In this document: positions 1-64,000 of the stretch, one piece after another
Layout: every line of letters starts with the position of its first letter
Position numbering within the stretch: the stretch's first letter is position 1
NCBI RefSeq assembly: GCF_022788715.1
Contig: NZ_CP085167.1
Span: 2,555,001 to 2,619,000, forward strand
Direction: 5' to 3'
DNA length: 64,000 nucleotides
Source: Sulfitobacter sp. DSM 110093
Lineage (GTDB): Bacteria > Pseudomonadota > Alphaproteobacteria > Rhodobacterales > Rhodobacteraceae
The notes under the pieces: generated by a model
The model's database searches: none
Told to the model about the DNA's origin: nothing
What the model saw: only the letters and a program-made list of their open reading frames with translations
Program-made: the position numbers and the translations under genes

Positions 1-272
1 GCTGACAAGGTAGAACCATTATTATCAGCCTCTTCCGCCACGCGCAGCCCCCTGCGCAGGCAATCTTCAATTTCGGTGTATTCAAGCATCGCTGCGTTTC
101 CGACTAGATCATGCATCATGCGATGAACTTTACGCACCTTCGTTTCCAATGGATCAACACCTTCCGCCTCGCGCAGCGTGTCGGAAATGGCTTGCGTTCG
201 CGTTGGCAGCCCTTCGATAAAGCGCTTTCGTGTTGCGGCAACACGTTGTTCATATGTCTCGGTTGGTGCCAC
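1..272 (-). CDS. Hpt-like (histidine phosphotransfer) domain protein, C-terminus cut by the window edge
   Basis: A minus-strand frame stays open from a GTG at 272 to the window edge (90 codons visible). The GTG has a clear ribosome site, AAGAAGGA, about 6 bases upstream, which favours this non-ATG start. The helix around residues 45-75 contains MHDLVGNAAML, which resembles the phospho-accepting His motif of Hpt domains (candidate His54). It is followed by an acidic/hydrophobic helix with EDCLRRGLRVAEEA. If correct, the protein relays phosphate between receiver domains in a phosphorelay. No kinase or receiver is visible in the window. The call rests on the motif only, and the C-terminus is missing. 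Confidence 0.55.
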   Translation of the reverse strand, partial: MAPTETYEQRVAATRKRFIEGLPTRTQAISDTLREAEGVDPLETKVRKVHRMMHDLVGNAAMLEYTEIEDCLRRGLRVAEEADNNGSTLS

Positions 273-438
273 AGAGTGTCCTTCTTATTTCCCCGAAAAG
301 GAGCAATAACAGCCAGATTATTTTAAATGTCCGAAAGCTGTCAAAATTATGGCACAATACAGCATTTCCTGAGATTTCCACAGAAAAATAATGGTGTATC
401 TGCCGATCCAATTTAGGCAGACCCTGAGCTGCCGCAGG

Positions 439-1236
439 TCAAAGCAGATGTTTGAACAGACCAAAGAGGTCACGCTGGGACGAGATGTTAAGTTTGCGGT
501 ATAGGTTGCGGCGATGCACCTTGCAGGTCTCAGTCGCGATTTCCAACGTCTTGGCGGCAGAACCGTTGGAGTGCCCCTGCAAAACCAGCCCTGCAATCTG
601 CGCCTCGCGGGCGGTGAGCGCAAATTGCAGCACGTCCTTGGCGTAGTTTCGGATCAAATCAGCCAAAGGCGGGCGCGCTGCAACCAGCCTGTCATGCGCC
701 GCCGGGGAGATTTTGTTGCAATGCTGCGTCAACAGCTCCAGCAACAGCGGGGCATACTTGCGCAAATACCGTAACTCTGCCCGGCGAAACGGCCCTTGGG
801 CATCGCGGCGGCTCATAGATAGATGCGCCACCCCACCCCGCGCCACCGGGGCCAGCAGGCCAACTTCATCACACAGCCCCGACCCCCGGTAATATTGCAG
901 GTAATACTCGCTGGAGAAGAACCTGTCTGGCGCGACCTCCGACAGACGAAATACGCCACCGCCCTCAACACGGTCCCGATACTGAAAAAACGGGTCAAAG
1001 GCATAGGTGCTTTCCAGATACTCAGCCAGGGCCGTGGGGCGCAGGCGGCCGGGCTCGATCCAATGGTCCAACAAGCTGGGCGGCTGACCGGGATCAAAGC
1101 GCATCATCAGAAAGGTGCCAAAGGCCACCCTCGCGCGAAACAGTGCTTGATAGACGTCGAAAAAGGCCGGGGTGCCGACCGCCTGCATGGCGTCGCGGAG
1201 CAGGGAAACCTCGCTTATTGTCAGATTATCGCTCAA
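439..1236 (-). CDS. LuxR-type transcriptional regulator
   Basis: A 265-residue protein with a C-terminal LuxR/GerE helix-turn-helix at about residues 205-260 ([18 protein letters not shown], then [15 protein letters not shown]). The N-terminal 190 residues show no recognisable receiver or autoinducer-binding domain, so the signal is unknown. The first codon of the open frame is TTG with a weak GTGAG upstream. A later in-frame ATG (residue 17) has no ribosome site, so the start is uncertain. It is divergent from the polyamine-type ABC operon, and a perfect 16-bp inverted repeat lies in the shared promoter region, so it probably controls that operon and/or itself. Regulator identity is secure; target and ligand are inferred. 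Confidence 0.85.
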
Positions 1237-1273
1237 GAAATACTCACATTTCGGGCAATATGGTCAAATTTAC

Positions 1274-1289
1274 TACCCCAGTGGGGGTA
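1274..1289. promoter_or_regulatory. Inverted repeat TACCCC-N4-GGGGTA, candidate LuxR operator
   Basis: The sequence TACCCCAGTGGGGGTA is a perfect 6-4-6 inverted repeat. It lies between the luxR-type gene (start 1236, minus) and the ABC ATPase gene (start 1373, plus). LuxR-family HTH dimers bind symmetric sites of about this size. It is the only strong dyad I see in this intergenic region, so it is a candidate binding site for the adjacent regulator. The functional claim is inference. Confidence 0.5.
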
Positions 1290-1372
1290 TATATTGTCAC
1301 GCCCATTGCCGCAATCATGCGGGTATGCGCTTGTTTGATCAAATATCGCAGGCCGAACTGACAGGGGGTTCA

Positions 1373-2446
1373 ATGACCAAGGCAATCACCGCACAATCAC
1401 TGCGCAAGGTATATCCCGGCAATCCGCCGGTAGAAGCATTGGCAAGTATTGACGTTGAGATTCAGGACAATGAATTTTTCACGCTGCTAGGGCCATCGGG
1501 CTGTGGAAAGACGACTTTGCTGAGGCTGATCGCGGGGTTTGAGCATCCGACCTCGGGCAAGCTGGACATGTTTGGGGAAAGCTTGCTTGACGCGCCCCCC
1601 TATAAACGCCCGATCAATACTGTCTTTCAAAACTACGCGCTTTTCCCGCATATGACTGTGGCGGAAAACATCGCTTTTGGGCTGCAAATGCTTGGCACCC
1701 CCAAAGCATCTGTCAAAGCGACAGTGGGCGAGATGATGGAACTGGTGCAGATGTCTCATCTCGCCGACCGCCAGACCGGGCAAATCTCTGGTGGGCAGCA
1801 ACAGCGTGTGGCACTGGCCCGCGCCTTGGCTCCCCGCCCCAAAATCCTATTGCTGGATGAACCGCTCAGCGCGCTGGATTTTAAGCTGCGCAAACAGATG
1901 CAGTTAGAGTTGAAGCGCCTGCAAACTGAAACCGGCATCACCTTTATCTTTGTGACCCATGACCAAGAAGAAGCCCTGACCATGTCAGACCGGATCGCGG
2001 TCATGTCGAACGGTGCCATTCGTCAGATTGGCCGCCCCCGCGAGATTTATGATCGCCCCGCTGATCGTTTCGTCGCTGATTTCATTGGTGATACGAATTT
2101 CCTACCGGCCGAGGTGATCTCTAACAGCGGCGAGGTGACGCGCCTGCGTCTCTCCTCGGGGCAAGAGGTTGATGCACATGCGCGCGATGGGGCCCAAGGC
2201 AAGGTCACGCTGGCCCTGCGACCAGAGCACGCCGAGTTGACCGACGATGGCGCGGGGTTGCTTGCCGGGACGTTGCGCGAAGTGGTCTATTTCGGGACCG
2301 ATACCCATTTCCATGTCACCCTCGACGATGGCAGCGATTTTGTCCTGCGGCGCCAAAATTCCCCCGCCGATGGCAATGATTTTGCAACCGGTGATCGGGT
2401 CGGACTGACCTTCCCCGCCGGGGCCGCCCAAGTGTTGAGGGATTAA
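1373..2446 (+). CDS. ABC transporter ATP-binding protein, spermidine/putrescine (PotA) type
   Basis: ATPase of a polyamine/opine-type importer, 357 residues from the ATG at 1373. It shows Walker A GPSGCGKT (40-47), signature ISGGQQQR (about 138-145), Walker B KILLLDEP (157-164) and the switch His196, followed by a C-terminal TOBE-like domain (about 270-355). The frame is open upstream to 1172, but that stretch overlaps the divergent regulator. The 1373 start has a G-rich ribosome site (GGGGG) and aligns with the family N-terminus, so I chose it. It is the first gene of an ATPase-permease-permease-binding protein operon; the next gene starts 3 bases after its stop. Substrate class (polyamine or similar cation) is family-level inference. 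Confidence 0.93.
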
Positions 2447-2449
2447 GCC

Positions 2450-3361
2450 ATGGCAGAGCTATCCAACACCGTCTCGCAACGCGCTGCACGCAACCGCTGG
2501 CTGCTGCTGACCCCGGCGCTGATCATCCTGATCTTTGCCGCCAGTGGCCCACTGCTTATTACGCTGTTCTATTCCTTCCTGACCCCCGGTGATTACGGCG
2601 GCGTGGAGTGGGAGTTTTCGACCGACGCATGGTTTGGCGTCTTGATGCAGCGCGACATCTTTGATGACACGCTCGGCTGGTCAGATGCGCATCTCAGCAT
2701 TCTGTGGCGGTCGGTCAAACTTTCCGTCCTGACCACAATCGCCTGTCTCTTCTTTGGCTTTCCGACGGCCTATTTTATCGCGACACGGCCCAAGAAACAG
2801 CGCGAATTCTGGATGTTGCTGATTATCATCCCGTTCTGGACAAACCTGCTGATCCGCACCTTTGCCATTCTGGAGTTGATCCGCAACGAGGGCACGATCA
2901 ACAGCATTCTGATCGCACTTGGCATCATTGATGAGCCGATCCAGATGCTGTTTACCGAGTTTTCGATCATCCTCGGCATGGTCTATGTCTACCTGCCGCT
3001 GATGGTGCTGCCGATCTATGCCGCGCTTGAGCGGTTGGACTTCCGGTTGGTCGAGGCAGGGTATGACCTTTACGCCACCCGGTTCAACGTGCTGCGCCGG
3101 GTGATCCTGCCGCTGGTCAAACCGGGGGTGATCGCGGGGTCGATCCTTGTGCTGGTGCCATCGCTGGGTGCCTATGTGACACCGCGCGTCATGGGCGGCG
3201 GCAACCAGTTGATGCTGGGCAATCTGATTGAATTGCAGTTCGGACAGGGCCGCAACTGGCCCTTGGGCGCTGCGCTGTCGATCACCCTGCTGGCGATCGT
3301 GATGGTGGCCCTTCTGGCCTATGTCCGCGCGGCGGGGAATGAGGAGGTAAAACATGGCTAA
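2450..3361 (+). CDS. ABC transporter permease, PotB type
   Basis: Integral membrane subunit of the polyamine-type importer, 303 residues with about six hydrophobic segments. The first is near residues 18-40 (LLLTPALIILIFAA). The cytoplasmic coupling-loop signature of binding-protein-dependent permeases is seen around residues 200-235 (VEAGYDLYATRFNVLRRVILP). It starts 3 bases after the ATPase stop with GAGGGA as ribosome site inside the upstream gene, and overlaps the next permease by 8 bases. It pairs with the following permease to form the membrane channel. Confidence 0.92.
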   Translation: MAELSNTVSQRAARNRWLLLTPALIILIFAASGPLLITLFYSFLTPGDYGGVEWEFSTDAWFGVLMQRDIFDDTLGWSDAHLSILWRSVKLSVLTTIACLFFGFPTAYFIATRPKKQREFWMLLIIIPFWTNLLIRTFAILELIRNEGTINSILIALGIIDEPIQMLFTEFSIILGMVYVYLPLMVLPIYAALERLDFRLVEAGYDLYATRFNVLRRVILPLVKPGVIAGSILVLVPSLGAYVTPRVMGGGNQLMLGNLIELQFGQGRNWPLGAALSITLLAIVMVALLAYVRAAGNEEVKHG

Positions 3362-4157
3362 ACGCGGTTTTGACATTCGCAAGCTCAGGGGCTTTTCCGG
3401 CATCGCCATGACCTGCTTCGTCATGCTCTACATGCCCATCGTGCTCTTGGTGGTCTATTCCTTCAACGCAGGCACCTCCATCGCGATTTGGGAGGGGTTC
3501 TCGTGGCGCTGGTATGTCTCGGCTTGGGACAATGAGATGGTGCAAGAGGCGACGGTGCGCAGCTTGATTATCGCGCTGTCTGCTGCCGCCATCGCCACGA
3601 CGGCTGCGGTTCTTGCGGCACTCGCCACCACCCGCAACCGCAAATTCCGTGGGCAAACCGCGATCTTTGCGCTGATCCACCAACCTCTCATGGTGCCCGA
3701 GATTGTGACAGCCGTGGCGCTGCTGATCTTCTTTGCCACGATCAAGGTCGCTACCGGCTACACCGGTCTGATGTATCTGATTATCGCGCATTCGGCCTTT
3801 TGCATCCCCTTCGCCTACCTGCCGATCCGCGCACGGTTACAGGGGATGGACCTCAGCCTAGAGCAAGCCGCAGCCGATCTTTACGCCACACCCTTTCAAG
3901 TCTTTCGCCGGGTGACACTGCCGCAACTTTGGCCTGGCATCCTTGCGGGGGCGATGTTGGCATTCGTCATCAGCCTTGATGATGTGGTGATAACCGAGTT
4001 TGTTAAATCCGCCGGGCAGGATACGCTGCCAACTTACATGCTGGGCCAATTACGGCGGGTGGTGACGCCAGAGATCAACGCGATTTCGACCGTATTGTTG
4101 ATGATCTCTGTCTTGATGGTGATCGCCTATACCCTGCTCAGCAGAACCAAAAAATAA
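3354..4157 (+). CDS. ABC transporter permease, PotC type
   Basis: Second membrane subunit of the polyamine-type importer, 267 residues and about six hydrophobic segments. The permease coupling motif ([22 protein letters not shown]) lies around residues 170-192, next to [19 protein letters not shown], which is characteristic of PotC-like proteins. Its start overlaps the end of the previous permease by 8 bases, so the two are probably translationally coupled. The binding-protein gene follows 20 bases downstream. Confidence 0.92.
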
Positions 4158-4177
4158 TCAACCAAAGGGAGCTTAAG

Positions 4178-5197
4178 ATGAAAAAGACACTGACAGCGAT
4201 CGGCCTTATCCTTGCCGGGCCAGCTTTGGCCGAAGGGGAGCTGAACCTCTATAACTGGGGCAATTACACCAGCCCGGAAATGATCGAGAAGTTCGAGAAA
4301 GAGACCGGCATCAAGGTCACGATCACCGACTATGACAGCAACGATACCGCACTGGCCAAGATCAAGGCGGGCGGTCATGGCTTTGACATTGTCGTGCCGT
4401 CGGGGACCTATGTGCCGATCTTCATCGGTGAAGGGCTGCTGATGGAAAGCAAACCCAACGAGATGGAGAACTTCAAAAACATGGACCCGCAGTGGGTCGA
4501 TGTCGAATTCGATCCAGGCCGCAATTACACCGTGCCGTGGCAGTGGGGCACCGTTGGTGTGACAGTCAATACCGCAGTCTATAGCGGCGACATCAACACC
4601 GCCGCCGTGATCTTTGACCCGCCAGAAGAGTTAAAAGGCAAGATCAACGTGGTGCCAGAGATGAACGACGTGATGGGCATGGCGATCCACTATGCGGGCG
4701 GCGATCAATGCACCGCCGACAAAGAGGTCTTGAAAGAGGTCCGCGACATCCTGCGCGCGGCCAAGCCGAACTGGCTGTCGATGGACTATGGCAACATCGA
4801 GAAATACGCCAAGGGTGACCTCGCCGCCGGGGTGAACTGGAACGGCGCGTCCTTCCGGGCACGCAACCAGAACGAAGACATCGCCTTTGGCTACCCCCAA
4901 GAAGGCTACCCCGTCTGGATGGACAATGCGGCGATCCTTGCCGATGCGACCAATGTGGAAGAGGCGAAAACCTTTCTCAATTTCGTGATGGATCCGGAAA
5001 ACGCTGCGATGCTGTCTGAATTCGCGCGTTATGCGAACGGCATCAAAGGCTCGGAAGAGTTCATGCCCGAAGACATGAAAAGCGCCCCCGAAGTTGTGGT
5101 GCCGGAAGATCTGAAATCGGCGGCCTATGTGGCCAAAGTCTGCCCACCCGAGGCAACAAAGCTCTACACCGCGATCTGGACTGACCTTCAGAAGTAA
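4178..5197 (+). CDS. Polyamine-type ABC transporter substrate-binding protein (PotD/PotF family)
   Basis: Periplasmic binding protein of 339 residues with a Sec signal peptide (about 1-18, cleavage near PALAEG). The mature start [20 protein letters not shown] is the hallmark N-terminus of PotD/PotF-type proteins, followed by the ligand-pocket region [19 protein letters not shown] before the ATG gives a weak ribosome site. Unlike the other importers in this window, the binding-protein gene is last among the transport genes. A GC-rich hairpin (5212-5237) follows its stop. The ligand is likely a polyamine or related amine; whether it is putrescine, spermidine or something else cannot be told. 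Confidence 0.92.
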
Positions 5198-5211
5198 GCG
5201 GCGAAGATAGA

Positions 5212-5237
5212 TGCAGGCGGGCTTTGGTCCGTCTGCA
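5212..5237 (+). promoter_or_regulatory. Intercistronic hairpin after the PotD-type gene
   Basis: TGCAGGCGGG and TCCGTCTGCA form a 10-bp stem (two G-U pairs in the plus-strand RNA) around the loop CTTTGG. It lies 14 bases after the binding-protein stop and before the amidohydrolase ribosome site. There is no T-tract, so it is more likely an mRNA-stabilising or partial-termination element than a full terminator. It also argues that the in-frame upstream start at 5211 of the next gene is not used. Confidence 0.55.
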
Positions 5238-5273
5238 CCTCAACGGCCCCCACTCAAGACAAAGGAATACCTC

Positions 5274-6950
5274 ATGCCGGCAGATATCGTCATCCACAAC
5301 GGGGCCTTGATGACCTTCGATGACGCCCAGCCCAAAGCTGAGGCGCTCGCGATTTCAGGCGGTAAGATCACCCATGTCGGCACTGACGCCGAGGTGATGG
5401 CCCAGATTGGAGCCGAAACCCGCGTCATCGACGCGCAGGGCGGCACCGTGTTGCCGGGGTTCATCGACAGCCATGTGCATCTCTTTGGTGGCTCGGTCGA
5501 ACTGGAATACCTCAACCTTTATGGCGTAGAAGGCTTGGACGAGATGCGCCGTCTGATCCTGCCCTATTCCGACGCGAACCCGAACGACGCGCTGCTATTC
5601 TGCGTGATGGCAGACTACGGCATTCTTGGCACCGGCAGCACGCTGACGCGGCAGGATCTGGATGCCATCCTGCCCGACCGCCCCCTTGCCATGTTCGCGC
5701 CTGACCATCACACCGTCTGGGCCAATACCTCCGCGCTGAAAGCCGCCGGGCTGCTGGAAGGTGGCACCGTTGATGCGGGCTCGGAAATCGTCATGGGCGC
5801 GGATGGACTGGCAAGCGGTGAACTGCTGGAGCCCGGAGCCTATAGTCCGGTCCTTGCCCTCACCCGCCACGGTGGGCGCGATATGCTGGGGCTGACCAGC
5901 GGCAAAGACCCGGTGCCGCCCGCGACCGCACAGCAACGCGAGATGGACAAAGATGTCATCGCTCGTGGCCTTGCTCATTGCGCCGCGCAAGGCATCACCG
6001 GCCTGCACCTGATGGATGGCAACCGCTACCAGCTTGAACTGCTGTCCGAGCTTGAGACCGAAGGCCGTCTGCTCTGCCGCTGCACCGTGCCCTTTCACCT
6101 TAAAGGCACCGACCCCGTTGAGCGGATCGGCCACGAAGCCCCCGCCATGCGCGCCGATTACCACGGCGACAAGCTGCGCTGTATCCATGTGAAAATGTTC
6201 ATCGACGGCGTGATCGAAAGCGGCACCGCGCTGATGCTGCGCCCTTATCCCGGCGATCTGGGAGCAGATGGCAACACCGGCGATGAGGTCTTTACTCAAG
6301 AGCATTTTGTTGCCGCCTGCGTGGAAGCAGACAGGCTCGGTTTTCAGATCGCGGTCCATGCCATCGGCGATGCCGCTGTGCGGCGTACCATTGATGCCTT
6401 TGAGGCCGCGCAAAAGGCCAATGGCACACGCGACAGCCGCCACCGGATTGAACATATCGAAGTAATGCATCTGGACGACCTGCCCCGTCTATCTAAGTTG
6501 GGCATCGTCGCGTCACTGCAACCGGGTCACGCCCCGCTTGGCCATATCTTCCCGCCAGAGGGTGTCACCAACTACCTGCACCCCGATCAGATCGCGGGGG
6601 CCTATGCATGGCAATCCATCCGAGAAAGCGGCGCAAAGGTCGTCTTTTCAACCGATTGGCCAGTGATCCCTGTAGATGTCATGCGCACCATCAAAGCCGC
6701 GATTGCGCCGCTGGATCTTGGCGAAGAATGGGCGGATCAGAGCCAAAGCTTAGAAGACACGCTGGCAAGCTATACCCGCGACAACGCCTGGGTTGAGTTT
6801 GCCGAAGACACACGTGGCAGGCTCAAACCCGGCATGGACGCCGATGTGGCCGTGCTAAGCCATGATCTGACCCAGTTGCCCCCCGCGCAGATCACAAATG
6901 CCGAGGCCCGCGCGACCATCATGGGCGGTGAGCTGACGTTTCAAAGATAA
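5274..6950 (+). CDS. Metal-dependent amidohydrolase, YtcJ-like
   Basis: Amidohydrolase-superfamily enzyme of 558 residues from the ATG at 5274 (AAAGGA ribosome site). Metal ligands are visible: the HxH in GFIDSHVHLF (about residues 61-70), the His in AVHAIGDAAV and the catalytic Asp in FSTDWPVIPVD. The N- and C-terminal segments form the usual beta-sandwich (start IVIHNGALMTFDD; end GMDADVAVL). Family members hydrolyse C-N bonds in amides, N-acyl compounds or hydantoins. As the last gene behind a polyamine-type importer it may act on an imported amide or N-acylated amine; that substrate is inferred. Confidence 0.9.
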   Translation: MPADIVIHNGALMTFDDAQPKAEALAISGGKITHVGTDAEVMAQIGAETRVIDAQGGTVLPGFIDSHVHLFGGSVELEYLNLYGVEGLDEMRRLILPYSDANPNDALLFCVMADYGILGTGSTLTRQDLDAILPDRPLAMFAPDHHTVWANTSALKAAGLLEGGTVDAGSEIVMGADGLASGELLEPGAYSPVLALTRHGGRDMLGLTSGKDPVPPATAQQREMDKDVIARGLAHCAAQGITGLHLMDGNRYQLELLSELETEGRLLCRCTVPFHLKGTDPVERIGHEAPAMRADYHGDKLRCIHVKMFIDGVIESGTALMLRPYPGDLGADGNTGDEVFTQEHFVAACVEADRLGFQIAVHAIGDAAVRRTIDAFEAAQKANGTRDSRHRIEHIEVMHLDDLPRLSKLGIVASLQPGHAPLGHIFPPEGVTNYLHPDQIAGAYAWQSIRESGAKVVFSTDWPVIPVDVMRTIKAAIAPLDLGEEWADQSQSLEDTLASYTRDNAWVEFAEDTRGRLKPGMDADVAVLSHDLTQLPPAQITNAEARATIMGGELTFQR

Positions 6951-7041
6951 ATGCAACGAAAGCCGAGATTCAGAGATCTGGATTAGAGCATCTGAAACAG
7001 GCCAAGCTCTTATCCGTCTAGTCACTGGCTAAGAGGGGGCA

Positions 7042-7067
7042 GACGGGCGCGAGGTGTCGCGCCCGTC
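7042..7067. terminator. Perfect 11-bp stem hairpin between convergent genes
   Basis: GACGGGCGCGA (7042-7052) and TCGCGCCCGTC (7057-7067) pair perfectly around GGTG. The site lies between the amidohydrolase (plus, ends 6950) and the molybdenum hydroxylase (minus, ends 7074), close to the latter's stop. No strong T-run follows on either strand, so it is a likely 3'-end hairpin of the minus-strand transcript rather than a textbook intrinsic terminator. Confidence 0.6.
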
Positions 7068-7073
7068 CGAAGT

Positions 7074-9386
7074 TTAACTGTCTTTTGCCGCGAGGATCGC
7101 ATCTGGGGTGATCGGCAAATGCCGAACCCGCGCGCCCGTCGCGTTGAAGATCGCATTGGCGATGGCGGGCGCGATGACCGTGGTGCCCGGCTCGCCAAGA
7201 CCGACAGGCACTTCCGTGCTTTCCACGAACGCGACTTCAACGTCTGGCACGTCGATCATCCGCAGCGGGGTGTAAGACCCGAGGTTAAGGTCGATAACCT
7301 TGCCATCTTCGATCCGCGTGCCCTCATGCAGCGCCATGGATAGACCCCAAAGTGCCGCCCCTTCGCATTGCGCGCGCGCCCCGTCGGGGTCGACAACCGT
7401 ACCACAATCGAACGCCAGCCACATCTTCTCGACAGCGACCTCGCCCGTTTCAGAATCCACCGCCAGCTTAACGGCGGCAGCGGTCCAAGTGGGCATGGTC
7501 CGCGATTGGCCAAAGGTGGTGGCAATCCCGATTGCCGTGCCCTCGGGCAGGTCGGTTGTGCCATAGCCCGACATCTCGGCCACGCGCTGCAGAACGGTTG
7601 CCTGACGCGATGCGCCGCCAACCGCGTTGGGGGCAGAGCCTGCGTTGATGCCTTCGGCCTTCAGGTGATCCAGACGGAACTGCAAGGGATCGGCACCGAT
7701 CTTATGTGCAGCCTCATCCATGAAGCTTTCGACTGCAAAGTTGGTCCAGCCAGGTCCGACAGAGCGTAGCCAACCGGGACGGAAAGTCGCGTTCGCCAGA
7801 TCGTTGGAGATCGCCCGCACGCGGTGCGCGCCGACGGTGTACCAATGATCGGCCCCGTCAATGGCGAAGGGATCGTAGGGCTCTTCATTGACGCCTTTAG
7901 GCATGAAGCCCGGTGCCATCACCTGTGTCGGCCAACCCGCCGCGGCGTGGTGTTCCATGCCCGTGACGGCTTTGCCATCGTCAAACGCCATGCGCAGTTT
8001 CTGCACCGAAGGCGAGCGAATGCTGTCAAACTGCGCATCTTCCTCGCGGGAGAAGACCAGTTTCACGGGCTTGCCAACAGCTTTGGACGCCAGTGCTGCG
8101 GGCACGATGTAGTCACCGTTCAACCGGCGGCCAAAACCCCCGCCCAGCATATAGCTGCGCATCACGATCTTATCGGCGGGCACCTCCAACGCGACGGCCA
8201 GCGTCGGCAGGATCAGCGATTGCCACTGGTTGCCCGCGTGAGTTTCCCAGACGCCATCGGCGTTCTGGAAGACAGTCGCGTTCACCGGCTCCATCTGGAA
8301 GTGCAGCACGGATTGCGTGGTGTACTCGGCCTCAAGCGTCTCGGTGGCGGTGTCGAAAACGGCGCTGGTCTCGGGCCGCTCGGTGTGCAGGATCGACCCG
8401 GCGTCGCCTCCGATCAACTCCCGCGAGCGGGCTTGGATATCGTCCTCGGACACATCAGCCGTTTCGCCTGCGGTCCAATCGACGCTGATCTCATAGGTGG
8501 CCATCCGCGCGGCGTGGAGCGATTTGCCCAACACCACAACCCAGCCCGGCACGGTGCCCGACGGATCATCCAGCACCACGGTTTCAAGGTAGCCTTTGAC
8601 CTCTTTCGCGGCGCTGTCATCGACTGAATTGACCTTGGAGCCATAGCGCGTCGGTGGCAGCATCGGTACGCCGTAGACCATGCCATCAACCTTGGCATCG
8701 AGACCATAGATCGCCTGACCGGTGGTCTTTGTATCCAGATCAAGCGGATGCACGTCTTGGCCCACAAGGCGCAGATCGGCGTGGGGTTTCAACGACAGGG
8801 CAGCCAATTCGTCTTCGGTAAAGCTCCGGTCGAGCCCTTCGGCCACCAGATCGCCGTAGCTGATGCTTTGCGTGCCATCGGTCACGGCACCGTCGCGTGC
8901 GGAGAGGCCAGAGGCATCGACGCCCCACTTGGCCGCCGCCGCTTCGATCAGCGCGGTACGGCCCGCAGCGCCTGCCTGACGGTAGACCGGCCAGCTTTGC
9001 CAGATCGACCAGCTGCCGCCGGTGACCATCAGGCCCCATTTTTCATCCGTATCGACATGGGTGATGTGCACATTTTCCCAAGCGACTTCCAACTCATCCG
9101 CCAGAATACGCGCGATGGCGGTGCCGACGTGTTGGCCCATTTCGGCGCGGATGATGTTGACGTTGACCTGACCCTCGGCGTCGATCCAGTACCACATCGA
9201 CGGCTCGAACGCCTGGCCGTTTGGCGCGATCGGTGTGCCATCTGGCACGGCAGGGTTCATCGCGGCGTTCGACGCCTGCGGGAAGCCAAAGGCAACGCCA
9301 GCGGCGGTCATGGACACCAGAAACCCACGGCGGGTCATTTGCGATTGATTGTCGGAGCCTTTCAGGCGGGACATCAGATTAGCCAT
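7074..9386 (-). CDS. Molybdopterin-binding subunit of a xanthine-oxidase-family hydroxylase (isoquinoline 1-oxidoreductase beta-like)
   Basis: Large catalytic subunit, 770 residues. It has a Tat leader (RRGFLVS at 19-25, then a hydrophobic stretch ending near ASNAA), so it is exported folded with its cofactor. Typical features are the split aldehyde-oxidase/xanthine-dehydrogenase architecture, GGGFGRR near the Mo-cofactor site, and the catalytic-Glu region [18 protein letters not shown] near the C-terminus. Members hydroxylate N-heterocycles or oxidise aldehydes. It overlaps the upstream 2Fe-2S subunit gene by 8 bases. No cytochrome c or FAD-subunit gene lies alongside, so the electron acceptor is not apparent. 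Substrate unknown. Confidence 0.92.
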
Positions 9387-9849
9387 TGTCGGAGCCTCCC
9401 ATCGCGGTGGCGGCGTCGCGCACGGCTTGGCGGATACGGGGATAGGTCATGCAGCGGCAAAGGTTGCCGGTCATCACCGCGTCGATGTCTTCGTCGCTGG
9501 GATTGGGCGTGTCTTGCAACAGCGATGCTGCCTGCATGATCTGGCCCGACTGGCAGTAACCGCACTGCGGCACGCGCAGGTTGCGCCACGCTTCTTGAAC
9601 GGGGTGATTGCCCTTCTCGTCCAGCCCTTCGATGGTGGTGACCGACAGGCCCTCAACATCCGCGAGATAGGTGATGCAGGACCGTGTCGCCGTGCCATCG
9701 ATATGCACGGTACAAGCGCCGCAGGCCCCGATGCCGCAGCCAAACTTGGTGCCGGTAAGACCGATTTCATCGCGGATCGCCCATAGTAGGGGCATGTCCG
9801 GGTCTGCGTCGACAGAGATCTGCCGCCCGTTCAATTCGAATTTTATCAT
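9379..9849 (-). CDS. 2Fe-2S subunit of the molybdenum hydroxylase (isoquinoline 1-oxidoreductase alpha-like)
   Basis: A 156-residue electron-transfer subunit. The N-terminal plant-type ferredoxin cluster uses Cys38, 43, 46 and 58 ([16 protein letters not shown]). The C-terminal helical cluster uses Cys96, 99, 131 and 133 (CGYCQSG and CRCMTYPRI). All eight ligands are present, and the length is normal for IorA/CoxS-type subunits. It has no leader of its own; it is presumably carried out with the Tat-signal-bearing large subunit. It is first in a two-gene operon. Confidence 0.95.
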
Positions 9850-9998
9850 GAAGTGGTTGTCCCTTGGGGTATGATTTGCCTGAGGGGAGCGCGCGTATAG
9901 CTGCCCTGACGTGAGAGGCTGTACATAGGTCTAATGACGGTCGGTGACAGCGCCAGACTGACCTCATCACGGAAATGTCAGATTAACTGCGCCGCCCC

Positions 9999-10766
9999 TT
10001 AGACGTGCTGCCCGCCATTGATCTCAATCTCGGTTCCCGACACATACGAACTTTCCTCGCTACACAGGAAATAGATCGCCCGTGCCACCTCATCCGGCTG
10101 GCCGAGGCGGCGCATGGGGATGTCGCGCACAATCTTGTCGGTGCCTTCGCTGAGGATCGCCGTCTCCACCTCGCCCGGTGCGATTGCGTTTACCCGCACG
10201 CCAAGCGGGCCGAAATCATGGGCCATCTCACGGGTCAGCGCGGCAAGCGCCGCCTTGGAGGTCGCATAGGCCGCACCGGCAAAGGGATGCACCCGCGACC
10301 CGGCGATAGAGGTCACATTCACCACCGACCCGCGCCCGGCAGACAGTTCATCCTGAAGCCCCCGCGCCAGCACCACGGAGGCGAAGAAATTCACATGAAA
10401 CACCTGCCCCCACGTCCGCAGATCGGTGTCGAGCGTGCTGAGCCTGGCCCCGTCCTCCCCCTTTGGCGAAATGCCCGCGTTGTTGACCAGCGCATGCAGC
10501 GGGTTGCCGTTCAGCAGCCGCTTGACCTGTGCCACGGCCTCAATCGTCTGGTTCGGATCGCTCAGATCGACCTGCACATGATCCTGCGCCCCACCGGGCC
10601 AAGGGCATTCGGGCGAGAACGCCTGCCGTGAACAACCGATCACCCGCCAGCCCTTATTCGCGAAAGCCTTGGCCGTGGCATGGCCGATGCCCCGGCTCGC
10701 CCCCGTCAAAAGCAGCGTCTTTTGGTCGTGGTCCGCAGTATCCATCGCTTGATCCATATCCGGCAT
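9999..10766 (-). CDS. SDR-family NAD(P)-dependent oxidoreductase
   Basis: Short-chain dehydrogenase of 255 residues: nucleotide-binding TGASRGIGHA near residue 20, NNAG, catalytic Ser in NVTSIAGS and YATSK as the active-site Tyr/Lys. The C-terminal GTEIEINGGQ is typical of the family. It lies 18 bases downstream of the Dpp-type ATPase gene on the same strand, so it is probably the last gene of that importer operon and acts on a carbonyl or alcohol derived from the imported compound. The ribosome site is weak and the N-terminal dozen residues look non-conserved, so the start may be slightly downstream. Confidence 0.88.
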   Translation of the reverse strand: MPDMDQAMDTADHDQKTLLLTGASRGIGHATAKAFANKGWRVIGCSRQAFSPECPWPGGAQDHVQVDLSDPNQTIEAVAQVKRLLNGNPLHALVNNAGISPKGEDGARLSTLDTDLRTWGQVFHVNFFASVVLARGLQDELSAGRGSVVNVTSIAGSRVHPFAGAAYATSKAALAALTREMAHDFGPLGVRVNAIAPGEVETAILSEGTDKIVRDIPMRRLGQPDEVARAIYFLCSEESSYVSGTEIEINGGQHV

Positions 10767-10784
10767 AACGCCTGAAATAGCGCC

Positions 10785-12407
10785 CTAGTCCGCAGCGGCC
10801 AGAGCGCGTTCATACTCCTGCCCCGGAATAGCGTCGAGCAGGCTGCGCGTATAGGCGGTATCGGGATCGTGCAGAACTTTGCTGACCGGGCCGGCTTCGA
10901 CGATCTGGCCTTTTTGCATGACGATGATCCGGTCACAAATCCGCGCGGCGACGCGCAGGTCGTGGGTGATAAAGAGCATCGACAGGTTCAGCCTTGTTTT
11001 CAACTCGGCCAGCAGATCAAGCACCTGCGCCTGAATGGACACGTCGAGCGCCGAGACGGCCTCATCCGCGATGATGATCGACGGCTCTAGCGCCAACGCA
11101 CGGGCAATACCGATCCGCTGCCGCTGCCCGCCTGAAAACTCATGCGGGAAACGCTTCATCGCGCTTTCGTCCAGCCCGACCAGTTCAAGCAGTTCACGCG
11201 CTTTGGCCTTTGCCTCTTTATCCGGCGTGCCATAGGCGATCAGCCCTTCGGTAAGAATACGCGAGACACGGGCGCGGGGATTGAGCGAAGAAAACGGGTC
11301 TTGAAAGATCATCTGCAACTTGCGCCGCTGCGCGCGCAGTTCCGCGCCTGACATATGCGCGATGTCGACGTCATCCATCAGCACGCGGCCCCCGTCGGGA
11401 TCAAGCAGACGCACCAGACAACGCCCGACGGTGGATTTGCCAGAACCGGATTCTCCAACAATGCCAATCGTCTCGCCCGCGTAGAGGTCAAAGCTTACGT
11501 CCTGCACGGCCTTCACCACACGGCGCTTACCAAAGAGCGTGCCAGAGCCGGTCGAGAAGGTCTTTTGCAGCCCTTCGACCTTGAGCAGCGGCGCGCGCTC
11601 AATCTGCTTGGGCGCGTCGGTTTGGGTCAGCCGGGGGATCGCGTCGATCAGGGCGCGGGTATAGGGGTGTTGGGGTTTCAGCAGCACCTCTTGCGCCGGA
11701 CCAGCCTCAACGATCTCACCCTTTTTCATGACGATCACCCGGTCGGCAATATCCGCCACTACGCCAAAGTCATGGGTGATGAAAATTACCGCCATGCCGC
11801 GCTTGCGGCGCAGGTCTTCGATCAGCGTGAGGATCTGCGCTTGGGTTGTTACATCAAGCGCCGTCGTCGGCTCATCCGCGATCAGGATGTCAGGCTCCAG
11901 CGCCAAAGCCATCGCGATCATGACCCGCTGCCGCTGCCCGCCAGACAGCTGGAACGGATAGGCCCGGATCGCCGCTTGGGGATCGGGGATGCCGACCTCC
12001 TCCAACAGCTTAAGCGCCCGCGCCCGCCGTTCTGCGCCTGTAAGCGCACCATGCGCCTCAAACACCTCGGCAATCTGCGCGCCAACGCGCATCAGCGGGT
12101 TCAGCGCGCTGAGGGGTTCCTGAAAGATCATCGAAATACGGCTACCGCGCAGCTTCAACATCTCTTTCTCAGAGAGTCCAAGGATCGACTGGCCGTCAAA
12201 GGTGATGCTGCCTTTGTCGGGCACAACGCCTTGCGGCAACAGCCCCATCACCGCATTGGCCGACATGGATTTGCCCGACCCGCTTTCGCCGACGATGCAG
12301 AGGATTTCGCCCGGTGCGAGGTCAAAGTTAATGTCCTTGGCAGCATAGAGCCGGTCGGCCCCCATGGGCAAAGCGATAGACAGATCACGGATGCTAAGCA
12401 GGGTCAT
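10785..12407 (-). CDS. Dipeptide/oligopeptide-type ABC transporter, fused double ATP-binding protein (DppD-DppF)
   Basis: A 540-residue protein with two complete ABC ATPase domains in tandem. Each has GESGSGKS (Walker A), LSGGQRQRV or FSGGQRQRI (signature) and a [15 protein letters not shown] or [11 protein letters not shown]alker B. The first domain spans roughly residues 1-255 and the second 275-535. The true start is the ATG at 12407 ([10 protein letters not shown]), which overlaps the upstream permease stop as ATGA. The longer open frame upstream of it runs inside the permease gene. It powers the adjacent DppBC permeases. Confidence 0.94.
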
Positions 12408-13243
12408 TCGGATTTCCTCGTCAATCGCGGGTTCAGCGCGTCGTTCAGGCCCTCGCCGATCAGGTTCAGCGCCAGCACGGTCAAAAGGATCGCCATCCCC
12501 GGTAGGAACGACAGCCACCATGCGGTGCGGATCACGGTGCGTGCGGCCCCGATCATATAGCCCCAAGACATGATGTTCGGATCGCCCAGCCCCAGAAAGG
12601 ACAGTGAGCTTTCCAGCAAGATCGCCTGCGCTACCATCAGCGAGGCCAGCACGATAATCGGCGGCAGCGCGTTGGGCAGGATGTGGCGGGTGATGATCTG
12701 AAGGTTGCCAAGGCCGGACAGGCTCGCCGCCTCGACAAACTCGCGGGTTCTGAGCGACAGCACCTCACCGCGCACCAGACGCGCCACCGGCGGCCATGAG
12801 ACGATTGAGATCGCGATGATCACGAAGGTCAGGCTGGGCTGAAAGATCGCCAAGAGCACGATGGCGAGCGCAAAGCTGGGGATGGTCTGAAAGAACTCGG
12901 TAAAGCGCATGAGCGCATCATCGATCCGACCTGCGAAATACCCCGCCGCTGCGCCAACTGGCACGCCAATCGCCAGCGCCACGATGGTCGAGACCAGCCC
13001 GACCAGCAGGCTCACGTAAGCGCCGTGGGCCAGCCCCGCCAGCACGTTGCGGCCAAGCGCATCGGTGCCCAGCATCAACCCGTCTTGGGTAAAGGGCGGC
13101 AGAAAGGGGCGCTGCACCATTTTCCACGGGCTCTGCGGGAACAGGATGGGCGCAAGGATGGCAGCGGCGATGACGAAGGTCAGGATGACCAGACCAATGA
13201 CCGCGCCACGGTTATAACTGAAACGTTTCCAAAAGCTCATCAT
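12404..13243 (-). CDS. Dipeptide-type ABC transporter permease, DppC family
   Basis: A 279-residue permease with an N-terminal cytoplasmic segment and about six hydrophobic helices. Family marks are GTDALGRNVLAGLAHGAYVSL (about residues 58-78) and the coupling region FVEAASLSGLGNLQIITRHILPN. It overlaps both neighbours by 4 bases (ATGA), so the permease pair and ATPase are translationally coupled. Confidence 0.93.
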   Translation of the reverse strand: MMSFWKRFSYNRGAVIGLVILTFVIAAAILAPILFPQSPWKMVQRPFLPPFTQDGLMLGTDALGRNVLAGLAHGAYVSLLVGLVSTIVALAIGVPVGAAAGYFAGRIDDALMRFTEFFQTIPSFALAIVLLAIFQPSLTFVIIAISIVSWPPVARLVRGEVLSLRTREFVEAASLSGLGNLQIITRHILPNALPPIIVLASLMVAQAILLESSLSFLGLGDPNIMSWGYMIGAARTVIRTAWWLSFLPGMAILLTVLALNLIGEGLNDALNPRLTRKSE

Positions 13244-14211
13244 GTCGTCAGCCTTATCCGCGGATCAACAATGACATAGATGACATCCGTGATCAGGTTG
13301 AACAGCAGCACCATGGCCGCCGAGATGTAAAAGACCCCGAGGATCACGTTGTAATCCCGCTGGTTGATCGCCTCGAACATCAGCCGCCCGATGCCGGGCC
13401 ATGCAAAGACAGTCTCGGTCAGGATGGCCCCGCCAAAGATTTGCCCCGCCTGAAGCCCGGCCAGCGTAATGACCGGCAAAAGCGCGTTGCGCAGGATGTG
13501 TCGGCGTTGGATCACACCACGCGTCAGCCCCTTGGCACGGGCAGTTTTGACGAAATCGAGCCGCGAGACTTCGAGCATCGAAGCTCGCGTCATCCGCATA
13601 TAAATCGCCGTAAAGAACAGCCCCAAGGTACTGGCCGGGAGGACGAGGTGTTTGGCCACGTCCAGTACATGGGCAAACCCCGTATAGCCCGCGCCGATGG
13701 TGGAATAGCCAAAGCCCGGCAACCATTCGAGCCAGACTGAGAACACCAGCGTCGCCATCAGCGCCACCCAGAACAACGGTGTCGCGTAAAACAGCAGCGC
13801 GAAGGTGGAGATCAGCGTGTCACCCCACCGCCCCTGCCGGGCAGAGGCCGCGACGCCGGCGGTTACGCCCAGCACCAACGACAGCACGAAGGCCACGCCG
13901 GTCAGCAAAAGCGTCGCTGGCAGACGGTCGCCAATCATCTCGACCACCGGCATCTGCTGGCGGAAGGAATAGCCCAGATCAAGCTGCACCGCGCCTTTGA
14001 TATAGAGCCACAGCTGCATGTAGAGCGGTTGGTCCAGCCCGAAACGCGCCCTCAGGTCCGCAAGGAATTTCTCGTCCGCCGCCCCTGCTTCGCCCGCCAT
14101 GACCGCCGCAGGGTCACCCGGTGCCGCATGGATCAGCAGGAAATTGAAGACAAGGATCGCCAGCAGGATAAACACCGCCTTGACCAACCTGCTCAATATG
14201 AAACGTATCAC
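13240..14211 (-). CDS. Dipeptide-type ABC transporter permease, DppB family
   Basis: A 323-residue permease. The N-terminus MIRFILSRLVKAVFILLAILVF-type helix is followed by IHAAPGDPA (a DppB hallmark) and the coupling sequence DFVKTARAKGLTRGVIQRRHI. About six membrane segments are seen. It is the first permease after the binding-protein gene, with about 75 bases between them holding a weak hairpin. Confidence 0.93.
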   Translation of the reverse strand: MIRFILSRLVKAVFILLAILVFNFLLIHAAPGDPAAVMAGEAGAADEKFLADLRARFGLDQPLYMQLWLYIKGAVQLDLGYSFRQQMPVVEMIGDRLPATLLLTGVAFVLSLVLGVTAGVAASARQGRWGDTLISTFALLFYATPLFWVALMATLVFSVWLEWLPGFGYSTIGAGYTGFAHVLDVAKHLVLPASTLGLFFTAIYMRMTRASMLEVSRLDFVKTARAKGLTRGVIQRRHILRNALLPVITLAGLQAGQIFGGAILTETVFAWPGIGRLMFEAINQRDYNVILGVFYISAAMVLLFNLITDVIYVIVDPRIRLTT

Positions 14212-14242
14212 GCTATCCGCCCCGTTCTTGTTCTAAGATTTG

Positions 14243-14266
14243 TCCGGGCCACCTAAGCAGCCCGAA
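14243..14266 (-). promoter_or_regulatory. Weak intercistronic hairpin between the first Dpp-type binding protein and DppB
   Basis: In the minus-strand RNA, TTCGGGC and GCCCGGA form a 7-bp stem (one G-U pair) with a 10-base loop. It lies just after the binding-protein stop (14288). It is the weakest of the hairpins that follow binding-protein genes in this window. Confidence 0.3.
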
Positions 14267-14287
14267 CCTTGCGCATAGGTGCGTCGT

Positions 14288-15850
14288 TTACTTATCCAGC
14301 CACACGTCGCGGAAACCGTCGTTCACACCAAAGGCGGTGTTAACGGGGTTCTTCACGTCACAGCGGTAGATCGTGGGGAAGCCTAGTTCCAAGAGCCAGA
14401 TGTTCGGCACATCTTCGACGATCTGATCTTGGATTTCCTTATAGGCGGCCTTGCGCTCTTCGGGGCTGGCCATCAGTGCCGCTTCGGCGAACAACTTATC
14501 CGTTTCGGCATTTTGATAGTTTGCCACGTTGTTCCAAGGCGAACCGGGAGCGGCGTTGTCGCCCATATAGGTTCGCGAAACGCCAAGTGCCGGATCGCCA
14601 TATTGGTAGAGGTAGGTAAAGGCGAGGTCATAGTCACGGTCCGCGACTTTCTGGTTCCAGCCCGCCACGTCCGAGGGCACAATCTCGGTCGTCATGCCGA
14701 TTTCGCTCAAGTTCTGTTTGACCGCCTCGGCCCAACGCTGCCACGTCTCACCGTAAGGCAGACCCAGAATGCGGATGGTCTCGCCGTCATAGCTGCTGCT
14801 TTCCAACAGCTCTTTGGCCTTTTCCGGATCATAGGAGATATCCGGTGTCTCGCCGTCATAAAAGCGGGTGGAGGACGACAGCGGCCCGGTCGAAACCTTG
14901 CCCAGACCATTCCAAAGCGCGTCCTTGGCGAACTGACGGTCGACGCCATGCATGATCGCCTTGCGCACATTCACGTCATCAAGCGGCGCGTTGTCGTTGT
15001 TCACCCACATCCAAGACAGCGGGCCGAAGTATTCCCAGCCCTTGTCGGTGATGCAGGTGTTGTCCATCGCCTGAATACGCGCCACGTCGAAGTTTTCGAC
15101 CGAGCCGCCGGGCAGAACGTCAACCTTGCCTGTCTCATAGGCCACGGCGCGCGACGCCGCGTCGGGGATCACGTGGTAATAGACTTCATCGACGTAGGGC
15201 TTGCCCTCCATGTAGTAGTCTTCGTTCTTCACCAGATGGATGAAGCTGCCCTTTTCCCATTCGTCGAATTTGAAGGGGCCGGTGCCGATGGGCGTGTTGT
15301 TCGCCTCGTTGTTCGCGAAATCCGTGCCTTCATAGATGTGCTTGGGGATCATCGGCGCGGTGCCGGGCTCAAAGATACCGATGAAGGGGCCGAAGGGCTG
15401 CTTGAGGTTGAAGACAACCGTGTATTCATCCGGCGTCTCAATGCTTTCGACATGCTCCATATAGGTGCGCATCCGCGAATGGCTTTCGCGTAGGAACTTG
15501 TCCATCGAAAATTCGACATCCGCTGAGGTGAAGGGCTCTCCGTCATGGAACACCACGCCCTCGCGCAGCTTGAATGTATAGGTCTTACCGTCCTCTGAAA
15601 TCTCCCAAGATTCAGCCAATTGACCTTCGGGCTTCAGGTCGAAATCATAGCGCAGCAGGCTTTCGTAGATATCGCCGCCGACCATCTGTGTCGGGCCGTT
15701 CTGCACAAGGCCGATCATCAGGCTGGGCGGTTCTGGCTGGATCACAACGTTCAGCGTGCCGCCGGATTTGGGCGCGCCGTCCTGCGCCGCAAGTGGTCCG
15801 GCAATAGCCAGCGCCAAAACGGCTGCGGTTAATTTGGTAGTGTTAAGCAT
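14288..15850 (-). CDS. Peptide-type (family 5) ABC transporter substrate-binding protein
   Basis: A 520-residue periplasmic binding protein with a Sec signal peptide (MLNTTKLTAAVLALAIAG, cleavage near PLAAQDG). Family-5 marks are GGTLNVVIQPEPPSL at the mature start, LRYDFDLKPEGQLAESWE, TYTFKLREGVVFHDGEPFTS and DVNVRKAIMHGVDR. The start at 15850 fits the signal peptide; a longer frame upstream (to 15964) encodes no leader and runs back through the GC-rich hairpin. It delivers peptides, opines or similar ligands to DppBC-DF. The ligand is unknown. Confidence 0.93.
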   Translation of the reverse strand: MLNTTKLTAAVLALAIAGPLAAQDGAPKSGGTLNVVIQPEPPSLMIGLVQNGPTQMVGGDIYESLLRYDFDLKPEGQLAESWEISEDGKTYTFKLREGVVFHDGEPFTSADVEFSMDKFLRESHSRMRTYMEHVESIETPDEYTVVFNLKQPFGPFIGIFEPGTAPMIPKHIYEGTDFANNEANNTPIGTGPFKFDEWEKGSFIHLVKNEDYYMEGKPYVDEVYYHVIPDAASRAVAYETGKVDVLPGGSVENFDVARIQAMDNTCITDKGWEYFGPLSWMWVNNDNAPLDDVNVRKAIMHGVDRQFAKDALWNGLGKVSTGPLSSSTRFYDGETPDISYDPEKAKELLESSSYDGETIRILGLPYGETWQRWAEAVKQNLSEIGMTTEIVPSDVAGWNQKVADRDYDLAFTYLYQYGDPALGVSRTYMGDNAAPGSPWNNVANYQNAETDKLFAEAALMASPEERKAAYKEIQDQIVEDVPNIWLLELGFPTIYRCDVKNPVNTAFGVNDGFRDVWLDK

Positions 15851-15930
15851 TTTAATCCCCATTGGTTGCATTGGTTCTCGCCTTCCCAAAGCATCCGGTC
15901 TGGTGCCGGTTCTGCATTTGGCTGGAACGA

Positions 15931-15950
15931 GGCCCGCGCGGCGCGCGGGG
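15931..15950 (-). terminator. GC-rich inverted repeat between gntR and the Dpp-type binding-protein gene
   Basis: CCCGCGCG (15933-15940) and CGCGCGGG (15942-15949) are perfect 8-bp arms around a single G. They lie 11 bases beyond the GntR gene stop and about 80 bases before the binding-protein start. No T-tract follows. It probably reduces read-through from the regulator into the importer operon. Confidence 0.4.
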
Positions 15951-15960
15951 CTTGGCACTC

Positions 15961-16620
15961 TCATTCAGTGGTGGTGAATGATGCGATATATCTGATGATC
16001 CCCTCCCTTGCGTCGTCGATGTCAGCACGCATTCCCGCAGCTGCCGCAGCAGGGTCGCGATTCTCGCAGGCTGCAATAATCGCCTGGTGATGTCGAACCA
16101 GCCCGACCTGTTCGCGCGCATAATACCCAGCAATCAACGGCCCCATCCGCAGCCACAGCCCACCAAGGATCGCCAGCAGGATCGGCATTTCAGCCGCCTC
16201 AACCAGTGCGAAATGGAACTCTTGATTATATTTAACCGCCTGTGGCCAACGCCCCGCCTGCGCTGCGACCCCATTTCGATCCACAATCTTTTCCAGACGG
16301 CGAATTTCTTTCGGACCCACCCGCTCGGCCGCGCGGCCTGCGGCGAAACCTTCCAACTCACGCCGGATGCTAGCGATCTCAAGATACTGCGCCTCAGTCA
16401 GCACCGGAACCCGCACATCGCGCATACTGCGCTGCACCAACGCCTCGTCGCGCAGCAGCCGCTGCACCGCATCGCGCACCGGGGTCGAACTGGTGCCGAG
16501 CCGCGCTGCCAGCCCCCGAATTGTGACCTTTTCATTTGGACGCAGCTTGCCAGAAACCAAGTCTTGGCACAGGCGCTTATAGATCGCGTCGCCCAATGAA
16601 ACTTGATTAATTTCGGCCAT
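15961..16620 (-). CDS. GntR-family (FadR/FCD) transcriptional regulator
   Basis: A 219-residue regulator from the ATG at 16620, with GAGGG a few bases upstream; the frame extends to 16665 but would then contain the ribosome site. The N-terminal winged HTH spans about residues 10-70 (IYKRLCQDLVSGKLRPNE, then RGLAARLGTSSTPVRDAV). The helical FCD ligand-binding domain follows (FHFALVEAAEMP, then RHHQAIIAACENRD). It is divergent from the deacetylase-aminotransferase operon and upstream of a Dpp-type importer on its own strand, so it is the probable switch for both. Confidence 0.92.
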   Translation of the reverse strand: MAEINQVSLGDAIYKRLCQDLVSGKLRPNEKVTIRGLAARLGTSSTPVRDAVQRLLRDEALVQRSMRDVRVPVLTEAQYLEIASIRRELEGFAAGRAAERVGPKEIRRLEKIVDRNGVAAQAGRWPQAVKYNQEFHFALVEAAEMPILLAILGGLWLRMGPLIAGYYAREQVGLVRHHQAIIAACENRDPAAAAAGMRADIDDAREGIIRYIASFTTTE

Positions 16621-16657
16621 TGCGCCCTCATTCTCGCCAGTCAAATTCGACCAGTTT

Positions 16658-16674
16658 TGATGCATGATGCATCA
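16658..16674. promoter_or_regulatory. 17-bp palindrome TGATGCAT-G-ATGCATCA, candidate GntR operator
   Basis: Perfect 8-bp arms around a single central base, located 38 bases upstream of the gntR start and 69 bases upstream of the divergent deacetylase-like gene. GntR/FCD regulators bind short palindromes of this form, and autoregulation from a shared divergent promoter is common in the family. It is an obvious candidate for the adjacent regulator; binding is inferred. Confidence 0.65.
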
Positions 16675-16742
16675 TTTCTATTGAGCCTGCAAATTAAAAC
16701 TGCAATGCTCCGCTGCAACGACATCAGACCACAGGGAATGTG

Positions 16743-17771
16743 ATGAAAGTCTTTTTCGACGAACGCCAGTTGCGCCATGCACCAACCCACTATTTTCGGC
16801 GCGGCGCAGCGATGACGCATCAAGAACAGCCACAACGTGCTGAAATTTTACGCGATATGTTGATCGGCGAAGGGTTTGAGATCACCAAACCCCAAGACCA
16901 CGGGCTGGCCCCGATCAAGGCCGTGCACAACCCTGACTATGTCGACTTCCTGCCCGACGCCCACGCCCGTTTCGTCGAAAGCGCGGGGCCAGAGGCGCTG
17001 GCCATTCCCACCATGCACCCCGGCGTGCGGCGCGGCAAAGAACCCAAAGACATTCACGGCCAGTTGGGCTGGTGGATGACCGACACATCGACCCCGCTGA
17101 CCGAAGGGTCATGGGACGCCGCCTATTGGTCGGCGCAAACCGCCGTGGAAACCGCCGAGACCGTGGCAGCCGGTGCCCGCGCCGCCTATGCGCTTTGCCG
17201 TCCGCCCGGCCACCACGCGATGCGAGATTGCTCAAACGGGTTTTGCTTTTTCAACAACGCCTGCATCGCCGCGCACCACCTGACCCAGACCTACAAAAAG
17301 GTCGCGCTGATCGATATCGACGTGCATACCGGCAATGGCTCGCTCGACATCCTCTATGAACGTGGCGATATCTTCTTTTGCTCGCTGCATCCCGATCCGG
17401 CCACCTACCCCACCTTCTACCTTGGCCATGCGGATGAGACGGGAGAAGGCGACGGGGCGGGCAAATCGCTGAACCTGCTGCTGGAACAGGGCGCGAGCCA
17501 AGATAGCGTGCTGGCGTTGCTGGATAAAGGCATCGCCGCGATCCGCGAATTCGGGGCCGAGGCACTGGTGGTCTCACTGGGCTTTGACATGGCCGCCGAT
17601 GATCCGCTGGCGGCCGTAAATGTCTACCCCGATGGCTTTGCCGAAATGGCGCGGCGCTTGGCGGCGCTGAACCTCCCCACAGCATTGATCCAAGAGGGCG
17701 GCTATCTTGGCCCATCCCTTGCCGATAACGCAAAATCCTTTCTTACGACATTCCGCGAGGCCACAGCATGA
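16743..17771 (+). CDS. Histone-deacetylase-fold amidohydrolase, acetylpolyamine amidohydrolase-like
   Basis: A 342-residue zinc amidohydrolase of the HDAC fold. Active-site marks are the His-His pair 157-158 (RPPGHHA), zinc ligands Asp193 and His195 (DIDVHTGNG) and Asp282 (GFDMAADD), and transition-state Tyr321 (EGGY). Length and the N-terminal loop match bacterial acetylpolyamine amidohydrolases, which release acetate from N-acetylated amines. A GTG directly precedes the ATG; AGGGA favours the ATG at 16743. It is the first gene of a five-gene plus-strand operon, overlapping the next gene as ATGA. The exact substrate is inferred. Confidence 0.88.
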   Translation: MKVFFDERQLRHAPTHYFRRGAAMTHQEQPQRAEILRDMLIGEGFEITKPQDHGLAPIKAVHNPDYVDFLPDAHARFVESAGPEALAIPTMHPGVRRGKEPKDIHGQLGWWMTDTSTPLTEGSWDAAYWSAQTAVETAETVAAGARAAYALCRPPGHHAMRDCSNGFCFFNNACIAAHHLTQTYKKVALIDIDVHTGNGSLDILYERGDIFFCSLHPDPATYPTFYLGHADETGEGDGAGKSLNLLLEQGASQDSVLALLDKGIAAIREFGAEALVVSLGFDMAADDPLAAVNVYPDGFAEMARRLAALNLPTALIQEGGYLGPSLADNAKSFLTTFREATA

Positions 17772-19330
17772 GCAAGACACCTAAAGAGATGAACGGCGCT
17801 GAAAGCGTTGTCCGCAGCCTGCACGCGGGCGGGGTGGAGGTCTGTTTCGCCAACCCCGGCACCTCCGAAATGCAGTTCGTCGACGCGCTGGACCGCACCA
17901 AGCTAATGCGCTGCGTCTTGGGCCTGTTCGAAGGCGTGGTGACCGGTGCCGCCGATGGCTATGCCCGCATGGCCGGGAAACCGGCAGTGACCCTGCTGCA
18001 CCTCGCCCCCGGTTTCGCCAATGCCGCCGCCAATCTACACAACGCCCGCAAGGCACGGGTGCCGATGGTGAACCTTGTGGGCGACCACGCCCTGCGGCAC
18101 CAGAAATACGATGCGCCGCTGTCGGCAGATGTCGAAGGCGCCTGTGCGCCGTTTAGCGATTGGGTCCGTTCAGGCCGTGATGCGGGTAGTTTTGCGGCGG
18201 ACGCGATGACCGCCCTCGCCGTGGCGCAAAGCAAGCCCGGCAAGGTCGCCACGCTGATTGCCCCTGCGGATATCGGCTGGGACGCGGGCGGCAAGATGGC
18301 CGAGGCCGTGGCCCCCGCCGCCCCTGCCCCATTGGATGAACGCGCGTTAGATGCCGCGATCAACGCTTTGGAAAGCGGCGAGAAAACCGTTCTGCTGGTC
18401 GGCAGCCCGGTGCTGGAAAACCAAGAGGCGATGGCCCTGCTGCACGGCATCGCAGAAAAGACCGGGGCCGACATCCTCGCGCCCACCTCGAACCGCCGGA
18501 TGGAGCGCGGACAGGGCCGCTTTGCGATCAACAAAGTCCCCTACCCGATCAACGCCGCCCTTGAATGCCTCGCCCCTTACAGCCGCGCGATCCTGATTGA
18601 GACACCGCCGCCCGTCGCCTTCTTTGCCTATCCCGGCAAGCCGAGCCTGCTGCTGCCGGTCGATTGCCACACCGTCACATTGGCCCCCGTCGATGCGGAC
18701 GGCCCGACCGCCTTGGCCGCGCTGGCGGACCGCATCGGCGCGAAACCCGCCACCCCGCGCGACCACGAAAGGCCCGCCGCACCACAGGCGGGCGGCATCA
18801 CCCTGCAAAACCTCGGCGCGGCTTTGGCCAATGCGCTGCCGGAAGATGCGATTGTGGTGGATGAGGCGGTATCATCGGGCGGGGCCACCTTCCCCGCAGG
18901 CGATAGTGCTGCGCCGAACACTTGGCTGGCGCTTACCGGCGGGTCCATCGGCATCGGTATCCCGCTTTCTGCCGGGGCCGCCATCGCCTGCCCTGACCGT
19001 CCGGTGATCACGCTGCAAGCGGATGGATCGGCGATGTACACCATCCAAGCGCTTTGGACCCAAGCGCGCGAGAACTCCAACGTCACCACGATCATCCTCG
19101 CCAATCAGTCCTATGAGATCCTCAAGGGTGAGCTGCACAACGTCGGCGCGCAGCCCGGCCCCGACGCGCTGAGCATGCTGAACCTCGACCGTCCGCAATT
19201 GGATTTCGTTGCCATGGCCAAGGGCATGGGCGTGCCGGGCAAACGGGTCGAAGACGTAACCGAACTGATGCGCGCCATTGAGGACGCAGCGAAAGAACCC
19301 GGCCCTTTCCTCATCGAAGCGATGCTTTAA
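17768..19330 (+). CDS. ThDP-dependent enzyme, acetolactate synthase large-subunit-like / benzoylformate decarboxylase-like
   Basis: A 520-residue thiamine-diphosphate enzyme with the usual three domains. The N-terminal PYR domain has ANPGTSEMQFVDAL and the conserved Glu in LFEGVVTGAADGYAR. The central domain has NRRMERGQGR. The C-terminal PP domain has the diphosphate/Mg motif ADGSAMY...ILANQSYEIL, where the first Gly of the usual GDGS is Ala. No regulatory small subunit lies nearby, so biosynthetic acetolactate synthesis is unlikely; decarboxylation of, or carboligation with, a 2-oxo acid from this pathway is more plausible. It overlaps the upstream gene by 4 bases. Confidence 0.87.
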   Translation: MSKTPKEMNGAESVVRSLHAGGVEVCFANPGTSEMQFVDALDRTKLMRCVLGLFEGVVTGAADGYARMAGKPAVTLLHLAPGFANAAANLHNARKARVPMVNLVGDHALRHQKYDAPLSADVEGACAPFSDWVRSGRDAGSFAADAMTALAVAQSKPGKVATLIAPADIGWDAGGKMAEAVAPAAPAPLDERALDAAINALESGEKTVLLVGSPVLENQEAMALLHGIAEKTGADILAPTSNRRMERGQGRFAINKVPYPINAALECLAPYSRAILIETPPPVAFFAYPGKPSLLLPVDCHTVTLAPVDADGPTALAALADRIGAKPATPRDHERPAAPQAGGITLQNLGAALANALPEDAIVVDEAVSSGGATFPAGDSAAPNTWLALTGGSIGIGIPLSAGAAIACPDRPVITLQADGSAMYTIQALWTQARENSNVTTIILANQSYEILKGELHNVGAQPGPDALSMLNLDRPQLDFVAMAKGMGVPGKRVEDVTELMRAIEDAAKEPGPFLIEAML

Positions 19331-19349
19331 CCCCTCGAAAGGACACGAC

Positions 19350-20639
19350 ATGACCCTCGATCCTGATCTGAAGTCCCGCATCCTTCAGGCTGTCGAAGAC
19401 GGATTTGCCGAACAGGTGAGCTTTACCCAACAGCTGGTGCAAACCCCTTCCCAACGCGGCCATGAACATGCGATCCAAGATCTGCTGTTCCGCAGTTTGC
19501 AAAGCCGTGGCTATGCGATGGACCGCTTCAAGATGGACCGCGCCGCGATTGAGGCGCACCCCGGCGGCTCGAAATACTCAGACGATCACTCTGACGCGCC
19601 CATCGTCGTGGGCATCCACCGCCCGCGCGATGAGACGGGCCGCTCGCTGATCCTGCAATCGCATCTGGACGTGGTGCCCGAAGGGCTGCACGAGATGTGG
19701 GATGATCCGCCCCTGTCGGCCAAGATCGACGGCGATTGGATGTATGGCCGCGGCGCGGGCGATATGAAGGCGGGTGCTGCGGCGAATATCTTTGCCCTAG
19801 ACGCGCTGCGCCGCATTGGGTTGCAACCGGCGGCCACCGTCTATGTTCAGTCCGTGGTGGAGGAAGAATCCACCGGCAACGGCGCATTGCAGACGTTCCT
19901 ACAGGGCTACACCGCCGATGCGGTCTTCATTCCCGAACCCGAAGAAGAGATGTTGGTGCGCGCCAATACCGGCGTCATCTGGTTTCAGGTGCAGGTGCGC
20001 GGCGTGCCAGTCCATGTACGCGAAATGGGCGAAGGGGCCAATGCGATCGACGCGGCCACGCGCGTGATGACCGCCTTGCGCGAGATGGAGGAGGACTGGA
20101 ACGCCGAGAAAGGCGAGCACCCGCATTTCGAAGACGAAGCCCATCCCATCAACCTCAACATCGGCAAGATCGAAGGCGGCGATTGGGCGTCATCGGTGCC
20201 GTCATGGTGCAACATCGATTGCCGCGTTTCCATCTATCCGGGCCGCAACGCCGAGGACGCCGCGCGGGAGATTACAGAGCGGGTCAAAGCCTTTGCCCAG
20301 ACCGACAGCTTCTTGTCCAACAACCCACCGAAAGTGGTCTTCAACGGCTTCCACGCCGAAGGCTACGTGCTGGAGCCGGGCAGCGACGCCGAAGCCGTGC
20401 TGGAACGCGCCCACGAACACGCCATCGGCGCACCACTGCAATCCTTCATGACGGCGGGCTACCTCGATACGCGGGTCTATGCGTTGTACAACAAGATCCC
20501 CGCGCTCTGCTACGGGCCGAAATCACGCAACATCCACGGGACCAATGAATCCGTCAGCCTCAGTTCGGTAAAAAAGGTCACCCAAGCCATGGCGCTTTTC
20601 ATTGCGGAATGGTGCGGAACCGAGGATATCGCCCCATGA
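19350..20639 (+). CDS. M20-family deacylase (ArgE/DapE-like)
   Basis: A 429-residue M20 metallohydrolase starting at 19350 (GAAAGGA upstream). The di-zinc site is visible: His105 and Asp107 (SHLDVV), Asp138 (GAGDMKAG), the Glu pair 171-172 (VVEEES), Glu in PEPEEEM and His in NIHGTNESV. A lid domain occupies roughly residues 200-320. Family members remove N-acyl groups from amino acids or peptides. Together with the HDAC-fold enzyme the operon carries two deacylating hydrolases. Its stop overlaps the next start as ATGA. Confidence 0.9.
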   Translation: MTLDPDLKSRILQAVEDGFAEQVSFTQQLVQTPSQRGHEHAIQDLLFRSLQSRGYAMDRFKMDRAAIEAHPGGSKYSDDHSDAPIVVGIHRPRDETGRSLILQSHLDVVPEGLHEMWDDPPLSAKIDGDWMYGRGAGDMKAGAAANIFALDALRRIGLQPAATVYVQSVVEEESTGNGALQTFLQGYTADAVFIPEPEEEMLVRANTGVIWFQVQVRGVPVHVREMGEGANAIDAATRVMTALREMEEDWNAEKGEHPHFEDEAHPINLNIGKIEGGDWASSVPSWCNIDCRVSIYPGRNAEDAAREITERVKAFAQTDSFLSNNPPKVVFNGFHAEGYVLEPGSDAEAVLERAHEHAIGAPLQSFMTAGYLDTRVYALYNKIPALCYGPKSRNIHGTNESVSLSSVKKVTQAMALFIAEWCGTEDIAP

Positions 20640-21748
20640 GCAATGTCGCACTAACGCCGCAAGGCGGGCTACCGCCATTCCTGAGCGGGGCTCTGGCGGA
20701 AGGGGGCGATGCCAAGGCCGACCTTCTGGCCCAAGACCCACCTGCATTTGATGCAGACCGCGCGGCTGAGGTCGCCTTGCAACGCTATGGCGTGTCGGGA
20801 AAGATCAAAACGCTTGCGGCGGAAAAGGATGCCAATTTTCTGATCACCCTGCCCACGGGCGAAGAGGCGCTGCTGAAAATCACCAATGCAGCTGAAGGGC
20901 GCGCGGTGACCGACATGCAGACCGCCGCGCTGATGCATCTTGCCGCAGCCGACCCTGACCTGCCCGTGCCCCGCATCTGCGCCAGTCTAACCGGCAAAGC
21001 GGCCGAAGTTGCCACGGCGGCTGACGGTCAGATCCATGTCGTGCGCCTGATGACCTTCCTCGGTGGGACGATCCTTAGCCACGCGACACCCCAGCCCGGC
21101 CTCTACCGCGCCTTGGGTGATTTTCACGCGCGGGTCACCCTTGGGCTGCGCGGGTTCTTTCACCCCGCGGGCGGGCATTTCCTACAATGGGACATCAAAC
21201 AGGCGGGCCATCTGCGCCCCCTTTTGAAGGATGTACAAGACCGCGACCTGCGTGCCCAGTTGGGGCGCAGCCTAGACCATTTCGACGCGGAGATCGCGCC
21301 CCGGCTCCCCCTGCTTCGGGCACAGGTTGTTCATAACGACTTCAATCCGCACAATATTCTGGTCGATGGGCCAGAGGCCCAGCATCCCGTCGGGCTGATT
21401 GATTTCGGCGACACGGTGCATACGCCGCTGGCTTGCGATTTGGCAGTGGCGTGTTCCTATCAGATCGGCCAAGGCCCCGACCCGCTGCACGCCGTCAGCG
21501 AGATGATCGCGGGCTATGCCAAACGGCTGCCGCTGGAACCGGAAGAGATCGCGCTGTTACCCGGCCTGATCCGTCTGCGCCACGCCACGACACTGGCCAT
21601 CGGCGCCTCCCGCGCGCGGCGCTATCCCGAGAATGCCGCCTATATCCTGCGCAACGCCGCCGCCACGCTGCGCGGGCTGGCAGCGCTCGACCAAATTGGC
21701 GACGCCGCCGCGATCGAAACCCTGCAGCGTGCTGCGGGAACGGAGTGA
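20636..21748 (+). CDS. APH-family small-molecule kinase (hydroxylysine-kinase-like)
   Basis: A 370-residue aminoglycoside-phosphotransferase-fold kinase. The catalytic loop HNDFNPHN (233-240, Asp235) and metal-binding DFGD (256-259) are present, so it should be active. The start at 20636 overlaps the previous stop as ATGA. It is immediately followed by a class III PLP enzyme. The same pairing (kinase plus phospho-lyase of the AGXT2L type) degrades 5-hydroxylysine in animals and related amino alcohols in bacteria. I infer that it phosphorylates a hydroxy-amine or hydroxy-amino acid. An antibiotic-resistance role is unlikely in this operon. Confidence 0.82.
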   Translation: MSNVALTPQGGLPPFLSGALAEGGDAKADLLAQDPPAFDADRAAEVALQRYGVSGKIKTLAAEKDANFLITLPTGEEALLKITNAAEGRAVTDMQTAALMHLAAADPDLPVPRICASLTGKAAEVATAADGQIHVVRLMTFLGGTILSHATPQPGLYRALGDFHARVTLGLRGFFHPAGGHFLQWDIKQAGHLRPLLKDVQDRDLRAQLGRSLDHFDAEIAPRLPLLRAQVVHNDFNPHNILVDGPEAQHPVGLIDFGDTVHTPLACDLAVACSYQIGQGPDPLHAVSEMIAGYAKRLPLEPEEIALLPGLIRLRHATTLAIGASRARRYPENAAYILRNAAATLRGLAALDQIGDAAAIETLQRAAGTE

Positions 21749-21752
21749 TCCC

Positions 21753-23084
21753 ATGACCATGATCAACGCCTATGACAGCGCCCAAGCGGATGCCTTGACG
21801 GCAGCCGACCGCAACCTGATCGACCGCCGCGCCAAGGCGCTTGGCCCTGCTTACCGGCTGTTCTACGATCAACCGCTGCACATCCAGCGCAGCGAAGGCG
21901 TTTGGCTGTGGGACAAGGACGGGCGCAAATACCTTGATGCCTATAACAACGTGGCCTCGGTCGGTCATTGTCATCCGCGCGTGGTCGAGGCGATCACCCG
22001 CCAATTGGGCGTGCTCAACACTCACACCCGCTATCTACATGAAAACGTGGTGACTTACGCCGAACGGCTGCTCGCCACGATGCCCGACACACTCGGCCAT
22101 GTCATGTTCACCTGCACCGGGTCCGAGGCGAATGACATCGCCCTGCGCATCGCCCGCAGCTATACCCGGCGCGAAGGCGTGATCGTCACCCGGCTTGCCT
22201 ATCACGGGCTGACCGAAGCGGTGGCCGAACTGTCCCCGTCCTTGGGCGATTTCACCCCGCGCAGCCCGCGCATCCGGCTGATCGACGCGCCTGACACGCT
22301 GCGCATCCCGGCAGCCGAGCAAGGCGCCAAACTCGCCGCCGATTTGGCCCAAGCGATTGCCGAGATGCGCGCCGATGGGATCGAGCCTGCGGCCTTCATT
22401 GTCGACACCATCTTCTCCAGTGACGGGCTGCACCCTGATCCGGCGGGATTCCTGCAGCCGGCGGTCGACCTGATCCGCGCCGAAGGCGGTCTTTTTATCG
22501 CGGACGAAGTGCAACCCGGCTTTGCCCGCACCGGCGACGCCTTCTGGGGGTTTCAGCGCCACGGGCTGGTGCCTGACATGGTCACGATGGGCAAGCCGAT
22601 GGGCAATGGTTTCCCCCTCTCCGGCACCGCGATGCGCCCGGAACTGGTTCAAGAGTTCGGCGAAAAAGCGCGGTATTTCAACACCTTTGGCGGCAACCCG
22701 GTGGCCGCGGCGGCGGGTATGGCGGTGCTTGACGTGATCGCGGATGAAGGGTTGCAGCGCAATGCCGCCAAGGTCGGCGGGTTCCTGAAAGACGGGCTGA
22801 ATGACATCGGAGGGCGTTACCCCAAGATCGGCCATGTGCGCGGTGCCGGGCTGTTTCTGGCGGTCGAATGCGTTACCTCGTGCGAGACCAACGAAGCTGA
22901 CTCCGCCTGCGCGAAGTTCGTGGTGAACCACCTGCGTAAGAACGGTGTTCTAATCAGCGCCACGGGACCGGGTGCGAACATCTTAAAAATCCGTCCGCCG
23001 CTTGTGTTGCAACAGACAGAAGCACAGCTGTTTCTTGATGCCCTAGAGGTCGCTTTTGCTGCAGCGGAGGCCGAAGGCGTTTAG
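21753..23084 (+). CDS. Class III PLP enzyme, aminotransferase / AGXT2L-type phospho-lyase
   Basis: A 443-residue fold-type I PLP enzyme from the ATG at 21753 (GGAG ribosome site). Key residues are the Schiff-base Lys281 in [12 protein letters not shown] 251-254 and GSEAND near 123-128. The N-terminal stretch [15 protein letters not shown] followed by NTHTRYLHE is characteristic of the alanine-glyoxylate aminotransferase 2-like group that includes ethanolamine-phosphate and phosphohydroxylysine phospho-lyases. The adjacent kinase supports lyase rather than transaminase chemistry, but the sequence alone does not decide. Last gene of the operon, convergent with the second Dpp-type importer. Confidence 0.88.
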
Positions 23085-23103
23085 CGCCAATCGACTTGGC
23101 CCT

Positions 23104-24720
23104 TCACAGCGCCTCGCGCAGTTCACGCGCCCCCTCACGGGCATTGGTAAGCCACTCTGGGTCCATCTGCGGGACCGAAGCTAACAGACGTTTGGTGTAA
23201 TCCTGCTGTGGCGCGCCGAAGATCTCATCGCGCCCGCCTTGTTCAACAATCTGGCCGTTCTTCAGGACAATCACCTTATGGGCAATCGCCTCAACCGTGG
23301 CCAAGTCATGGGTGATGAACATGAAAGTCAGGTTCAACTCGGTCTGCAAACGGACCAATAGGCGCAGGATACCTTCGGCCACCAGTTGGTCCAGCGCGCT
23401 GGTCACCTCATCGCAGATGATGAATTCAGGCTCGGCTGCGAGTGCGCGGGCGATGCCCACACGCTGCTTCTGCCCACCCGAGAGTTCGCTGGGTTTGCGG
23501 TCAAGGAAGGCGCGGTCGAGGTCGACCAAATCCATCAACTCTTCGACCCGCGCTTGCAACGCACGTCCCTTGCGCCCCGTGAATTTGCGTACCGGACGGG
23601 CCAAAATCTCGCGGATACGGTGCCTTGGGTTCAGCGAGGTGTCCGCCGATTGATAGATCATCTGAATGTTGCGCAGCGTTTCGGGGTCGCGCTTGGCCAG
23701 CCGTGGCTCCAGCGGGGCGTCATCCCAGAAAAACTGCCCTTCTGTTGGGGGCAGCAGGCCCGCAATCACCCGCGCAAGGGTGGATTTACCCGATCCACTT
23801 TCGCCCACCACTGCCGTGGTCTCGCCGCGCGGAAAAGTAAAGTTCAGGTCGGCCAGCACCGTCATCGGGCCATAAGCGGCCGATACCCCCTCGCAGCGGA
23901 TCAGCGATGGCGCGGTGCCCAACTCGGCGTCAGGGCGGCGGAAGGACCGCACAGCCCAGAGAGAGCGTGTGTAGTCGTCCTGTGGGGCGTCGAGCATCGT
24001 TTTAGTGGGCGCGGTTTCAACCTCTTCACCGTCTTTCATTACGCAGATGCGGTCGGCCATCTGACTTACCACCGCAAGGTCATGGGTGATGTAGATCGCC
24101 GCACTATTATATTGCTCTACAATGTCTCGAATGGCCCCCAACACTTCGATCTGGGTGGTCACATCCAGCGCAGTAGTCGGCTCGTCAAAGATGATCAGGT
24201 CGGGGCGGCAGGCCATGGCCATCGCTGTCATCGCCCGCTGCAACTGGCCGCCCGACACTTGGTGCGGATAGCGAAAGCCGATCTCTTCGGGGTTGGGCAG
24301 TTGCATCTGACGGTAGAGGGCGACAGCGTCTTGCGCGGCGGCGTCGCGTGTCGAGACGCCGTGCAGTCGCGGCGCTTCGGTATATTGGTCAATCAGCGTC
24401 TTGGCGGGGTTAAAACTGGCCGCGGCGGACTGCGCGACATAGGCGATGCGCTTGCCATGCAACCGGCGCAGTTGCCCGCGCCCCATGCCGATCAATTCCG
24501 TCCCGTCGAATTCGACGCTGCCCCCGGTGAACCTGACGCCGTCGCGGACATAGCCCATCGCCGCCAACCCGGCCGAGCTTTTGCCCGCGCCGCTTTCACC
24601 GACAAGGCCCAGCACCTCACCGCGGTCCAATTCCAGATCAAGCCCTTTGAGGATGACCGTTGGCTGCGCCCTGTCCCCTGCTTCAAGCCGGAGACCGCGA
24701 ATGTTCAGTAGATTTCCCAT
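23104..24720 (-). CDS. Second Dpp/Opp-type ABC transporter, fused double ATP-binding protein
   Basis: A 538-residue tandem ATPase: domain 1 (about 1-255) has [18 protein letters not shown] and [11 protein letters not shown]; domain 2 (about 265-530) has [18 protein letters not shown] and [11 protein letters not shown]. It is the last gene of the operon (binding protein, DppB, DppC, ATPase). It is distinct in sequence from the first importer's ATPase, so the two systems are not a recent duplication. Confidence 0.94.
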
Positions 24721-24738
24721 ATGCTTGGCCCTGCTCGA

Positions 24739-25557
24739 TTAACTTTTCAATCCGCTGGCGCGGTGCAGCATCCAATCGACGATCAGATTGATCGCGACGG
24801 TCAGCAATGCGATGGCAGCGGCCGGAATGAGCGGGGTAATATCCCCGAAACTGATCAACGTCGCATTCTCTTTCACCATCGACCCCCAGTCTGCCGTGGG
24901 CGGCTGGATGCCAATGCCAAGAAAGGACAGCGCCGCGATAAAGAGGAACACAAAACAAAAGCGCACCCCAAACTCGGCGATCAAGGTCGACCAGATGTTG
25001 GGCAAAATTTCGCGGCGTAGCAGCCATGGTGTGCGCTCTCCGCGCAGCCTTGCGGCTTCGACGAAATCAAGGCCGACCACATTCATCGCCGCAGCCCGCG
25101 ACAGCCGGTAGACCGGCGCCACATAGATCACCGCGATCACCCCGACCATATTGGGAATCGATGGGCCGACGATGGCCAAGAGCATTAGCGCTAGGATCAG
25201 CGGCGGCACGGCCATCAGCACATCGACCAAGCGCGACAGGACTTCGTCCAGCCAGCCGCCTTTGAGCGCGGCCAGCATCCCCAGCGTCGACCCGACCGAA
25301 AAGGAAATAGCCGTGGTCAGCAGCGCCAGCCCGACCGTATTGCGCGCCCCAAAGATCATACGCGACAGCATATCCCGACCCAGATTGTCGGTGCCCAACG
25401 GATGCGCGGCGCTCCATGGCAGATAGGCATCGCCCACCACCTGAGTCTCGCCGTAGGGCGCGACGATGGGCGCGAATACCCCCGTAAAGGCGACGATGGC
25501 CAGCACCACCATCCCAAAGATCGCCGAGGGGGGCGCGGATTTCAGCAAAGATTTCAT
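24739..25557 (-). CDS. Dpp/Opp-type ABC permease, DppC family (second importer)
   Basis: A 272-residue permease with the DppC mark GTDNLGRDMLSRMIFGARNT and the coupling region FVEAARLRGERTPWLLRREILPN. About six hydrophobic helices are seen. It starts 2 bases after the DppB-type stop and ends 18 bases before the ATPase start. Confidence 0.93.
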   Translation of the reverse strand: MKSLLKSAPPSAIFGMVVLAIVAFTGVFAPIVAPYGETQVVGDAYLPWSAAHPLGTDNLGRDMLSRMIFGARNTVGLALLTTAISFSVGSTLGMLAALKGGWLDEVLSRLVDVLMAVPPLILALMLLAIVGPSIPNMVGVIAVIYVAPVYRLSRAAAMNVVGLDFVEAARLRGERTPWLLRREILPNIWSTLIAEFGVRFCFVFLFIAALSFLGIGIQPPTADWGSMVKENATLISFGDITPLIPAAAIALLTVAINLIVDWMLHRASGLKS

Positions 25558-25559
25558 CG

Positions 25560-26516
25560 TTATCTCCCGTGCCGCAGACGCGGGTTCGACATGATCGAGA
25601 TGATGTCGGCCAAAACGTTGAGCGTGATATAAACAGCGGCAAAGAACAGCCCCACCGCCTGCACCACCGGGAAATCCCGGCTGGAGACCGCATCCACCAA
25701 CAACTGCCCAAGACCGGGGTAGGAAAAGACGACCTCTACCACCACCACGCCGACCACCAGATAGGCAAGGTTCAGCGCCACGACGTTGACGATCGGCGCC
25801 AATGCATTGGGCAGCGCGTGCTGCACGATAATGCGCCAGCGCGGCACACCTTTAAGGCGCGCCATCTCGATATAGGGCGAGGCCAGCACGTTGATGATGG
25901 CCGCTCGCGTCATCCGCATCATATGCGCCACCACCACCAGAATAAGCGTCAGCGCAGGCAGGAAACTGCGGTAAAGCGCGTCCCACAGCCCCGTGGCGCT
26001 GTCGATCCGTGCCAGCGTCGGAAAGACGCCGGCCTTGATCGACAGAAACAGGATCAGAACATAGCCCACGAAAAATTCGGGCATGGAGATCGCGGAAAGC
26101 GCGGTCAGGTTGACGCCACGGTCAAACAGCGTGTTGCGCCACAGCGCCGCCAGAAGCCCAAGGATCACTGCCAGCGGAGCGGCGATGACGGCGGCATAGG
26201 TGGCCAGAAACATGGTATTGGCAAGCCGCGGCCCCAAAAGCTCGGACACTTCGCGCCCCGAGGCCAGCGAGGTGCCAAAATCACCTTGCAGCACGCCGCC
26301 GAGCCAATCGAAATACCGAAGATGCGCGGGCTGATCGAGGCCCAATTCGGCGCGGAATGCCGCAAGGGTGGACTCGGTCGCGGATTGGCCAAGGATCTGC
26401 TGCGCCAGATCGCCGGGCAAGAGTTCGATGCCAACGAACATGAGGGCGGATACGACAAAGAGGGTCAGAATGCCGAGGGACACTCGGCCGATAACAAGCT
26501 TCTGAAGCCGGGACAT
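25560..26516 (-). CDS. Dpp/Opp-type ABC permease, DppB family (second importer)
   Basis: A 318-residue permease. The N-terminal membrane helix is followed by IELLPGDLAQQILG, and the coupling loop YIEMARLKGVPRWRIIVQHALPN is typical of the family. It is separated from the binding-protein gene by about 80 bases that contain two inverted repeats. Confidence 0.93.
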   Translation of the reverse strand: MSRLQKLVIGRVSLGILTLFVVSALMFVGIELLPGDLAQQILGQSATESTLAAFRAELGLDQPAHLRYFDWLGGVLQGDFGTSLASGREVSELLGPRLANTMFLATYAAVIAAPLAVILGLLAALWRNTLFDRGVNLTALSAISMPEFFVGYVLILFLSIKAGVFPTLARIDSATGLWDALYRSFLPALTLILVVVAHMMRMTRAAIINVLASPYIEMARLKGVPRWRIIVQHALPNALAPIVNVVALNLAYLVVGVVVVEVVFSYPGLGQLLVDAVSSRDFPVVQAVGLFFAAVYITLNVLADIISIMSNPRLRHGR

Positions 26517-26531
26517 TTTAAGGTTTTCTCC

Positions 26532-26584
26532 GGCCCGGATCGGGCCATTGGTGCGGGAAACGGACGGCCCCTTGGGGCCGCCCG
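26532..26584 (-). promoter_or_regulatory. Tandem intercistronic hairpins between the second Dpp-type binding protein and DppB
   Basis: Two inverted repeats lie just after the binding-protein stop (26599). The first in the transcript is an 11-bp stem, CGGGCGGCCCC with GGGGCCGTCCG (one G-U pair), loop AA (26561-26584). The second is GGCCCG/CGGGCC with a 3-base loop (26532-26546). The first would be very stable and could block 3' exonucleases or cause partial termination before the permease genes. Confidence 0.6.
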
Positions 26585-26598
26585 GAAGAGGCTGTGGC

Positions 26599-28170
26599 TT
26601 AGGACATCCACCAGCGTTCGATGAAGCGCTGGCTGTCGAGATCCCACATCTCGGACACTTCCTCGGGCATCTGAACGCTTTCGCTCATGGCCGAGACATA
26701 TTGACCAAAGGCCGGGATCAGCGCGCCGCCCTGCTCTTTCACGATCTTCTGCATCTCGCCGTACATCTCGGCGCGGCGGGTCTGGTCCAGCTCAGGCCGC
26801 GCTTGCAACAGCAGCTCATTGAAACGCTCGTTGTCCCATTTGGTCTCGTTCCACTCCGCATCGGCGGCATAGCCGGTCGAGAACATCAAGTCCGGCGTCG
26901 GACGGCCACCCCAATAGGAGCAGCAGAAGGGCTTTTGCAGCCAGACATTCGACCAATAGCCATCATCCGGCTCACGCTTCACGTCGATGTTCAGCCCCGC
27001 AGGCCGCGCGTTTTCGGCAAAAAGAACCGAAGCATCCACCGCCCCGTTAAAGGCCGCATCCGAGGTGGACAGCGTCACATCAAGGCTTTCAAGCCCCGCC
27101 TGTTTCAGATGGTACTTCGCCCGCTCCGGATCATAGGTGATCTGCTCAAGGTCGTCGTTGTAATAGGGCATAGAGCGCGAGATCGGTTGGTCATTGCCCA
27201 CGGTGCCATAGCCGCGCAGAACCTTCTCAATCATGTCTTCGCGGTTGATGCCGTATTTCAGCGCCATGCGCACGTTCATGTCATCGAACGGGGCCGTGTT
27301 GGTCTGCATCGGCATGATGTAATGCAACGTGCCGTCTTGGGTGTGGATTTTCACATTGGGCGCGCGGCCCAGCAGGTTGATCGTCTTGAGGTCTGGCCGG
27401 TCGATAAGGTCTACTTCCCCTGTCATCAGCGCGTTCATCCGGGCAGCCGGATCGCCGACTTTCAGGATCACCACCTTGTCGAAATGCGCGCGGCCCTCTT
27501 TCCAGTAGTCATCGCGGCGCGTCAGTTCGACCCGCACGCCCGGCTCGAAAACGTCGATCACATAGCCGCCGGTGCCGATGCGACTGTTGGGATCGATCGT
27601 CCCATCGCCGGTGTCTTGGCGAATGCCGAGGTGGTAGTCGTTGAAGATGAACGGGAAATCCGCGTTCCCAGCGGCCAGTTCAAACACCACGACCTTGTCG
27701 CCATCGGCGCGGATGTCGGTGATCTGCTCAAGCAGCGGTTTGATACCGGATTTGGACTCGGGCCCCATGTGGTGGCGGATCGAGGCGATCACGTCATTCG
27801 CCGTCGCCGTTTTGCCGTCCGAGAATTGCGCGTTGTCGCGCAGGCGGAAAGTCCATGTGGCGGCATCGCTGCTGGCCTCAAAGCTTTCCGCGAGGTCAGG
27901 CTGTGCGGTGCCATCGGGGGCAATTTCCGTCAGAGTGTTAAAGACCGCATAACCGCTGGCGAACATAAAATCGTTGTTGAATGTCGCGGGATCAAGGCTG
28001 TCCGAAGTCGACCCTTGGGTGAAGCCAACCCGCAACGTGCCGCCCTTTTTGGGCTGCGCCTGCGCGAAAGCGCCGTGCGGCAGGATCAGCCCTGCACCGA
28101 CGGCAGCCGCACTCCCGGCAAGAAAGCCGCGGCGGTTTGGTCCGGCGTTGGGTTTTGTAAAATTGGTCAT
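26599..28170 (-). CDS. Peptide-type (family 5) ABC substrate-binding protein with Tat-like leader
   Basis: A 523-residue binding protein. The N-terminus carries RRGFLAG (residues 13-19) and a hydrophobic stretch ending near GAFAQAQ, so export is probably Tat-dependent. Family-5 marks are KKGGTLRVGFTQG, WTFRLRDNAQFSDGKTATAN and DMNVRMALKYGINRED. It is the first gene of the second Dpp/Opp-type operon. Ligand unknown; the neighbouring deacylase/kinase operon makes an acylated amine or peptide-like compound plausible. Confidence 0.92.
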   Translation of the reverse strand: MTNFTKPNAGPNRRGFLAGSAAAVGAGLILPHGAFAQAQPKKGGTLRVGFTQGSTSDSLDPATFNNDFMFASGYAVFNTLTEIAPDGTAQPDLAESFEASSDAATWTFRLRDNAQFSDGKTATANDVIASIRHHMGPESKSGIKPLLEQITDIRADGDKVVVFELAAGNADFPFIFNDYHLGIRQDTGDGTIDPNSRIGTGGYVIDVFEPGVRVELTRRDDYWKEGRAHFDKVVILKVGDPAARMNALMTGEVDLIDRPDLKTINLLGRAPNVKIHTQDGTLHYIMPMQTNTAPFDDMNVRMALKYGINREDMIEKVLRGYGTVGNDQPISRSMPYYNDDLEQITYDPERAKYHLKQAGLESLDVTLSTSDAAFNGAVDASVLFAENARPAGLNIDVKREPDDGYWSNVWLQKPFCCSYWGGRPTPDLMFSTGYAADAEWNETKWDNERFNELLLQARPELDQTRRAEMYGEMQKIVKEQGGALIPAFGQYVSAMSESVQMPEEVSEMWDLDSQRFIERWWMS

Positions 28171-28861
28171 CGTATCCCCCTTGAGTTATTTTCTTTGGTC
28201 AAACGCTCTTTCTGAGCGCCCAGAATAATTTTGCGGTCGCGCGGCGATCCATCTCGCCTTCGCGTCTGCATAGGCGTGACATCTCGGCCCGCCATCGTAG
28301 TCTAAACGCGACGGCTGCAAACAGCAGCGCGCATTTGTCCGCCAAGCGATCATTCACGGTCATTCACCCCGCTCATATGATCTGTGCCATAGGCATAGCC
28401 CGTTCTTTGGCTGGGGTATAGATGCCTGAACGGAGTGGTGCCAACTTACGCTACGGCGGATGGGGTTTTCGGCGCAATATCAAGTCGTTAATTGCCCTGC
28501 AAAGATGACCCCGCTGCCTACGCTCACGCGTCTTTCCTCCAAATTGCGTAACGCGCAGCACTCTCGGCACTGTGGCCTGCAAGCGCCCGATTGGATCATC
28601 TGTCAGATATGGTTTCCATCCGCTCAATCTCCCCCCTTCCCCCCCTCAGTCAATCCGATGAAGAACAGAAATAAGGCCAGATGCCTGCAGAGCACTGCGA
28701 GATACTTACGCCAAATTTAGAGAGTGGGCCGCTTTGCCCTGCAACCCTCAACGACAAGGGCAGCATTTACGGATAGTGGACGGCATGAGCTTTCGGTTTT
28801 TTGGTGACCTAGGCAACGTCTATGCGTAGAGATCAGGTTGTAGCCGCCCGCCGAACCGATC
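28171..28861. other. 690-bp intergenic region, no gene recognised
   Basis: It holds the upstream region of the second Dpp-type operon on the left and of rsgA on the right. Short open frames exist on both strands (28460-28720 plus, 28717-28938 minus), but neither has a convincing ribosome site or recognisable composition. I see no strong hairpin, tRNA or repeat here. Confidence 0.5.
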
Positions 28862-29941
28862 ATGGACAAAAGCCGGACCGAGATTGCCACTTTATCGAAA
28901 TTGAACATGAATAATAACGCCCCCTCTGCAACTGTCACCTTGCCAAGCCTTGGTTGGGCACCCTTCTATGAAGAGCAACTTACCCCCGAAGACGAAGAGT
29001 ATGATGCCCTGCGCATCAGTTCTGTGCACCGGTCCCGGATGAAAGGTGAATCCACCCATGGCCCGGTCAGGATCAGCCTGCCAGCACATGTAAACACATC
29101 GAATTTTGCGGTTGGTGACTGGGTTCTGGCGCATCCACAGAGTCACCTCCTTGTTCGGCGACTTGAACGGCGGTCTTTGCTTGAGCGTCAGACGGTCGGC
29201 GCACTCAATCCGCAACTGATCGCCGCGAATGTGGATACGGTCTTTGTCGTCACCTCGTGCAACGACGATTTTAATCCAGCGCGGCTGGAACGTTATCTGG
29301 CTTTTGCCAACGAGGCGGGCACGCGGGCTGTGATCGTCTTAACGAAAGCCGATCAAGCGGCTGATCCGGCGCCCTATGAGGCACAGGCCGCAGCCCTTCA
29401 ACGCGGACTTGACGTCGTCACCGTCAACGCACGCTCATTGGATGCCGTAGCGGCACTGGCTCCGTGGTGTGGCACTGGGCAGACAGTCGCGCTCATCGGG
29501 TCATCCGGGGTTGGGAAATCGACGCTGCTCAACACGCTTGCGCGTAAATCTGATGAGGCAAAACAGGCCACGGGCGCGATCCGGGAAGATGATGCCAAAG
29601 GTCGGCACACGACCACCGTGCGATCGCTGCACCGGATCGCAGGTGGCGGATGGGTCATTGATACCCCCGGCATGCGCACCCTTCATGTAAGCGATGTGTC
29701 CTTTGGGCTTGAGGCGCTCTTTGCAGAGATTATCGAACTTGCGCCTGACTGCCGATTTCGCGATTGCACACATCTACATGAACCCGGCTGCGCGGTTCAG
29801 GCGGCGGTTGCTGCGGGGACGTTAGACCCAGCGCGTTTAGAACGCTGGCGCAAACTGCATGAAGAAAATCAACAGAACACACCTGCCGTGACCGGCGCGC
29901 GGGGGAACAAGAAATCCGGCCCGCGCGGAAAGTTCCGCTGA
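28862..29941 (+). CDS. rsgA: Ribosome small-subunit-dependent GTPase A
   Basis: Circularly permuted GTPase that checks late 30S assembly. In 359 residues the order is OB-fold region (about 45-105), G4 TKAD (161-164), G1 GSSGVGKST (213-221), G3 DTPG (267-270), then the zinc knuckle Cys297/Cys302/His304/Cys310 (CRFRDCTHLHEPGC). The C-terminus is basic (GNKKSGPRGKFR). The ribosome site is weak; an in-frame ATG at 28907 is an alternative start that removes 15 residues. It is a single-gene unit, one of only two housekeeping-type genes in the window. Confidence 0.93.
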   Translation: MDKSRTEIATLSKLNMNNNAPSATVTLPSLGWAPFYEEQLTPEDEEYDALRISSVHRSRMKGESTHGPVRISLPAHVNTSNFAVGDWVLAHPQSHLLVRRLERRSLLERQTVGALNPQLIAANVDTVFVVTSCNDDFNPARLERYLAFANEAGTRAVIVLTKADQAADPAPYEAQAAALQRGLDVVTVNARSLDAVAALAPWCGTGQTVALIGSSGVGKSTLLNTLARKSDEAKQATGAIREDDAKGRHTTTVRSLHRIAGGGWVIDTPGMRTLHVSDVSFGLEALFAEIIELAPDCRFRDCTHLHEPGCAVQAAVAAGTLDPARLERWRKLHEENQQNTPAVTGARGNKKSGPRGKFR

Positions 29942-29992
29942 CTGCGGTCTGATTTCGACGGTAGGATCCTCGCCCGGCACCGCAGCTGAATG

Positions 29993-30020
29993 CCGCCGCT
30001 CTATGTGGGTGCAGCGGCGG
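29993..30020 (+). terminator. Candidate 3' hairpin of rsgA
   Basis: CCGCCGCT (29993-30000) and AGCGGCGG (30013-30020) form a perfect 8-bp stem with a 12-base loop, about 50 bases beyond the rsgA stop. No T-run follows, so termination is not assured. Confidence 0.4.
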
Positions 30021-30093
30021 TCAAACTGCGCTCCACTCTTGCAGAGCCACAGCCTAACATCCACGTACCATCCAAACGGATGGATAATTGAAG

Positions 30094-30510
30094 ATGGGCA
30101 ATGTTCGGCAGCTGCGTGAAAAGACCCCTGACAGCGAGAAAATAACAATCAATCTGGGCTATGTGGATTTGGGAAGGATCGACCTGTTGGTGTAGGAAGG
30201 CTTCTACTCCAACCGGTGCGATTTTATCCGCACGGCAATCCGCAACCAACTTGAGAGCCATGTGGAGGTTGTCAGCACATCGCCCGAGCGTCACACGATG
30301 GAGCTTGGCCTGCGCGATTACACGGTGGCCGATCTTGAGGCGCTGCAAGCTGCCGGAGAGGTGTTGCACGTCAAAGTCGTCGGACTGGCGCGTATCGCCG
30401 CCGATGTCACCCCAGAATTGGCACTGAAAACCATCGGCTCAGTCACAGTGCTGGGGGCATTACAGGCCAGTGCGGATATCAAAAAGGCCCTTGCCGACCG
30501 CATCAAATAG
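30094..30510 (+). pseudogene. CopG-like ribbon-helix-helix gene interrupted by an in-frame TAG
   Basis: A continuous 139-codon frame from the ATG at 30094 to the stop at 30510 carries one internal amber codon at 30193-30195 (between DLLV and EGFYSNRCDF). Sequence on both sides is coherent: EKITINLGYVDLGRIDLLV before it, and FIRTAIRNQLESHVEVV then ELALKTIGSVTVLGALQAS after it. I recognise this as a CopG/RHH-like alphaproteobacterial family from memory. A single base change (GAG to TAG) would explain the interruption. A start at 30262 could still give a C-terminal fragment lacking the RHH part. Most likely a recent pseudogene. Confidence 0.7.
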
Positions 30511-30540
30511 GACGCCACCCCCTTAATCAGGAGAGATGAG

Positions 30541-30822
30541 ATGAAACACTTTAACGCCGGTGCAACGCATCGGGCGACCCATGCCGCACGCCTGAGGGCT
30601 GCCAACGATCTGGTTCAACGCACACTGGCGCAGCATGGTCTTGCCGGGCAAGCTGCGCCTATGAAAGGTGCAGGCGTGGCGGCTATGCCCTCTGTCACAG
30701 AGATGCTGTCGAAACTCGGGACCTCAGCCCCAAAGCCCCGCGCCCCGCAGACGGACATCCCCAAAGGGGCTGCCTTTCGTCTGATACATACACCTGCACG
30801 GCAGGCAGTCGGGCCTTTCTAA
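30541..30822 (+). CDS. Short protein resembling the N-terminus of a PHB-depolymerase-type esterase (probable remnant)
   Basis: A 93-residue frame with a good ribosome site (AGGAG 8 bases before the ATG), 30 bases after the broken CopG-like gene. In related genomes the CopG-like gene commonly precedes an esterase of the PHB-depolymerase family whose N-terminal region (THRATHAARL, then IPKGAAFRLIHTPAR) looks similar; this is from memory. Here the frame ends at VGPF with no lipase box or catalytic triad, so the product would not be an active esterase. It is either a truncated remnant or an unrelated small protein. Confidence 0.45.
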   Translation: MKHFNAGATHRATHAARLRAANDLVQRTLAQHGLAGQAAPMKGAGVAAMPSVTEMLSKLGTSAPKPRAPQTDIPKGAAFRLIHTPARQAVGPF

Positions 30823-30852
30823 TGCCAGCCTAACGTGCGGACCTCTTGCCGT

Positions 30853-31776
30853 TTAACCGCTCTCATGCTCAGGCACTTTTGTAAGCATCGTGCCATCGCG
30901 CTGGTGTTGAATGATATTGTCCACAGCAAGCTGCCCCATCGCCAAACGCGTCTCTACGGTCGCGCTGCCGACATGGGGCAGCAACACTGTGTTCGACAGG
31001 TTTTTCAATGCCTGTGGAATGGCGGGCTCAGCCTCAAAAACATCCAAACCTGCCCAGCCCAGCTTGCCCGTCTCTAGAGCCTCGATGAGGGCCGCTTCAT
31101 CCACAACTGAACCGCGACTGACGTTCACCAAGGTGCCTTGAGGACCCAAAGCCGCGAGGACATCGGCATTCACGATGCCTTTGGTTCCTGCGCCACCGGG
31201 GGTTACACATATCAGGACATCACAATCTGCAGCCATTTCCACCACATCACGATAATAGGTGTAGGCCACGTCTTTTTCGTTGCGTGAGTGGTAGACGATA
31301 GCTGGGTTCCACGGGGCGAGCTTGTCAGCGATCGCCTGCCCGATCCGCCCCAATCCTAGGATACCGATGGTCTGATTGTCAGGGGAACGGGTCAGTGGCG
31401 CCGCGCCCAAATTTTCCCAATCTCCTGAGCGCGCCCATGCATCATCGCGCAAGGCCTCTCGGTAACACATCAGCATCAGCATGACGGCAGTCGTCGCCAC
31501 GTCTGAATTCAAAACATTGGGAGTGTGTGATACCATGACACCTTGAGCAATCGCAGCATCAATGTCGATGGCATCATATCCGACGCCGTAATTGCTGATT
31601 GCCTTGAGGTTTGGCAAGGTTTCCATCGTTGCGCATGGAATACCGACGCTGCCACTGGTGAGGACATGGGTAATCTTCTCCGCTGGATAATCGTCGGCCT
31701 TATGAAGGGTGAATACCTGCGCAAGCTGTGCGCGCATATCATCCGTAATGTTTGTAAGCAGGAGGAGATCAGACAT
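30853..31776 (-). CDS. D-2-hydroxyacid dehydrogenase (glyoxylate/hydroxypyruvate reductase-like)
   Basis: A 307-residue NAD(P)-dependent enzyme. The Rossmann motif is GILGLGRIGQA (about 139-149). The catalytic Arg lies in NVSRGSVVDE, the Glu in DVFEAEP and the His in LLPHVGSAT. It is the last gene of the TRAP/dehydratase operon, 23 bases after the SDR gene. It probably reduces a 2-oxo acid, or oxidises a hydroxy acid, produced in that pathway. Confidence 0.9.
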   Translation of the reverse strand: MSDLLLLTNITDDMRAQLAQVFTLHKADDYPAEKITHVLTSGSVGIPCATMETLPNLKAISNYGVGYDAIDIDAAIAQGVMVSHTPNVLNSDVATTAVMLMLMCYREALRDDAWARSGDWENLGAAPLTRSPDNQTIGILGLGRIGQAIADKLAPWNPAIVYHSRNEKDVAYTYYRDVVEMAADCDVLICVTPGGAGTKGIVNADVLAALGPQGTLVNVSRGSVVDEAALIEALETGKLGWAGLDVFEAEPAIPQALKNLSNTVLLPHVGSATVETRLAMGQLAVDNIIQHQRDGTMLTKVPEHESG

Positions 31777-31799
31777 AATGTTCCTTAAGATTAGAAGAC

Positions 31800-32567
31800 T
31801 TAACTATCGCCGTTCAAATGCAAGCCACTGTCGAGTGACAACACCGAACCGGTCATCAGCCGCGCACCAGTAGACAGCCAGAACACATCTGCGGCTACAT
31901 CTTCAGGCTGGCCGACCATCTGCAAAGGTGCCCGCGCCTCTTGCAACTCGACCCGCGCGTCAAACACCTTCTTGTCCATGCGTTCGACAAATCCGCCAGC
32001 AATCAAAGCCGGGCAAACGGCATTTACCCTAACCTTGGGCGCCAACACCCGTGCCAAGGACATGGTCAACGTGTTGGTTGCCCCTTTTGATGCTGCATAG
32101 GCGATTGACGATCCGGTTCCCCAAATCGCCCCGTAGGACGAAACGATGACCACGCTACCGCCGTCCCCAGCCTTAAGCGCTTCTGCACAGGCCCGCACGA
32201 TCTGAAATGGGCCAGCCGTATTCACGGCAGTGGTCTTCATGAAGTCATCCATCGTCAGCGCATCAAGGTCACCATGCGGAACCAACCGTGTCGTCCCTGC
32301 CGAGGAGACAAGAGCGTCGATCCGGCCAAAGGTCTTAGTGGCAAGTGCCGCCAGTTCTCTGCAATCATCGTCTTTGGTTACATCCGATTGCAATGAGATC
32401 GCTTGAACATTCGCTTCTTTGGCCTCTTCCGCCAAGGCATCAGCGGCGGCTTTCTCACTGTCGAGAAGGTAGCTGAGAACGACGTTCCAACCGTTCTGCA
32501 TGAAGTACTGAGAGCAGGCGCGTCCAATCCCCGAAGCGCCACCCGTGATCAAAACTGTTTTCGTCAT
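31800..32567 (-). CDS. SDR-family oxidoreductase
   Basis: A 255-residue short-chain dehydrogenase: TGGASGIGRA (cofactor binding), SSAGT in place of NNAG, catalytic Ser in VIVSSYGAIWG and AYAASKGATN for Tyr/Lys. Its start overlaps the stop of the 3-hydroxyisobutyrate-dehydrogenase-like gene as ATGA. In this operon it would oxidise a sugar acid or hydroxy acid. The altered NNAG motif is within family variation. Confidence 0.9.
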   Translation of the reverse strand: MTKTVLITGGASGIGRACSQYFMQNGWNVVLSYLLDSEKAAADALAEEAKEANVQAISLQSDVTKDDDCRELAALATKTFGRIDALVSSAGTTRLVPHGDLDALTMDDFMKTTAVNTAGPFQIVRACAEALKAGDGGSVVIVSSYGAIWGTGSSIAYAASKGATNTLTMSLARVLAPKVRVNAVCPALIAGGFVERMDKKVFDARVELQEARAPLQMVGQPEDVAADVFWLSTGARLMTGSVLSLDSGLHLNGDS

Positions 32568-33469
32568 TTTGGCTCTCCTTCGTCGGAATGGGCAATCGCG
32601 TCTTCATAGAGACAGACCAACGCAGAAAGATCGGCCTCTAACGACACAGAACGATGTTCGCCTGCCCGGTCATATACGGCACGCGCTGCGTCGGTCAGCG
32701 GGACGTCGGCGCCTATTTCTGCTGCCAACGATTGTGCGAGCCCCACATCCTTGCGCATCAATTCGATAGCGCCCAGCCGAGGCGTAAAAGTTCGAGTTGC
32801 CATGCGAGGACCGAAAATACGCAAAGGAGCAGAATCCGCGAAACCACCTGCGAGCGCCGGAGCAAGAGCAGCAACGTCTACGCCCGCCTTACGAGCGAAG
32901 GCTGTCGTCTCAGCGATGGCGATGACATTTGCGGCGACGATCATTTGGTTGCAGATTTTTGTCACCTGCCCGCTACCCGACGCGCCCATATGTGTCACCC
33001 GCGCCGAAACTGCGTCCAACAGAGGCCCAAGCGCGTTGATACCTGCTGCCGTTCCGCCAGCGAAAACGATCAACTCACCCTTTTGCGCGGCCTCGACACC
33101 GCCGCTCACCGGGGCGTCGACCCACGCGACACCCAGCTTGGCTGCACGTTCGGCAAAGGTCCGCGATGCATCTGCCGCGCCGGTTGAGAAATCGGCGATC
33201 GCACGCGCTTTGATTGCAGGGGCTGAAAACAGACCATCGGCACCAAAGGCAACGGCTTCCACAACGTCATGGGAAGAAACGCAAACCCCGATAATATCTG
33301 CCTTCTTCATAACCTCAGCGGGCGACGCGGCGGCGATTGCGCCTTTCGCGGCCAATGTAGCCAGCGGCGTTGGAGATCTATTCCAAGCGACAACATCGTG
33401 ACCTGCTACCAAAAGGCACTGGGCCATCGGCAGCCCCATGTCACCCAACCCTACAAAGCCGATCCTCAT
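32564..33469 (-). CDS. Beta-hydroxyacid dehydrogenase (3-hydroxyisobutyrate / tartronate semialdehyde reductase family)
   Basis: A 301-residue enzyme. The N-terminal [14 protein letters not shown] binds NAD(P), and the catalytic Lys lies in [14 protein letters not shown] (about 165-178). The all-alpha C-terminal domain is complete. The ATG at 33469 (MRIGFVG) overlaps the dehydratase stop as ATGA and is preferred over an upstream start that lies inside the dehydratase gene. It fits oxidation or reduction of a 3-hydroxy acid in sugar-acid breakdown. Confidence 0.91.
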
Positions 33470-35178
33470 CCAATCGGATCCTTCTCCCACACGACATTGC
33501 CACTATGGGTGACTGCCCCTTTGTCGGCAGGCCCAACCGTGGCTGCATATTTCTCAAGCAATCCGCCTTTGGCGATTGTTGGACGCTCAATGCGCTCCTT
33601 TCGGCGTTGGGCAAGGGTTTCATCATCCACCTGCATGGCAAGGGTGCAAACTCCCGCGTTCGCATCGATGTCGATGATGTCTCCGTCCTTCAGCAGCCCC
33701 ACGGGGCCATCGCTTGCCGCCTCTGGGCAGACATAGCCGATGCACATCCCGCGGGTCGCCCCGGAGAAGCGGCCGTCAGTGATCAATGCGACTTTTTCAC
33801 CGTTGCCCTGCCCATAAATCAACGCGGTAATGCCCAGCATCTCGCGCATACCCGGCCCACCGCGCGGCCCTTCGTTGCGGATCACGATCACGTCGCCTTC
33901 GGCGTAGTCCAGCGTTCGGATCGCTTTCAAACAGTCTTCTTCGCACTCGAAGACCCGCGCCGGGCCGCTGTGGACGAGCTTTTTCAGACCAGCGACTTTC
34001 AGCAATGCACCATCCGGCGCCAGATTACCCTTGAGCACAACAACCCCGCCAGTCGGCGCAATGGCCTTCGCAGTGGGACGAACGACTTCGCCATCAGGCT
34101 TTGGGGTTTCGCAAAGCTCTTCGGCGATGGTCTTGCCCGTGATCGACAGGCATTCACCATGCAAAAACCCGCCATCCAACAGAGATTTAAAGATTGCAGG
34201 CGCGCTACCGGCATAGAATACGTCCCGCGCAAGAAAGCGACCGCCCGGCTTAAGGTCCGCGATCAGCGGCGTGCGGGCAAATACCTCGGCAACATCATCA
34301 AGGTGGAATGCAATGCCCGCCTCATGCGCGATCGCAGGGATATGCAGCGCGGCATTGGTTGATCCGCCTGTCGCAGCAACCACGGCGCAGGCGTTTTCAA
34401 GCGATTTGCGGGTGACCAGATCACGCGGCAGAGGCGCGTCGCCCTTCACAGCCTGCATCAACACTTTACCCGCACGGCGGGCCAGTGGCGCGCGCGCGGC
34501 ATAGACCGCGGGGACCATGGACGAGCCCATCAGCGCAAAGCCCAAAATCTCTGAGACCATACCCATCGTATTCGCGGTGAACTGCCCCGCGCAAGCGCCT
34601 GAGGTGGGCAGGCAACTGCGGGTCATCTGATCCAGTTCTTCTTCGGTCGCCTCGCCTGCCAGAACTTTGCCAATCGTCTCATAGGTATCGACGATATTAA
34701 CATCTTTGCCGCCTATTTGACCGGGCAGCGACGACCCTCCATACAAAAACAACGACGGCACGTTGCAGCGCGTCATCCCCATCATCAGGCCCGGCATGTT
34801 CTTATCGCAGCCGCCGATGCCAAAAATGCCGTCCCACTGGTGGCCGCGCACAGTTGCCTCAACACTATCGGCGATCAGATCGCGCGAGATGAGTGAGAAC
34901 CGCATGCCGGAATGCGCTACACTAAGGCCATCCGACACCGAAACCACGGGACATTCATGCGGCGTGCCCCCCGCTGCGAAAACACCGGTCTTCGCGTGCT
35001 GAGCCTGATCGCGCAAACTGGTGTTGCATGGGCTCATATCCCCACCGGTATGGATCACCGCCACATGCGGGTTCGAGATATCCTCATCGTCCAGACCAAG
35101 CGCATAGAGAAAGCTGCGTGTGGTGCTGCGGATGATGCCATCACGGATGGTTTCGGAGCGAAAGCGCGGCGTTTTCAT
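33466..35178 (-). CDS. IlvD/Edd-family dehydratase, probably a sugar-acid dehydratase
   Basis: A 570-residue Fe-S dehydratase. Cluster/metal motifs are [17 protein letters not shown] and [17 protein letters not shown]. The C-terminal [14 protein letters not shown] and [11 protein letters not shown] complete the family signature. The length is normal for dihydroxy-acid dehydratase, but the gene sits among TRAP importer and dehydrogenase genes rather than ilv genes. A catabolic aldonate or hydroxy-acid dehydratase is therefore more likely than IlvD; this is context inference. Confidence 0.9.
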
Positions 35179-35226
35179 GAACGGTGTCCTAGGAAATTAG
35201 TGTGTTTAGAAGAGATGGCGGAGCGA

Positions 35227-36852
35227 TCAACTCGTCAAAAGCGCAGGCAGCCATGTGGCCAAATCGCTCCAGCAAAGGACCACAGCCAGAATGATGATCT
35301 GGATGACGACAAAGGGAATGATGCCGCGATAGATATCTCCGGTGGTCACCTCTTTGGGGGCGACAGCGCGCAGATAGAACAGTGCAAACCCGAACGGCGG
35401 TGTCAGGAACGATGTCTGCAAGTTCAGCCCCATCACGACGGCAATCCAGACCGGATGGAACAGGACCGACCCATCAGCACCGCTGAAGGAGAAGAGCACT
35501 GGCGCCATAATCGGAGTGACGACGAAAACGATCTCTAGGAAGTCGAGGAAGAACCCCAATAGGAACATGATCAATAGCATGCTGCCCAATGCAATCCACG
35601 GCCCGCCGGGGAGACCTGTGAAGAACTCATTAACCGTTTCCTCACCGCCAAGACCGCGGAAAGCGAGGTTAAAGACCTGCGCGCCGATATAGATGGCAAA
35701 AACCATGACCGACATATGCAACGAGGCGCGCAGAATAGATGTGAGGACAGACGGCTCATCCGCTGTCTTCGACAGCCAGATCCGCCAAAGGCTTACAGCA
35801 CTGCCCCAAGTGAAGGCGATCAAGCCAAGAGAGACAATAGCGATGTTGATCTTATCACCTGAGGTGATCGTAGATTTTGCGAGGCGCAGATCAAAGTTCA
35901 ACACGAAGTAGACAACGATGATCGCGCCGATCACGGCCACCAACTGCGGCAGCGAAGATCGATCCGAAAGGCGTTGCCCCGCCAGCAGGATCGCACCAAT
36001 GGATCCGATTGAGGCAGCCTCGGTCGGGGTGGCGACACCGAAAAGGATGGAGCCCAACACAGCAACGATCAACAAAAGCGGCGGGGCTAGCAGCAGCAAA
36101 ACAGGGCCAAGCGATACCTTTTCCCCCTCGGCCACCACACTTGGCGCGCGGTGCGGAGCAAAAAGAGCTACGCAAAGGATATAGAGCACATAAGCACCGA
36201 CAAGGATCAGCCCGGGCAAAAGGGCACCCGCAAAGATATCGCCGACCGAAACCGGATCAGGTGCCCAATCCCCGGCATTGCGGCGCGCAGTGATATAGGA
36301 GTTCGACAGCACATCGCCGAGAATGATCAAAACCAGCGATGGGGGAATGATCTGCCCCAGCGTGCCAGACGCAGCGATAATGCCTGTTGATAGACGTTTG
36401 TCGTAATTGGCCTTCAGCATGGTGGGCAATGAAATCAGGCCCATCGTGACGACCGTCGCGCCCACGATACCGGTGGAGGCCGCCAGCAACATCCCGACGA
36501 TGGCAACAGAGATACCAAGGCCGCCCGGCAAGCGGCCAAAGATTTTGGCCATTGAGCTCAGCAAATCTGCGGCGACGCCGCTACGCTCCAATGTCACGCC
36601 CATGAACACAAATAGCGGAACCGCGACGAGGACTTCGTTTGTTTCGTCCATCAGCCCGAAGATGCGGCCAAACAAGGCCCGAAGGAATGAAAGGTCGCCC
36701 CCCGCAAAAAAGCCAACCTGAAAAACAGCGCCCAGCACTGAAAAGAGCAAACCAACACCGGCCAGCGTAAAGGCGACCGGGAAACCGCGAAGGAGCAAGA
36801 CAATCGCCACCGGGAACATCAACAGGTCAAGATGTGCTATCAATCCGCTCAC
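35227..36852 (-). CDS. TRAP transporter large permease (DctM family)
   Basis: A 541-residue membrane protein with many hydrophobic segments. DctM marks include the N-terminal LDLLMFPVAIVLLLRGFPVAF-type helix, FVFMGVTLERSGVA, GATVVTMGLISLPTMLK and the C-terminal PIMAPVLF and LNLQTSFLTPPFGFALFYL. It is longer than standard DctM (about 425 residues) because of an extra central block, as in the TRAP group annotated for mannitol/chloroaromatic compounds. It overlaps the small permease start by 4 bases. Confidence 0.93.
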   Translation of the reverse strand: MSGLIAHLDLLMFPVAIVLLLRGFPVAFTLAGVGLLFSVLGAVFQVGFFAGGDLSFLRALFGRIFGLMDETNEVLVAVPLFVFMGVTLERSGVAADLLSSMAKIFGRLPGGLGISVAIVGMLLAASTGIVGATVVTMGLISLPTMLKANYDKRLSTGIIAASGTLGQIIPPSLVLIILGDVLSNSYITARRNAGDWAPDPVSVGDIFAGALLPGLILVGAYVLYILCVALFAPHRAPSVVAEGEKVSLGPVLLLLAPPLLLIVAVLGSILFGVATPTEAASIGSIGAILLAGQRLSDRSSLPQLVAVIGAIIVVYFVLNFDLRLAKSTITSGDKINIAIVSLGLIAFTWGSAVSLWRIWLSKTADEPSVLTSILRASLHMSVMVFAIYIGAQVFNLAFRGLGGEETVNEFFTGLPGGPWIALGSMLLIMFLLGFFLDFLEIVFVVTPIMAPVLFSFSGADGSVLFHPVWIAVVMGLNLQTSFLTPPFGFALFYLRAVAPKEVTTGDIYRGIIPFVVIQIIILAVVLCWSDLATWLPALLTS

Positions 36853-37400
36853 AGTTCATCACTCACTTCATAAATCGGGTCGCTTGAGCGCCCTGTCAGA
36901 CGCAAGAATGCTTTGATCATCGTCGAGAGGGCTTGCGCGGAAACGAGCACGCAGAAAACGAGCGATAACGCCTTGAGAACATAGCGGAGCGGAATGCCAT
37001 TGGGTTCGAGCGACCCTTCCTTGACCGCCCAAGCACCGACAACGTTGGGCAGCGCAGACCAGCCAATCACCAAGCAAAGCGGCAACACGAACAGCAGGCT
37101 GCCGAAAAATTCGGTTAGATCCTGCACACGTGGGCTGGCTTTGTCATACAGAATATCAACGCGGACGTTCTTGTTCCAAAGCATCGCATATGCGGTGCCC
37201 AGCAGAATGGTCATACCATGCAGGTAGACTACCCCCTCCTGAAACCACACTGCGGGAATGCCAAACAGCGTCGACGTCGAGAAAACGTAGCGGGCGATGA
37301 CGACGGCAAACTGCAAGATCACCATCAACAAGATGCCCCAGCAGATCACGCGCCCGGTAAGGTCGTTCACCGCATCAATCGCGGCGGCAATCTGTTTCAT
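36849..37400 (-). CDS. TRAP transporter small permease (DctQ family)
   Basis: A 183-residue protein with four hydrophobic helices. Family marks are GRVICWGILLMVILQFAVV, FSTSTLFGIPAVWFQEGVVY, LHGMTILLGTAYAM and RVDILYD. It partners DctM and lies between the binding-protein gene and DctM, overlapping the latter as ATGA. Confidence 0.92.
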   Translation of the reverse strand: MKQIAAAIDAVNDLTGRVICWGILLMVILQFAVVIARYVFSTSTLFGIPAVWFQEGVVYLHGMTILLGTAYAMLWNKNVRVDILYDKASPRVQDLTEFFGSLLFVLPLCLVIGWSALPNVVGAWAVKEGSLEPNGIPLRYVLKALSLVFCVLVSAQALSTMIKAFLRLTGRSSDPIYEVSDEL

Positions 37401-37423
37401 GAGGTTGTCCTTTTCGCCACGAA

Positions 37424-37447
37424 GGCGGGGCGCAATCGCGCCCCGCC
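37424..37447 (-). promoter_or_regulatory. Perfect 10-bp intercistronic hairpin between dctP and dctQ
   Basis: GGCGGGGCGC (37424-37433) and GCGCCCCGCC (37438-37447) pair perfectly around a 4-base loop, 16 bases after the binding-protein stop (37464). No T-run follows. Its position suits an RNA-stabilising or partial-termination element that raises the binding protein over the permeases. Confidence 0.7.
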
Positions 37448-37463
37448 GATGCGTTTCTAAAGA

Positions 37464-38543
37464 TTAGATGCCCCAGGCGCGGGCACGGTCAGCGTACATC
37501 TGACCTTCCAGAAGCTTGCCGCAGAACACGGCCTGCTTGAGGTACTCGACATAAGGCCCGTGAATCTTTTCAGACATCTCATCACCGTCTGGGTAGGCTT
37601 CCATCACCTCGACCGAAGCCTTACCCAATGCATCAACGACGTCATCGGGGAATACTGACGGTGTCACGCCTTCTGCGATCAACTGCTGCAAGGCGACGAC
37701 GTTGTTATAGGCGAAGGCCGAAGTCGTCTCATCCGCGACAGCAGAAATGACCGATTCAACAATGACCTTCTGCGCGGGAGTGAACTCTTCCCACACGTCT
37801 TGGCGCACGATACATTCCAGACCTGCGCCCGTTTCGTGTGGGGCTGGCATATAGTAATGCGGCGCGACTTTGGCCAAGCCGAGCGCCTTGTCGTTCCACG
37901 GCCCAACAAACTCCGCCGCGTCGACGACGCCGGATTGCAACGCGGGGAAGATTTCCCCTGCAGGCAAGTTGACCGAGGAAACCCCAATCTTTTGCATGAT
38001 CGCACCCCCCAATCCAGCGATGCGCATCTTCAAACCCTGCATGTCATCCAGCGAATTGATCGGCTTCTTGAACCACCCACCGGCCTGCGCCATTGAACTG
38101 CCCGCCCAGAATGGCTTGAGGTTGAACGGCCCATAAGCCTCATCCCACAGCTCCTGTCCGCCGCCATAACGGATCCAGCCTGCAAGCTCGCCTGCCGAAA
38201 GGCCGTAGGGCATGTTAGTATAATACATTGACGCTTTGATCTTGCCGGCGGCGAAATAGGGCGATGTATGACCCATTTCTGCGGCACCGGTAGATACTGC
38301 ATCATTCACACCGTAAGGGGGCACCAATTCGCCACCGCCGAAATACTCGACCGTCAGCGCGCCGTCCGTAGCGGCGGTAACCTGCTTGGCAATATTTTCA
38401 GCAGCATGTCCAAGCCCGGGAAACCCGCGCGGGAATGTCCCAACCAACTTTAGGATACGTTTGTTCTGCGCCACGGCTGGTGCGGCAAGTGTTAAGGCGG
38501 CAGCGCCAAATGCGGCACCAGACAATACTGTTCTGCGTTTCAT
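37464..38543 (-). CDS. TRAP transporter substrate-binding protein (DctP family, TakP-like)
   Basis: A 359-residue binding protein with an N-terminal leader (MKRRTVLSGAAFGAAALTLA, cleavage near AVAQN; twin Arg at 3-4). DctP marks include FGGGELVPPYGVNDAVSTGA, GLKMRIAGLGG and the arginine/acid-binding region QSGVVDAAEFVGPWNDKALG, which resembles TakP-type proteins that bind 2-oxo or related carboxylic acids. First gene of the operon, with a LysR-type regulator divergent from it. Ligand inferred to be an organic or sugar acid. Confidence 0.93.
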   Translation of the reverse strand: MKRRTVLSGAAFGAAALTLAAPAVAQNKRILKLVGTFPRGFPGLGHAAENIAKQVTAATDGALTVEYFGGGELVPPYGVNDAVSTGAAEMGHTSPYFAAGKIKASMYYTNMPYGLSAGELAGWIRYGGGQELWDEAYGPFNLKPFWAGSSMAQAGGWFKKPINSLDDMQGLKMRIAGLGGAIMQKIGVSSVNLPAGEIFPALQSGVVDAAEFVGPWNDKALGLAKVAPHYYMPAPHETGAGLECIVRQDVWEEFTPAQKVIVESVISAVADETTSAFAYNNVVALQQLIAEGVTPSVFPDDVVDALGKASVEVMEAYPDGDEMSEKIHGPYVEYLKQAVFCGKLLEGQMYADRARAWGI

Positions 38544-38628
38544 TGGTGATCATCCTCCCTGATGTGAACAAGGGAGATACGGTCGCGCACCAACCTCGTC
38601 GCACGCACCATAGGTCGAACTGATTTAG

Positions 38629-38643
38629 TTCCGCAATACGGAA
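38629..38643. promoter_or_regulatory. LysR-type T-N11-A palindrome in the dctP/lysR divergent promoter
   Basis: TTCCGCAATACGGAA has perfect 5-bp arms (TTCCG/CGGAA) and contains a T-N11-A core, the general form of LysR regulator boxes. It lies 86 bases upstream of dctP and 100 bases upstream of the divergent LysR gene, in the usual place for autoregulation and operon activation. Confidence 0.6.
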
Positions 38644-38742
38644 TATTTTTAATTTTGAGTTTCACTTTCTGCAACAGTTAGGGCAAACATAGCACTTCTA
38701 TGCTGCGGCCCTTTCGCAGCTTTCGTTAGGTGAGGCCTTCGC

Positions 38743-39681
38743 ATGGTAACGTTGAAACAGTTGGAAGCGCTCTATTGGATCGGCCGCTTGGGAAGCTTTG
38801 AGGCCGCCGCACGGCACTTGCAAACATCGCAGTCAACCATCACCCGGCGCATCCAAGACTTCGAACAAGTGACCGGAGCCGCCTTGTTTGATCGAACCAC
38901 CCGTGTTCCAACCCTATCCCGTCGGGGCCAAGAAGCCTGCCTGCAGGCCGCGGGCATTCTGGAAAGCACAGATCAGTTGGTGGCTGGTTTGTCCTCGCCC
39001 GAGATGATCGCGCGCCGTGTCTCTATTGGCGTGACCGAACTCTCCTCCTTCAGCTGGATCCCCGACTTTATGCGTAGGGTTCACGCCACTTTTCCAAGGC
39101 TCGAACTAGACCTTCGGGTGGGGTCTGCCTTTAAGTTGCGCCAGATGCTTGTCGAGAACGAGCTTGATCTCGTGGTGGTTCCTTCCGCGCTTTACCCGCC
39201 GGGCTTTACCCTTGAAACGGTTGGCTCCTTGACGACATCGTTTTGCGCGGCACGGGGGGAATTCCCGCAAGACACCCCCCTGAACTCAGACCTCCTGACC
39301 GGAACGCCCCTGATCGCGCAGGAAAATACCCTTTTTGATCAAGTCATAGCACGCGGACCTCGCGCAGAAGGTCCTGACTTAGGTGGTGTCATCGTCGCGG
39401 ACGGTCTGCTGGCAATGATCGCCTTAGTCACTTCAAACTACGGTATTTCTGTATTGCCCGATTTCATACTTGATACGGCTCCATTTTCCGCCGCGGTCAG
39501 CCGCATTTCGCCAGACCTGAAACCCGACCCGCTGGCCTATGTGGTCGCGTACTCAGAAAGCACCCGCAGCCCGGCAGTGTTGGCCCTAATTGAACTGATC
39601 CAAGAGACGTGCCGGTTTGACCAATTCTTTGCCGGAATCGCACCAGACGAACCGCAGGGTCTTGGTTCATCGCCAATATAA
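38743..39681 (+). CDS. LysR-family transcriptional regulator
   Basis: A 312-residue LTTR. The N-terminal winged HTH (about 1-60) reads LKQLEALYWIGRLGSFEAAA, then TSQSTITRRIQDFE and FDRTTRVPTLS. The periplasmic-binding-like effector domain follows (SIGVTELSSFSWIPDFMRR, then LVENELDLVVVP). It is divergent from the TRAP/dehydratase operon and next to a T-N11-A palindrome, so it most likely activates that operon in response to the transported acid or a metabolite of it. Confidence 0.93.
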   Translation: MVTLKQLEALYWIGRLGSFEAAARHLQTSQSTITRRIQDFEQVTGAALFDRTTRVPTLSRRGQEACLQAAGILESTDQLVAGLSSPEMIARRVSIGVTELSSFSWIPDFMRRVHATFPRLELDLRVGSAFKLRQMLVENELDLVVVPSALYPPGFTLETVGSLTTSFCAARGEFPQDTPLNSDLLTGTPLIAQENTLFDQVIARGPRAEGPDLGGVIVADGLLAMIALVTSNYGISVLPDFILDTAPFSAAVSRISPDLKPDPLAYVVAYSESTRSPAVLALIELIQETCRFDQFFAGIAPDEPQGLGSSPI

Positions 39682-39904
39682 CAGGGGCCATAGAACACGG
39701 TAAGAGCGGGTTGGGTGACACAGCAAAACAGCTATAGGCATCGGTTCTTACGGGAAACATTAACCGCAACATTGCCACAGAGGTGGTCGCGGAATTTCGG
39801 ACCAGTTGCGGCATAGTCGTGAGGATTGGCTACTGCAGCGTATCTGGTGGCCTATTATCTGATAATCGCGGGCAAAGTACGCATGCTCGCCTTGGATATC
39901 TGTG

Positions 39905-40360
39905 TCACTTCAACGATAGCTGCGAAACACATTCAGCTCCACGGCAGCGAACCTCTCCCCCCTCTTCGATGCAGAACTTCTTGATCGCGAGGTTGCTGCG
40001 TAAAAAATTCACATCCACAGTCTCCATATTCCGCGCGCGCGCTTCAGCTAGGCCGCGATGGAACAGTGTCCGGCCATAGCCGCGCCCCTGATAGGCGTCT
40101 TCAACCGAAAGACCAATTTCAGCATGGATACCGTCAACGAAATAAAGCTCCAGTATTGCGCGCAGGGCATCATCGCATTCGATACCGAGGGTCAGGTCAG
40201 GGTTGGAGGCGTGAACCACGCGCACCAAGGCATCGTCATTGAGCCCACCCATAAACCGCAGCTTCCGCGAGGCGGGGCTAAGGCGCCGATAATGCTCGCA
40301 TAGAGTCTGCTGCAAAAGCGGAAGGGGGAAGGATAGGGTCTCTGGAACGGCCGTTTGCAT
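39905..40360 (-). CDS. GNAT-family N-acetyltransferase
   Basis: A 151-residue protein from the ATG at 40360 (GGAG ribosome site); an upstream start at 40399 would include that ribosome site. Acetyl-CoA motif A is seen as VEDAYQGRGYGRTLFHRGL in the second half, preceded by the beta strands ILELYFVDGIHAEIGL. Family members acetylate amines of small molecules or proteins. It lies alone between a LysR gene and the urt operon, both of which end toward it; the acceptor is unknown. Confidence 0.82.
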   Translation of the reverse strand: MQTAVPETLSFPLPLLQQTLCEHYRRLSPASRKLRFMGGLNDDALVRVVHASNPDLTLGIECDDALRAILELYFVDGIHAEIGLSVEDAYQGRGYGRTLFHRGLAEARARNMETVDVNFLRSNLAIKKFCIEEGGEVRCRGAECVSQLSLK

Positions 40361-40481
40361 GATGTCTCCAATCTCAACTAAGAGATGGGAGCCCGACAAA
40401 GCCCGTAGAAGATGTATATCTGGGCATGGGAAATGCGCTTACTGCATGGGTTCTTCCGCAACCCTGTTCTACATCGCTCAC

Positions 40482-41177
40482 CTATAGCGCGAGCGCGTCC
40501 AAAAGTGCCTCCCTTTGTGCCTGGGACTTTGGGATGGATTTTGTGAAATGTCCGCGCTGCATGATGTGGAAATGATCGGAGTTGAGGTAAGCAAATTCGA
40601 AGTTCTGCTCGACAAGTATGATTGCCAATTCACCCCGATCGCGCAGCAGCCGGATGGTGCGACCGATCATCTGGATGATATTGGGCTGGATGCCTTCGGT
40701 CGGTTCATCCAAAAGCAACACCTTAGGGCGGGCGATAAGCGCGCGGGCAATGGAAAGTTGTTGTTGCTGGCCACCAGACAAGTCACCTCCGCGCCGGGCC
40801 CTCATTTCGGCGAGGACCGGGAAAAGGTCGAATATGTCATCCGGGATCTTATGCTCAGATTTAGGAAGGCAGGCAAAGCCCGTTTCAAGGTTCTCTTCAA
40901 CAGTCATGAGGGGGAATATCTCCCGCCCCTGCGGCACGTATCCGACGCCAGCTTTGGCCGACAGGGCGGCACGCCCCGAATGCAGGTAAGCCCCGTCAAG
41001 CGTGATCGTCCCGGCTGAGAAAGGGTGCCGCCCAGCGATGGCTTTCAGAAGGCTCGTTTTGCCGACCCCGTTTGTGCCCGTCACGCAGGTAACTTGGCCC
41101 ACAGGTGCGCTTAATGTTATGTCATGAAGTATCTGGGACTGCCCGTATTTCAGGCTTAGGTTCTCAATCTCCAGCAT
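40482..41177 (-). CDS. urtE: Urea-type ABC transporter ATP-binding protein UrtE
   Basis: A 231-residue ATPase: Walker A GTNGVGKTS, signature LSGGQQQQLSIARAL, Walker B VLLLDEPTEGIQPNII. The DEPTEGIQPNII form is typical of UrtE. It overlaps UrtD by 14 bases and is the last gene of the operon. Confidence 0.9.
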   Translation of the reverse strand: MLEIENLSLKYGQSQILHDITLSAPVGQVTCVTGTNGVGKTSLLKAIAGRHPFSAGTITLDGAYLHSGRAALSAKAGVGYVPQGREIFPLMTVEENLETGFACLPKSEHKIPDDIFDLFPVLAEMRARRGGDLSGGQQQQLSIARALIARPKVLLLDEPTEGIQPNIIQMIGRTIRLLRDRGELAIILVEQNFEFAYLNSDHFHIMQRGHFTKSIPKSQAQREALLDALAL

Positions 41178-41919
41178 CGGTGCGCCCTAAATAAACATCT
41201 ACAACAGTCTGGTTGTTAGTCACATGATCAAGCGACCCTTCGGCCAGAACAGACCCTTCGTGTAGCACCGTCACCTTGCAGTTCAGGCGCCGCACGAATT
41301 CCATATCATGCTCCACCACAATCACGGCGCGGGTCTCGGCGGCCTTTTTCAAAATATCTGTGGTGTGTTCGCGTTCATGTGCTGTCATGCCAGCGGCAGG
41401 TTCATCGACCAACAACAAGCGGGGCGATTGCGCAAGCAGCATCCCGATCTCAAGCCATTGCTTTTGCCCATGGCTTAACTCTCCGGCGGGGCGTGTGAGA
41501 TGGTCGGTCAGGTTGATTTCGTCAGCAATCTTTTCTAGTCGCGCGGCCCCCTCAGGGTTTTTGCGATAAAAAAGGACCGAGAATGCACCCCGCGGGTTCT
41601 TTAATGCCATGGCAAGGTTTTCGCGCACGGTTTGCGCCTCAAACACTGTCGGCTTTTGAAACTTGCGCCCAATCCCAAGCATGGCGATCTGGCTTTCCGA
41701 CATGCCAATAAGAGAGCGGCTGTCATCACCAAACAGAATATAGCCTTCATCCGGCTTTGTCTTGCCGGTGATGATGTCCATAAAGGTCGTCTTGCCAGCG
41801 CCATTGGGGCCGATCACCGCGCGCAATTCCGGTTCACCGATCTGTAGACTAAGGTTCTTGATCGCCTGAAACCCGTCAAAAGACTTCGAGATTCCGGACA
41901 TTTCTAATAGTGAACTCAT
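41164..41919 (-). CDS. urtD: Urea-type ABC transporter ATP-binding protein UrtD
   Basis: A 251-residue LivG-like ATPase: Walker A GPNGAGKTT, signature LSHGQKQWLEIGMLLA and Walker B LLLVDEPAAGM. GQKQWLEIGM is diagnostic for UrtD within the branched-chain-amino-acid family. Its start overlaps the UrtC stop as ATGA. Confidence 0.9.
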   Translation of the reverse strand: MSSLLEMSGISKSFDGFQAIKNLSLQIGEPELRAVIGPNGAGKTTFMDIITGKTKPDEGYILFGDDSRSLIGMSESQIAMLGIGRKFQKPTVFEAQTVRENLAMALKNPRGAFSVLFYRKNPEGAARLEKIADEINLTDHLTRPAGELSHGQKQWLEIGMLLAQSPRLLLVDEPAAGMTAHEREHTTDILKKAAETRAVIVVEHDMEFVRRLNCKVTVLHEGSVLAEGSLDHVTNNQTVVDVYLGRTDAGD

Positions 41920-43097
41920 GATTTGCGTACCAGTTTGTCAAAGAGGCCACCGATGCCCTTGGGGGCAAACAACGTGATAAGTACAAAGCTAAGACCGAGC
42001 AGCACCAGCCACCAATCGACCCAGTGGATCGTATAGACCCCCAGATTGATGCTGGGCGCGCCACCGCCCGTAAACCAACTGGACAAAAGCGAAACCACTG
42101 CCGCGCCGATCACCGCGCCGTAAAGCCGGCCACGCCCGCCGATGGCGACCCATACCGCGAGATAGATCGACGCGATGGGCGCGATTTCAGCCGGGTTGAT
42201 GATGCCTGCTTGCGGGTAATAAAGCGCGCCGGCGATGCCTGCGACGGTGGCGGTGATGGTGAAAACGAAGAGTTTATAGCTCTCTACATGGTAGCCCAGA
42301 AAACGAACGCGCGATTCATCGTCGCGGATGGCTTGGATGACATTGCCCAGCTTGCTGTCGGTGATCCACGCGAAAAACAGATAGCCCAGAGCAAGCGCCA
42401 AGGCAGAGGCGAGGAAGAAGACGATAGAGACCACGTCTTGGCCGCTTTCGGCGAAGCCGGGGATGTTTTGCAGGCCCGACAGGCCGTTGTTGCCACGCAA
42501 GCCGCTGTCGTTCTGGAAAAGGTAGAGCGCAAGCGCCAGCGTCATGGCTTGGGTGAGGATCGACAGATAAACGCCAGTCACACGGCTACGAAACGCCAGC
42601 CAGCCAAAGACTAACGCGAGGGCACCGGGGATCAGCACGACAAAAGCTAATTGGATAAAGAGGTTGTCCGCAAAGGCCCAAATTATTGGGAACTCTGATG
42701 ACCCGACAACGCCGAAGATCTGATTTCCGATAGCGTCTGATATCTCCTGCGGAGTTGGTGGGATAATCTGACCTGCGAGGCTTTCAGCGACGATGATTTC
42801 AGTGCGGGCATACATAAGCCACATGCCAATAGCGTAACCCCCGATCCCGAAAAAAGCGAAATGACCAAGGCTAAGAATGCCACAATAGCCCCAAACGACA
42901 TCCATCGCGATGGCAACAAGGCAAAGGCACAGGGTTTTGCCCAGTGTTTTGATGAATGAGGTCGAGATGAGCCCCGCGCCGGTGGCTTCCGACATCACCG
43001 CCACAATGGCTGTAAAAAGCCCGAGAGCGCCGAGAAAGTAGAGGACCGAAGGATTGCGCCCGATGAATGACCTTTGTTCGTTGTGCGTCTGGGTCAT
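41916..43097 (-). CDS. urtC: Urea-type ABC transporter permease UrtC
   Basis: A 393-residue LivM-like permease with about ten hydrophobic helices. Family marks include AIAMDVVWGYCGILSLGHFAFFGIGGYA, SRVTGVYLSILTQAMTLAL and WVAIGGRGRLYGAVIGA. It contains an insertion after the second helices typical of UrtC. It starts 3 bases after the UrtB stop. Confidence 0.91.
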   Translation of the reverse strand: MTQTHNEQRSFIGRNPSVLYFLGALGLFTAIVAVMSEATGAGLISTSFIKTLGKTLCLCLVAIAMDVVWGYCGILSLGHFAFFGIGGYAIGMWLMYARTEIIVAESLAGQIIPPTPQEISDAIGNQIFGVVGSSEFPIIWAFADNLFIQLAFVVLIPGALALVFGWLAFRSRVTGVYLSILTQAMTLALALYLFQNDSGLRGNNGLSGLQNIPGFAESGQDVVSIVFFLASALALALGYLFFAWITDSKLGNVIQAIRDDESRVRFLGYHVESYKLFVFTITATVAGIAGALYYPQAGIINPAEIAPIASIYLAVWVAIGGRGRLYGAVIGAAVVSLLSSWFTGGGAPSINLGVYTIHWVDWWLVLLGLSFVLITLFAPKGIGGLFDKLVRKS

Positions 43098-43100
43098 GGC

Positions 43101-45029
43101 TCAATCCGCCGCTGCACGGCCTTTGGGGGCGACAATGCCCTTGGGCCGAAATTGAATGAACAAGATGATGAACAGGATCATATATGTCTGTGCCGCCAGC
43201 GTGTTGGACGGGTTCAACCACTCGATCCCCTTTTGCAAGAAGCCAATCAGCCCCGCGCCAGCCAACGTGCCGAATACCGACCCGACACCCCCTACCACGA
43301 CGGTCATGAAGCTTTGCACGATATAGTTCGCGCCCATCTCAGAGGTGACCTGCGCGTAAAGGCCGATGCCGACGCCCGCGACCCCTGCAATGCCTGACCC
43401 GAGCCCAAAGGTCATCATATTGATGCGATCAGGGTTGATGCCCATCGATGCCGCCATGCCAGGATTTTGCGTGACCGCGCGCACCTCTAATCCAAGGCGC
43501 GTACGCTTGAGGATATACAGCAGAACGAAGAGGAAAATCAGCGCGAGCACGAATATGGCGATGCGGATGTAACTGATTTGAACCACATCCGAGATCACAA
43601 GCGCACCCCCTAGCCAATCCGGCGATGTGAGTGGGCGGGCCTGCGTGCCAAAGATGTTCTTGGCGATTTGCTGCAAGGCGATCGAGATGCCGAAGGTCGC
43701 CAACAAGGTCTCAAGCGGGCGATGATAGAGATGCCGGATCACCAGCCGCTCCATCGCGACACCCGCCCCAAAGGTAACGGCAAAGGCAAGCGGCAGCGCG
43801 ATGAGCAACGAGACCGTGTAGTCGGGAACGATGAGCTGCACGGCATAGCCGGTGTAGGCACCCATCATGATAAACTCGCCATGGGCCATGTTGATGACCC
43901 CCATCTGCCCAAAGGTAATCGCAAGCCCAATCGCGGCGAGAAAGTAGATCGAGGCCAGCGATAGGCCGTCCAACGTCAAATCAAACGTCTGCGCCCAGCC
44001 GACCCGCGTTTCAACCGCGTCGAGCGTGGCGCGGGCAGCGTCAGTGATCGCAACCTCGTCCTCGTCATAGAGTTCGTAAAAGACGGCATCCTGCAAAGCA
44101 GTGTTAATATCATCCTGAGTCACCAAAGGTGGCACGGCACCGGCGTCGGCAAGCGTGCGATATGCATCCACCCGCCTTTCTGGATCATCCAACCGCGCCA
44201 AAGGGATGCCGCCGACGCGACTTTCGACTATATTGGCCTCAAGCGCGGCGCGGATTTCACCGGGAGGTACGATAGCCGGAGCGAGTTCGGCCCCAACAAG
44301 TTTTTCGTAGTTCGCGGAAGGGTCCGCCATGGGATCGAGAATGCGGGCGATGTTGCCATCGGGCTGCTGTACTGCCACGCCAGTCGTCACAGAAAGGATC
44401 TGACTTAACACCGCGCGGGCTTCGAGGGACGTGTCGGATGAAAGGCTTTCAATAGCGCGAATGCGATCTTCGGAAGCATCCCCAAATCGGGCGGTTAAGA
44501 AATTGATCAATTGCACCTTGCGGGCGCGCAAGGCCGGGTCTTCTTCCCCATTTAGTGATGCCATAAGCGGCTCAAACTGGCTGGCATCACTCCGTCGGGC
44601 AATACTTTCAAGGGCAGCGTGGCGGCGTTCTGGATCGGGATCGGACAGTTGAAACTGCACCAATGCGGTACCGATAACCCGCCGCACGCCGCCATTGGGG
44701 CGCAACTGACTGAAACCATCTGCCAAAGCAGTCGTTTCTTGGCCCGTATCAATGTTGCGCAGCGTTAGCGTATCGTCGACTTCGGTCGCGATATAAAATT
44801 GGCCTGTTGTATCGTCTTGCCAAACGCTTCGTCCCACCCATTGCTCAAGAAATGCAGGAACCTGCGACAGGCCCGAGGCCACCATGTCATCCAACAATAC
44901 GCCGACCGAGTTGCGCGATGGCTTGGCTACTTCGTCGCTGTGCGTCTGCAAGATAGACTGAAGGTCTTGGGCTGAAGCGACACTGACAGATGTCAGCAAG
45001 CACATCAGGCAGAGTAGAATACGAACCAT
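43101..45029 (-). CDS. urtB: Urea-type ABC transporter permease UrtB with long N-terminal extension
   Basis: A 642-residue protein. A signal-like N-terminus (MVRILLCLMCLLTSVSVASA) is followed by about 330 residues rich in repeated helical units (for example RHAALESIARRSD), presumably periplasmic. The LivH-like permease domain follows from about residue 365, with ITFGQMGVINMAHGEFIMMGAYTGY and RAVTQNPGMAASMGINPDRI. This two-part layout is characteristic of UrtB. A hairpin separates it from urtA. Confidence 0.91.
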   Translation of the reverse strand: MVRILLCLMCLLTSVSVASAQDLQSILQTHSDEVAKPSRNSVGVLLDDMVASGLSQVPAFLEQWVGRSVWQDDTTGQFYIATEVDDTLTLRNIDTGQETTALADGFSQLRPNGGVRRVIGTALVQFQLSDPDPERRHAALESIARRSDASQFEPLMASLNGEEDPALRARKVQLINFLTARFGDASEDRIRAIESLSSDTSLEARAVLSQILSVTTGVAVQQPDGNIARILDPMADPSANYEKLVGAELAPAIVPPGEIRAALEANIVESRVGGIPLARLDDPERRVDAYRTLADAGAVPPLVTQDDINTALQDAVFYELYDEDEVAITDAARATLDAVETRVGWAQTFDLTLDGLSLASIYFLAAIGLAITFGQMGVINMAHGEFIMMGAYTGYAVQLIVPDYTVSLLIALPLAFAVTFGAGVAMERLVIRHLYHRPLETLLATFGISIALQQIAKNIFGTQARPLTSPDWLGGALVISDVVQISYIRIAIFVLALIFLFVLLYILKRTRLGLEVRAVTQNPGMAASMGINPDRINMMTFGLGSGIAGVAGVGIGLYAQVTSEMGANYIVQSFMTVVVGGVGSVFGTLAGAGLIGFLQKGIEWLNPSNTLAAQTYMILFIILFIQFRPKGIVAPKGRAAAD

Positions 45030-45070
45030 ACTATATGGGACTTTCGGTCAGGGGGGAGTATTCAGAATGC

Positions 45071-45100
45071 TGTCGGGCACGCTCATTAGCGCGCCCGACA
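45071..45100 (-). promoter_or_regulatory. Strong intercistronic hairpin between urtA and urtB
   Basis: TGTCGGGC (45071-45078) pairs with GCCCGACA (45093-45100). After one mismatch, CGCT pairs with AGCG around the loop CATT. It lies 7 bases after the urtA stop. There is no T-run, so partial termination or 3'-end protection of the binding-protein message is more likely than full termination. Confidence 0.65.
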
Positions 45101-45107
45101 GTTGATA

Positions 45108-46394
45108 TTAGTAGTTCGATGTCAGCTGAACGCAGGTCTCGGTCTCGGTATTGTACATACCGCACTCAAGCTCTTTCCAATCGGACACCAGAACAGCCGA
45201 TTCAGGCAGGAAGTCCGTCCATGCATCGCCCGGAACCTCTTTGGTCTGGCTGATGATGTCGAACTGGCCGTCTGCGGTGATTTCACCAATCAAGACGGGC
45301 TTGGCGAGGTGGTGATTGGGTAGCATGACAGCCGTCCCGCCAGTAAGGTTCGGGAATTCCTGCCCATACATCGCCGCACGCACCGCATCCACATCCGTGG
45401 TGCCCGCATCGGTGACCGCATTCACCCACATATTGAAGCCAATGTAATGGGCTTCCATCGGGTCATTGGTCACGCGGTCTTCGCCCATCGCCTCTTTCCA
45501 AGCGGCGACCCATTCGTCGTTCGCGTCGGATTCTGCGGATTGAAAGTAGTTCCACGCCGCGAGGTGGCCGACAAGGTCAGTGGTATCGAGGCCCGAAAGC
45601 TCTTCTTCACCGACCGAAAATGCAACGACCGGAATGTCATCAGCCGAGATACCGGCAGCCGCCAACTCCTTGTAAAAGCCGATATTTGCGTCGCCGTTGA
45701 TGGTCGAGATCACGCCGACCTGAGAGCCGTCTGCGCCCAGTTCAACCACATCCGCCACAATGGTGGACCAATCGGAATGACCGAACGGCGTATAGTTTAC
45801 AAAGATGTTTTCTTCGGGGATGCCCTTATCTAGCAGATATTGTTCAAGAATGTTGTTGGTGGTTCTGGGATAGACATAGTCTGTGCCGAGCAGAGCAAAT
45901 TTCTCAACGCCCAGTTCCTCCAAGAAATAATCGGTGGCAGGGATTGCCTGCTGGTTCGGGGCGGCGCCGGTATAGAACACGTTGCGTGAACTTTCTTCGC
46001 CTTCATATTGAACCGGGTAGAACATCAGGCCGTTCAACTCTTCCAAAACAGGCAATGCCGATTTACGCGAAACAGATGTCCAAGAGCCGAAGATGACATC
46101 AACCTCAGACACCGTCAAAAGCTCACGCGCTTTCTCAGCGAACAAAGGCCAGTCAGAAGCGGGGTCAACGACAACGGCTTCGATTTCGCAATCCAACAGG
46201 CCGCCTGCGGCGTTTTGCTGCGCAATCAACAACTCCATCGTGTCTTTCAATGTTGTCTCGGAAATGGCCATCGTGCCGGACAGGGAGTGCAGCACGCCAA
46301 CCTTGATCGGGTCCTCGCATTCCGCGCTGGCCGCTGAACCTGCGATCAAAAGGGCAGCGGTCGCAGTAAAAGTTCGTTTGGTGGAAAATCTCAT
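45108..46394 (-). CDS. urtA: Urea-type ABC transporter substrate-binding protein UrtA
   Basis: A 428-residue periplasmic binding protein from the ATG at 46394 (MRFSTKRTFTATAALLIAGS leader, cleavage near ASAECE; GGGGA ribosome site). UrtA/FmdD marks are VGVLHSLSGTMAISETTLKD, FGSWTSVSRKSALPVLEE, LMFYPVQYEGEESSRNVFYTG and NQQAIPATDYFLEE. It is first in urtABCDE. No urease or other urea-using gene is in the window, so urea, a short amide, or a substrate supplied to enzymes encoded elsewhere all remain possible. Confidence 0.92.
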   Translation of the reverse strand: MRFSTKRTFTATAALLIAGSAASAECEDPIKVGVLHSLSGTMAISETTLKDTMELLIAQQNAAGGLLDCEIEAVVVDPASDWPLFAEKARELLTVSEVDVIFGSWTSVSRKSALPVLEELNGLMFYPVQYEGEESSRNVFYTGAAPNQQAIPATDYFLEELGVEKFALLGTDYVYPRTTNNILEQYLLDKGIPEENIFVNYTPFGHSDWSTIVADVVELGADGSQVGVISTINGDANIGFYKELAAAGISADDIPVVAFSVGEEELSGLDTTDLVGHLAAWNYFQSAESDANDEWVAAWKEAMGEDRVTNDPMEAHYIGFNMWVNAVTDAGTTDVDAVRAAMYGQEFPNLTGGTAVMLPNHHLAKPVLIGEITADGQFDIISQTKEVPGDAWTDFLPESAVLVSDWKELECGMYNTETETCVQLTSNY

Positions 46395-46880
46395 TACGGT
46401 ATCCCCGTTTGGTGTGCGGAAGAGCGGAGACGCAAACATCCCAATAGGCCCAATGCTTTTCCACACAGCGTTTGCTGTAGCTGCGAATGGCTAGGTTCCT
46501 GCAAGACTATCCCGTTCGCGGCGCTCCATACCGAAGCTGTTACAACGTCAATTTTGATGGACGAACCAACAAGCCCCAAGCTGAGGGAAATTTCTGCACC
46601 GCAGCATATGTGCTTGGAAGATGTGCAAATTGTAGCCGAACCTCTAAAATTTGAGCGCTGGACTCATGGAATGCGGAACCTTCCTGTCTGTAATGAGCGC
46701 CTACCGCGTCTGCGCAAATTTCAGATTTGCAGTTGGACCTAGGGGTGCCGCGCCCATTGTCACCGACCGGTCGCTCTCGGCTCCTTTCGATATAGCAAGT
46801 TACAATTTTACACTTCGGAGATGAAAGCTTAAGAAACTGTCTGGCGAGCCATGCCCTCCAAACTTTAACAAAGGCGCCCC
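46395..46880. other. 486-bp intergenic region between divergent urtA and rlmF
   Basis: It should hold the urt operon promoter (right of 46394, minus strand) and the rlmF promoter. A short plus-strand frame at 46554-46742 has no ribosome site or recognisable composition and I do not call it. I see no clear palindrome. Confidence 0.5.
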
Positions 46881-47786
46881 ATGGCCAGTAAAGCGAAACT
46901 CCACCCCCGTAACCAGCACTTAGAAGGATATGACTTCAAGCGGTTGGTCGCACAGACACCTGAGCTTGAGCCCTTCATAATCAATAGTCCTGTTGGTCGG
47001 CCGACGATAAGCTTTCAGAACCCGGCGGCTGTTCGGACGCTCAATCAGGCGTTGCTAAGGACGCATTATAGTATCAAGTCTTGGGATATCCCCGCCGGCT
47101 ATCTCTGCCCTCCAATACCGGGCCGCGTGGACTACATCCACCATCTTGCAGACTTGCTTACCGACGGAAATGAAAACGAGGTCCCCCCGCGGGGGCGGAA
47201 TATCAGGGTGTTGGACATCGGCACCGGCGCAAGCTTGGTGTACCCCCTAACGGGCCAGAGCGAGTATGGCTGGCACTTTACTGGCGTCGATGTAGACGCA
47301 GGCGCGATCAAATCGGCACGCCAAATTTGCGAATCTAACGGGTTAGACATCGACCTTAGGCTACAGACGAACCCCGAGAATATCTTTCGCGGTGTGATCC
47401 AGCCCGACGATGCTTTTCATGTCACCATGTGCAACCCACCGTTCCACGGGTCTAAAGAACAAGCAAAAAAGGGGACTCAACGCAAGTGGGCGGGCCTTGG
47501 CAAAGGGCGCTCGGCAAAACTCAATTTCGGTGGTCGCGATGCTGAACTTTGGTACCCGGGTGGCGAGATAAAGTTTATCGCCCGCATGGTTAATGAGAGC
47601 ACGGAGTTCGCCAAACAGTGTCTTTGGTTTACCTCATTGGTATCAAAGAAAGACAATCTCCAGCCGCTCCATCGAATTCTAGGAAAAGCCAAGGTCGCTG
47701 AATACAAAGTCGTCGAAATGGCACAGGGGCAAAAAACAAGTCGCTTTATCGCTTGGACCTACATCAAGAAGAAGCAACGCACCTAA
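46881..47786 (+). CDS. rlmF: 23S rRNA (adenine1618-N6)-methyltransferase RlmF
   Basis: A 301-residue SAM-dependent methyltransferase. Marks are the N-terminal KLHPRNQHLEGYDFKRLV, SAM-binding VLDIGTGASLVYPL, catalytic NPPF in MCNPPFHGS, and the RlmF-specific NFGGRDAELWYPGGE. It methylates A1618 of 23S rRNA. Upstream bases just before the ATG contain no strong AGGAG. It is a single-gene unit, convergent with the liv operon. Confidence 0.93.
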   Translation: MASKAKLHPRNQHLEGYDFKRLVAQTPELEPFIINSPVGRPTISFQNPAAVRTLNQALLRTHYSIKSWDIPAGYLCPPIPGRVDYIHHLADLLTDGNENEVPPRGRNIRVLDIGTGASLVYPLTGQSEYGWHFTGVDVDAGAIKSARQICESNGLDIDLRLQTNPENIFRGVIQPDDAFHVTMCNPPFHGSKEQAKKGTQRKWAGLGKGRSAKLNFGGRDAELWYPGGEIKFIARMVNESTEFAKQCLWFTSLVSKKDNLQPLHRILGKAKVAEYKVVEMAQGQKTSRFIAWTYIKKKQRT

Positions 47787-47892
47787 CCTGCCCCCTCGCT
47801 GGTCCCTCATTCATAACGAGAGTATGCAGGTTTGGTTTTGAGAGGTTGAGGTTCCCGATTGAGCAAGCGCGATGACCACGGAACCCATCCAT

Positions 47893-48594
47893 TCACAAAT
47901 GCAAGAACTGCTCCACGTGATCCCGCTCCTTATGAAAAGCAGGTGAATCGCCTTTCCAGACAATCTCCCCTTTTTCGATGACGAAATAGCGATCAGAAAT
48001 CCGAGAGAGCTCGTCGAGGTTTTTATCAATCAATAAAATCGACAGGCCGTCCTTTTTTAACCTGCCCAACATTGACCAAATCTCCTCGCGGATAAGCGGT
48101 GCCAAACCTTCAGTTGCTTCGTCAAGAATAAGCAGTTTAGGATTGGTCATCAACGCGCGCCCGATGGCCAGCATCTGCTGTTCCCCACCTGACAATTGAA
48201 ACCCAAGGTTATTCACCCGCTGGCTCAAGCGGGGAAAGGCATCATAAACGCGCTCTTGCGTCCAACCATCAGCAATGGGACGGGCGGTGGCACGCAGGTT
48301 CTCGGCTACCGTGAGGGAAGGGAAAATGTGGCGCCCCTCAGGCACCAGCCCCACACCCGCTTGCGCGATCTGGTAGGGGGCAGCGCCGATCATGTCTTTT
48401 TGCGCAATGGTGATCTGCCCCTTAAAAGGTTTGAGCAAGCCCATCAGGCAGCGAATGGTTGTAGTTTTCCCCATGCCATTGCGCCCCATAAGGGTGCTGA
48501 CCTGACCTTCGGTGATGTCCAGATCAACGCCCGACAGGATCTGCGTATTGCCGTATCCGGCATGCAGATTCTCAATATTAACCAGCGTGTTCAT
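47893..48594 (-). CDS. Branched-chain-type ABC transporter ATP-binding protein LivF
   Basis: A 233-residue ATPase: Walker A GRNGMGKTT, signature LSGGEQQMLAIGRAL, Walker B LLILDEATEGLAP. Its start overlaps the LivG-type stop by 4 bases. It is the last gene of a nine-gene operon in which four catabolic genes precede the importer. Confidence 0.92.
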   Translation of the reverse strand: MNTLVNIENLHAGYGNTQILSGVDLDITEGQVSTLMGRNGMGKTTTIRCLMGLLKPFKGQITIAQKDMIGAAPYQIAQAGVGLVPEGRHIFPSLTVAENLRATARPIADGWTQERVYDAFPRLSQRVNNLGFQLSGGEQQMLAIGRALMTNPKLLILDEATEGLAPLIREEIWSMLGRLKKDGLSILLIDKNLDELSRISDRYFVIEKGEIVWKGDSPAFHKERDHVEQFLHL

Positions 48595-49337
48595 TTCCCG
48601 GCCTCTCCCAAATAGGCCGCGCGCGCGACGGGATCGGCGCGCACTTCATCAGGTGTGCCTTGGGCCACGATACTGCCATCAACCAACACCGAAACCGTAT
48701 CGGCCAACTGAAAAATCGCATCCATATCATGTTCCACCATAAGCATCGGAAGCGATCCGCGCAGGCTGGCCAAGAGGGCCACCAATGCGACACCTTCTGC
48801 CCGGCCAAGCCCGGCCATTGGTTCATCTAGCAGCAGAAACTTCGGCCTCCCCGCAAGCGCGATCGCCAATTCCAGCAGGCGCAACTCCCCATGCGACAGA
48901 TCCATCGCCGGGATGTTGGCGCGGTGTTCAAGCCCGACACGCTGCAAGGTGACAAGGGCAAACTCATTAAGCGCAGCTTCGCGCGCGGCATTGCGGAAAA
49001 ACCGCAAGCTCGATCCCGATTTGGCCTGCGCAGCAATGGCGGTGTTTTCCAACGCGGTAAAGCTGGGCAAAACTGTTGTGATCTGGAACGTGCGGCCCAG
49101 TCCGGCTTGTACCCGCCGCGAAACGGACATGTGCGAAATCTCTTGGCCATCCATCAGGATGTTGCCCGAATCCGAGCGTAACCCCCCCGAGATTTGGTGG
49201 ATCAGCGTCGTCTTTCCCGCGCCGTTTGGACCAATCAGTGCATGACATTGACCTGTACCAATGCTGATTGAAATATCTCGGCTGACCGTCAGTGCACCAA
49301 AGCTTTTGTTCAGGTTGCGTATTTCCAAACTGCTCAT
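48591..49337 (-). CDS. Branched-chain-type ABC transporter ATP-binding protein LivG
   Basis: A 248-residue ATPase: Walker A GPNGAGKTT, signature LSHGELRLLELAIAL, Walker B FLLLDEPMAGLGRAEG. The C-terminal extension is usual for LivG. It overlaps both neighbours as ATGA. Confidence 0.92.
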   Translation of the reverse strand: MSSLEIRNLNKSFGALTVSRDISISIGTGQCHALIGPNGAGKTTLIHQISGGLRSDSGNILMDGQEISHMSVSRRVQAGLGRTFQITTVLPSFTALENTAIAAQAKSGSSLRFFRNAAREAALNEFALVTLQRVGLEHRANIPAMDLSHGELRLLELAIALAGRPKFLLLDEPMAGLGRAEGVALVALLASLRGSLPMLMVEHDMDAIFQLADTVSVLVDGSIVAQGTPDEVRADPVARAAYLGEAGK

Positions 49338-50284
49338 GCTGCGCGCCCCTTTGCGTCTTTAGACACAAACAAGTCAGCGATACCGCCTTTTGCAAATAGC
49401 ACCATGAGCACCAAAACAGGGCCATAGATTAGCCGCCATTCATGGAGAAACGAGCCCAGCACTTCCTCAATAATCACGATAAAAAACGCGCCAAGGATCG
49501 CGCCATTGCGGCTTCCCAGCCCACCCAGAACCACGACCACAATCAAATCCCCCGAACGCTGCCATGTGGCAAGTGCAGGGCTGACAAATTCGGCGTGCTG
49601 CACCAGCAATAGGCCTGAGACACCGGCAATCATGGCGGCAATCAGATAGGCAATAAGGCGATAGCGGGTCACGGCATATCCCATCACCTCTGCTCGTTCA
49701 GGATTGTCCCGCGCCGCCCGCAGCACCCGGCCAAACCGCGAGCGGCTGATCTGGAAAACGCCCCACCACGTTGCAAAAAGCGTCCCGACAACAAGGAAAT
49801 AAAGCCCACTACCACTTTGCACAATATCGCTGCCAAATAGGGTCGCCAGCGACCACAGGGTAAGACCGTCATCACCGCCATAGGCCGCAAGGGAGGTCAG
49901 CGTAAAATAGGTCATTTGTCCGAACGCGAGTGTGATCATCAGGAAATAAACCCCGCTGGTGCGCAGCGCGAGGCTGCCCGTAACCAAGGCAACAAAACCC
50001 GTCACAGCAAGCGTAATGACCAGCAGCAAAAGGATGTTTTCAATACCATTTTCCAGCCCGATCGCCGTCGCATAGGCACCAACACCAACAAAGGCCGCAT
50101 GCCCCAAGCTGACCATTCCGCCATGCCCGATCAGCAGGTCAAGCGAGATGGCGGCAATGGCGAGGAGCATCGCTTTGATGATCAATCCGATCAGATACTC
50201 TGACCCGAACAAAGGCAGCAAGAAGGGCATCAACAGCAGCAGACCAAATAGGATCGCCGCAAAAACCAGTGAACGATCCATCAT
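49334..50284 (-). CDS. Branched-chain-type ABC transporter permease LivM
   Basis: A 316-residue permease with about eight hydrophobic helices. Marks are AISLDLLIGHGGMVSLGHAAFVGVGAYA and RAARDNPERAEVMGYAVTRYR. It overlaps the LivH and LivG genes by 4 bases each. Confidence 0.92.
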   Translation of the reverse strand: MMDRSLVFAAILFGLLLLMPFLLPLFGSEYLIGLIIKAMLLAIAAISLDLLIGHGGMVSLGHAAFVGVGAYATAIGLENGIENILLLLVITLAVTGFVALVTGSLALRTSGVYFLMITLAFGQMTYFTLTSLAAYGGDDGLTLWSLATLFGSDIVQSGSGLYFLVVGTLFATWWGVFQISRSRFGRVLRAARDNPERAEVMGYAVTRYRLIAYLIAAMIAGVSGLLLVQHAEFVSPALATWQRSGDLIVVVVLGGLGSRNGAILGAFFIVIIEEVLGSFLHEWRLIYGPVLVLMVLFAKGGIADLFVSKDAKGRAA

Positions 50285-51210
50285 GCGACCCCTTTGGCAG
50301 GCAACAGCCCCTTTGGACGGAACACGAGGATCGCAGCCATCAGGATGTAGATCAGCATCGACGCCAAGGCTGGCCCGATCTGGTTGGCAAATGACGGTGA
50401 AAACAAGGTTGAGAGGATTTCGGTCGCGAAACTGCGCCCAAGTGTGTCGATCAACCCGACGAGTAGCGCTGCAATAAATGCGCCGCCAATTGACCCGATC
50501 CCGCCAATGATGATGACAACAAAGGTGACGATGAGAATATTGTCTCCCATGCCCGGCTCGATCGCGAATATCGGCGCGGCGATGACGCCTGCGAAACCGG
50601 CCAGCATGGCGCCCACACCAAACACGATCATAAACAGACGCTGGATGTTCACCCCAAGCGCGGAAACCATTTCAGCCGAGGTAGCCCCGGCGCGGATCAA
50701 CATGCCGATGCGCGTGTAACTGATGGTGAAATAAAGCACTGCCGCCACAACAAGCCCCGAAATTATGGTGGCGAAGCGGTAGACCGGATAGCGCAGCGTT
50801 TCTGTCAACTGAATGGAACCCGCCAGAAATTCAGGCGGCGCAACAGACAAGGTGGCCGGCCCAAAAACAACCTTGGCCAACTCGTTTAGAAAAATGATGA
50901 TGCCGAATGTTGCCAGCACCTGATCTAGGTGGCTGCGGGTGTAGAGGTGCCGGAAGACAAAAACCTCTAGTAATAGGCCAAATATCAACGCGGTGCCGAG
51001 CGACAAGAACACTGCAACAATAAAGCTGCCAGTCAATTGCACATAGGCATAGACCAGATATGCGCCGACCATATATTGCACCCCATGGGCCAGGTTGATG
51101 AAACCCATCACGCCGAATACAAGCGTCAGCCCCGCAGCAATCAAAAACAACAGCATGCCGTATTGAAGGCCGTTCAGGCACAGAATTAGAAACAGTGTCG
51201 TAGACATCAA
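50281..51210 (-). CDS. Branched-chain-type ABC transporter permease LivH
   Basis: A 309-residue permease with about eight hydrophobic helices. Marks are LVFGVMGFINLAHGVQYMVGAYL and IRAGATSAEMVSALGVNIQR. A perfect 9-bp-stem hairpin separates it from the binding-protein gene. Confidence 0.92.
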   Translation of the reverse strand: MMSTTLFLILCLNGLQYGMLLFLIAAGLTLVFGVMGFINLAHGVQYMVGAYLVYAYVQLTGSFIVAVFLSLGTALIFGLLLEVFVFRHLYTRSHLDQVLATFGIIIFLNELAKVVFGPATLSVAPPEFLAGSIQLTETLRYPVYRFATIISGLVVAAVLYFTISYTRIGMLIRAGATSAEMVSALGVNIQRLFMIVFGVGAMLAGFAGVIAAPIFAIEPGMGDNILIVTFVVIIIGGIGSIGGAFIAALLVGLIDTLGRSFATEILSTLFSPSFANQIGPALASMLIYILMAAILVFRPKGLLPAKGVA

Positions 51211-51238
51211 AATGTGCCTTTTAGATTAGAGAGAAAAT

Positions 51239-51259
51239 GCCTGGCCAATATGGCCAGGC
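51239..51259 (-). promoter_or_regulatory. Perfect 9-bp intercistronic hairpin between livJ and livH
   Basis: GCCTGGCCA and TGGCCAGGC flank the loop ATA, 21 bases after the binding-protein stop (51281). In the minus-strand RNA it is followed by ATTTTCTC, a short U-rich run, so some termination is plausible. Confidence 0.7.
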
Positions 51260-51280
51260 TCCCTTTTGAGGTATCAAAAG

Positions 51281-52450
51281 TTACATTTTGCACTCTTGGT
51301 GGAAGCTATCGGAGTAATCTTCGGCGATAGTGCGCACAAAAGAGGTTTGGTAATTGCCGTCATCCCGTTTGATCACGTTCAACATGTGAAAATCCTGAAC
51401 GGGATAGTGGTTATTGTTGAATGAAAAATCGCCGCGCAGGGAGGTGAAATCAGCCTCTTTGAGGGCTGCGCGCACCGCATCTTTATCGCTCAGGTCGCCG
51501 TCGGTTTTGGCAACGGCACTGTCGATAAGGCTGGCTGCATCGTAGGCCTGCATCGCGTAAGAGCCCGGCACATAGCCGTATTTCGCTTCAAACGCAGAAA
51601 CAAAGGCGGTGTTTGCGTCATTGGCCAGATCCGGCGCCCATGAACCTGCCGCAAGGAACCCAACAGCCGCATCTTTTTGCCCCGGCAATGTTGTTTCATC
51701 TGTGGTGAAAACGGACATGAATTTTGTATTTTCAGACAGGCCCGCATTGGCGAACTGATTGACCAAACGCACACCCATGCCGCCGGGCATAAAGGTAAAG
51801 ACTGCATCAGCATCCGAAGTGGAAATCCGCGCCAGTTCAGCCGAGAAATCTTGATGCCCTAGTGGCGTGAAAACCTCGTCGGTGACTGTGCCTTCAAAGG
51901 TTTGTTTGAAACCTTCAATGTTGTCACGACCCGCCTGATAGTTGGGAACCATGGTAAACACACTTTCGAACCCTTCTTCATTGGCGATCATGCCGCTGAT
52001 TTCTGCGTTCTGGTTATTCTGATAAGAGGTTACAAAGAAATAGGGGTTACAATTGCGCCCCGCAAAGGTCGACGGGCCCGCATTTGGGCTGACCAAGAAC
52101 GTCTCTGATTGCACAACAGGCTTGAAAATCGCCTGAAGCATGTTCGAAAACACGGTACCGACGACAAAATCAACCTCATCGCGTTCAACAAGTGAGGTGG
52201 CTTTGAGCAGAGCCACATCTGGCTTGAGTTCATCGTCTTCGACGATCAGTTCGATTTTCTGGCCACCCAACATGCCGTCTTTTTCGTCCAGCGCAAGCTG
52301 GAACCCGTCAACGATCTGCTGCCCGAGCGCTGCGGGAGGGCCGGAAAGTGTTACGACCATCCCAATTTTGATGTCTTCGGCAAGGGCCATCGACCCTAGC
52401 GCCGTGCTCATCGCAAGACTCGCTGTCAGATATTTAAGATGTTTCTTCAT
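51281..52450 (-). CDS. Branched-chain-type ABC transporter substrate-binding protein (LivJ-like)
   Basis: A 389-residue periplasmic binding protein (leader MKKHLKYLTASLAMSTALGS, cleavage near MALAED). Family marks are IKIGMVVTLSGPPAALGQQ, LVERDEVDFVVGTVFSNM and TFAGRNCNPYFFVTSYQNNQ. Such proteins next to oxygenase/hydrolase genes usually bind aromatic acids or amides rather than leucine. It lies 92 bases downstream of the flavin monooxygenase gene on the same strand. Confidence 0.92.
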   Translation of the reverse strand: MKKHLKYLTASLAMSTALGSMALAEDIKIGMVVTLSGPPAALGQQIVDGFQLALDEKDGMLGGQKIELIVEDDELKPDVALLKATSLVERDEVDFVVGTVFSNMLQAIFKPVVQSETFLVSPNAGPSTFAGRNCNPYFFVTSYQNNQNAEISGMIANEEGFESVFTMVPNYQAGRDNIEGFKQTFEGTVTDEVFTPLGHQDFSAELARISTSDADAVFTFMPGGMGVRLVNQFANAGLSENTKFMSVFTTDETTLPGQKDAAVGFLAAGSWAPDLANDANTAFVSAFEAKYGYVPGSYAMQAYDAASLIDSAVAKTDGDLSDKDAVRAALKEADFTSLRGDFSFNNNHYPVQDFHMLNVIKRDDGNYQTSFVRTIAEDYSDSFHQECKM

Positions 52451-52542
52451 GTTCGTTTCTCCCTGGTTTGCCCCTTGTTATTTTGCGGGGCTTAGTTGTT
52501 CCGGCTTTATGCGAGCCAGTCTTACATCCTTATCGCGTTTTT

Positions 52543-53787
52543 TCAGCTACCATTGACTGGCTGTTGAGCAGAGAAGCCTGCCATTGTTGCATAGCCTTTG
52601 ACGATGCTCTCTCTGTCGGCAACACTCAAGATATCATTGATGTTATCAAAACCTGCAGGTTTGAGTCGCTCAACCTCATCAATCACCCGCTCCGGGCCTC
52701 CGATGCGGTTTGTCCTCACAATTTCGGCGGTCTTGGGCAAACGTTCCAACTCATAGCGGTACAAAGCTTCGCGCGGGTGTTCGGCTTTTGCCAGTTGATC
52801 CGCCAGACAGCGCGCATCCAAAATCGCCTGCGCGGCTCCATTTGATCCAACCGGATACATCGGATGCGCGGCATCCCCGAGCAGGGTCACGCGCCCATGT
52901 GTCCAACGCGGCAACGGATCACGGTCCGCCATTGGATACTCAAAGATCGGACCGCTTGCTCGCACAAGCGCCTCAACGTCCATTCCCGGCACGTGAAAGC
53001 GCTTTGCGTAGGGCAGCACCTTTGCCAACGGTGCCATTTTCGACCAACTTTCAGGCGGCGGTGGGGAAACACTTGCATCTGCCATGCGGATGTTCACCAC
53101 CCAGTTCATCAGCTGACGGCCATCCTTGGCTGGTGCAATCGGATAAAGAACAAGTTTGCCCCCCAGCCCGCCAGCAATCGCCATTGTCTCGCCGTCCTCC
53201 CAAACCGGCCATTCAGCGGCGCCGCGCCACATGACCACCCCCGCCCAGCTGGGAGGGCCTTCGCTTGGGTAAAATTGGCGGCGTCCCACACTGTGAATGC
53301 CGTCTGCACAGATAAGCACTTCGCCACGCAACGTGCGCGAAGAACACCCGTCATGCGCATCTGTGAAATGCGCGCTGACACCTGCATCGTCTTGCACGAA
53401 ACCAGCCAGACGCAGCCCTGTTTGCACCGCCTCCGGCCCCATCCGTTCGATCACCGCATCGAGCAGCAGTTTTTGCAACCGCCCGCGGTGGATCGAAAAC
53501 TGGGGGTGCTCATGACCTGCATGTGTGCCGCGCAATTCGCGCCACACTTCTTGGCCCGTTCGGGTAAGATAACGCAGCTCGCGCGTGCGCAGCCCCACCT
53601 CGTCCAGCCGCGACAACAGACCAAGCTCGGCAAGCTCGGCGATTGAATGAGGCAAGGTGTTGATGCCAACACCCACTTCGCGCACCTGTGTGGCCTGCTC
53701 GATCACCTGTGATTTGATGCCGCGCTTGTGCAACATCAGCGCGGCGGTCAGCCCGCCAATGCCAGCGCCTGCAATCAGGATAGTCAT
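52543..53787 (-). CDS. FAD-dependent aromatic hydroxylase-type monooxygenase
   Basis: A 414-residue group A flavoprotein monooxygenase. FAD-binding GAGIGGLTAALMLHKRG (about 6-22), the DG-type motif CADGIHSVGRRQF and GDAAHPMYPVGSNGAAQAI (about 295-313) are all present. It resembles salicylate hydroxylase/PhzS-like enzymes that hydroxylate aromatic acids using NAD(P)H and O2. It overlaps the cupin gene upstream as ATGA. In this operon it likely hydroxylates an aromatic product of the alpha/beta-hydrolase; substrate inferred. Confidence 0.9.
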   Translation of the reverse strand: MTILIAGAGIGGLTAALMLHKRGIKSQVIEQATQVREVGVGINTLPHSIAELAELGLLSRLDEVGLRTRELRYLTRTGQEVWRELRGTHAGHEHPQFSIHRGRLQKLLLDAVIERMGPEAVQTGLRLAGFVQDDAGVSAHFTDAHDGCSSRTLRGEVLICADGIHSVGRRQFYPSEGPPSWAGVVMWRGAAEWPVWEDGETMAIAGGLGGKLVLYPIAPAKDGRQLMNWVVNIRMADASVSPPPPESWSKMAPLAKVLPYAKRFHVPGMDVEALVRASGPIFEYPMADRDPLPRWTHGRVTLLGDAAHPMYPVGSNGAAQAILDARCLADQLAKAEHPREALYRYELERLPKTAEIVRTNRIGGPERVIDEVERLKPAGFDNINDILSVADRESIVKGYATMAGFSAQQPVNGS

Positions 53788-54254
53788 GCGCTATCTCCCT
53801 CCCCCTCTGGGGGCGGCAGGAAATCAATCGCATGGGCCGCTGACACCGCAACAACATCCGCTGGATTGGCGTCAGGCCCCAAATTATTCAGTGCCCAAAA
53901 CAGATCATAAAGCCGCAAGGACGGGGTCACCCAGAACAATGTTTTGACCGCACTAGGCGTCTTGTTAAAGATGCCATGCGGAATACCGCGCGGGAGTTTT
54001 ACAAGGTCACCCGGCTCGGCGATCATTTCCACGCCATCAAGCAAAAAATCGAATTTACCCTCAAGAATATAAAGGAATTCATCCTGTTCGGGATGGATGT
54101 GAGGCGGCACAAATGTCCCCGGCGGCAAGGTTGCATGCCATGAAAAACAATCCTCCGTCAGTTGCTTGGGAACATAAATTTGCCCAAGGATATTCCAACG
54201 AATAGCATCCATACTGTCTTGGGATTTAACAATGCCAGCTTCCATTTCTGTCAT
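53784..54254 (-). CDS. Cupin-domain protein (first of a paralogous pair)
   Basis: A 156-residue single cupin. Metal-site motif 1 is PPHIHPEQDEFLYILEG (His-x-His and Glu ligands); motif 2 is PGDLVKLPRGIPHGIFN. It resembles the cupin encoded at 55097-55546 over its whole length, including the tail IDFLPPP. Small cupins in such operons act as dioxygenases, isomerases or ligand-binding proteins; which applies is not evident. It overlaps both neighbouring genes by 4 bases. Confidence 0.87.
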   Translation of the reverse strand: MTEMEAGIVKSQDSMDAIRWNILGQIYVPKQLTEDCFSWHATLPPGTFVPPHIHPEQDEFLYILEGKFDFLLDGVEMIAEPGDLVKLPRGIPHGIFNKTPSAVKTLFWVTPSLRLYDLFWALNNLGPDANPADVVAVSAAHAIDFLPPPEGEGDSA

Positions 54255-55093
54255 GTGTCGGTTCCTTTAAGTTTTGCGCTGCCTAAGAAAGCGTCAGTAA
54301 TTGGCGAGTTTGGCAGTTTGAGGCCTTCAAGAACTGTGAAGTGATTATGCAAGCCCTCTATGTGATGCCGCGCTGCGACGCCCAAACCTTGCCACATCAT
54401 GGGCAATAGGCTGGTTTGCCGGATGAATTCAGGCCGCTCGCCCCCGCCAACCCAGCAGGTCAACGTACCCGCGCAAACGGGATCACGCAGCACGGCACTT
54501 TCGGCGCGCGCCTCCTGTGCATCAAGTTTCAGCGTCTCATTCATCTTCGTGTGCATCAAAGGGCGCAAATCATGGAGCCCGCTGATCGACAACGTATGCT
54601 CAATGCGCGCCTGCACTTCCGGCTCGAGGGGGCAGTCATCGCACAGCATCCGCGTCGCCAGATGTCCGCCCGCTGAATGCCCGGCCAGATGGATCGGCCC
54701 GTCCACGCGCGCGGCAGCCACGGTAATCGCCCGGCCAATTTCGCGGGTGATCTGCGCAATTCGGGCCTGCGGGGTTAATGTATAGCTAGGGATGCACACA
54801 GCCCAGCCCGCAGCGCGCATTCCTTCCGCAAAGTCCGTCCAGTGAGACTTATTTAAGCGCATCCAAAATCCGCCATGCACAAAAACTGCAAGACCTTTCG
54901 GAGCGCCGTCGGGCCAGACGATATCAAGCTTCTGACGTGGCTCATCGCCGTAAGGGATGTCTTCCTCTAGCCGCCGATCCGACAAATCCGCGCGATAGCT
55001 TGCGGCGCGGTTTGCCCAAAAATCCGGCAACAGATGAGAATTTTCCACATATGCCATATTGGCAAAAGCATCATCCCAATCGATTGATTGCAT
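54251..55093 (-). CDS. Alpha/beta hydrolase, kynurenine-formamidase-like
   Basis: A 280-residue serine hydrolase. The oxyanion motif HGGFWMRLNKSHW (about 94-106) and nucleophile elbow GHSAGGHLA (about 143-151) match arylformamidase-type enzymes. The C-terminal His of the triad is probably in GLHNHFTVLE. Such enzymes cleave N-formyl or ester bonds of aromatic amines. Flanked by two cupins and a flavin monooxygenase, it probably releases the aromatic intermediate of the pathway. It starts 3 bases after the upstream cupin stop. Confidence 0.85.
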   Translation of the reverse strand: MQSIDWDDAFANMAYVENSHLLPDFWANRAASYRADLSDRRLEEDIPYGDEPRQKLDIVWPDGAPKGLAVFVHGGFWMRLNKSHWTDFAEGMRAAGWAVCIPSYTLTPQARIAQITREIGRAITVAAARVDGPIHLAGHSAGGHLATRMLCDDCPLEPEVQARIEHTLSISGLHDLRPLMHTKMNETLKLDAQEARAESAVLRDPVCAGTLTCWVGGGERPEFIRQTSLLPMMWQGLGVAARHHIEGLHNHFTVLEGLKLPNSPITDAFLGSAKLKGTDT

Positions 55094-55096
55094 TTT

Positions 55097-55546
55097 TTAA
55101 ACCTGCTCTGGCGCGTCAGGAGGCGGCAGGAAATCGACCTCATACAGCGCCGAAATCCGCACCAGTTCCGCAGGATCAGTGACACCGTCCAACTCTATAA
55201 AAAGCTCGTAAAGCTTACGGGAAGGGGCCACCCCAAAGATGCAGGTGGCAGGCTTGCCAGAGCGGTTGAATATGCCATGCGCTTCGCCGCGGGGCATTTT
55301 TATAGTGTCGCCCGGCCCCGCTTTATGCAGTTCCGGCCCGAACTCAACCTCAAGGTCTCCCTCAAGCACATAGATCCATTCATCTTGATGGGGATGGATA
55401 TGTGGCGGCACAAAACTGTCGGCAGGAAGCGCAGCATGCCAAACAAATGTATCCTCGCTATAGAGCTTTGGAACATAGGTCTGCCCTACGACATTCCAGC
55501 TATGATCGTTCAATCCACGATTGGCTTTGGTGACAGCGTTTTTCAT
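55097..55546 (-). CDS. Cupin-domain protein (second of a paralogous pair)
   Basis: A 149-residue cupin with PPHIHPHQDEWIYVLEG (metal ligands) and PGDTIKMPRGEAHGIFN. Shared segments with the other cupin (WNVVGQTYVPK versus WNILGQIYVPK; VDFLPPP tail) show the two are paralogs kept in one operon. First gene of the nine-gene catabolic/importer operon, divergent from the AraC-type regulator. Confidence 0.87.
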   Translation of the reverse strand: MKNAVTKANRGLNDHSWNVVGQTYVPKLYSEDTFVWHAALPADSFVPPHIHPHQDEWIYVLEGDLEVEFGPELHKAGPGDTIKMPRGEAHGIFNRSGKPATCIFGVAPSRKLYELFIELDGVTDPAELVRISALYEVDFLPPPDAPEQV

Positions 55547-55584
55547 CTTGATACCCCGATTTGGTGAAACTTTTTACAGACACT

Positions 55585-55598
55585 GCACCAGAAGGTGC
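55585..55598. promoter_or_regulatory. Short inverted repeat GCACC-N4-GGTGC in the cupin/AraC divergent promoter
   Basis: A 5-4-5 dyad (GCACCAGAAGGTGC), 39 bases upstream of the cupin start. It is short, and AraC proteins more often use direct repeats, so this is only a weak operator candidate. Confidence 0.25.
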
Positions 55599-55703
55599 CA
55601 AACCGGTTATCCAGAAAACGAACGTAAGTTTGCGCCGGATGCTTTAAGCTTGAAATAAACGTGGTTCTCTCTAGCCTGCCTCTAAGGAGTATAACCGATC
55701 ACC

Positions 55704-56681
55704 ATGTCACTGCACCGCCAGTCATACTTTTCAGACCATCCTGTCTTGCGCACGCGCGATCTTGACGAGGCGCGCTTTAAAGTGTCGCAAAGGTTCTGCG
55801 ATCACCGGTTGGATGTGAGCAATCGCAACTCACAGCTTTCAGTGACCCACAACGCAGTGCGCGGGCAGCATTTATCGGTAAATTATCTATCTTACGGAGC
55901 CGAGGTCACCGTTGATCCGGGCGAATTAGGCTCTTTCTATTTGTTCCAGATGCCGTTGTCGGGCAAAGCCAGCGTTGCGCACCGGGGCGACGAGATGACT
56001 GCGCATGTCGGCATGGGAACGATTTTAAATCCTGACCGCTCTGCGCTTTTGCGGTGGGGGGAAAGCTGTCAAAAGCTCTTGTTCCAGATCGATAGTGCGC
56101 ATCTTGAGACCGTTGCCCGCAATCTCACAGGGGCACCGCCTCCCGGCCCGATCCGCTTTGATATGAAGGTCGATTTCACACGACCCAACGGTAGAAAACT
56201 GCAACGCGCCTTTGCCGCATGCGCGGCTGCGATTGAAAACGGCGGGCTGTTTCAGCGCCCCCTTTCGGGCAGTGACCTGCAGGTTGAGCATGATTTGGTT
56301 TATGCGTTACTGACACTCCAAAAGAGCAATATTTCTCATATAATTGCCCGATCGGATGGCGGCACCAGACCCCGCGACATCCGCCATGCGCTCGAGTTCA
56401 TGCATGCCAACCTAGCCGAACAGATCACAGTGCTTGATATCGCGACCGCGGCCGAAGTGAATGTCCGTACGCTGCAAAAATCATTTCTGCGGGTTTTTCG
56501 AAAGACACCGATGCAGGTCTTGCGCGATACCCGATTGGACGCGGCGCATTACCTGCTCCATGCCCGGCGTGATGTGCCCAGCGTTTCCGAGGCCGCTTAT
56601 TCTTGCGGCTTCTCGCACATGGGTCGCTTTGCATCTTACTACCGCACTCGATTTGGCCACACGCCTTGTAAGCGCAAGTGA
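55704..56681 (+). CDS. AraC-family transcriptional regulator
   Basis: A 325-residue regulator. The C-terminal double HTH (about 225-322) reads ITVLDIATAAEVNVRTLQKS, then SVSEAAYSCGFSHMGRFASY and RFGHTPCKRK. The N-terminal 200 residues match the AraC-binding-like domain of regulators of aromatic-compound pathways (GELGSFYLFQMPLSGKA). AAGGAG lies 14 bases before the ATG, farther than usual, so the start is slightly uncertain. It is divergent from the cupin-hydrolase-monooxygenase-importer operon and is its probable activator. Confidence 0.9.
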   Translation: MSLHRQSYFSDHPVLRTRDLDEARFKVSQRFCDHRLDVSNRNSQLSVTHNAVRGQHLSVNYLSYGAEVTVDPGELGSFYLFQMPLSGKASVAHRGDEMTAHVGMGTILNPDRSALLRWGESCQKLLFQIDSAHLETVARNLTGAPPPGPIRFDMKVDFTRPNGRKLQRAFAACAAAIENGGLFQRPLSGSDLQVEHDLVYALLTLQKSNISHIIARSDGGTRPRDIRHALEFMHANLAEQITVLDIATAAEVNVRTLQKSFLRVFRKTPMQVLRDTRLDAAHYLLHARRDVPSVSEAAYSCGFSHMGRFASYYRTRFGHTPCKRK

Positions 56682-57138
56682 ACTGGAATGAGTAATTTGT
56701 GGCCGCTGTAGGCGAAACATAATACATTCCCTGCCCTGGATCCTGCCCCTATCTTAACGGCGTCTACCCCCCAGAGCGAACCAAATAACACAACATCAAT
56801 AAGGCAGACATATCGAGGATGGGGTCACCCAGGGTTTCACACATTCAATCACAGTCTCATAGCTATCATGTAGTGAAGTGGCGGAGGCTCAGCCCACCTG
56901 TTCTGCTACCCAACTTTGGTCAGCCAGCAGCGCAATCGAGTACCGTACAAGCCTCGGCCTTATGCCCTGAAAACAGGCCAAGCTTTTGTCCGCCCCGCCT
57001 ATCCAACCGTGTCTCAGCTTATGAAGCACGGGCCGAATGCCACTTGGAGTTGCGGATCAATGGACAATTCAACTGTCCAACCATTGAACAAGACGGCCAC
57101 CCTAGGGGGGCAGCCGCCTGTGCCGCGCTTATCGCAAA
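56682..57138. other. 457-bp intergenic region between convergent araC and the YHYH cluster
   Basis: Several short plus-strand frames (for example 56819-57169) lack ribosome sites and run into the convergent gene; I do not call them. I see no strong terminator hairpin. The base composition is less GC-rich than in the flanking genes. Confidence 0.45.
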
Positions 57139-57669
57139 TTATTCCGCCGTGCGGAAGCTCCAGGCCTGATACGCCATCTTGGCGTCGTCGCAGGACTCCA
57201 GTGTCATTGCCTTGATCTGATTGGTATCGCTTCGGCCCGAGCGCGTATCTTCGCCAAGTGTCACACACGTTTCTGGGGCCGAGGCGGGTGTGATTGTTCC
57301 CGCATCGGTAAAGGTAAAGCTCTGCGCGTCAGACCCGTCACAGGATGCCAGTTCAAGTGCCGAACCTGCCTCGGTCGAGGCGGCCTGCATACAGACGTCG
57401 AACTTGGGCATATAGAAAACACCTTCGGCGAACTGGTCGGAATCAAATCCCTGATCAACAAAGATTTCGCCCTGCGGACTATAGCAGGTGTGGCCTTGCA
57501 ACCCATCAGCGGGGTCAGCCTGCGCGCCCTGCCCGCCGGAGATATCGATGCAGTAGCCGTCCTGAGTGTTGTCGAGCATATCAATAAGATTGATCTCGAC
57601 GGTTTCGGCTTGAGCCGCCGTGGCGATGAGCAAGGCGGCAATAGTTGTGCAGATTGGTTGACCGTTCAT
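57139..57669 (-). CDS. Secreted protein, possible ricin-B-like beta-trefoil
   Basis: A 176-residue protein with a signal peptide (cleavage near AAQAETV). The mature part has seven or more Cys and blocks such as GYCIDISGG, CMQAASTEAGSALELASCDG and a terminal QAWSFR that resemble QxW repeats of ricin-type beta-trefoil lectins. The assignment is pattern-based only. It is the last gene on the minus strand of the YHYH cluster, 46 bases after the previous gene, so it is probably co-transcribed. It may bind a glycan or another surface ligand; its role is not known. Confidence 0.6.
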   Translation of the reverse strand: MNGQPICTTIAALLIATAAQAETVEINLIDMLDNTQDGYCIDISGGQGAQADPADGLQGHTCYSPQGEIFVDQGFDSDQFAEGVFYMPKFDVCMQAASTEAGSALELASCDGSDAQSFTFTDAGTITPASAPETCVTLGEDTRSGRSDTNQIKAMTLESCDDAKMAYQAWSFRTAE

Positions 57670-57715
57670 GGTAATTTTCCTTGTTTGTGGTGTTGGCTTT
57701 CAGCTTTGGTGGCAC

Positions 57716-58357
57716 TCATTCAACCGTCAGGCGACACAGCACCGTATTGCTTTGCTCAAGGTCCGGCCCCCAGATGAACTCGGCAGTTCCGGTCCATGTG
57801 ACGTCACCGTAGCCCATCTTGGGGTCCACCTGTGCGGCAGTATAGACGTCGGCTTGCGGCCAATGGGATGCGTCAAAACCAGCGACATCCCAGCCTTCGG
57901 GTTCATCAGTGATGTCGTTGTCACAGACCCCTTCGCCTGCGACGGGGTTGGCTTCGTCCTCGCAGGCTTTATCGAGCGGTGCGGTATGGATGACCTGGCA
58001 TTGCCAGTCGGCGTTGCTGACCGCAACAGGTGCGCCGGTCGCATCCAAGATCTGCGCGATGATGCCGCCATCGCCCATTTGCTGTCGGCCTGTGCCGATG
58101 TATTCGAGGCCGGTATCATTCTCGATGAAATCCTTGGCGACAAGGCCGATCGTAAAGGGGCGCTCGGCCTCAAACTGAAAACTCTCGGCATTGAAGGAAC
58201 GCTCTGTTGTGATCGGAACGCTGTCTATTGCGACCTGTTCGCCATTGATGTGCATTTCGAACCAGTTGTCAGCCCAGACGTCGGCAGAGAAGACTTCGGC
58301 AGATAGGTTTGTTGCGTATAGCGCAAGTAGGGCAGTGGCGGTGAGAGCGCGTCTCAT
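57716..58357 (-). CDS. Secreted protein of unknown function with a beta-sandwich-like N-terminal part
   Basis: A 213-residue protein from the ATG at 58357 (leader MRRALTATALLALYATNLSA). The frame is open further upstream, but that part runs into the fusion gene and lacks a leader. The mature N-terminus SADVWADNWFEMHINGEQV resembles the ADN...NG strand of galactose-binding-like or PA14-type beta-sandwich modules. Cys-rich segments follow (CQVIHTAPLDKACEDE, GVCDND). I do not recognise a family. It lies 25 bases after the MFS-YHYH gene and probably belongs to the same operon. Confidence 0.7.
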   Translation of the reverse strand: MRRALTATALLALYATNLSAEVFSADVWADNWFEMHINGEQVAIDSVPITTERSFNAESFQFEAERPFTIGLVAKDFIENDTGLEYIGTGRQQMGDGGIIAQILDATGAPVAVSNADWQCQVIHTAPLDKACEDEANPVAGEGVCDNDITDEPEGWDVAGFDASHWPQADVYTAAQVDPKMGYGDVTWTGTAEFIWGPDLEQSNTVLCRLTVE

Positions 58358-58382
58358 GGAAGGTCTCCTGATGGAAATGAAG

Positions 58383-60671
58383 TTATGGTCGCGGGGGGCG
58401 TTGCTGTGTTGACGCATCGCATGTCGCCTCTGCGTCGCCACTGCTGCATCCGGTCTCGGCGGCGAAACATCCGATGACCTGATTTTCGGCAGTCGGGTTG
58501 ACGTGATAGTGGTAGCCGAGACCTTCAACCTCATGACCACGGCAAGTATCGAGGTCATCGGGTTCAATGCCATCCGCGTCCAAACGGTCGTAAATGTCGA
58601 AGCCGTCCATCGCGACGCCGATCATGTCGGCGTGCCCCACCACCACAGCCGCAACGCGCGCGCCGCAGCCTTCGGTGACACCGTGGTAGTGATAGCCTGT
58701 GTGCGGATTGATGTGCCCGGTGCAATCATCAAACGGCCCCAGCGTGTGCCCGCCAAGGATCAGGTCTAGGGGTGCCGGGGCGTAAAATTTCACCCCGTTG
58801 AAGGCAAGCCCAATCCCCGTGCTCGCCCCGATCCGATCGTCCGATTGTGCAACGGGAACAGGAGTCAGCGGGATGAAATAGGTCTGCGTGACGGTGTGGC
58901 CGACATAGCCAAGTTCGCATTCCACGCAAATATTGTCAGGCTGGCCCGTTTCGTTGGTCGGATCGCCCGCGACGATACAGCCAATCTCGCCCGCGCGAAC
59001 GTAGACTTCGCCGGTTTCGGGATCGAACATCTGCCAGGCATCGTCACCGTAGATTTTAGCAAGGTTCACGATAAATGCGCCATCCACATCACGCACCTTA
59101 CCGTCAACGAACCATTTACCGCCATCCTCTGCCGTGTCCGTGATCGTGCGCGGGCAAAAGGGGCCGGTGATGTGATCGGACGGGGCGGCGACGACCGTGA
59201 TCTTCAAACAGCTAGTCTGTGTTCCGCCCGACAACGTGCAGTCAGCGATCTCGGGGAGGCCGACAACCGTGGCGGTCTGAAACCGAGCCACGAGCTGGTC
59301 ATACCGCGCAACCTCTGCTGCCGATTGGGCGTTTGCAGCGCTGCTGAGGACAAGGACAGTCAGAGGTAAGGTTCTTAGCAATGTCAGCATGCGATTATCT
59401 TTAATCCGGTTTGATTTTGCTTCAAGCGTTACACGTTCAAGGAGCCGAGATGACATCTTGATTGGGCTGAGCAGAAATGGTTGCGGTGTTGGCGACGAAT
59501 TGCCGGTGTCAACCATCATCCACAAAACGGCGCATGTGGTTCCGACAAAGGCCAACAGCAGTCCGTAGGTCCAAATCAAGTTTTGCGAATTCATGGAAAC
59601 AACCTGAATGCCGACAGCACCCATCATCGTAACGCTGAACTGGATAAGTGCCGCAGCCGAGCCGGTATCACGAGATTGCTGGTCCAGCATCAGGTTCGCG
59701 CCGGGAACGCGTACGGTGATAACCGCGACTGTTGTTGGCGCAACCAGCGCAGCGAATAGCCAAGGCGACAGCCCTCCGACAAGCAACATTGCTATGCCAG
59801 CCAGCACCACCACCACAAAGCTACCCAGAACGATGCTTTGAACCGGGATGACACGCGCAAGTCGCAGATACAGGACGGGTCCGAAGGCGGCGCATATGGC
59901 ATTGAAAGCGAAAATGAAGCTGAACCCCTGCTCGGACATGCCGAACCCGTCGATATAGACATAAGCGGCGATACCGATAAACGCCATCAGGCACATGGGA
60001 GCCATTGAGAAGATCAATAACAGGTAGGCGAAGCGCGAGTTTGCGAGAACTGCACCCAATCGGTTCCAAGTCTTCAGGACAGGGTCAGTCGATTTCTCTT
60101 CAAGCGTCTCCCGATAAAGTATGACGAGCGAAGCTGCGACGCAGCCGAAACCGGCAAGAACGATGAACAATATCTGCCAAGACGCGATCTTAAGCAGGAA
60201 GGCCCCCAGTACCGGCGCAACCATAGGAGCCACGATAACCAGTGACATGATGATCGCCAGTGCTTTCTCCCGGTCGCGACCGTCGAACAAATCCTTGACG
60301 ATCGTAGTGCCGATGACAGTGACGCCACCGCCACCAAATCCCTGCAGCACGCGGAACGCGATCAGCGCTTCGATGTTGAACGCGAATGCGCACAGAAGGC
60401 TGCCTGGGATATACAGCCCCAGTGCGGCAAACAGGATCGGTTTGCGACCGGTGCGTTCGCTCAGTGGTCCCCAGAACAGCATGCCCACGGCGAAGGCGAC
60501 CATGTAGGCTCCGAGCGTCAGGTTCACCATCGCGGTGCTGGTTGAGAAGATCTCGGCCATTTTCGGCAGGGCAGGCAGGTAAAGATCCATCGTCAGAGGC
60601 GGAAATGCACCCAACACGATCAAGAAAAATAGAATTCCTTTCCTGCCCAATGCCGGTTGCTCAACTTTCAT
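58383..60671 (-). CDS. Fusion of a Bcr/CflA-type MFS transporter with a C-terminal YHYH-domain protein
   Basis: 762 residues from the ATG at 60671 (GGAAGGA ribosome site; the frame also has a TTG at 60689). Residues 1 to about 390 form a full-length 12-helix drug-transporter-like MFS protein (GPLSERTGRKPIL, LQGFGGGGVTVIG, RDREKALAIIMSL). After a 35-residue linker comes a Met at 428 (base 59390) with a signal-peptide-like stretch (LLRTLPLTVLVLSSAANAQS), then a Cys-rich YHYH domain. That domain has YHYH at 660-663 and 720-723 and a tail CDAS...RPPRP. The domain closely resembles the separate protein at 61451-62434. Either one polypeptide with a periplasmic domain, or two proteins with an internal start; the ribosome site before 59390 is weak. 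Confidence 0.85.
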   Translation of the reverse strand: MKVEQPALGRKGILFFLIVLGAFPPLTMDLYLPALPKMAEIFSTSTAMVNLTLGAYMVAFAVGMLFWGPLSERTGRKPILFAALGLYIPGSLLCAFAFNIEALIAFRVLQGFGGGGVTVIGTTIVKDLFDGRDREKALAIIMSLVIVAPMVAPVLGAFLLKIASWQILFIVLAGFGCVAASLVILYRETLEEKSTDPVLKTWNRLGAVLANSRFAYLLLIFSMAPMCLMAFIGIAAYVYIDGFGMSEQGFSFIFAFNAICAAFGPVLYLRLARVIPVQSIVLGSFVVVVLAGIAMLLVGGLSPWLFAALVAPTTVAVITVRVPGANLMLDQQSRDTGSAAALIQFSVTMMGAVGIQVVSMNSQNLIWTYGLLLAFVGTTCAVLWMMVDTGNSSPTPQPFLLSPIKMSSRLLERVTLEAKSNRIKDNRMLTLLRTLPLTVLVLSSAANAQSAAEVARYDQLVARFQTATVVGLPEIADCTLSGGTQTSCLKITVVAAPSDHITGPFCPRTITDTAEDGGKWFVDGKVRDVDGAFIVNLAKIYGDDAWQMFDPETGEVYVRAGEIGCIVAGDPTNETGQPDNICVECELGYVGHTVTQTYFIPLTPVPVAQSDDRIGASTGIGLAFNGVKFYAPAPLDLILGGHTLGPFDDCTGHINPHTGYHYHGVTEGCGARVAAVVVGHADMIGVAMDGFDIYDRLDADGIEPDDLDTCRGHEVEGLGYHYHVNPTAENQVIGCFAAETGCSSGDAEATCDASTQQRPPRP

Positions 60672-60811
60672 CGGAATCTGTCCTTCCAAGAGTATTGTAT
60701 GGTCCTGCGCTTTCGAGGGGGCGGCATGCCGGGCAATTCCAAGACTTCCGCAACAGCATCTATCGGGATCGCTGAAAGTGTGACTAATTTTGCCACTCTT
60801 TCTAATTTCAT
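60668..60811 (-). CDS. Small ORF (47 aa) with ATGA overlaps at both ends
   Basis: The frame begins at an ATG (60811) that overlaps the cytochrome b561 stop as ATGA. It ends at a TGA (60668) that overlaps the MFS ATG as ATGA, so it fills the whole gap. The peptide has an amphipathic first half (MKLERVAKLVTLSAIPIDAV), a Pro-rich turn (LPGMPPP) and a basic tail (RKRRTIQY, then KDRFR). No signal peptide or known family is seen. The double coupling suggests a real translated gene or a translational bridge that feeds ribosomes to the MFS gene. GGAG inside the b561 gene is the best ribosome site. Confidence 0.5.
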   Translation of the reverse strand: MKLERVAKLVTLSAIPIDAVAEVLELPGMPPPRKRRTIQYSWKDRFR

Positions 60812-61344
60812 CCGGCCATGCGCTCCAGTACGCCGTCCTGTCGCACTATTCTGTGCCAGATGACGGCCATTGCGATATGCCCGAGCACCAAAAGCGCCAG
60901 AACCCAACCCATCTCGCCATGCCATTCGGATGCGACCTGCATCCACGCAACCTCGACCGCGCGCGGCGCGAAAATCTCAATGCCGAGATAACTAAACCCG
61001 CGGGTGCTGCCTGCGGCCGCCAGAATACGGCTGGCCGGGACGATCACCATAAGGGCATAGATCGCGGCGTGTCCTGCGACCGCGGCCGTTCCAATGCGGC
61101 CAGATTGTTCTGGGCGCTTGGAAATGTTCATTAAGCCCCAGACCCCCCGGACCAGAACCAGAAAGAACAGCGTGATTCCGAGGTCGGTGTGATAGCTCCA
61201 TAGAGCTTCGCGCAAGGCGTTCTCGCGCGGCAAAGCCCAATGCGCGGCGGCAGAAACAAACTGCGCCGCAAAAAGGGCCGCCATGCCCCAGTGCAGCAAT
61301 CGACTGACAAGACCGTAGCGGGCGGGTGTGTCTGAAAGTGTCAC
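60808..61344 (-). CDS. Cytochrome b561-type membrane b-haem protein
   Basis: A 178-residue four-helix protein of the bacterial cytochrome b561/YodB-like family. Candidate haem ligands are His18 (LLHWG), His52 (YHTDLG), His142 (WHGEMGW) and His156 (LGHIAMA). The start codon is GTG with AAGG upstream. Such proteins pass electrons between the quinone pool and periplasmic acceptors. It is embedded between YHYH-domain genes, so it may be their redox partner; that link is inference. Confidence 0.87.
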   Translation of the reverse strand: MTLSDTPARYGLVSRLLHWGMAALFAAQFVSAAAHWALPRENALREALWSYHTDLGITLFFLVLVRGVWGLMNISKRPEQSGRIGTAAVAGHAAIYALMVIVPASRILAAAGSTRGFSYLGIEIFAPRAVEVAWMQVASEWHGEMGWVLALLVLGHIAMAVIWHRIVRQDGVLERMAG

Positions 61345-61407
61345 TTTGATATTAGCCTTAGGTTTCCAGTTTTTACATTCGGTGTCTTAATTTACGCCGT
61401 TCCGGTT

Positions 61408-61427
61408 GGTCGGGCCGGTTCCCGACC
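61408..61427 (-). promoter_or_regulatory. Hairpin between a YHYH gene and the cytochrome b561 gene
   Basis: GGTCGGG (61408-61414) and CCCGACC (61421-61427) form a perfect 7-bp stem with a 6-base loop, 24 bases after the YHYH gene stop on the minus strand. No U-run follows; intercistronic attenuation or message protection is possible. Confidence 0.5.
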
Positions 61428-61450
61428 GTCCCGGCATCTCACCTTTTTCC

Positions 61451-62434
61451 CTATGGGCGCTGTGGACGCGCGGAGGCGTCACAGATGCCGTCAGGGTTAT
61501 TCAGTGTGCAACCGGCTTGCGCAGTCATACAGCCTAAGATCGCGTTCGAACCTGCCGCACCCGCGTGGTAGTAATAAACGCCATCATCCCCGACGCGGCC
61601 GTTACATTGGTCAAGACCTGTGGGATGCGACCCATCTGCCATCAGGTGCGGAAAGATCGCGTAGCCATCCATCGCGATGCCAATTTGTGCGCCTTTGCCA
61701 CCGTCGTCAGTCGCGACAGGGCTATCTTCCAGACAATCGGTGACAGCATGATAATGGTAGCCGACATGGGGATTGATGTGCCCACCGCAATCATCGAAGG
61801 CCGCAATCGTGTAGGCGCTTAGGATTGCATCAACCGGCGCAGGACCATCCAACCGCACGCCGTTATAAGCGACCCCGGACCCGGTGCGACCCGTCTCGCC
61901 CGCATTATCGGCGGCGATGGGTTCAAGCGGGATCACATAGGTCAGTGTGGTGTCGTCAGAAATATATTCCGGAAGGCATTGGACACAGTAGTTCTGGTAT
62001 TCCTCCGCAACATCGGGACGTGCCGCTGCTTCGCAAGCCTCAAGCGTGCCTGTGTAGCGGACATCTCCGGTGGTTTCATCAAACAGTTGCCAGTTCGTGT
62101 CGCCATAAAATTCGGCGAGGTTAGCAATAAAGTCGCCGTCGACATCATGGACCTCGCCGTTTTCCAGCCAGATGCCGCCCGCTTCTGGGCCTTGCGAAAT
62201 GTTGGTCGGGCACCACGGGCCAGGTGTGTAATCCAACGGATTGCCGCTGACCGTGATAGAAAAACATTCGGTCTGCGCGCCGCCCGAAAGTGTGCATTCC
62301 ACGACCTCGGGGCCGGAAATGACATCCGCTGAGACGAAGAAGGTGGAAATCTCGGCCAGACGTTCATCGGTCTGGGCAAAGGCACTGGTTGCGCTGACTG
62401 CGACAAGGAGTGCGGAAAGATAGGTGCGGTTCAT
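61451..62434 (-). CDS. Exported YHYH-domain protein (second in the cluster)
   Basis: A 327-residue secreted or periplasmic protein with a Sec leader (cleavage near SAFAQTD). The YHYH signature is at 226-229 in a DDCGGHINPHVGYHYHAVTDC block, with a second variant YYYH at 287-290. Other conserved blocks are VECTLSGGAQTECFSITVS, PGPWCP, VHDVDGDFIANLAEFYGD and IGIAMDGYAIF. At least a dozen Cys suggest disulphides or metal binding. The YHYH family (PF14240) has no established function that I know of. It closely resembles the C-terminal half of the MFS fusion, including the Cys-Asp-Ala-Ser tail. It starts 21 bases after the upstream YHYH gene. Confidence 0.85.
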   Translation of the reverse strand: MNRTYLSALLVAVSATSAFAQTDERLAEISTFFVSADVISGPEVVECTLSGGAQTECFSITVSGNPLDYTPGPWCPTNISQGPEAGGIWLENGEVHDVDGDFIANLAEFYGDTNWQLFDETTGDVRYTGTLEACEAAARPDVAEEYQNYCVQCLPEYISDDTTLTYVIPLEPIAADNAGETGRTGSGVAYNGVRLDGPAPVDAILSAYTIAAFDDCGGHINPHVGYHYHAVTDCLEDSPVATDDGGKGAQIGIAMDGYAIFPHLMADGSHPTGLDQCNGRVGDDGVYYYHAGAAGSNAILGCMTAQAGCTLNNPDGICDASARPQRP

Positions 62435-62455
62435 TTCAGACGCCTCGATGAAGTA

Positions 62456-63595
62456 CTATTGGTTGGGTGGTGTTGGCAGGGCGTCGCGCAGCGCAGCATC
62501 ATCCACGCCGAGCGTTTCGGCGACCTCGGCAAGGTCGGCCTCACGACCACCGGCATCGTCAATCGCTTGCATCAATGCTTCGGCTGTCACGCCAAGGGAC
62601 GCGGCCGCCTCATCAAAACCCGGCGGCAACTGACCGCCTTGGGGGCCACCGTTCGCTCTTTCTGCGCCGATCCCCCCATCCGCCGTTGTCGCGAAATTGT
62701 CCTCGGCCATCACGCCAACCAGGCACGCGGGCAGGTTCGGAAAGCTTTCAGAGGCATGGTAGTGATAGGTCTCGCCAAGCACTGTCGGTCCGATGTGCCC
62801 GCCGCATGCGTCCAGCCCTTCCGGCCCTTTACCATCAGCTTCCATGCTGCCGAACATTGGAAAGCCATCGAAGGCGTAACCGAACTGCGCGCTCGCATCC
62901 TGCGTCAGTGCGCAATCGGCCGAAACGCCTTCGGCTTCCAGCGCGGTTTCAATGTCGGTAGACGTGCCGTGCCAGTGATACCAGCCACCGGGGTCAATGT
63001 GCCCGCCGCAAACGTCCAGCGCAGGCAGATGGCCGGTGTCCAACACCGAAGGTGCGTCGGCAAAGATTGGCACCCCGTCGAGTGCAACGCCAACCGATGC
63101 CACAGTGCCGAGGTCGGTCGGCGTTTCCGCCATGACCGGATCCACCGGCAGGCGCATCGTGATCACGACAGTGTCATCTTCGGATGCTTCCAGACAAGCA
63201 TGATCTGCATCGGGGCGGCCGCCTGCTCCGGGATCGCTGATCGCGATGTCGCCGTTGTCGTCATAGAATTGATAGCCCTGAGCGGCCAGCATCTCGAAAA
63301 GGGCGCGGTCAAGCCGATAAAGCCCAGCCTCTTCGCCGTCCCAATCCCAGATGCCGCCTATCTCGGCGAGGTTGGATGGGCAAAACGGCCCGGTCTCCAG
63401 CCCGTCCGGTTTGTATGCGACTGTGAACTCATAGCACTCGGCTTGGGTGCCATCCTCAAGCGCGCATTCGACGATTGCAGGATCTTGCGTAAACGCAGTT
63501 TGCGCAAACTGGGCGGGGTCGGGATGTGCGTAAACCGCACCAGGGATGAGCAGCGCAAATGACGCTGACGCTGCCAGGAGTGTGGATGGTCTCAT
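62456..63595 (-). CDS. Exported YHYH-domain protein (first in the cluster)
   Basis: A 379-residue exported protein (leader to about AVYAHPD). It has two equivalent signature blocks: DVCGGHIDPGGWYHWHG (YHWH at 206-209) and DACGGHIGP...TYHYH (277-280). Each comes after a GVALDGVPIF- or GYAFDGFPMF-type strand, so the domain looks internally duplicated. The C-terminal 65 residues form a helical tail with two LGV-type repeats (LGVTAEALMQA, LGVDDAALRDA), absent from the other two family members here. The start overlaps the MarR-type gene stop as ATGA, which couples it to its regulator. Function unknown. Confidence 0.85.
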   Translation of the reverse strand: MRPSTLLAASASFALLIPGAVYAHPDPAQFAQTAFTQDPAIVECALEDGTQAECYEFTVAYKPDGLETGPFCPSNLAEIGGIWDWDGEEAGLYRLDRALFEMLAAQGYQFYDDNGDIAISDPGAGGRPDADHACLEASEDDTVVITMRLPVDPVMAETPTDLGTVASVGVALDGVPIFADAPSVLDTGHLPALDVCGGHIDPGGWYHWHGTSTDIETALEAEGVSADCALTQDASAQFGYAFDGFPMFGSMEADGKGPEGLDACGGHIGPTVLGETYHYHASESFPNLPACLVGVMAEDNFATTADGGIGAERANGGPQGGQLPPGFDEAAASLGVTAEALMQAIDDAGGREADLAEVAETLGVDDAALRDALPTPPNQ

Positions 63596-64000
63596 CTATT
63601 TGTCTCCAATGGTTCGGTTTGTTCGGCATGCACAGCGCGACCGGGGGCGTGACCGCCCAGGCTGTCGCGCAGCGCGCGCGTTAAAGTGGAAAGCGTTTGC
63701 GCGTCAGTTTCACCCAAACGCGCAGCGATCATCGCGTCGATATCGCGCCATGCTTCATGAATATCCGCGAGCAAATCGCGGCCCCTATCCGTCAGTCGAA
63801 GGATGTTACTTCGGGTCTCATTGGGGTCGATAACGCGGGTGATGTAGCCCCCATCTATCAGGCGCGCCGTCATGGTGCTCATACTGGAGGGGGTGATGCC
63901 GAACGCGCGGGCCAACGTCACCTGTGACGCAGGCTCCATCCGGGCAAGCGCGTCAATCATCCGCGCCTGCCTTGGTCGCATGTCAATACGCGCAAGACGC
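63592..64000 (-). CDS. MarR-family transcriptional regulator, N-terminus cut by the window edge
   Basis: The frame is open through the window end. An ATG at 63981 exists, but the coding frame continues before it (RLARID), and MarR proteins normally have another helix there, so I treat it as partial. The winged HTH is clear: ARMIDALARMEPASQVTLAR, FGITPSSMSTMTARLIDGG and DPNETRSNILRLTDRGRDLL. It overlaps the first YHYH gene by 4 bases, so it is transcribed with the cluster and probably controls it in response to a small aromatic or oxidative signal, as usual in the family. Confidence 0.88.
   Translation of the reverse strand, partial: RLARIDMRPRQARMIDALARMEPASQVTLARAFGITPSSMSTMTARLIDGGYITRVIDPNETRSNILRLTDRGRDLLADIHEAWRDIDAMIAARLGETDAQTLSTLTRALRDSLGGHAPGRAVHAEQTEPLETNR

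Follow-up and report, generated by a model that had tools for sequence, protein, structure and literature searches.

The closest described relatives of the gene set examined here are proteins carrying the YHYH domain (PF14240), phage tail-associated ones among them. In PMC7824862 this domain is predicted to be a metal-dependent hydrolase with three histidines and one aspartate and is described as frequently joined to lectins or to tail proteins; PMC11992049 names YHYH as a diatom-prevalent Pfam. The open-licence papers that we found only predict a function for PF14240 or name the family in passing, and we found no description in that literature of a set combining YHYH proteins, a MarR regulator and the protein we call C10. 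The proteins of our locus resemble the phage forms of PMC7824862 in scoring above the cut-off of the same Pfam, in their conserved His and Asp residues and in their lectin-domain company, which the phage forms also keep. In contrast to the phage proteins they are cellular, predicted exported and Cys-rich, contain an internal DxCxGH...YHYH repeat, and belong to a regulator-bearing gene set instead of a virion. A phage tblastn search with YHYH2 returned no relative at E≤1e-3.

For C10 the closest known proteins are CBM67, the N-terminal domains of GH78 rhamnosidases (3w5m), and a Pleurotus ostreatus lectin (6kc2); unlike these, C10 is free-standing and predicted exported, without a catalytic domain. 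The cytochrome b561 of the locus belongs to the prokaryotic family (PF01292) and lies next to genes of predicted exported proteins, as in YceI-b561 pairs. YceI is a known, independent partner of b561, whereas the neighbours here are YHYH and C10, and in a minority of loci only.

Composition of the gene set

We analysed a 64-kb window (G000:C1:2555001-2619000) of a 4.34-Mb genome. Open reading frames and profile scans placed all named genes on the minus strand of this window between 57139 and 64000, in the order MarR, YHYH1, YHYH2, b561, MFS+YHYH3 frame, C10 and ricin-B lectin, with successive gaps of -4, 21, 106, 136, 25 and 46 nt. The MarR-family regulator (63592..64000; PF12802, 46.5 bits, cut-off 27) has its 5' end about 71 nt outside the window (L004:8592-9071); the codon-usage gene caller made it 159 aa, to window-equivalent 64071, and the longest ORF 173 aa. 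YHYH1 (62456..63595, 379 aa), YHYH2 (61451..62434, 327 aa) and YHYH3 matched PF14240 with 61.8, 44.8 and 41.0 bits (cut-off 25) and were the sole matches at E≤0.001 in the genome. YHYH1 carries two intact DxCGGH...YH(W/Y)H blocks and a C-terminal extension; the second block of YHYH2 is degenerate. A cytochrome b561-type membrane protein follows (60808..61344, 178 aa; PF01292, 86.0 bits, cut-off 30.1), and then a frame (58383..60671) whose first ~400 residues are a Bcr/CflA-type MFS transporter (TIGR00710, 208.1 bits, cut-off 200.9, fused frame scanned) and which runs into YHYH3. The three YHYH proteins, b561, efflux-type MFS and MarR named in an earlier, sequence-only reading thus each scored above their profile cut-offs. 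That reading had also proposed an exported beta-trefoil and an exported beta-sandwich-like protein. The former is a ricin-B-type lectin (57139..57669, 176 aa; PF00652, 44.3 bits, cut-off 29), and the latter is C10 (57716..58357, 213 aa), which has a predicted jelly-roll fold and no Pfam match above any cut-off. Export of YHYH1, YHYH2, C10 and the lectin was judged from N-termini read by eye rather than with a predictor.

The layout agreed with that reading only in part. Eight genes had been counted; all lie on the minus strand, but because MFS and YHYH3 form one uninterrupted frame there are seven frames, unless YHYH3 begins at the internal ATG 59390 (58383..59390, 335 aa), where a signal-peptide-like stretch starts. 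Likewise, several ATGA overlaps had been described, but MarR-YHYH1 is the only pair of named genes with one; two more flank a 47-codon minus-strand ORF read from the sequence (60668..60811), which begins in the b561 stop and ends in the MFS start. No stop separates the MFS and YHYH3 parts of 58383-60671. Since MFS relatives beside YHYH in three other loci (L005, L023 and L033) end at their own stop at 401-414 aa, this stop was probably lost in our lineage. A 12-helix transporter has both ends inside, so the signal-like stretch would place a fused YHYH domain outside too. The codon-usage gene caller did not pick the 47-codon ORF, and the b561-MFS gap in L023 is only 71 nt, compared with 136 nt here; the ORF is possibly a coupled small gene, or a chance frame.

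Promoter and terminator scans found 2 and 4 sites, fewer than the 3.7 and 7.7 in shuffled sequence. Among the five proteins scanned with the anti-phage defence models of PADLOC, YHYH1, YHYH2, C10 and the ricin-B lectin gave no match and MarR gave weak matches to unrelated models (E 5e-4 or worse); a PHROGs scan of four proteins gave nothing useful.

Invariant residues and subfamilies of the YHYH domain

YHYH was present in 110 of 115 fetched stretches. Removing 10 whose YHYH proteins were near-identical to others left 100 loci, no two of which share 1.5 kb at 97% identity; YHYH1 contexts are over-represented among them because YHYH1 was the query for 60 of the 115 stretches. Our three proteins were aligned with 31 stop-to-stop ORFs (the best PF14240 matches) and the 200-480 aa proteins of the 100 loci. 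From these 155 rows, seven that had entered twice via overlapping fetches were dropped, and residues were counted on 148 proteins with YHYH2 numbering.

D214, H219, Y226 and H229 were present in 148/148 proteins, H227 in 147, D256 in 146 and D275 in 144. D214, H219, H227 and H229 are kept in all three of our proteins and, under our own assignment of residues to the prediction in PMC7824862, would match its His triad and Asp. The repeated Cys/GHI...YHYH blocks described earlier were confirmed by the alignment, which shows two copies of DxCxGH...YHYH in each of the three YHYH proteins. In the second block, H280, H288 and H290 were found in 57/57 members of the YHYH1 clade, in 22, 26 and 25 of the 32 members of the YHYH2/3 clade, and in 92, 96 and 108 of the 148 overall. 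Two of these three His are lost in our YHYH2, where R280 and Y288 stand instead, whereas the whole series D214/H219/H227/H229/D256/D275/H280/H288/H290 is present in 57/57 YHYH1-clade proteins. C153 occurs in 31/32 YHYH2/3-clade proteins as against 0/57 in the YHYH1 clade, and C216 is kept in 113/148. As the Cys residues fall into such subfamily-specific sets, they more likely have a structural role in disulfides than a place in one metal site common to all. With the shared His/Cys metal site that the earlier reading proposed to look for, the invariant His/Asp set is consistent, but the Cys sets differ between subfamilies.

In a midpoint-rooted FastTree phylogeny of 103 proteins, YHYH1 belongs to a clade of 57 members (support 0.814), and YHYH2 and YHYH3 share a clade of 32 (0.997). 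Within the latter the YHYH2/YHYH3 split has a support of only 0.554, and YHYH3 groups with L165_11 and L124_9 (0.997). Since YHYH1 and YHYH2/3 fall in separate clades, the three proteins are, on this tree, old paralogues rather than the outcome of a recent triplication at this locus; 13 loci hold members of both clades. The AlphaFold2 model of YHYH2 reached a pLDDT of 90.7. No solved relative of this whole-protein model was detected among the fold matches listed, and a known fold beyond them is possible; the two viral-library fold matches at E≤0.001 are both named YHYH proteins.

YHYH proteins were found in 52/295 sampled family genomes (51 above cut-off), and YHYH2-type proteins in 15/292 sampled order genomes at E≤1e-40, our own included. 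A relative at E≤1e-5 was present in 5 of 72,556 plasmid records, including one of Acaryochloris. Alpha- and Gammaproteobacteria have relatives of YHYH1, and so do MAGs that bear the labels Acidobacteriota, Anaerolineae and Trueperaceae, which may be wrong. PF14240 is a large family: one word-limited search gave 2272 of its proteins at E≤0.001 among 7994 candidates scored.

Regulators, lectin-like proteins and other neighbours

Neighbours in the 100 loci were taken from the codon-usage gene caller, and genes within four of a YHYH gene were counted as near, a near/far comparison that is weak by design as 48% of genes are near and the stretches span at most ~21 kb. Near YHYH were 18/18 MarR genes (16 loci), 14/14 C10 genes (14 loci), 15/16 response regulators (13 loci), 5/5 b561, 5/5 PEBP, 3/4 ricin-B and, besides our own fused MFS, 3/3 MFS genes. 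Among 73 families only MarR, C10 and the OmpR-type response regulator stood well clear; b561 did not. The expected link between MarR and YHYH was borne out, with 16 of the 18 MarR genes (15 loci) directly adjoining YHYH and with 4-nt MarR-YHYH overlaps in three loci. Seven of these 16 genes lie upstream of YHYH in the same orientation and nine are divergent. Among the closest architectures are L019 (divergent membrane protein, MarR, YHYH, YHYH, C10, YHYH, PEBP), L023 (YHYH, YHYH, b561, MFS) and L166 (YHYH, C10, ricin-B, b561).

Beyond the window, MarR is flanked by the gene of a divergent multi-pass membrane protein (L004:9085-9882, plus strand). Members of its family are found near YHYH in 6 loci, and one relative has a weak, sub-cut-off match to Rce1-like CAAX proteases. 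Two genes upstream of MarR lies a TonB-dependent receptor of siderophore/haem type (L004:9976-11940, minus strand).

The predicted structure of C10 is a beta-jelly-roll as in CBM67 and GH78 N-terminal domains. By sequence the resemblance is not significant: the C10 profile reached only E 5.7 against 3w5m, and Pfam Bac_rhamnosid_N scored 15.3 bits, under its cut-off of 25. D31-N32 is invariant in 24/24 C10 proteins, and this pair may correspond to the calcium-binding acidic pair of SaRha78A. An antithrombin match (E 0.025) was judged to be chance because it covers only ~50 residues of a serpin. C10 relatives are called 'PEBP family protein' in public records with an empty Pfam column, possibly a transferred misnomer. 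C10 was found in 22 of the 295 sampled family genomes. YHYH is present in 20 of these, in G007 with a score below the curated cut-off, and absent from the other two, G066 and G189. YHYH was thus present in 20/22 genomes with C10 compared with 32/273 without it (Fisher P 4e-15); the two lie within ~2 kb in 12 of the 20 genomes, and elsewhere or on another contig in 8. L134 and L166 have a ricin-B relative next to YHYH, and L160 has one away from it. C10 and the ricin-B protein look like glycan-binding rather than redox proteins.

In distant bacteria a HupE/UreJ-type permease adjoins YHYH (L056 by PF13795, L058 and L165 by clustering). A His-rich family of 165-172 aa, c25, is near YHYH in L037, L064, L095, L106, L107 and L121, and in L121 is followed by an RND-type efflux pair.

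Proposed function and rival explanations

On the basis of gene content, families, residue conservation, recurrent neighbours and predicted folds, we tentatively propose, as a reading that may well prove wrong, an accessory, patchy, MarR-controlled module of YHYH metalloenzymes and lectin-like proteins directed at glycans or the envelope. When an inducer appears, MarR would relieve repression of a presumably co-transcribed set, and the YHYH proteins would be exported together with the lectin-like proteins. The YHYH proteins would be disulfide-stabilised domains that bind metal through the invariant D...H...Y-H-x-H and further Asp, probably metal-dependent hydrolases or closely similar metalloenzymes whose substrate is a glycan or a polymer of the envelope. 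Glycan binding would come from the CBM67-like C10 and from the ricin-B lectin, and b561 and the MFS pump would be optional accessories. The gene set is more than chance, and because parts of it recur in other bacteria it may be a genuine surface system that has yet to be characterised.

Instead, as the sequence-only reading had it, the YHYH proteins could be redox-active metalloproteins of the envelope to which b561 passes electrons from the quinone pool. We searched for b561 in 23 of 64 YHYH-bearing genomes, 20 from the family sample (mostly with repeated-block YHYH) and three of the 12 first met in the order sample. All 23 had matches, at 72 places when two adjacent fragments are counted as one and two matches below the cut-off are included, and in five (G000, our own, and G052, G134, G232 and G286) b561 lay within 4 kb of YHYH where ~0.33 pairs were expected, giving P 4e-4 for the four besides our own. 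However, the choice of genomes was not blind, as G134 and G232 were known beforehand to have b561 beside YHYH; without these and our own, two remain and P is about 0.04. In G052 the b561 gene comes after a gene that is YceI-like by reading, and in G286 it is in two fragments. A di-haem oxidoreductase, c54 (PF06537, one member scanned), beside YHYH in the non-redundant L008 and L016 also argues for a redox role, but most YHYH loci are without b561, which clustering placed at 5/100 (P 0.025, uncorrected among 73 families) and the Pfam profile additionally at L117 (from G052) and L102 (from G286). The proposed co-occurrence of b561 with PF14240 is seen in that b561 lies near YHYH more often than expected, though the evidence is thinner than the first P suggests. 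A b561-fed oxidoreductase system is consistent with the invariant His/Asp set and with this nearness, but b561 is not supported as the core and the partners look like glycan binders; we regard it as quite unlikely. Because of the lectin-like partners and the published hydrolase prediction, we modestly favour a glycan-directed metalloenzyme over it.

Alternatively, YHYH may buffer or deliver a periplasmic transition metal in acquisition or detoxification, with transport served by the exporter, the TonB receptor and b561, the last by reducing the metal. The invariant His-rich motif, the HupE/UreJ-type permeases, c25 and the receptor gene upstream of our MarR would all suit such a role. HupE is found at 3/100 loci only, though, lectin-like C10 is the commoner partner, the TonB-receptor cluster is absent from the 40 most frequent YHYH-near families listed, and the accompanying regulator is MarR rather than a metal type; we regard this explanation as unlikely. 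It is similarly improbable that there is no single system, and that secreted-protein genes were acquired independently in a permissive accessory locus whose neighbours are uninformative on function. The patchy distribution (52/295), the varying locus composition and the separation of C10 from YHYH in 8/20 genomes are what this would predict, and both the MFS-YHYH3 fusion and the decay of the second block in YHYH2 resemble drift. Against it stand the direct MarR adjacency with its 4-nt overlaps, the C10-YHYH co-occurrence, and the deep paralogues kept together in 13 loci.

Returning to the glycan-directed metalloenzyme, the family as a whole could represent a metalloenzyme fold without a solved relative. 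Bacteria would employ its old paralogues, controlled by MarR or by two-component regulators, in an extracellular system guided by lectins, and this system would occur in altered form on phage tails and in diatoms too. We hold this wider reading to be rather doubtful; if true, one gene set can open the function of thousands of little-studied proteins. With three paralogues, a regulator linked to them, two lectin-like partners open to testing and a set of residues found to be invariant, the cluster makes YHYH domain function directly testable, and its value is as a tractable test bed for this little-studied family.

Two further neighbours recur near YHYH. A small predicted exported Cys protein with the motif RPPxEAxxAC is found in L008, L009, L010, L012, L046 and L154, accompanied by two-component genes in four of the six loci and by MarR in two; the one member scanned had no Pfam match. 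A patatin-like phospholipase directly follows YHYH, with two-component genes upstream, in L016 (PF01734) and, by clustering, in L012, L013 and L162.
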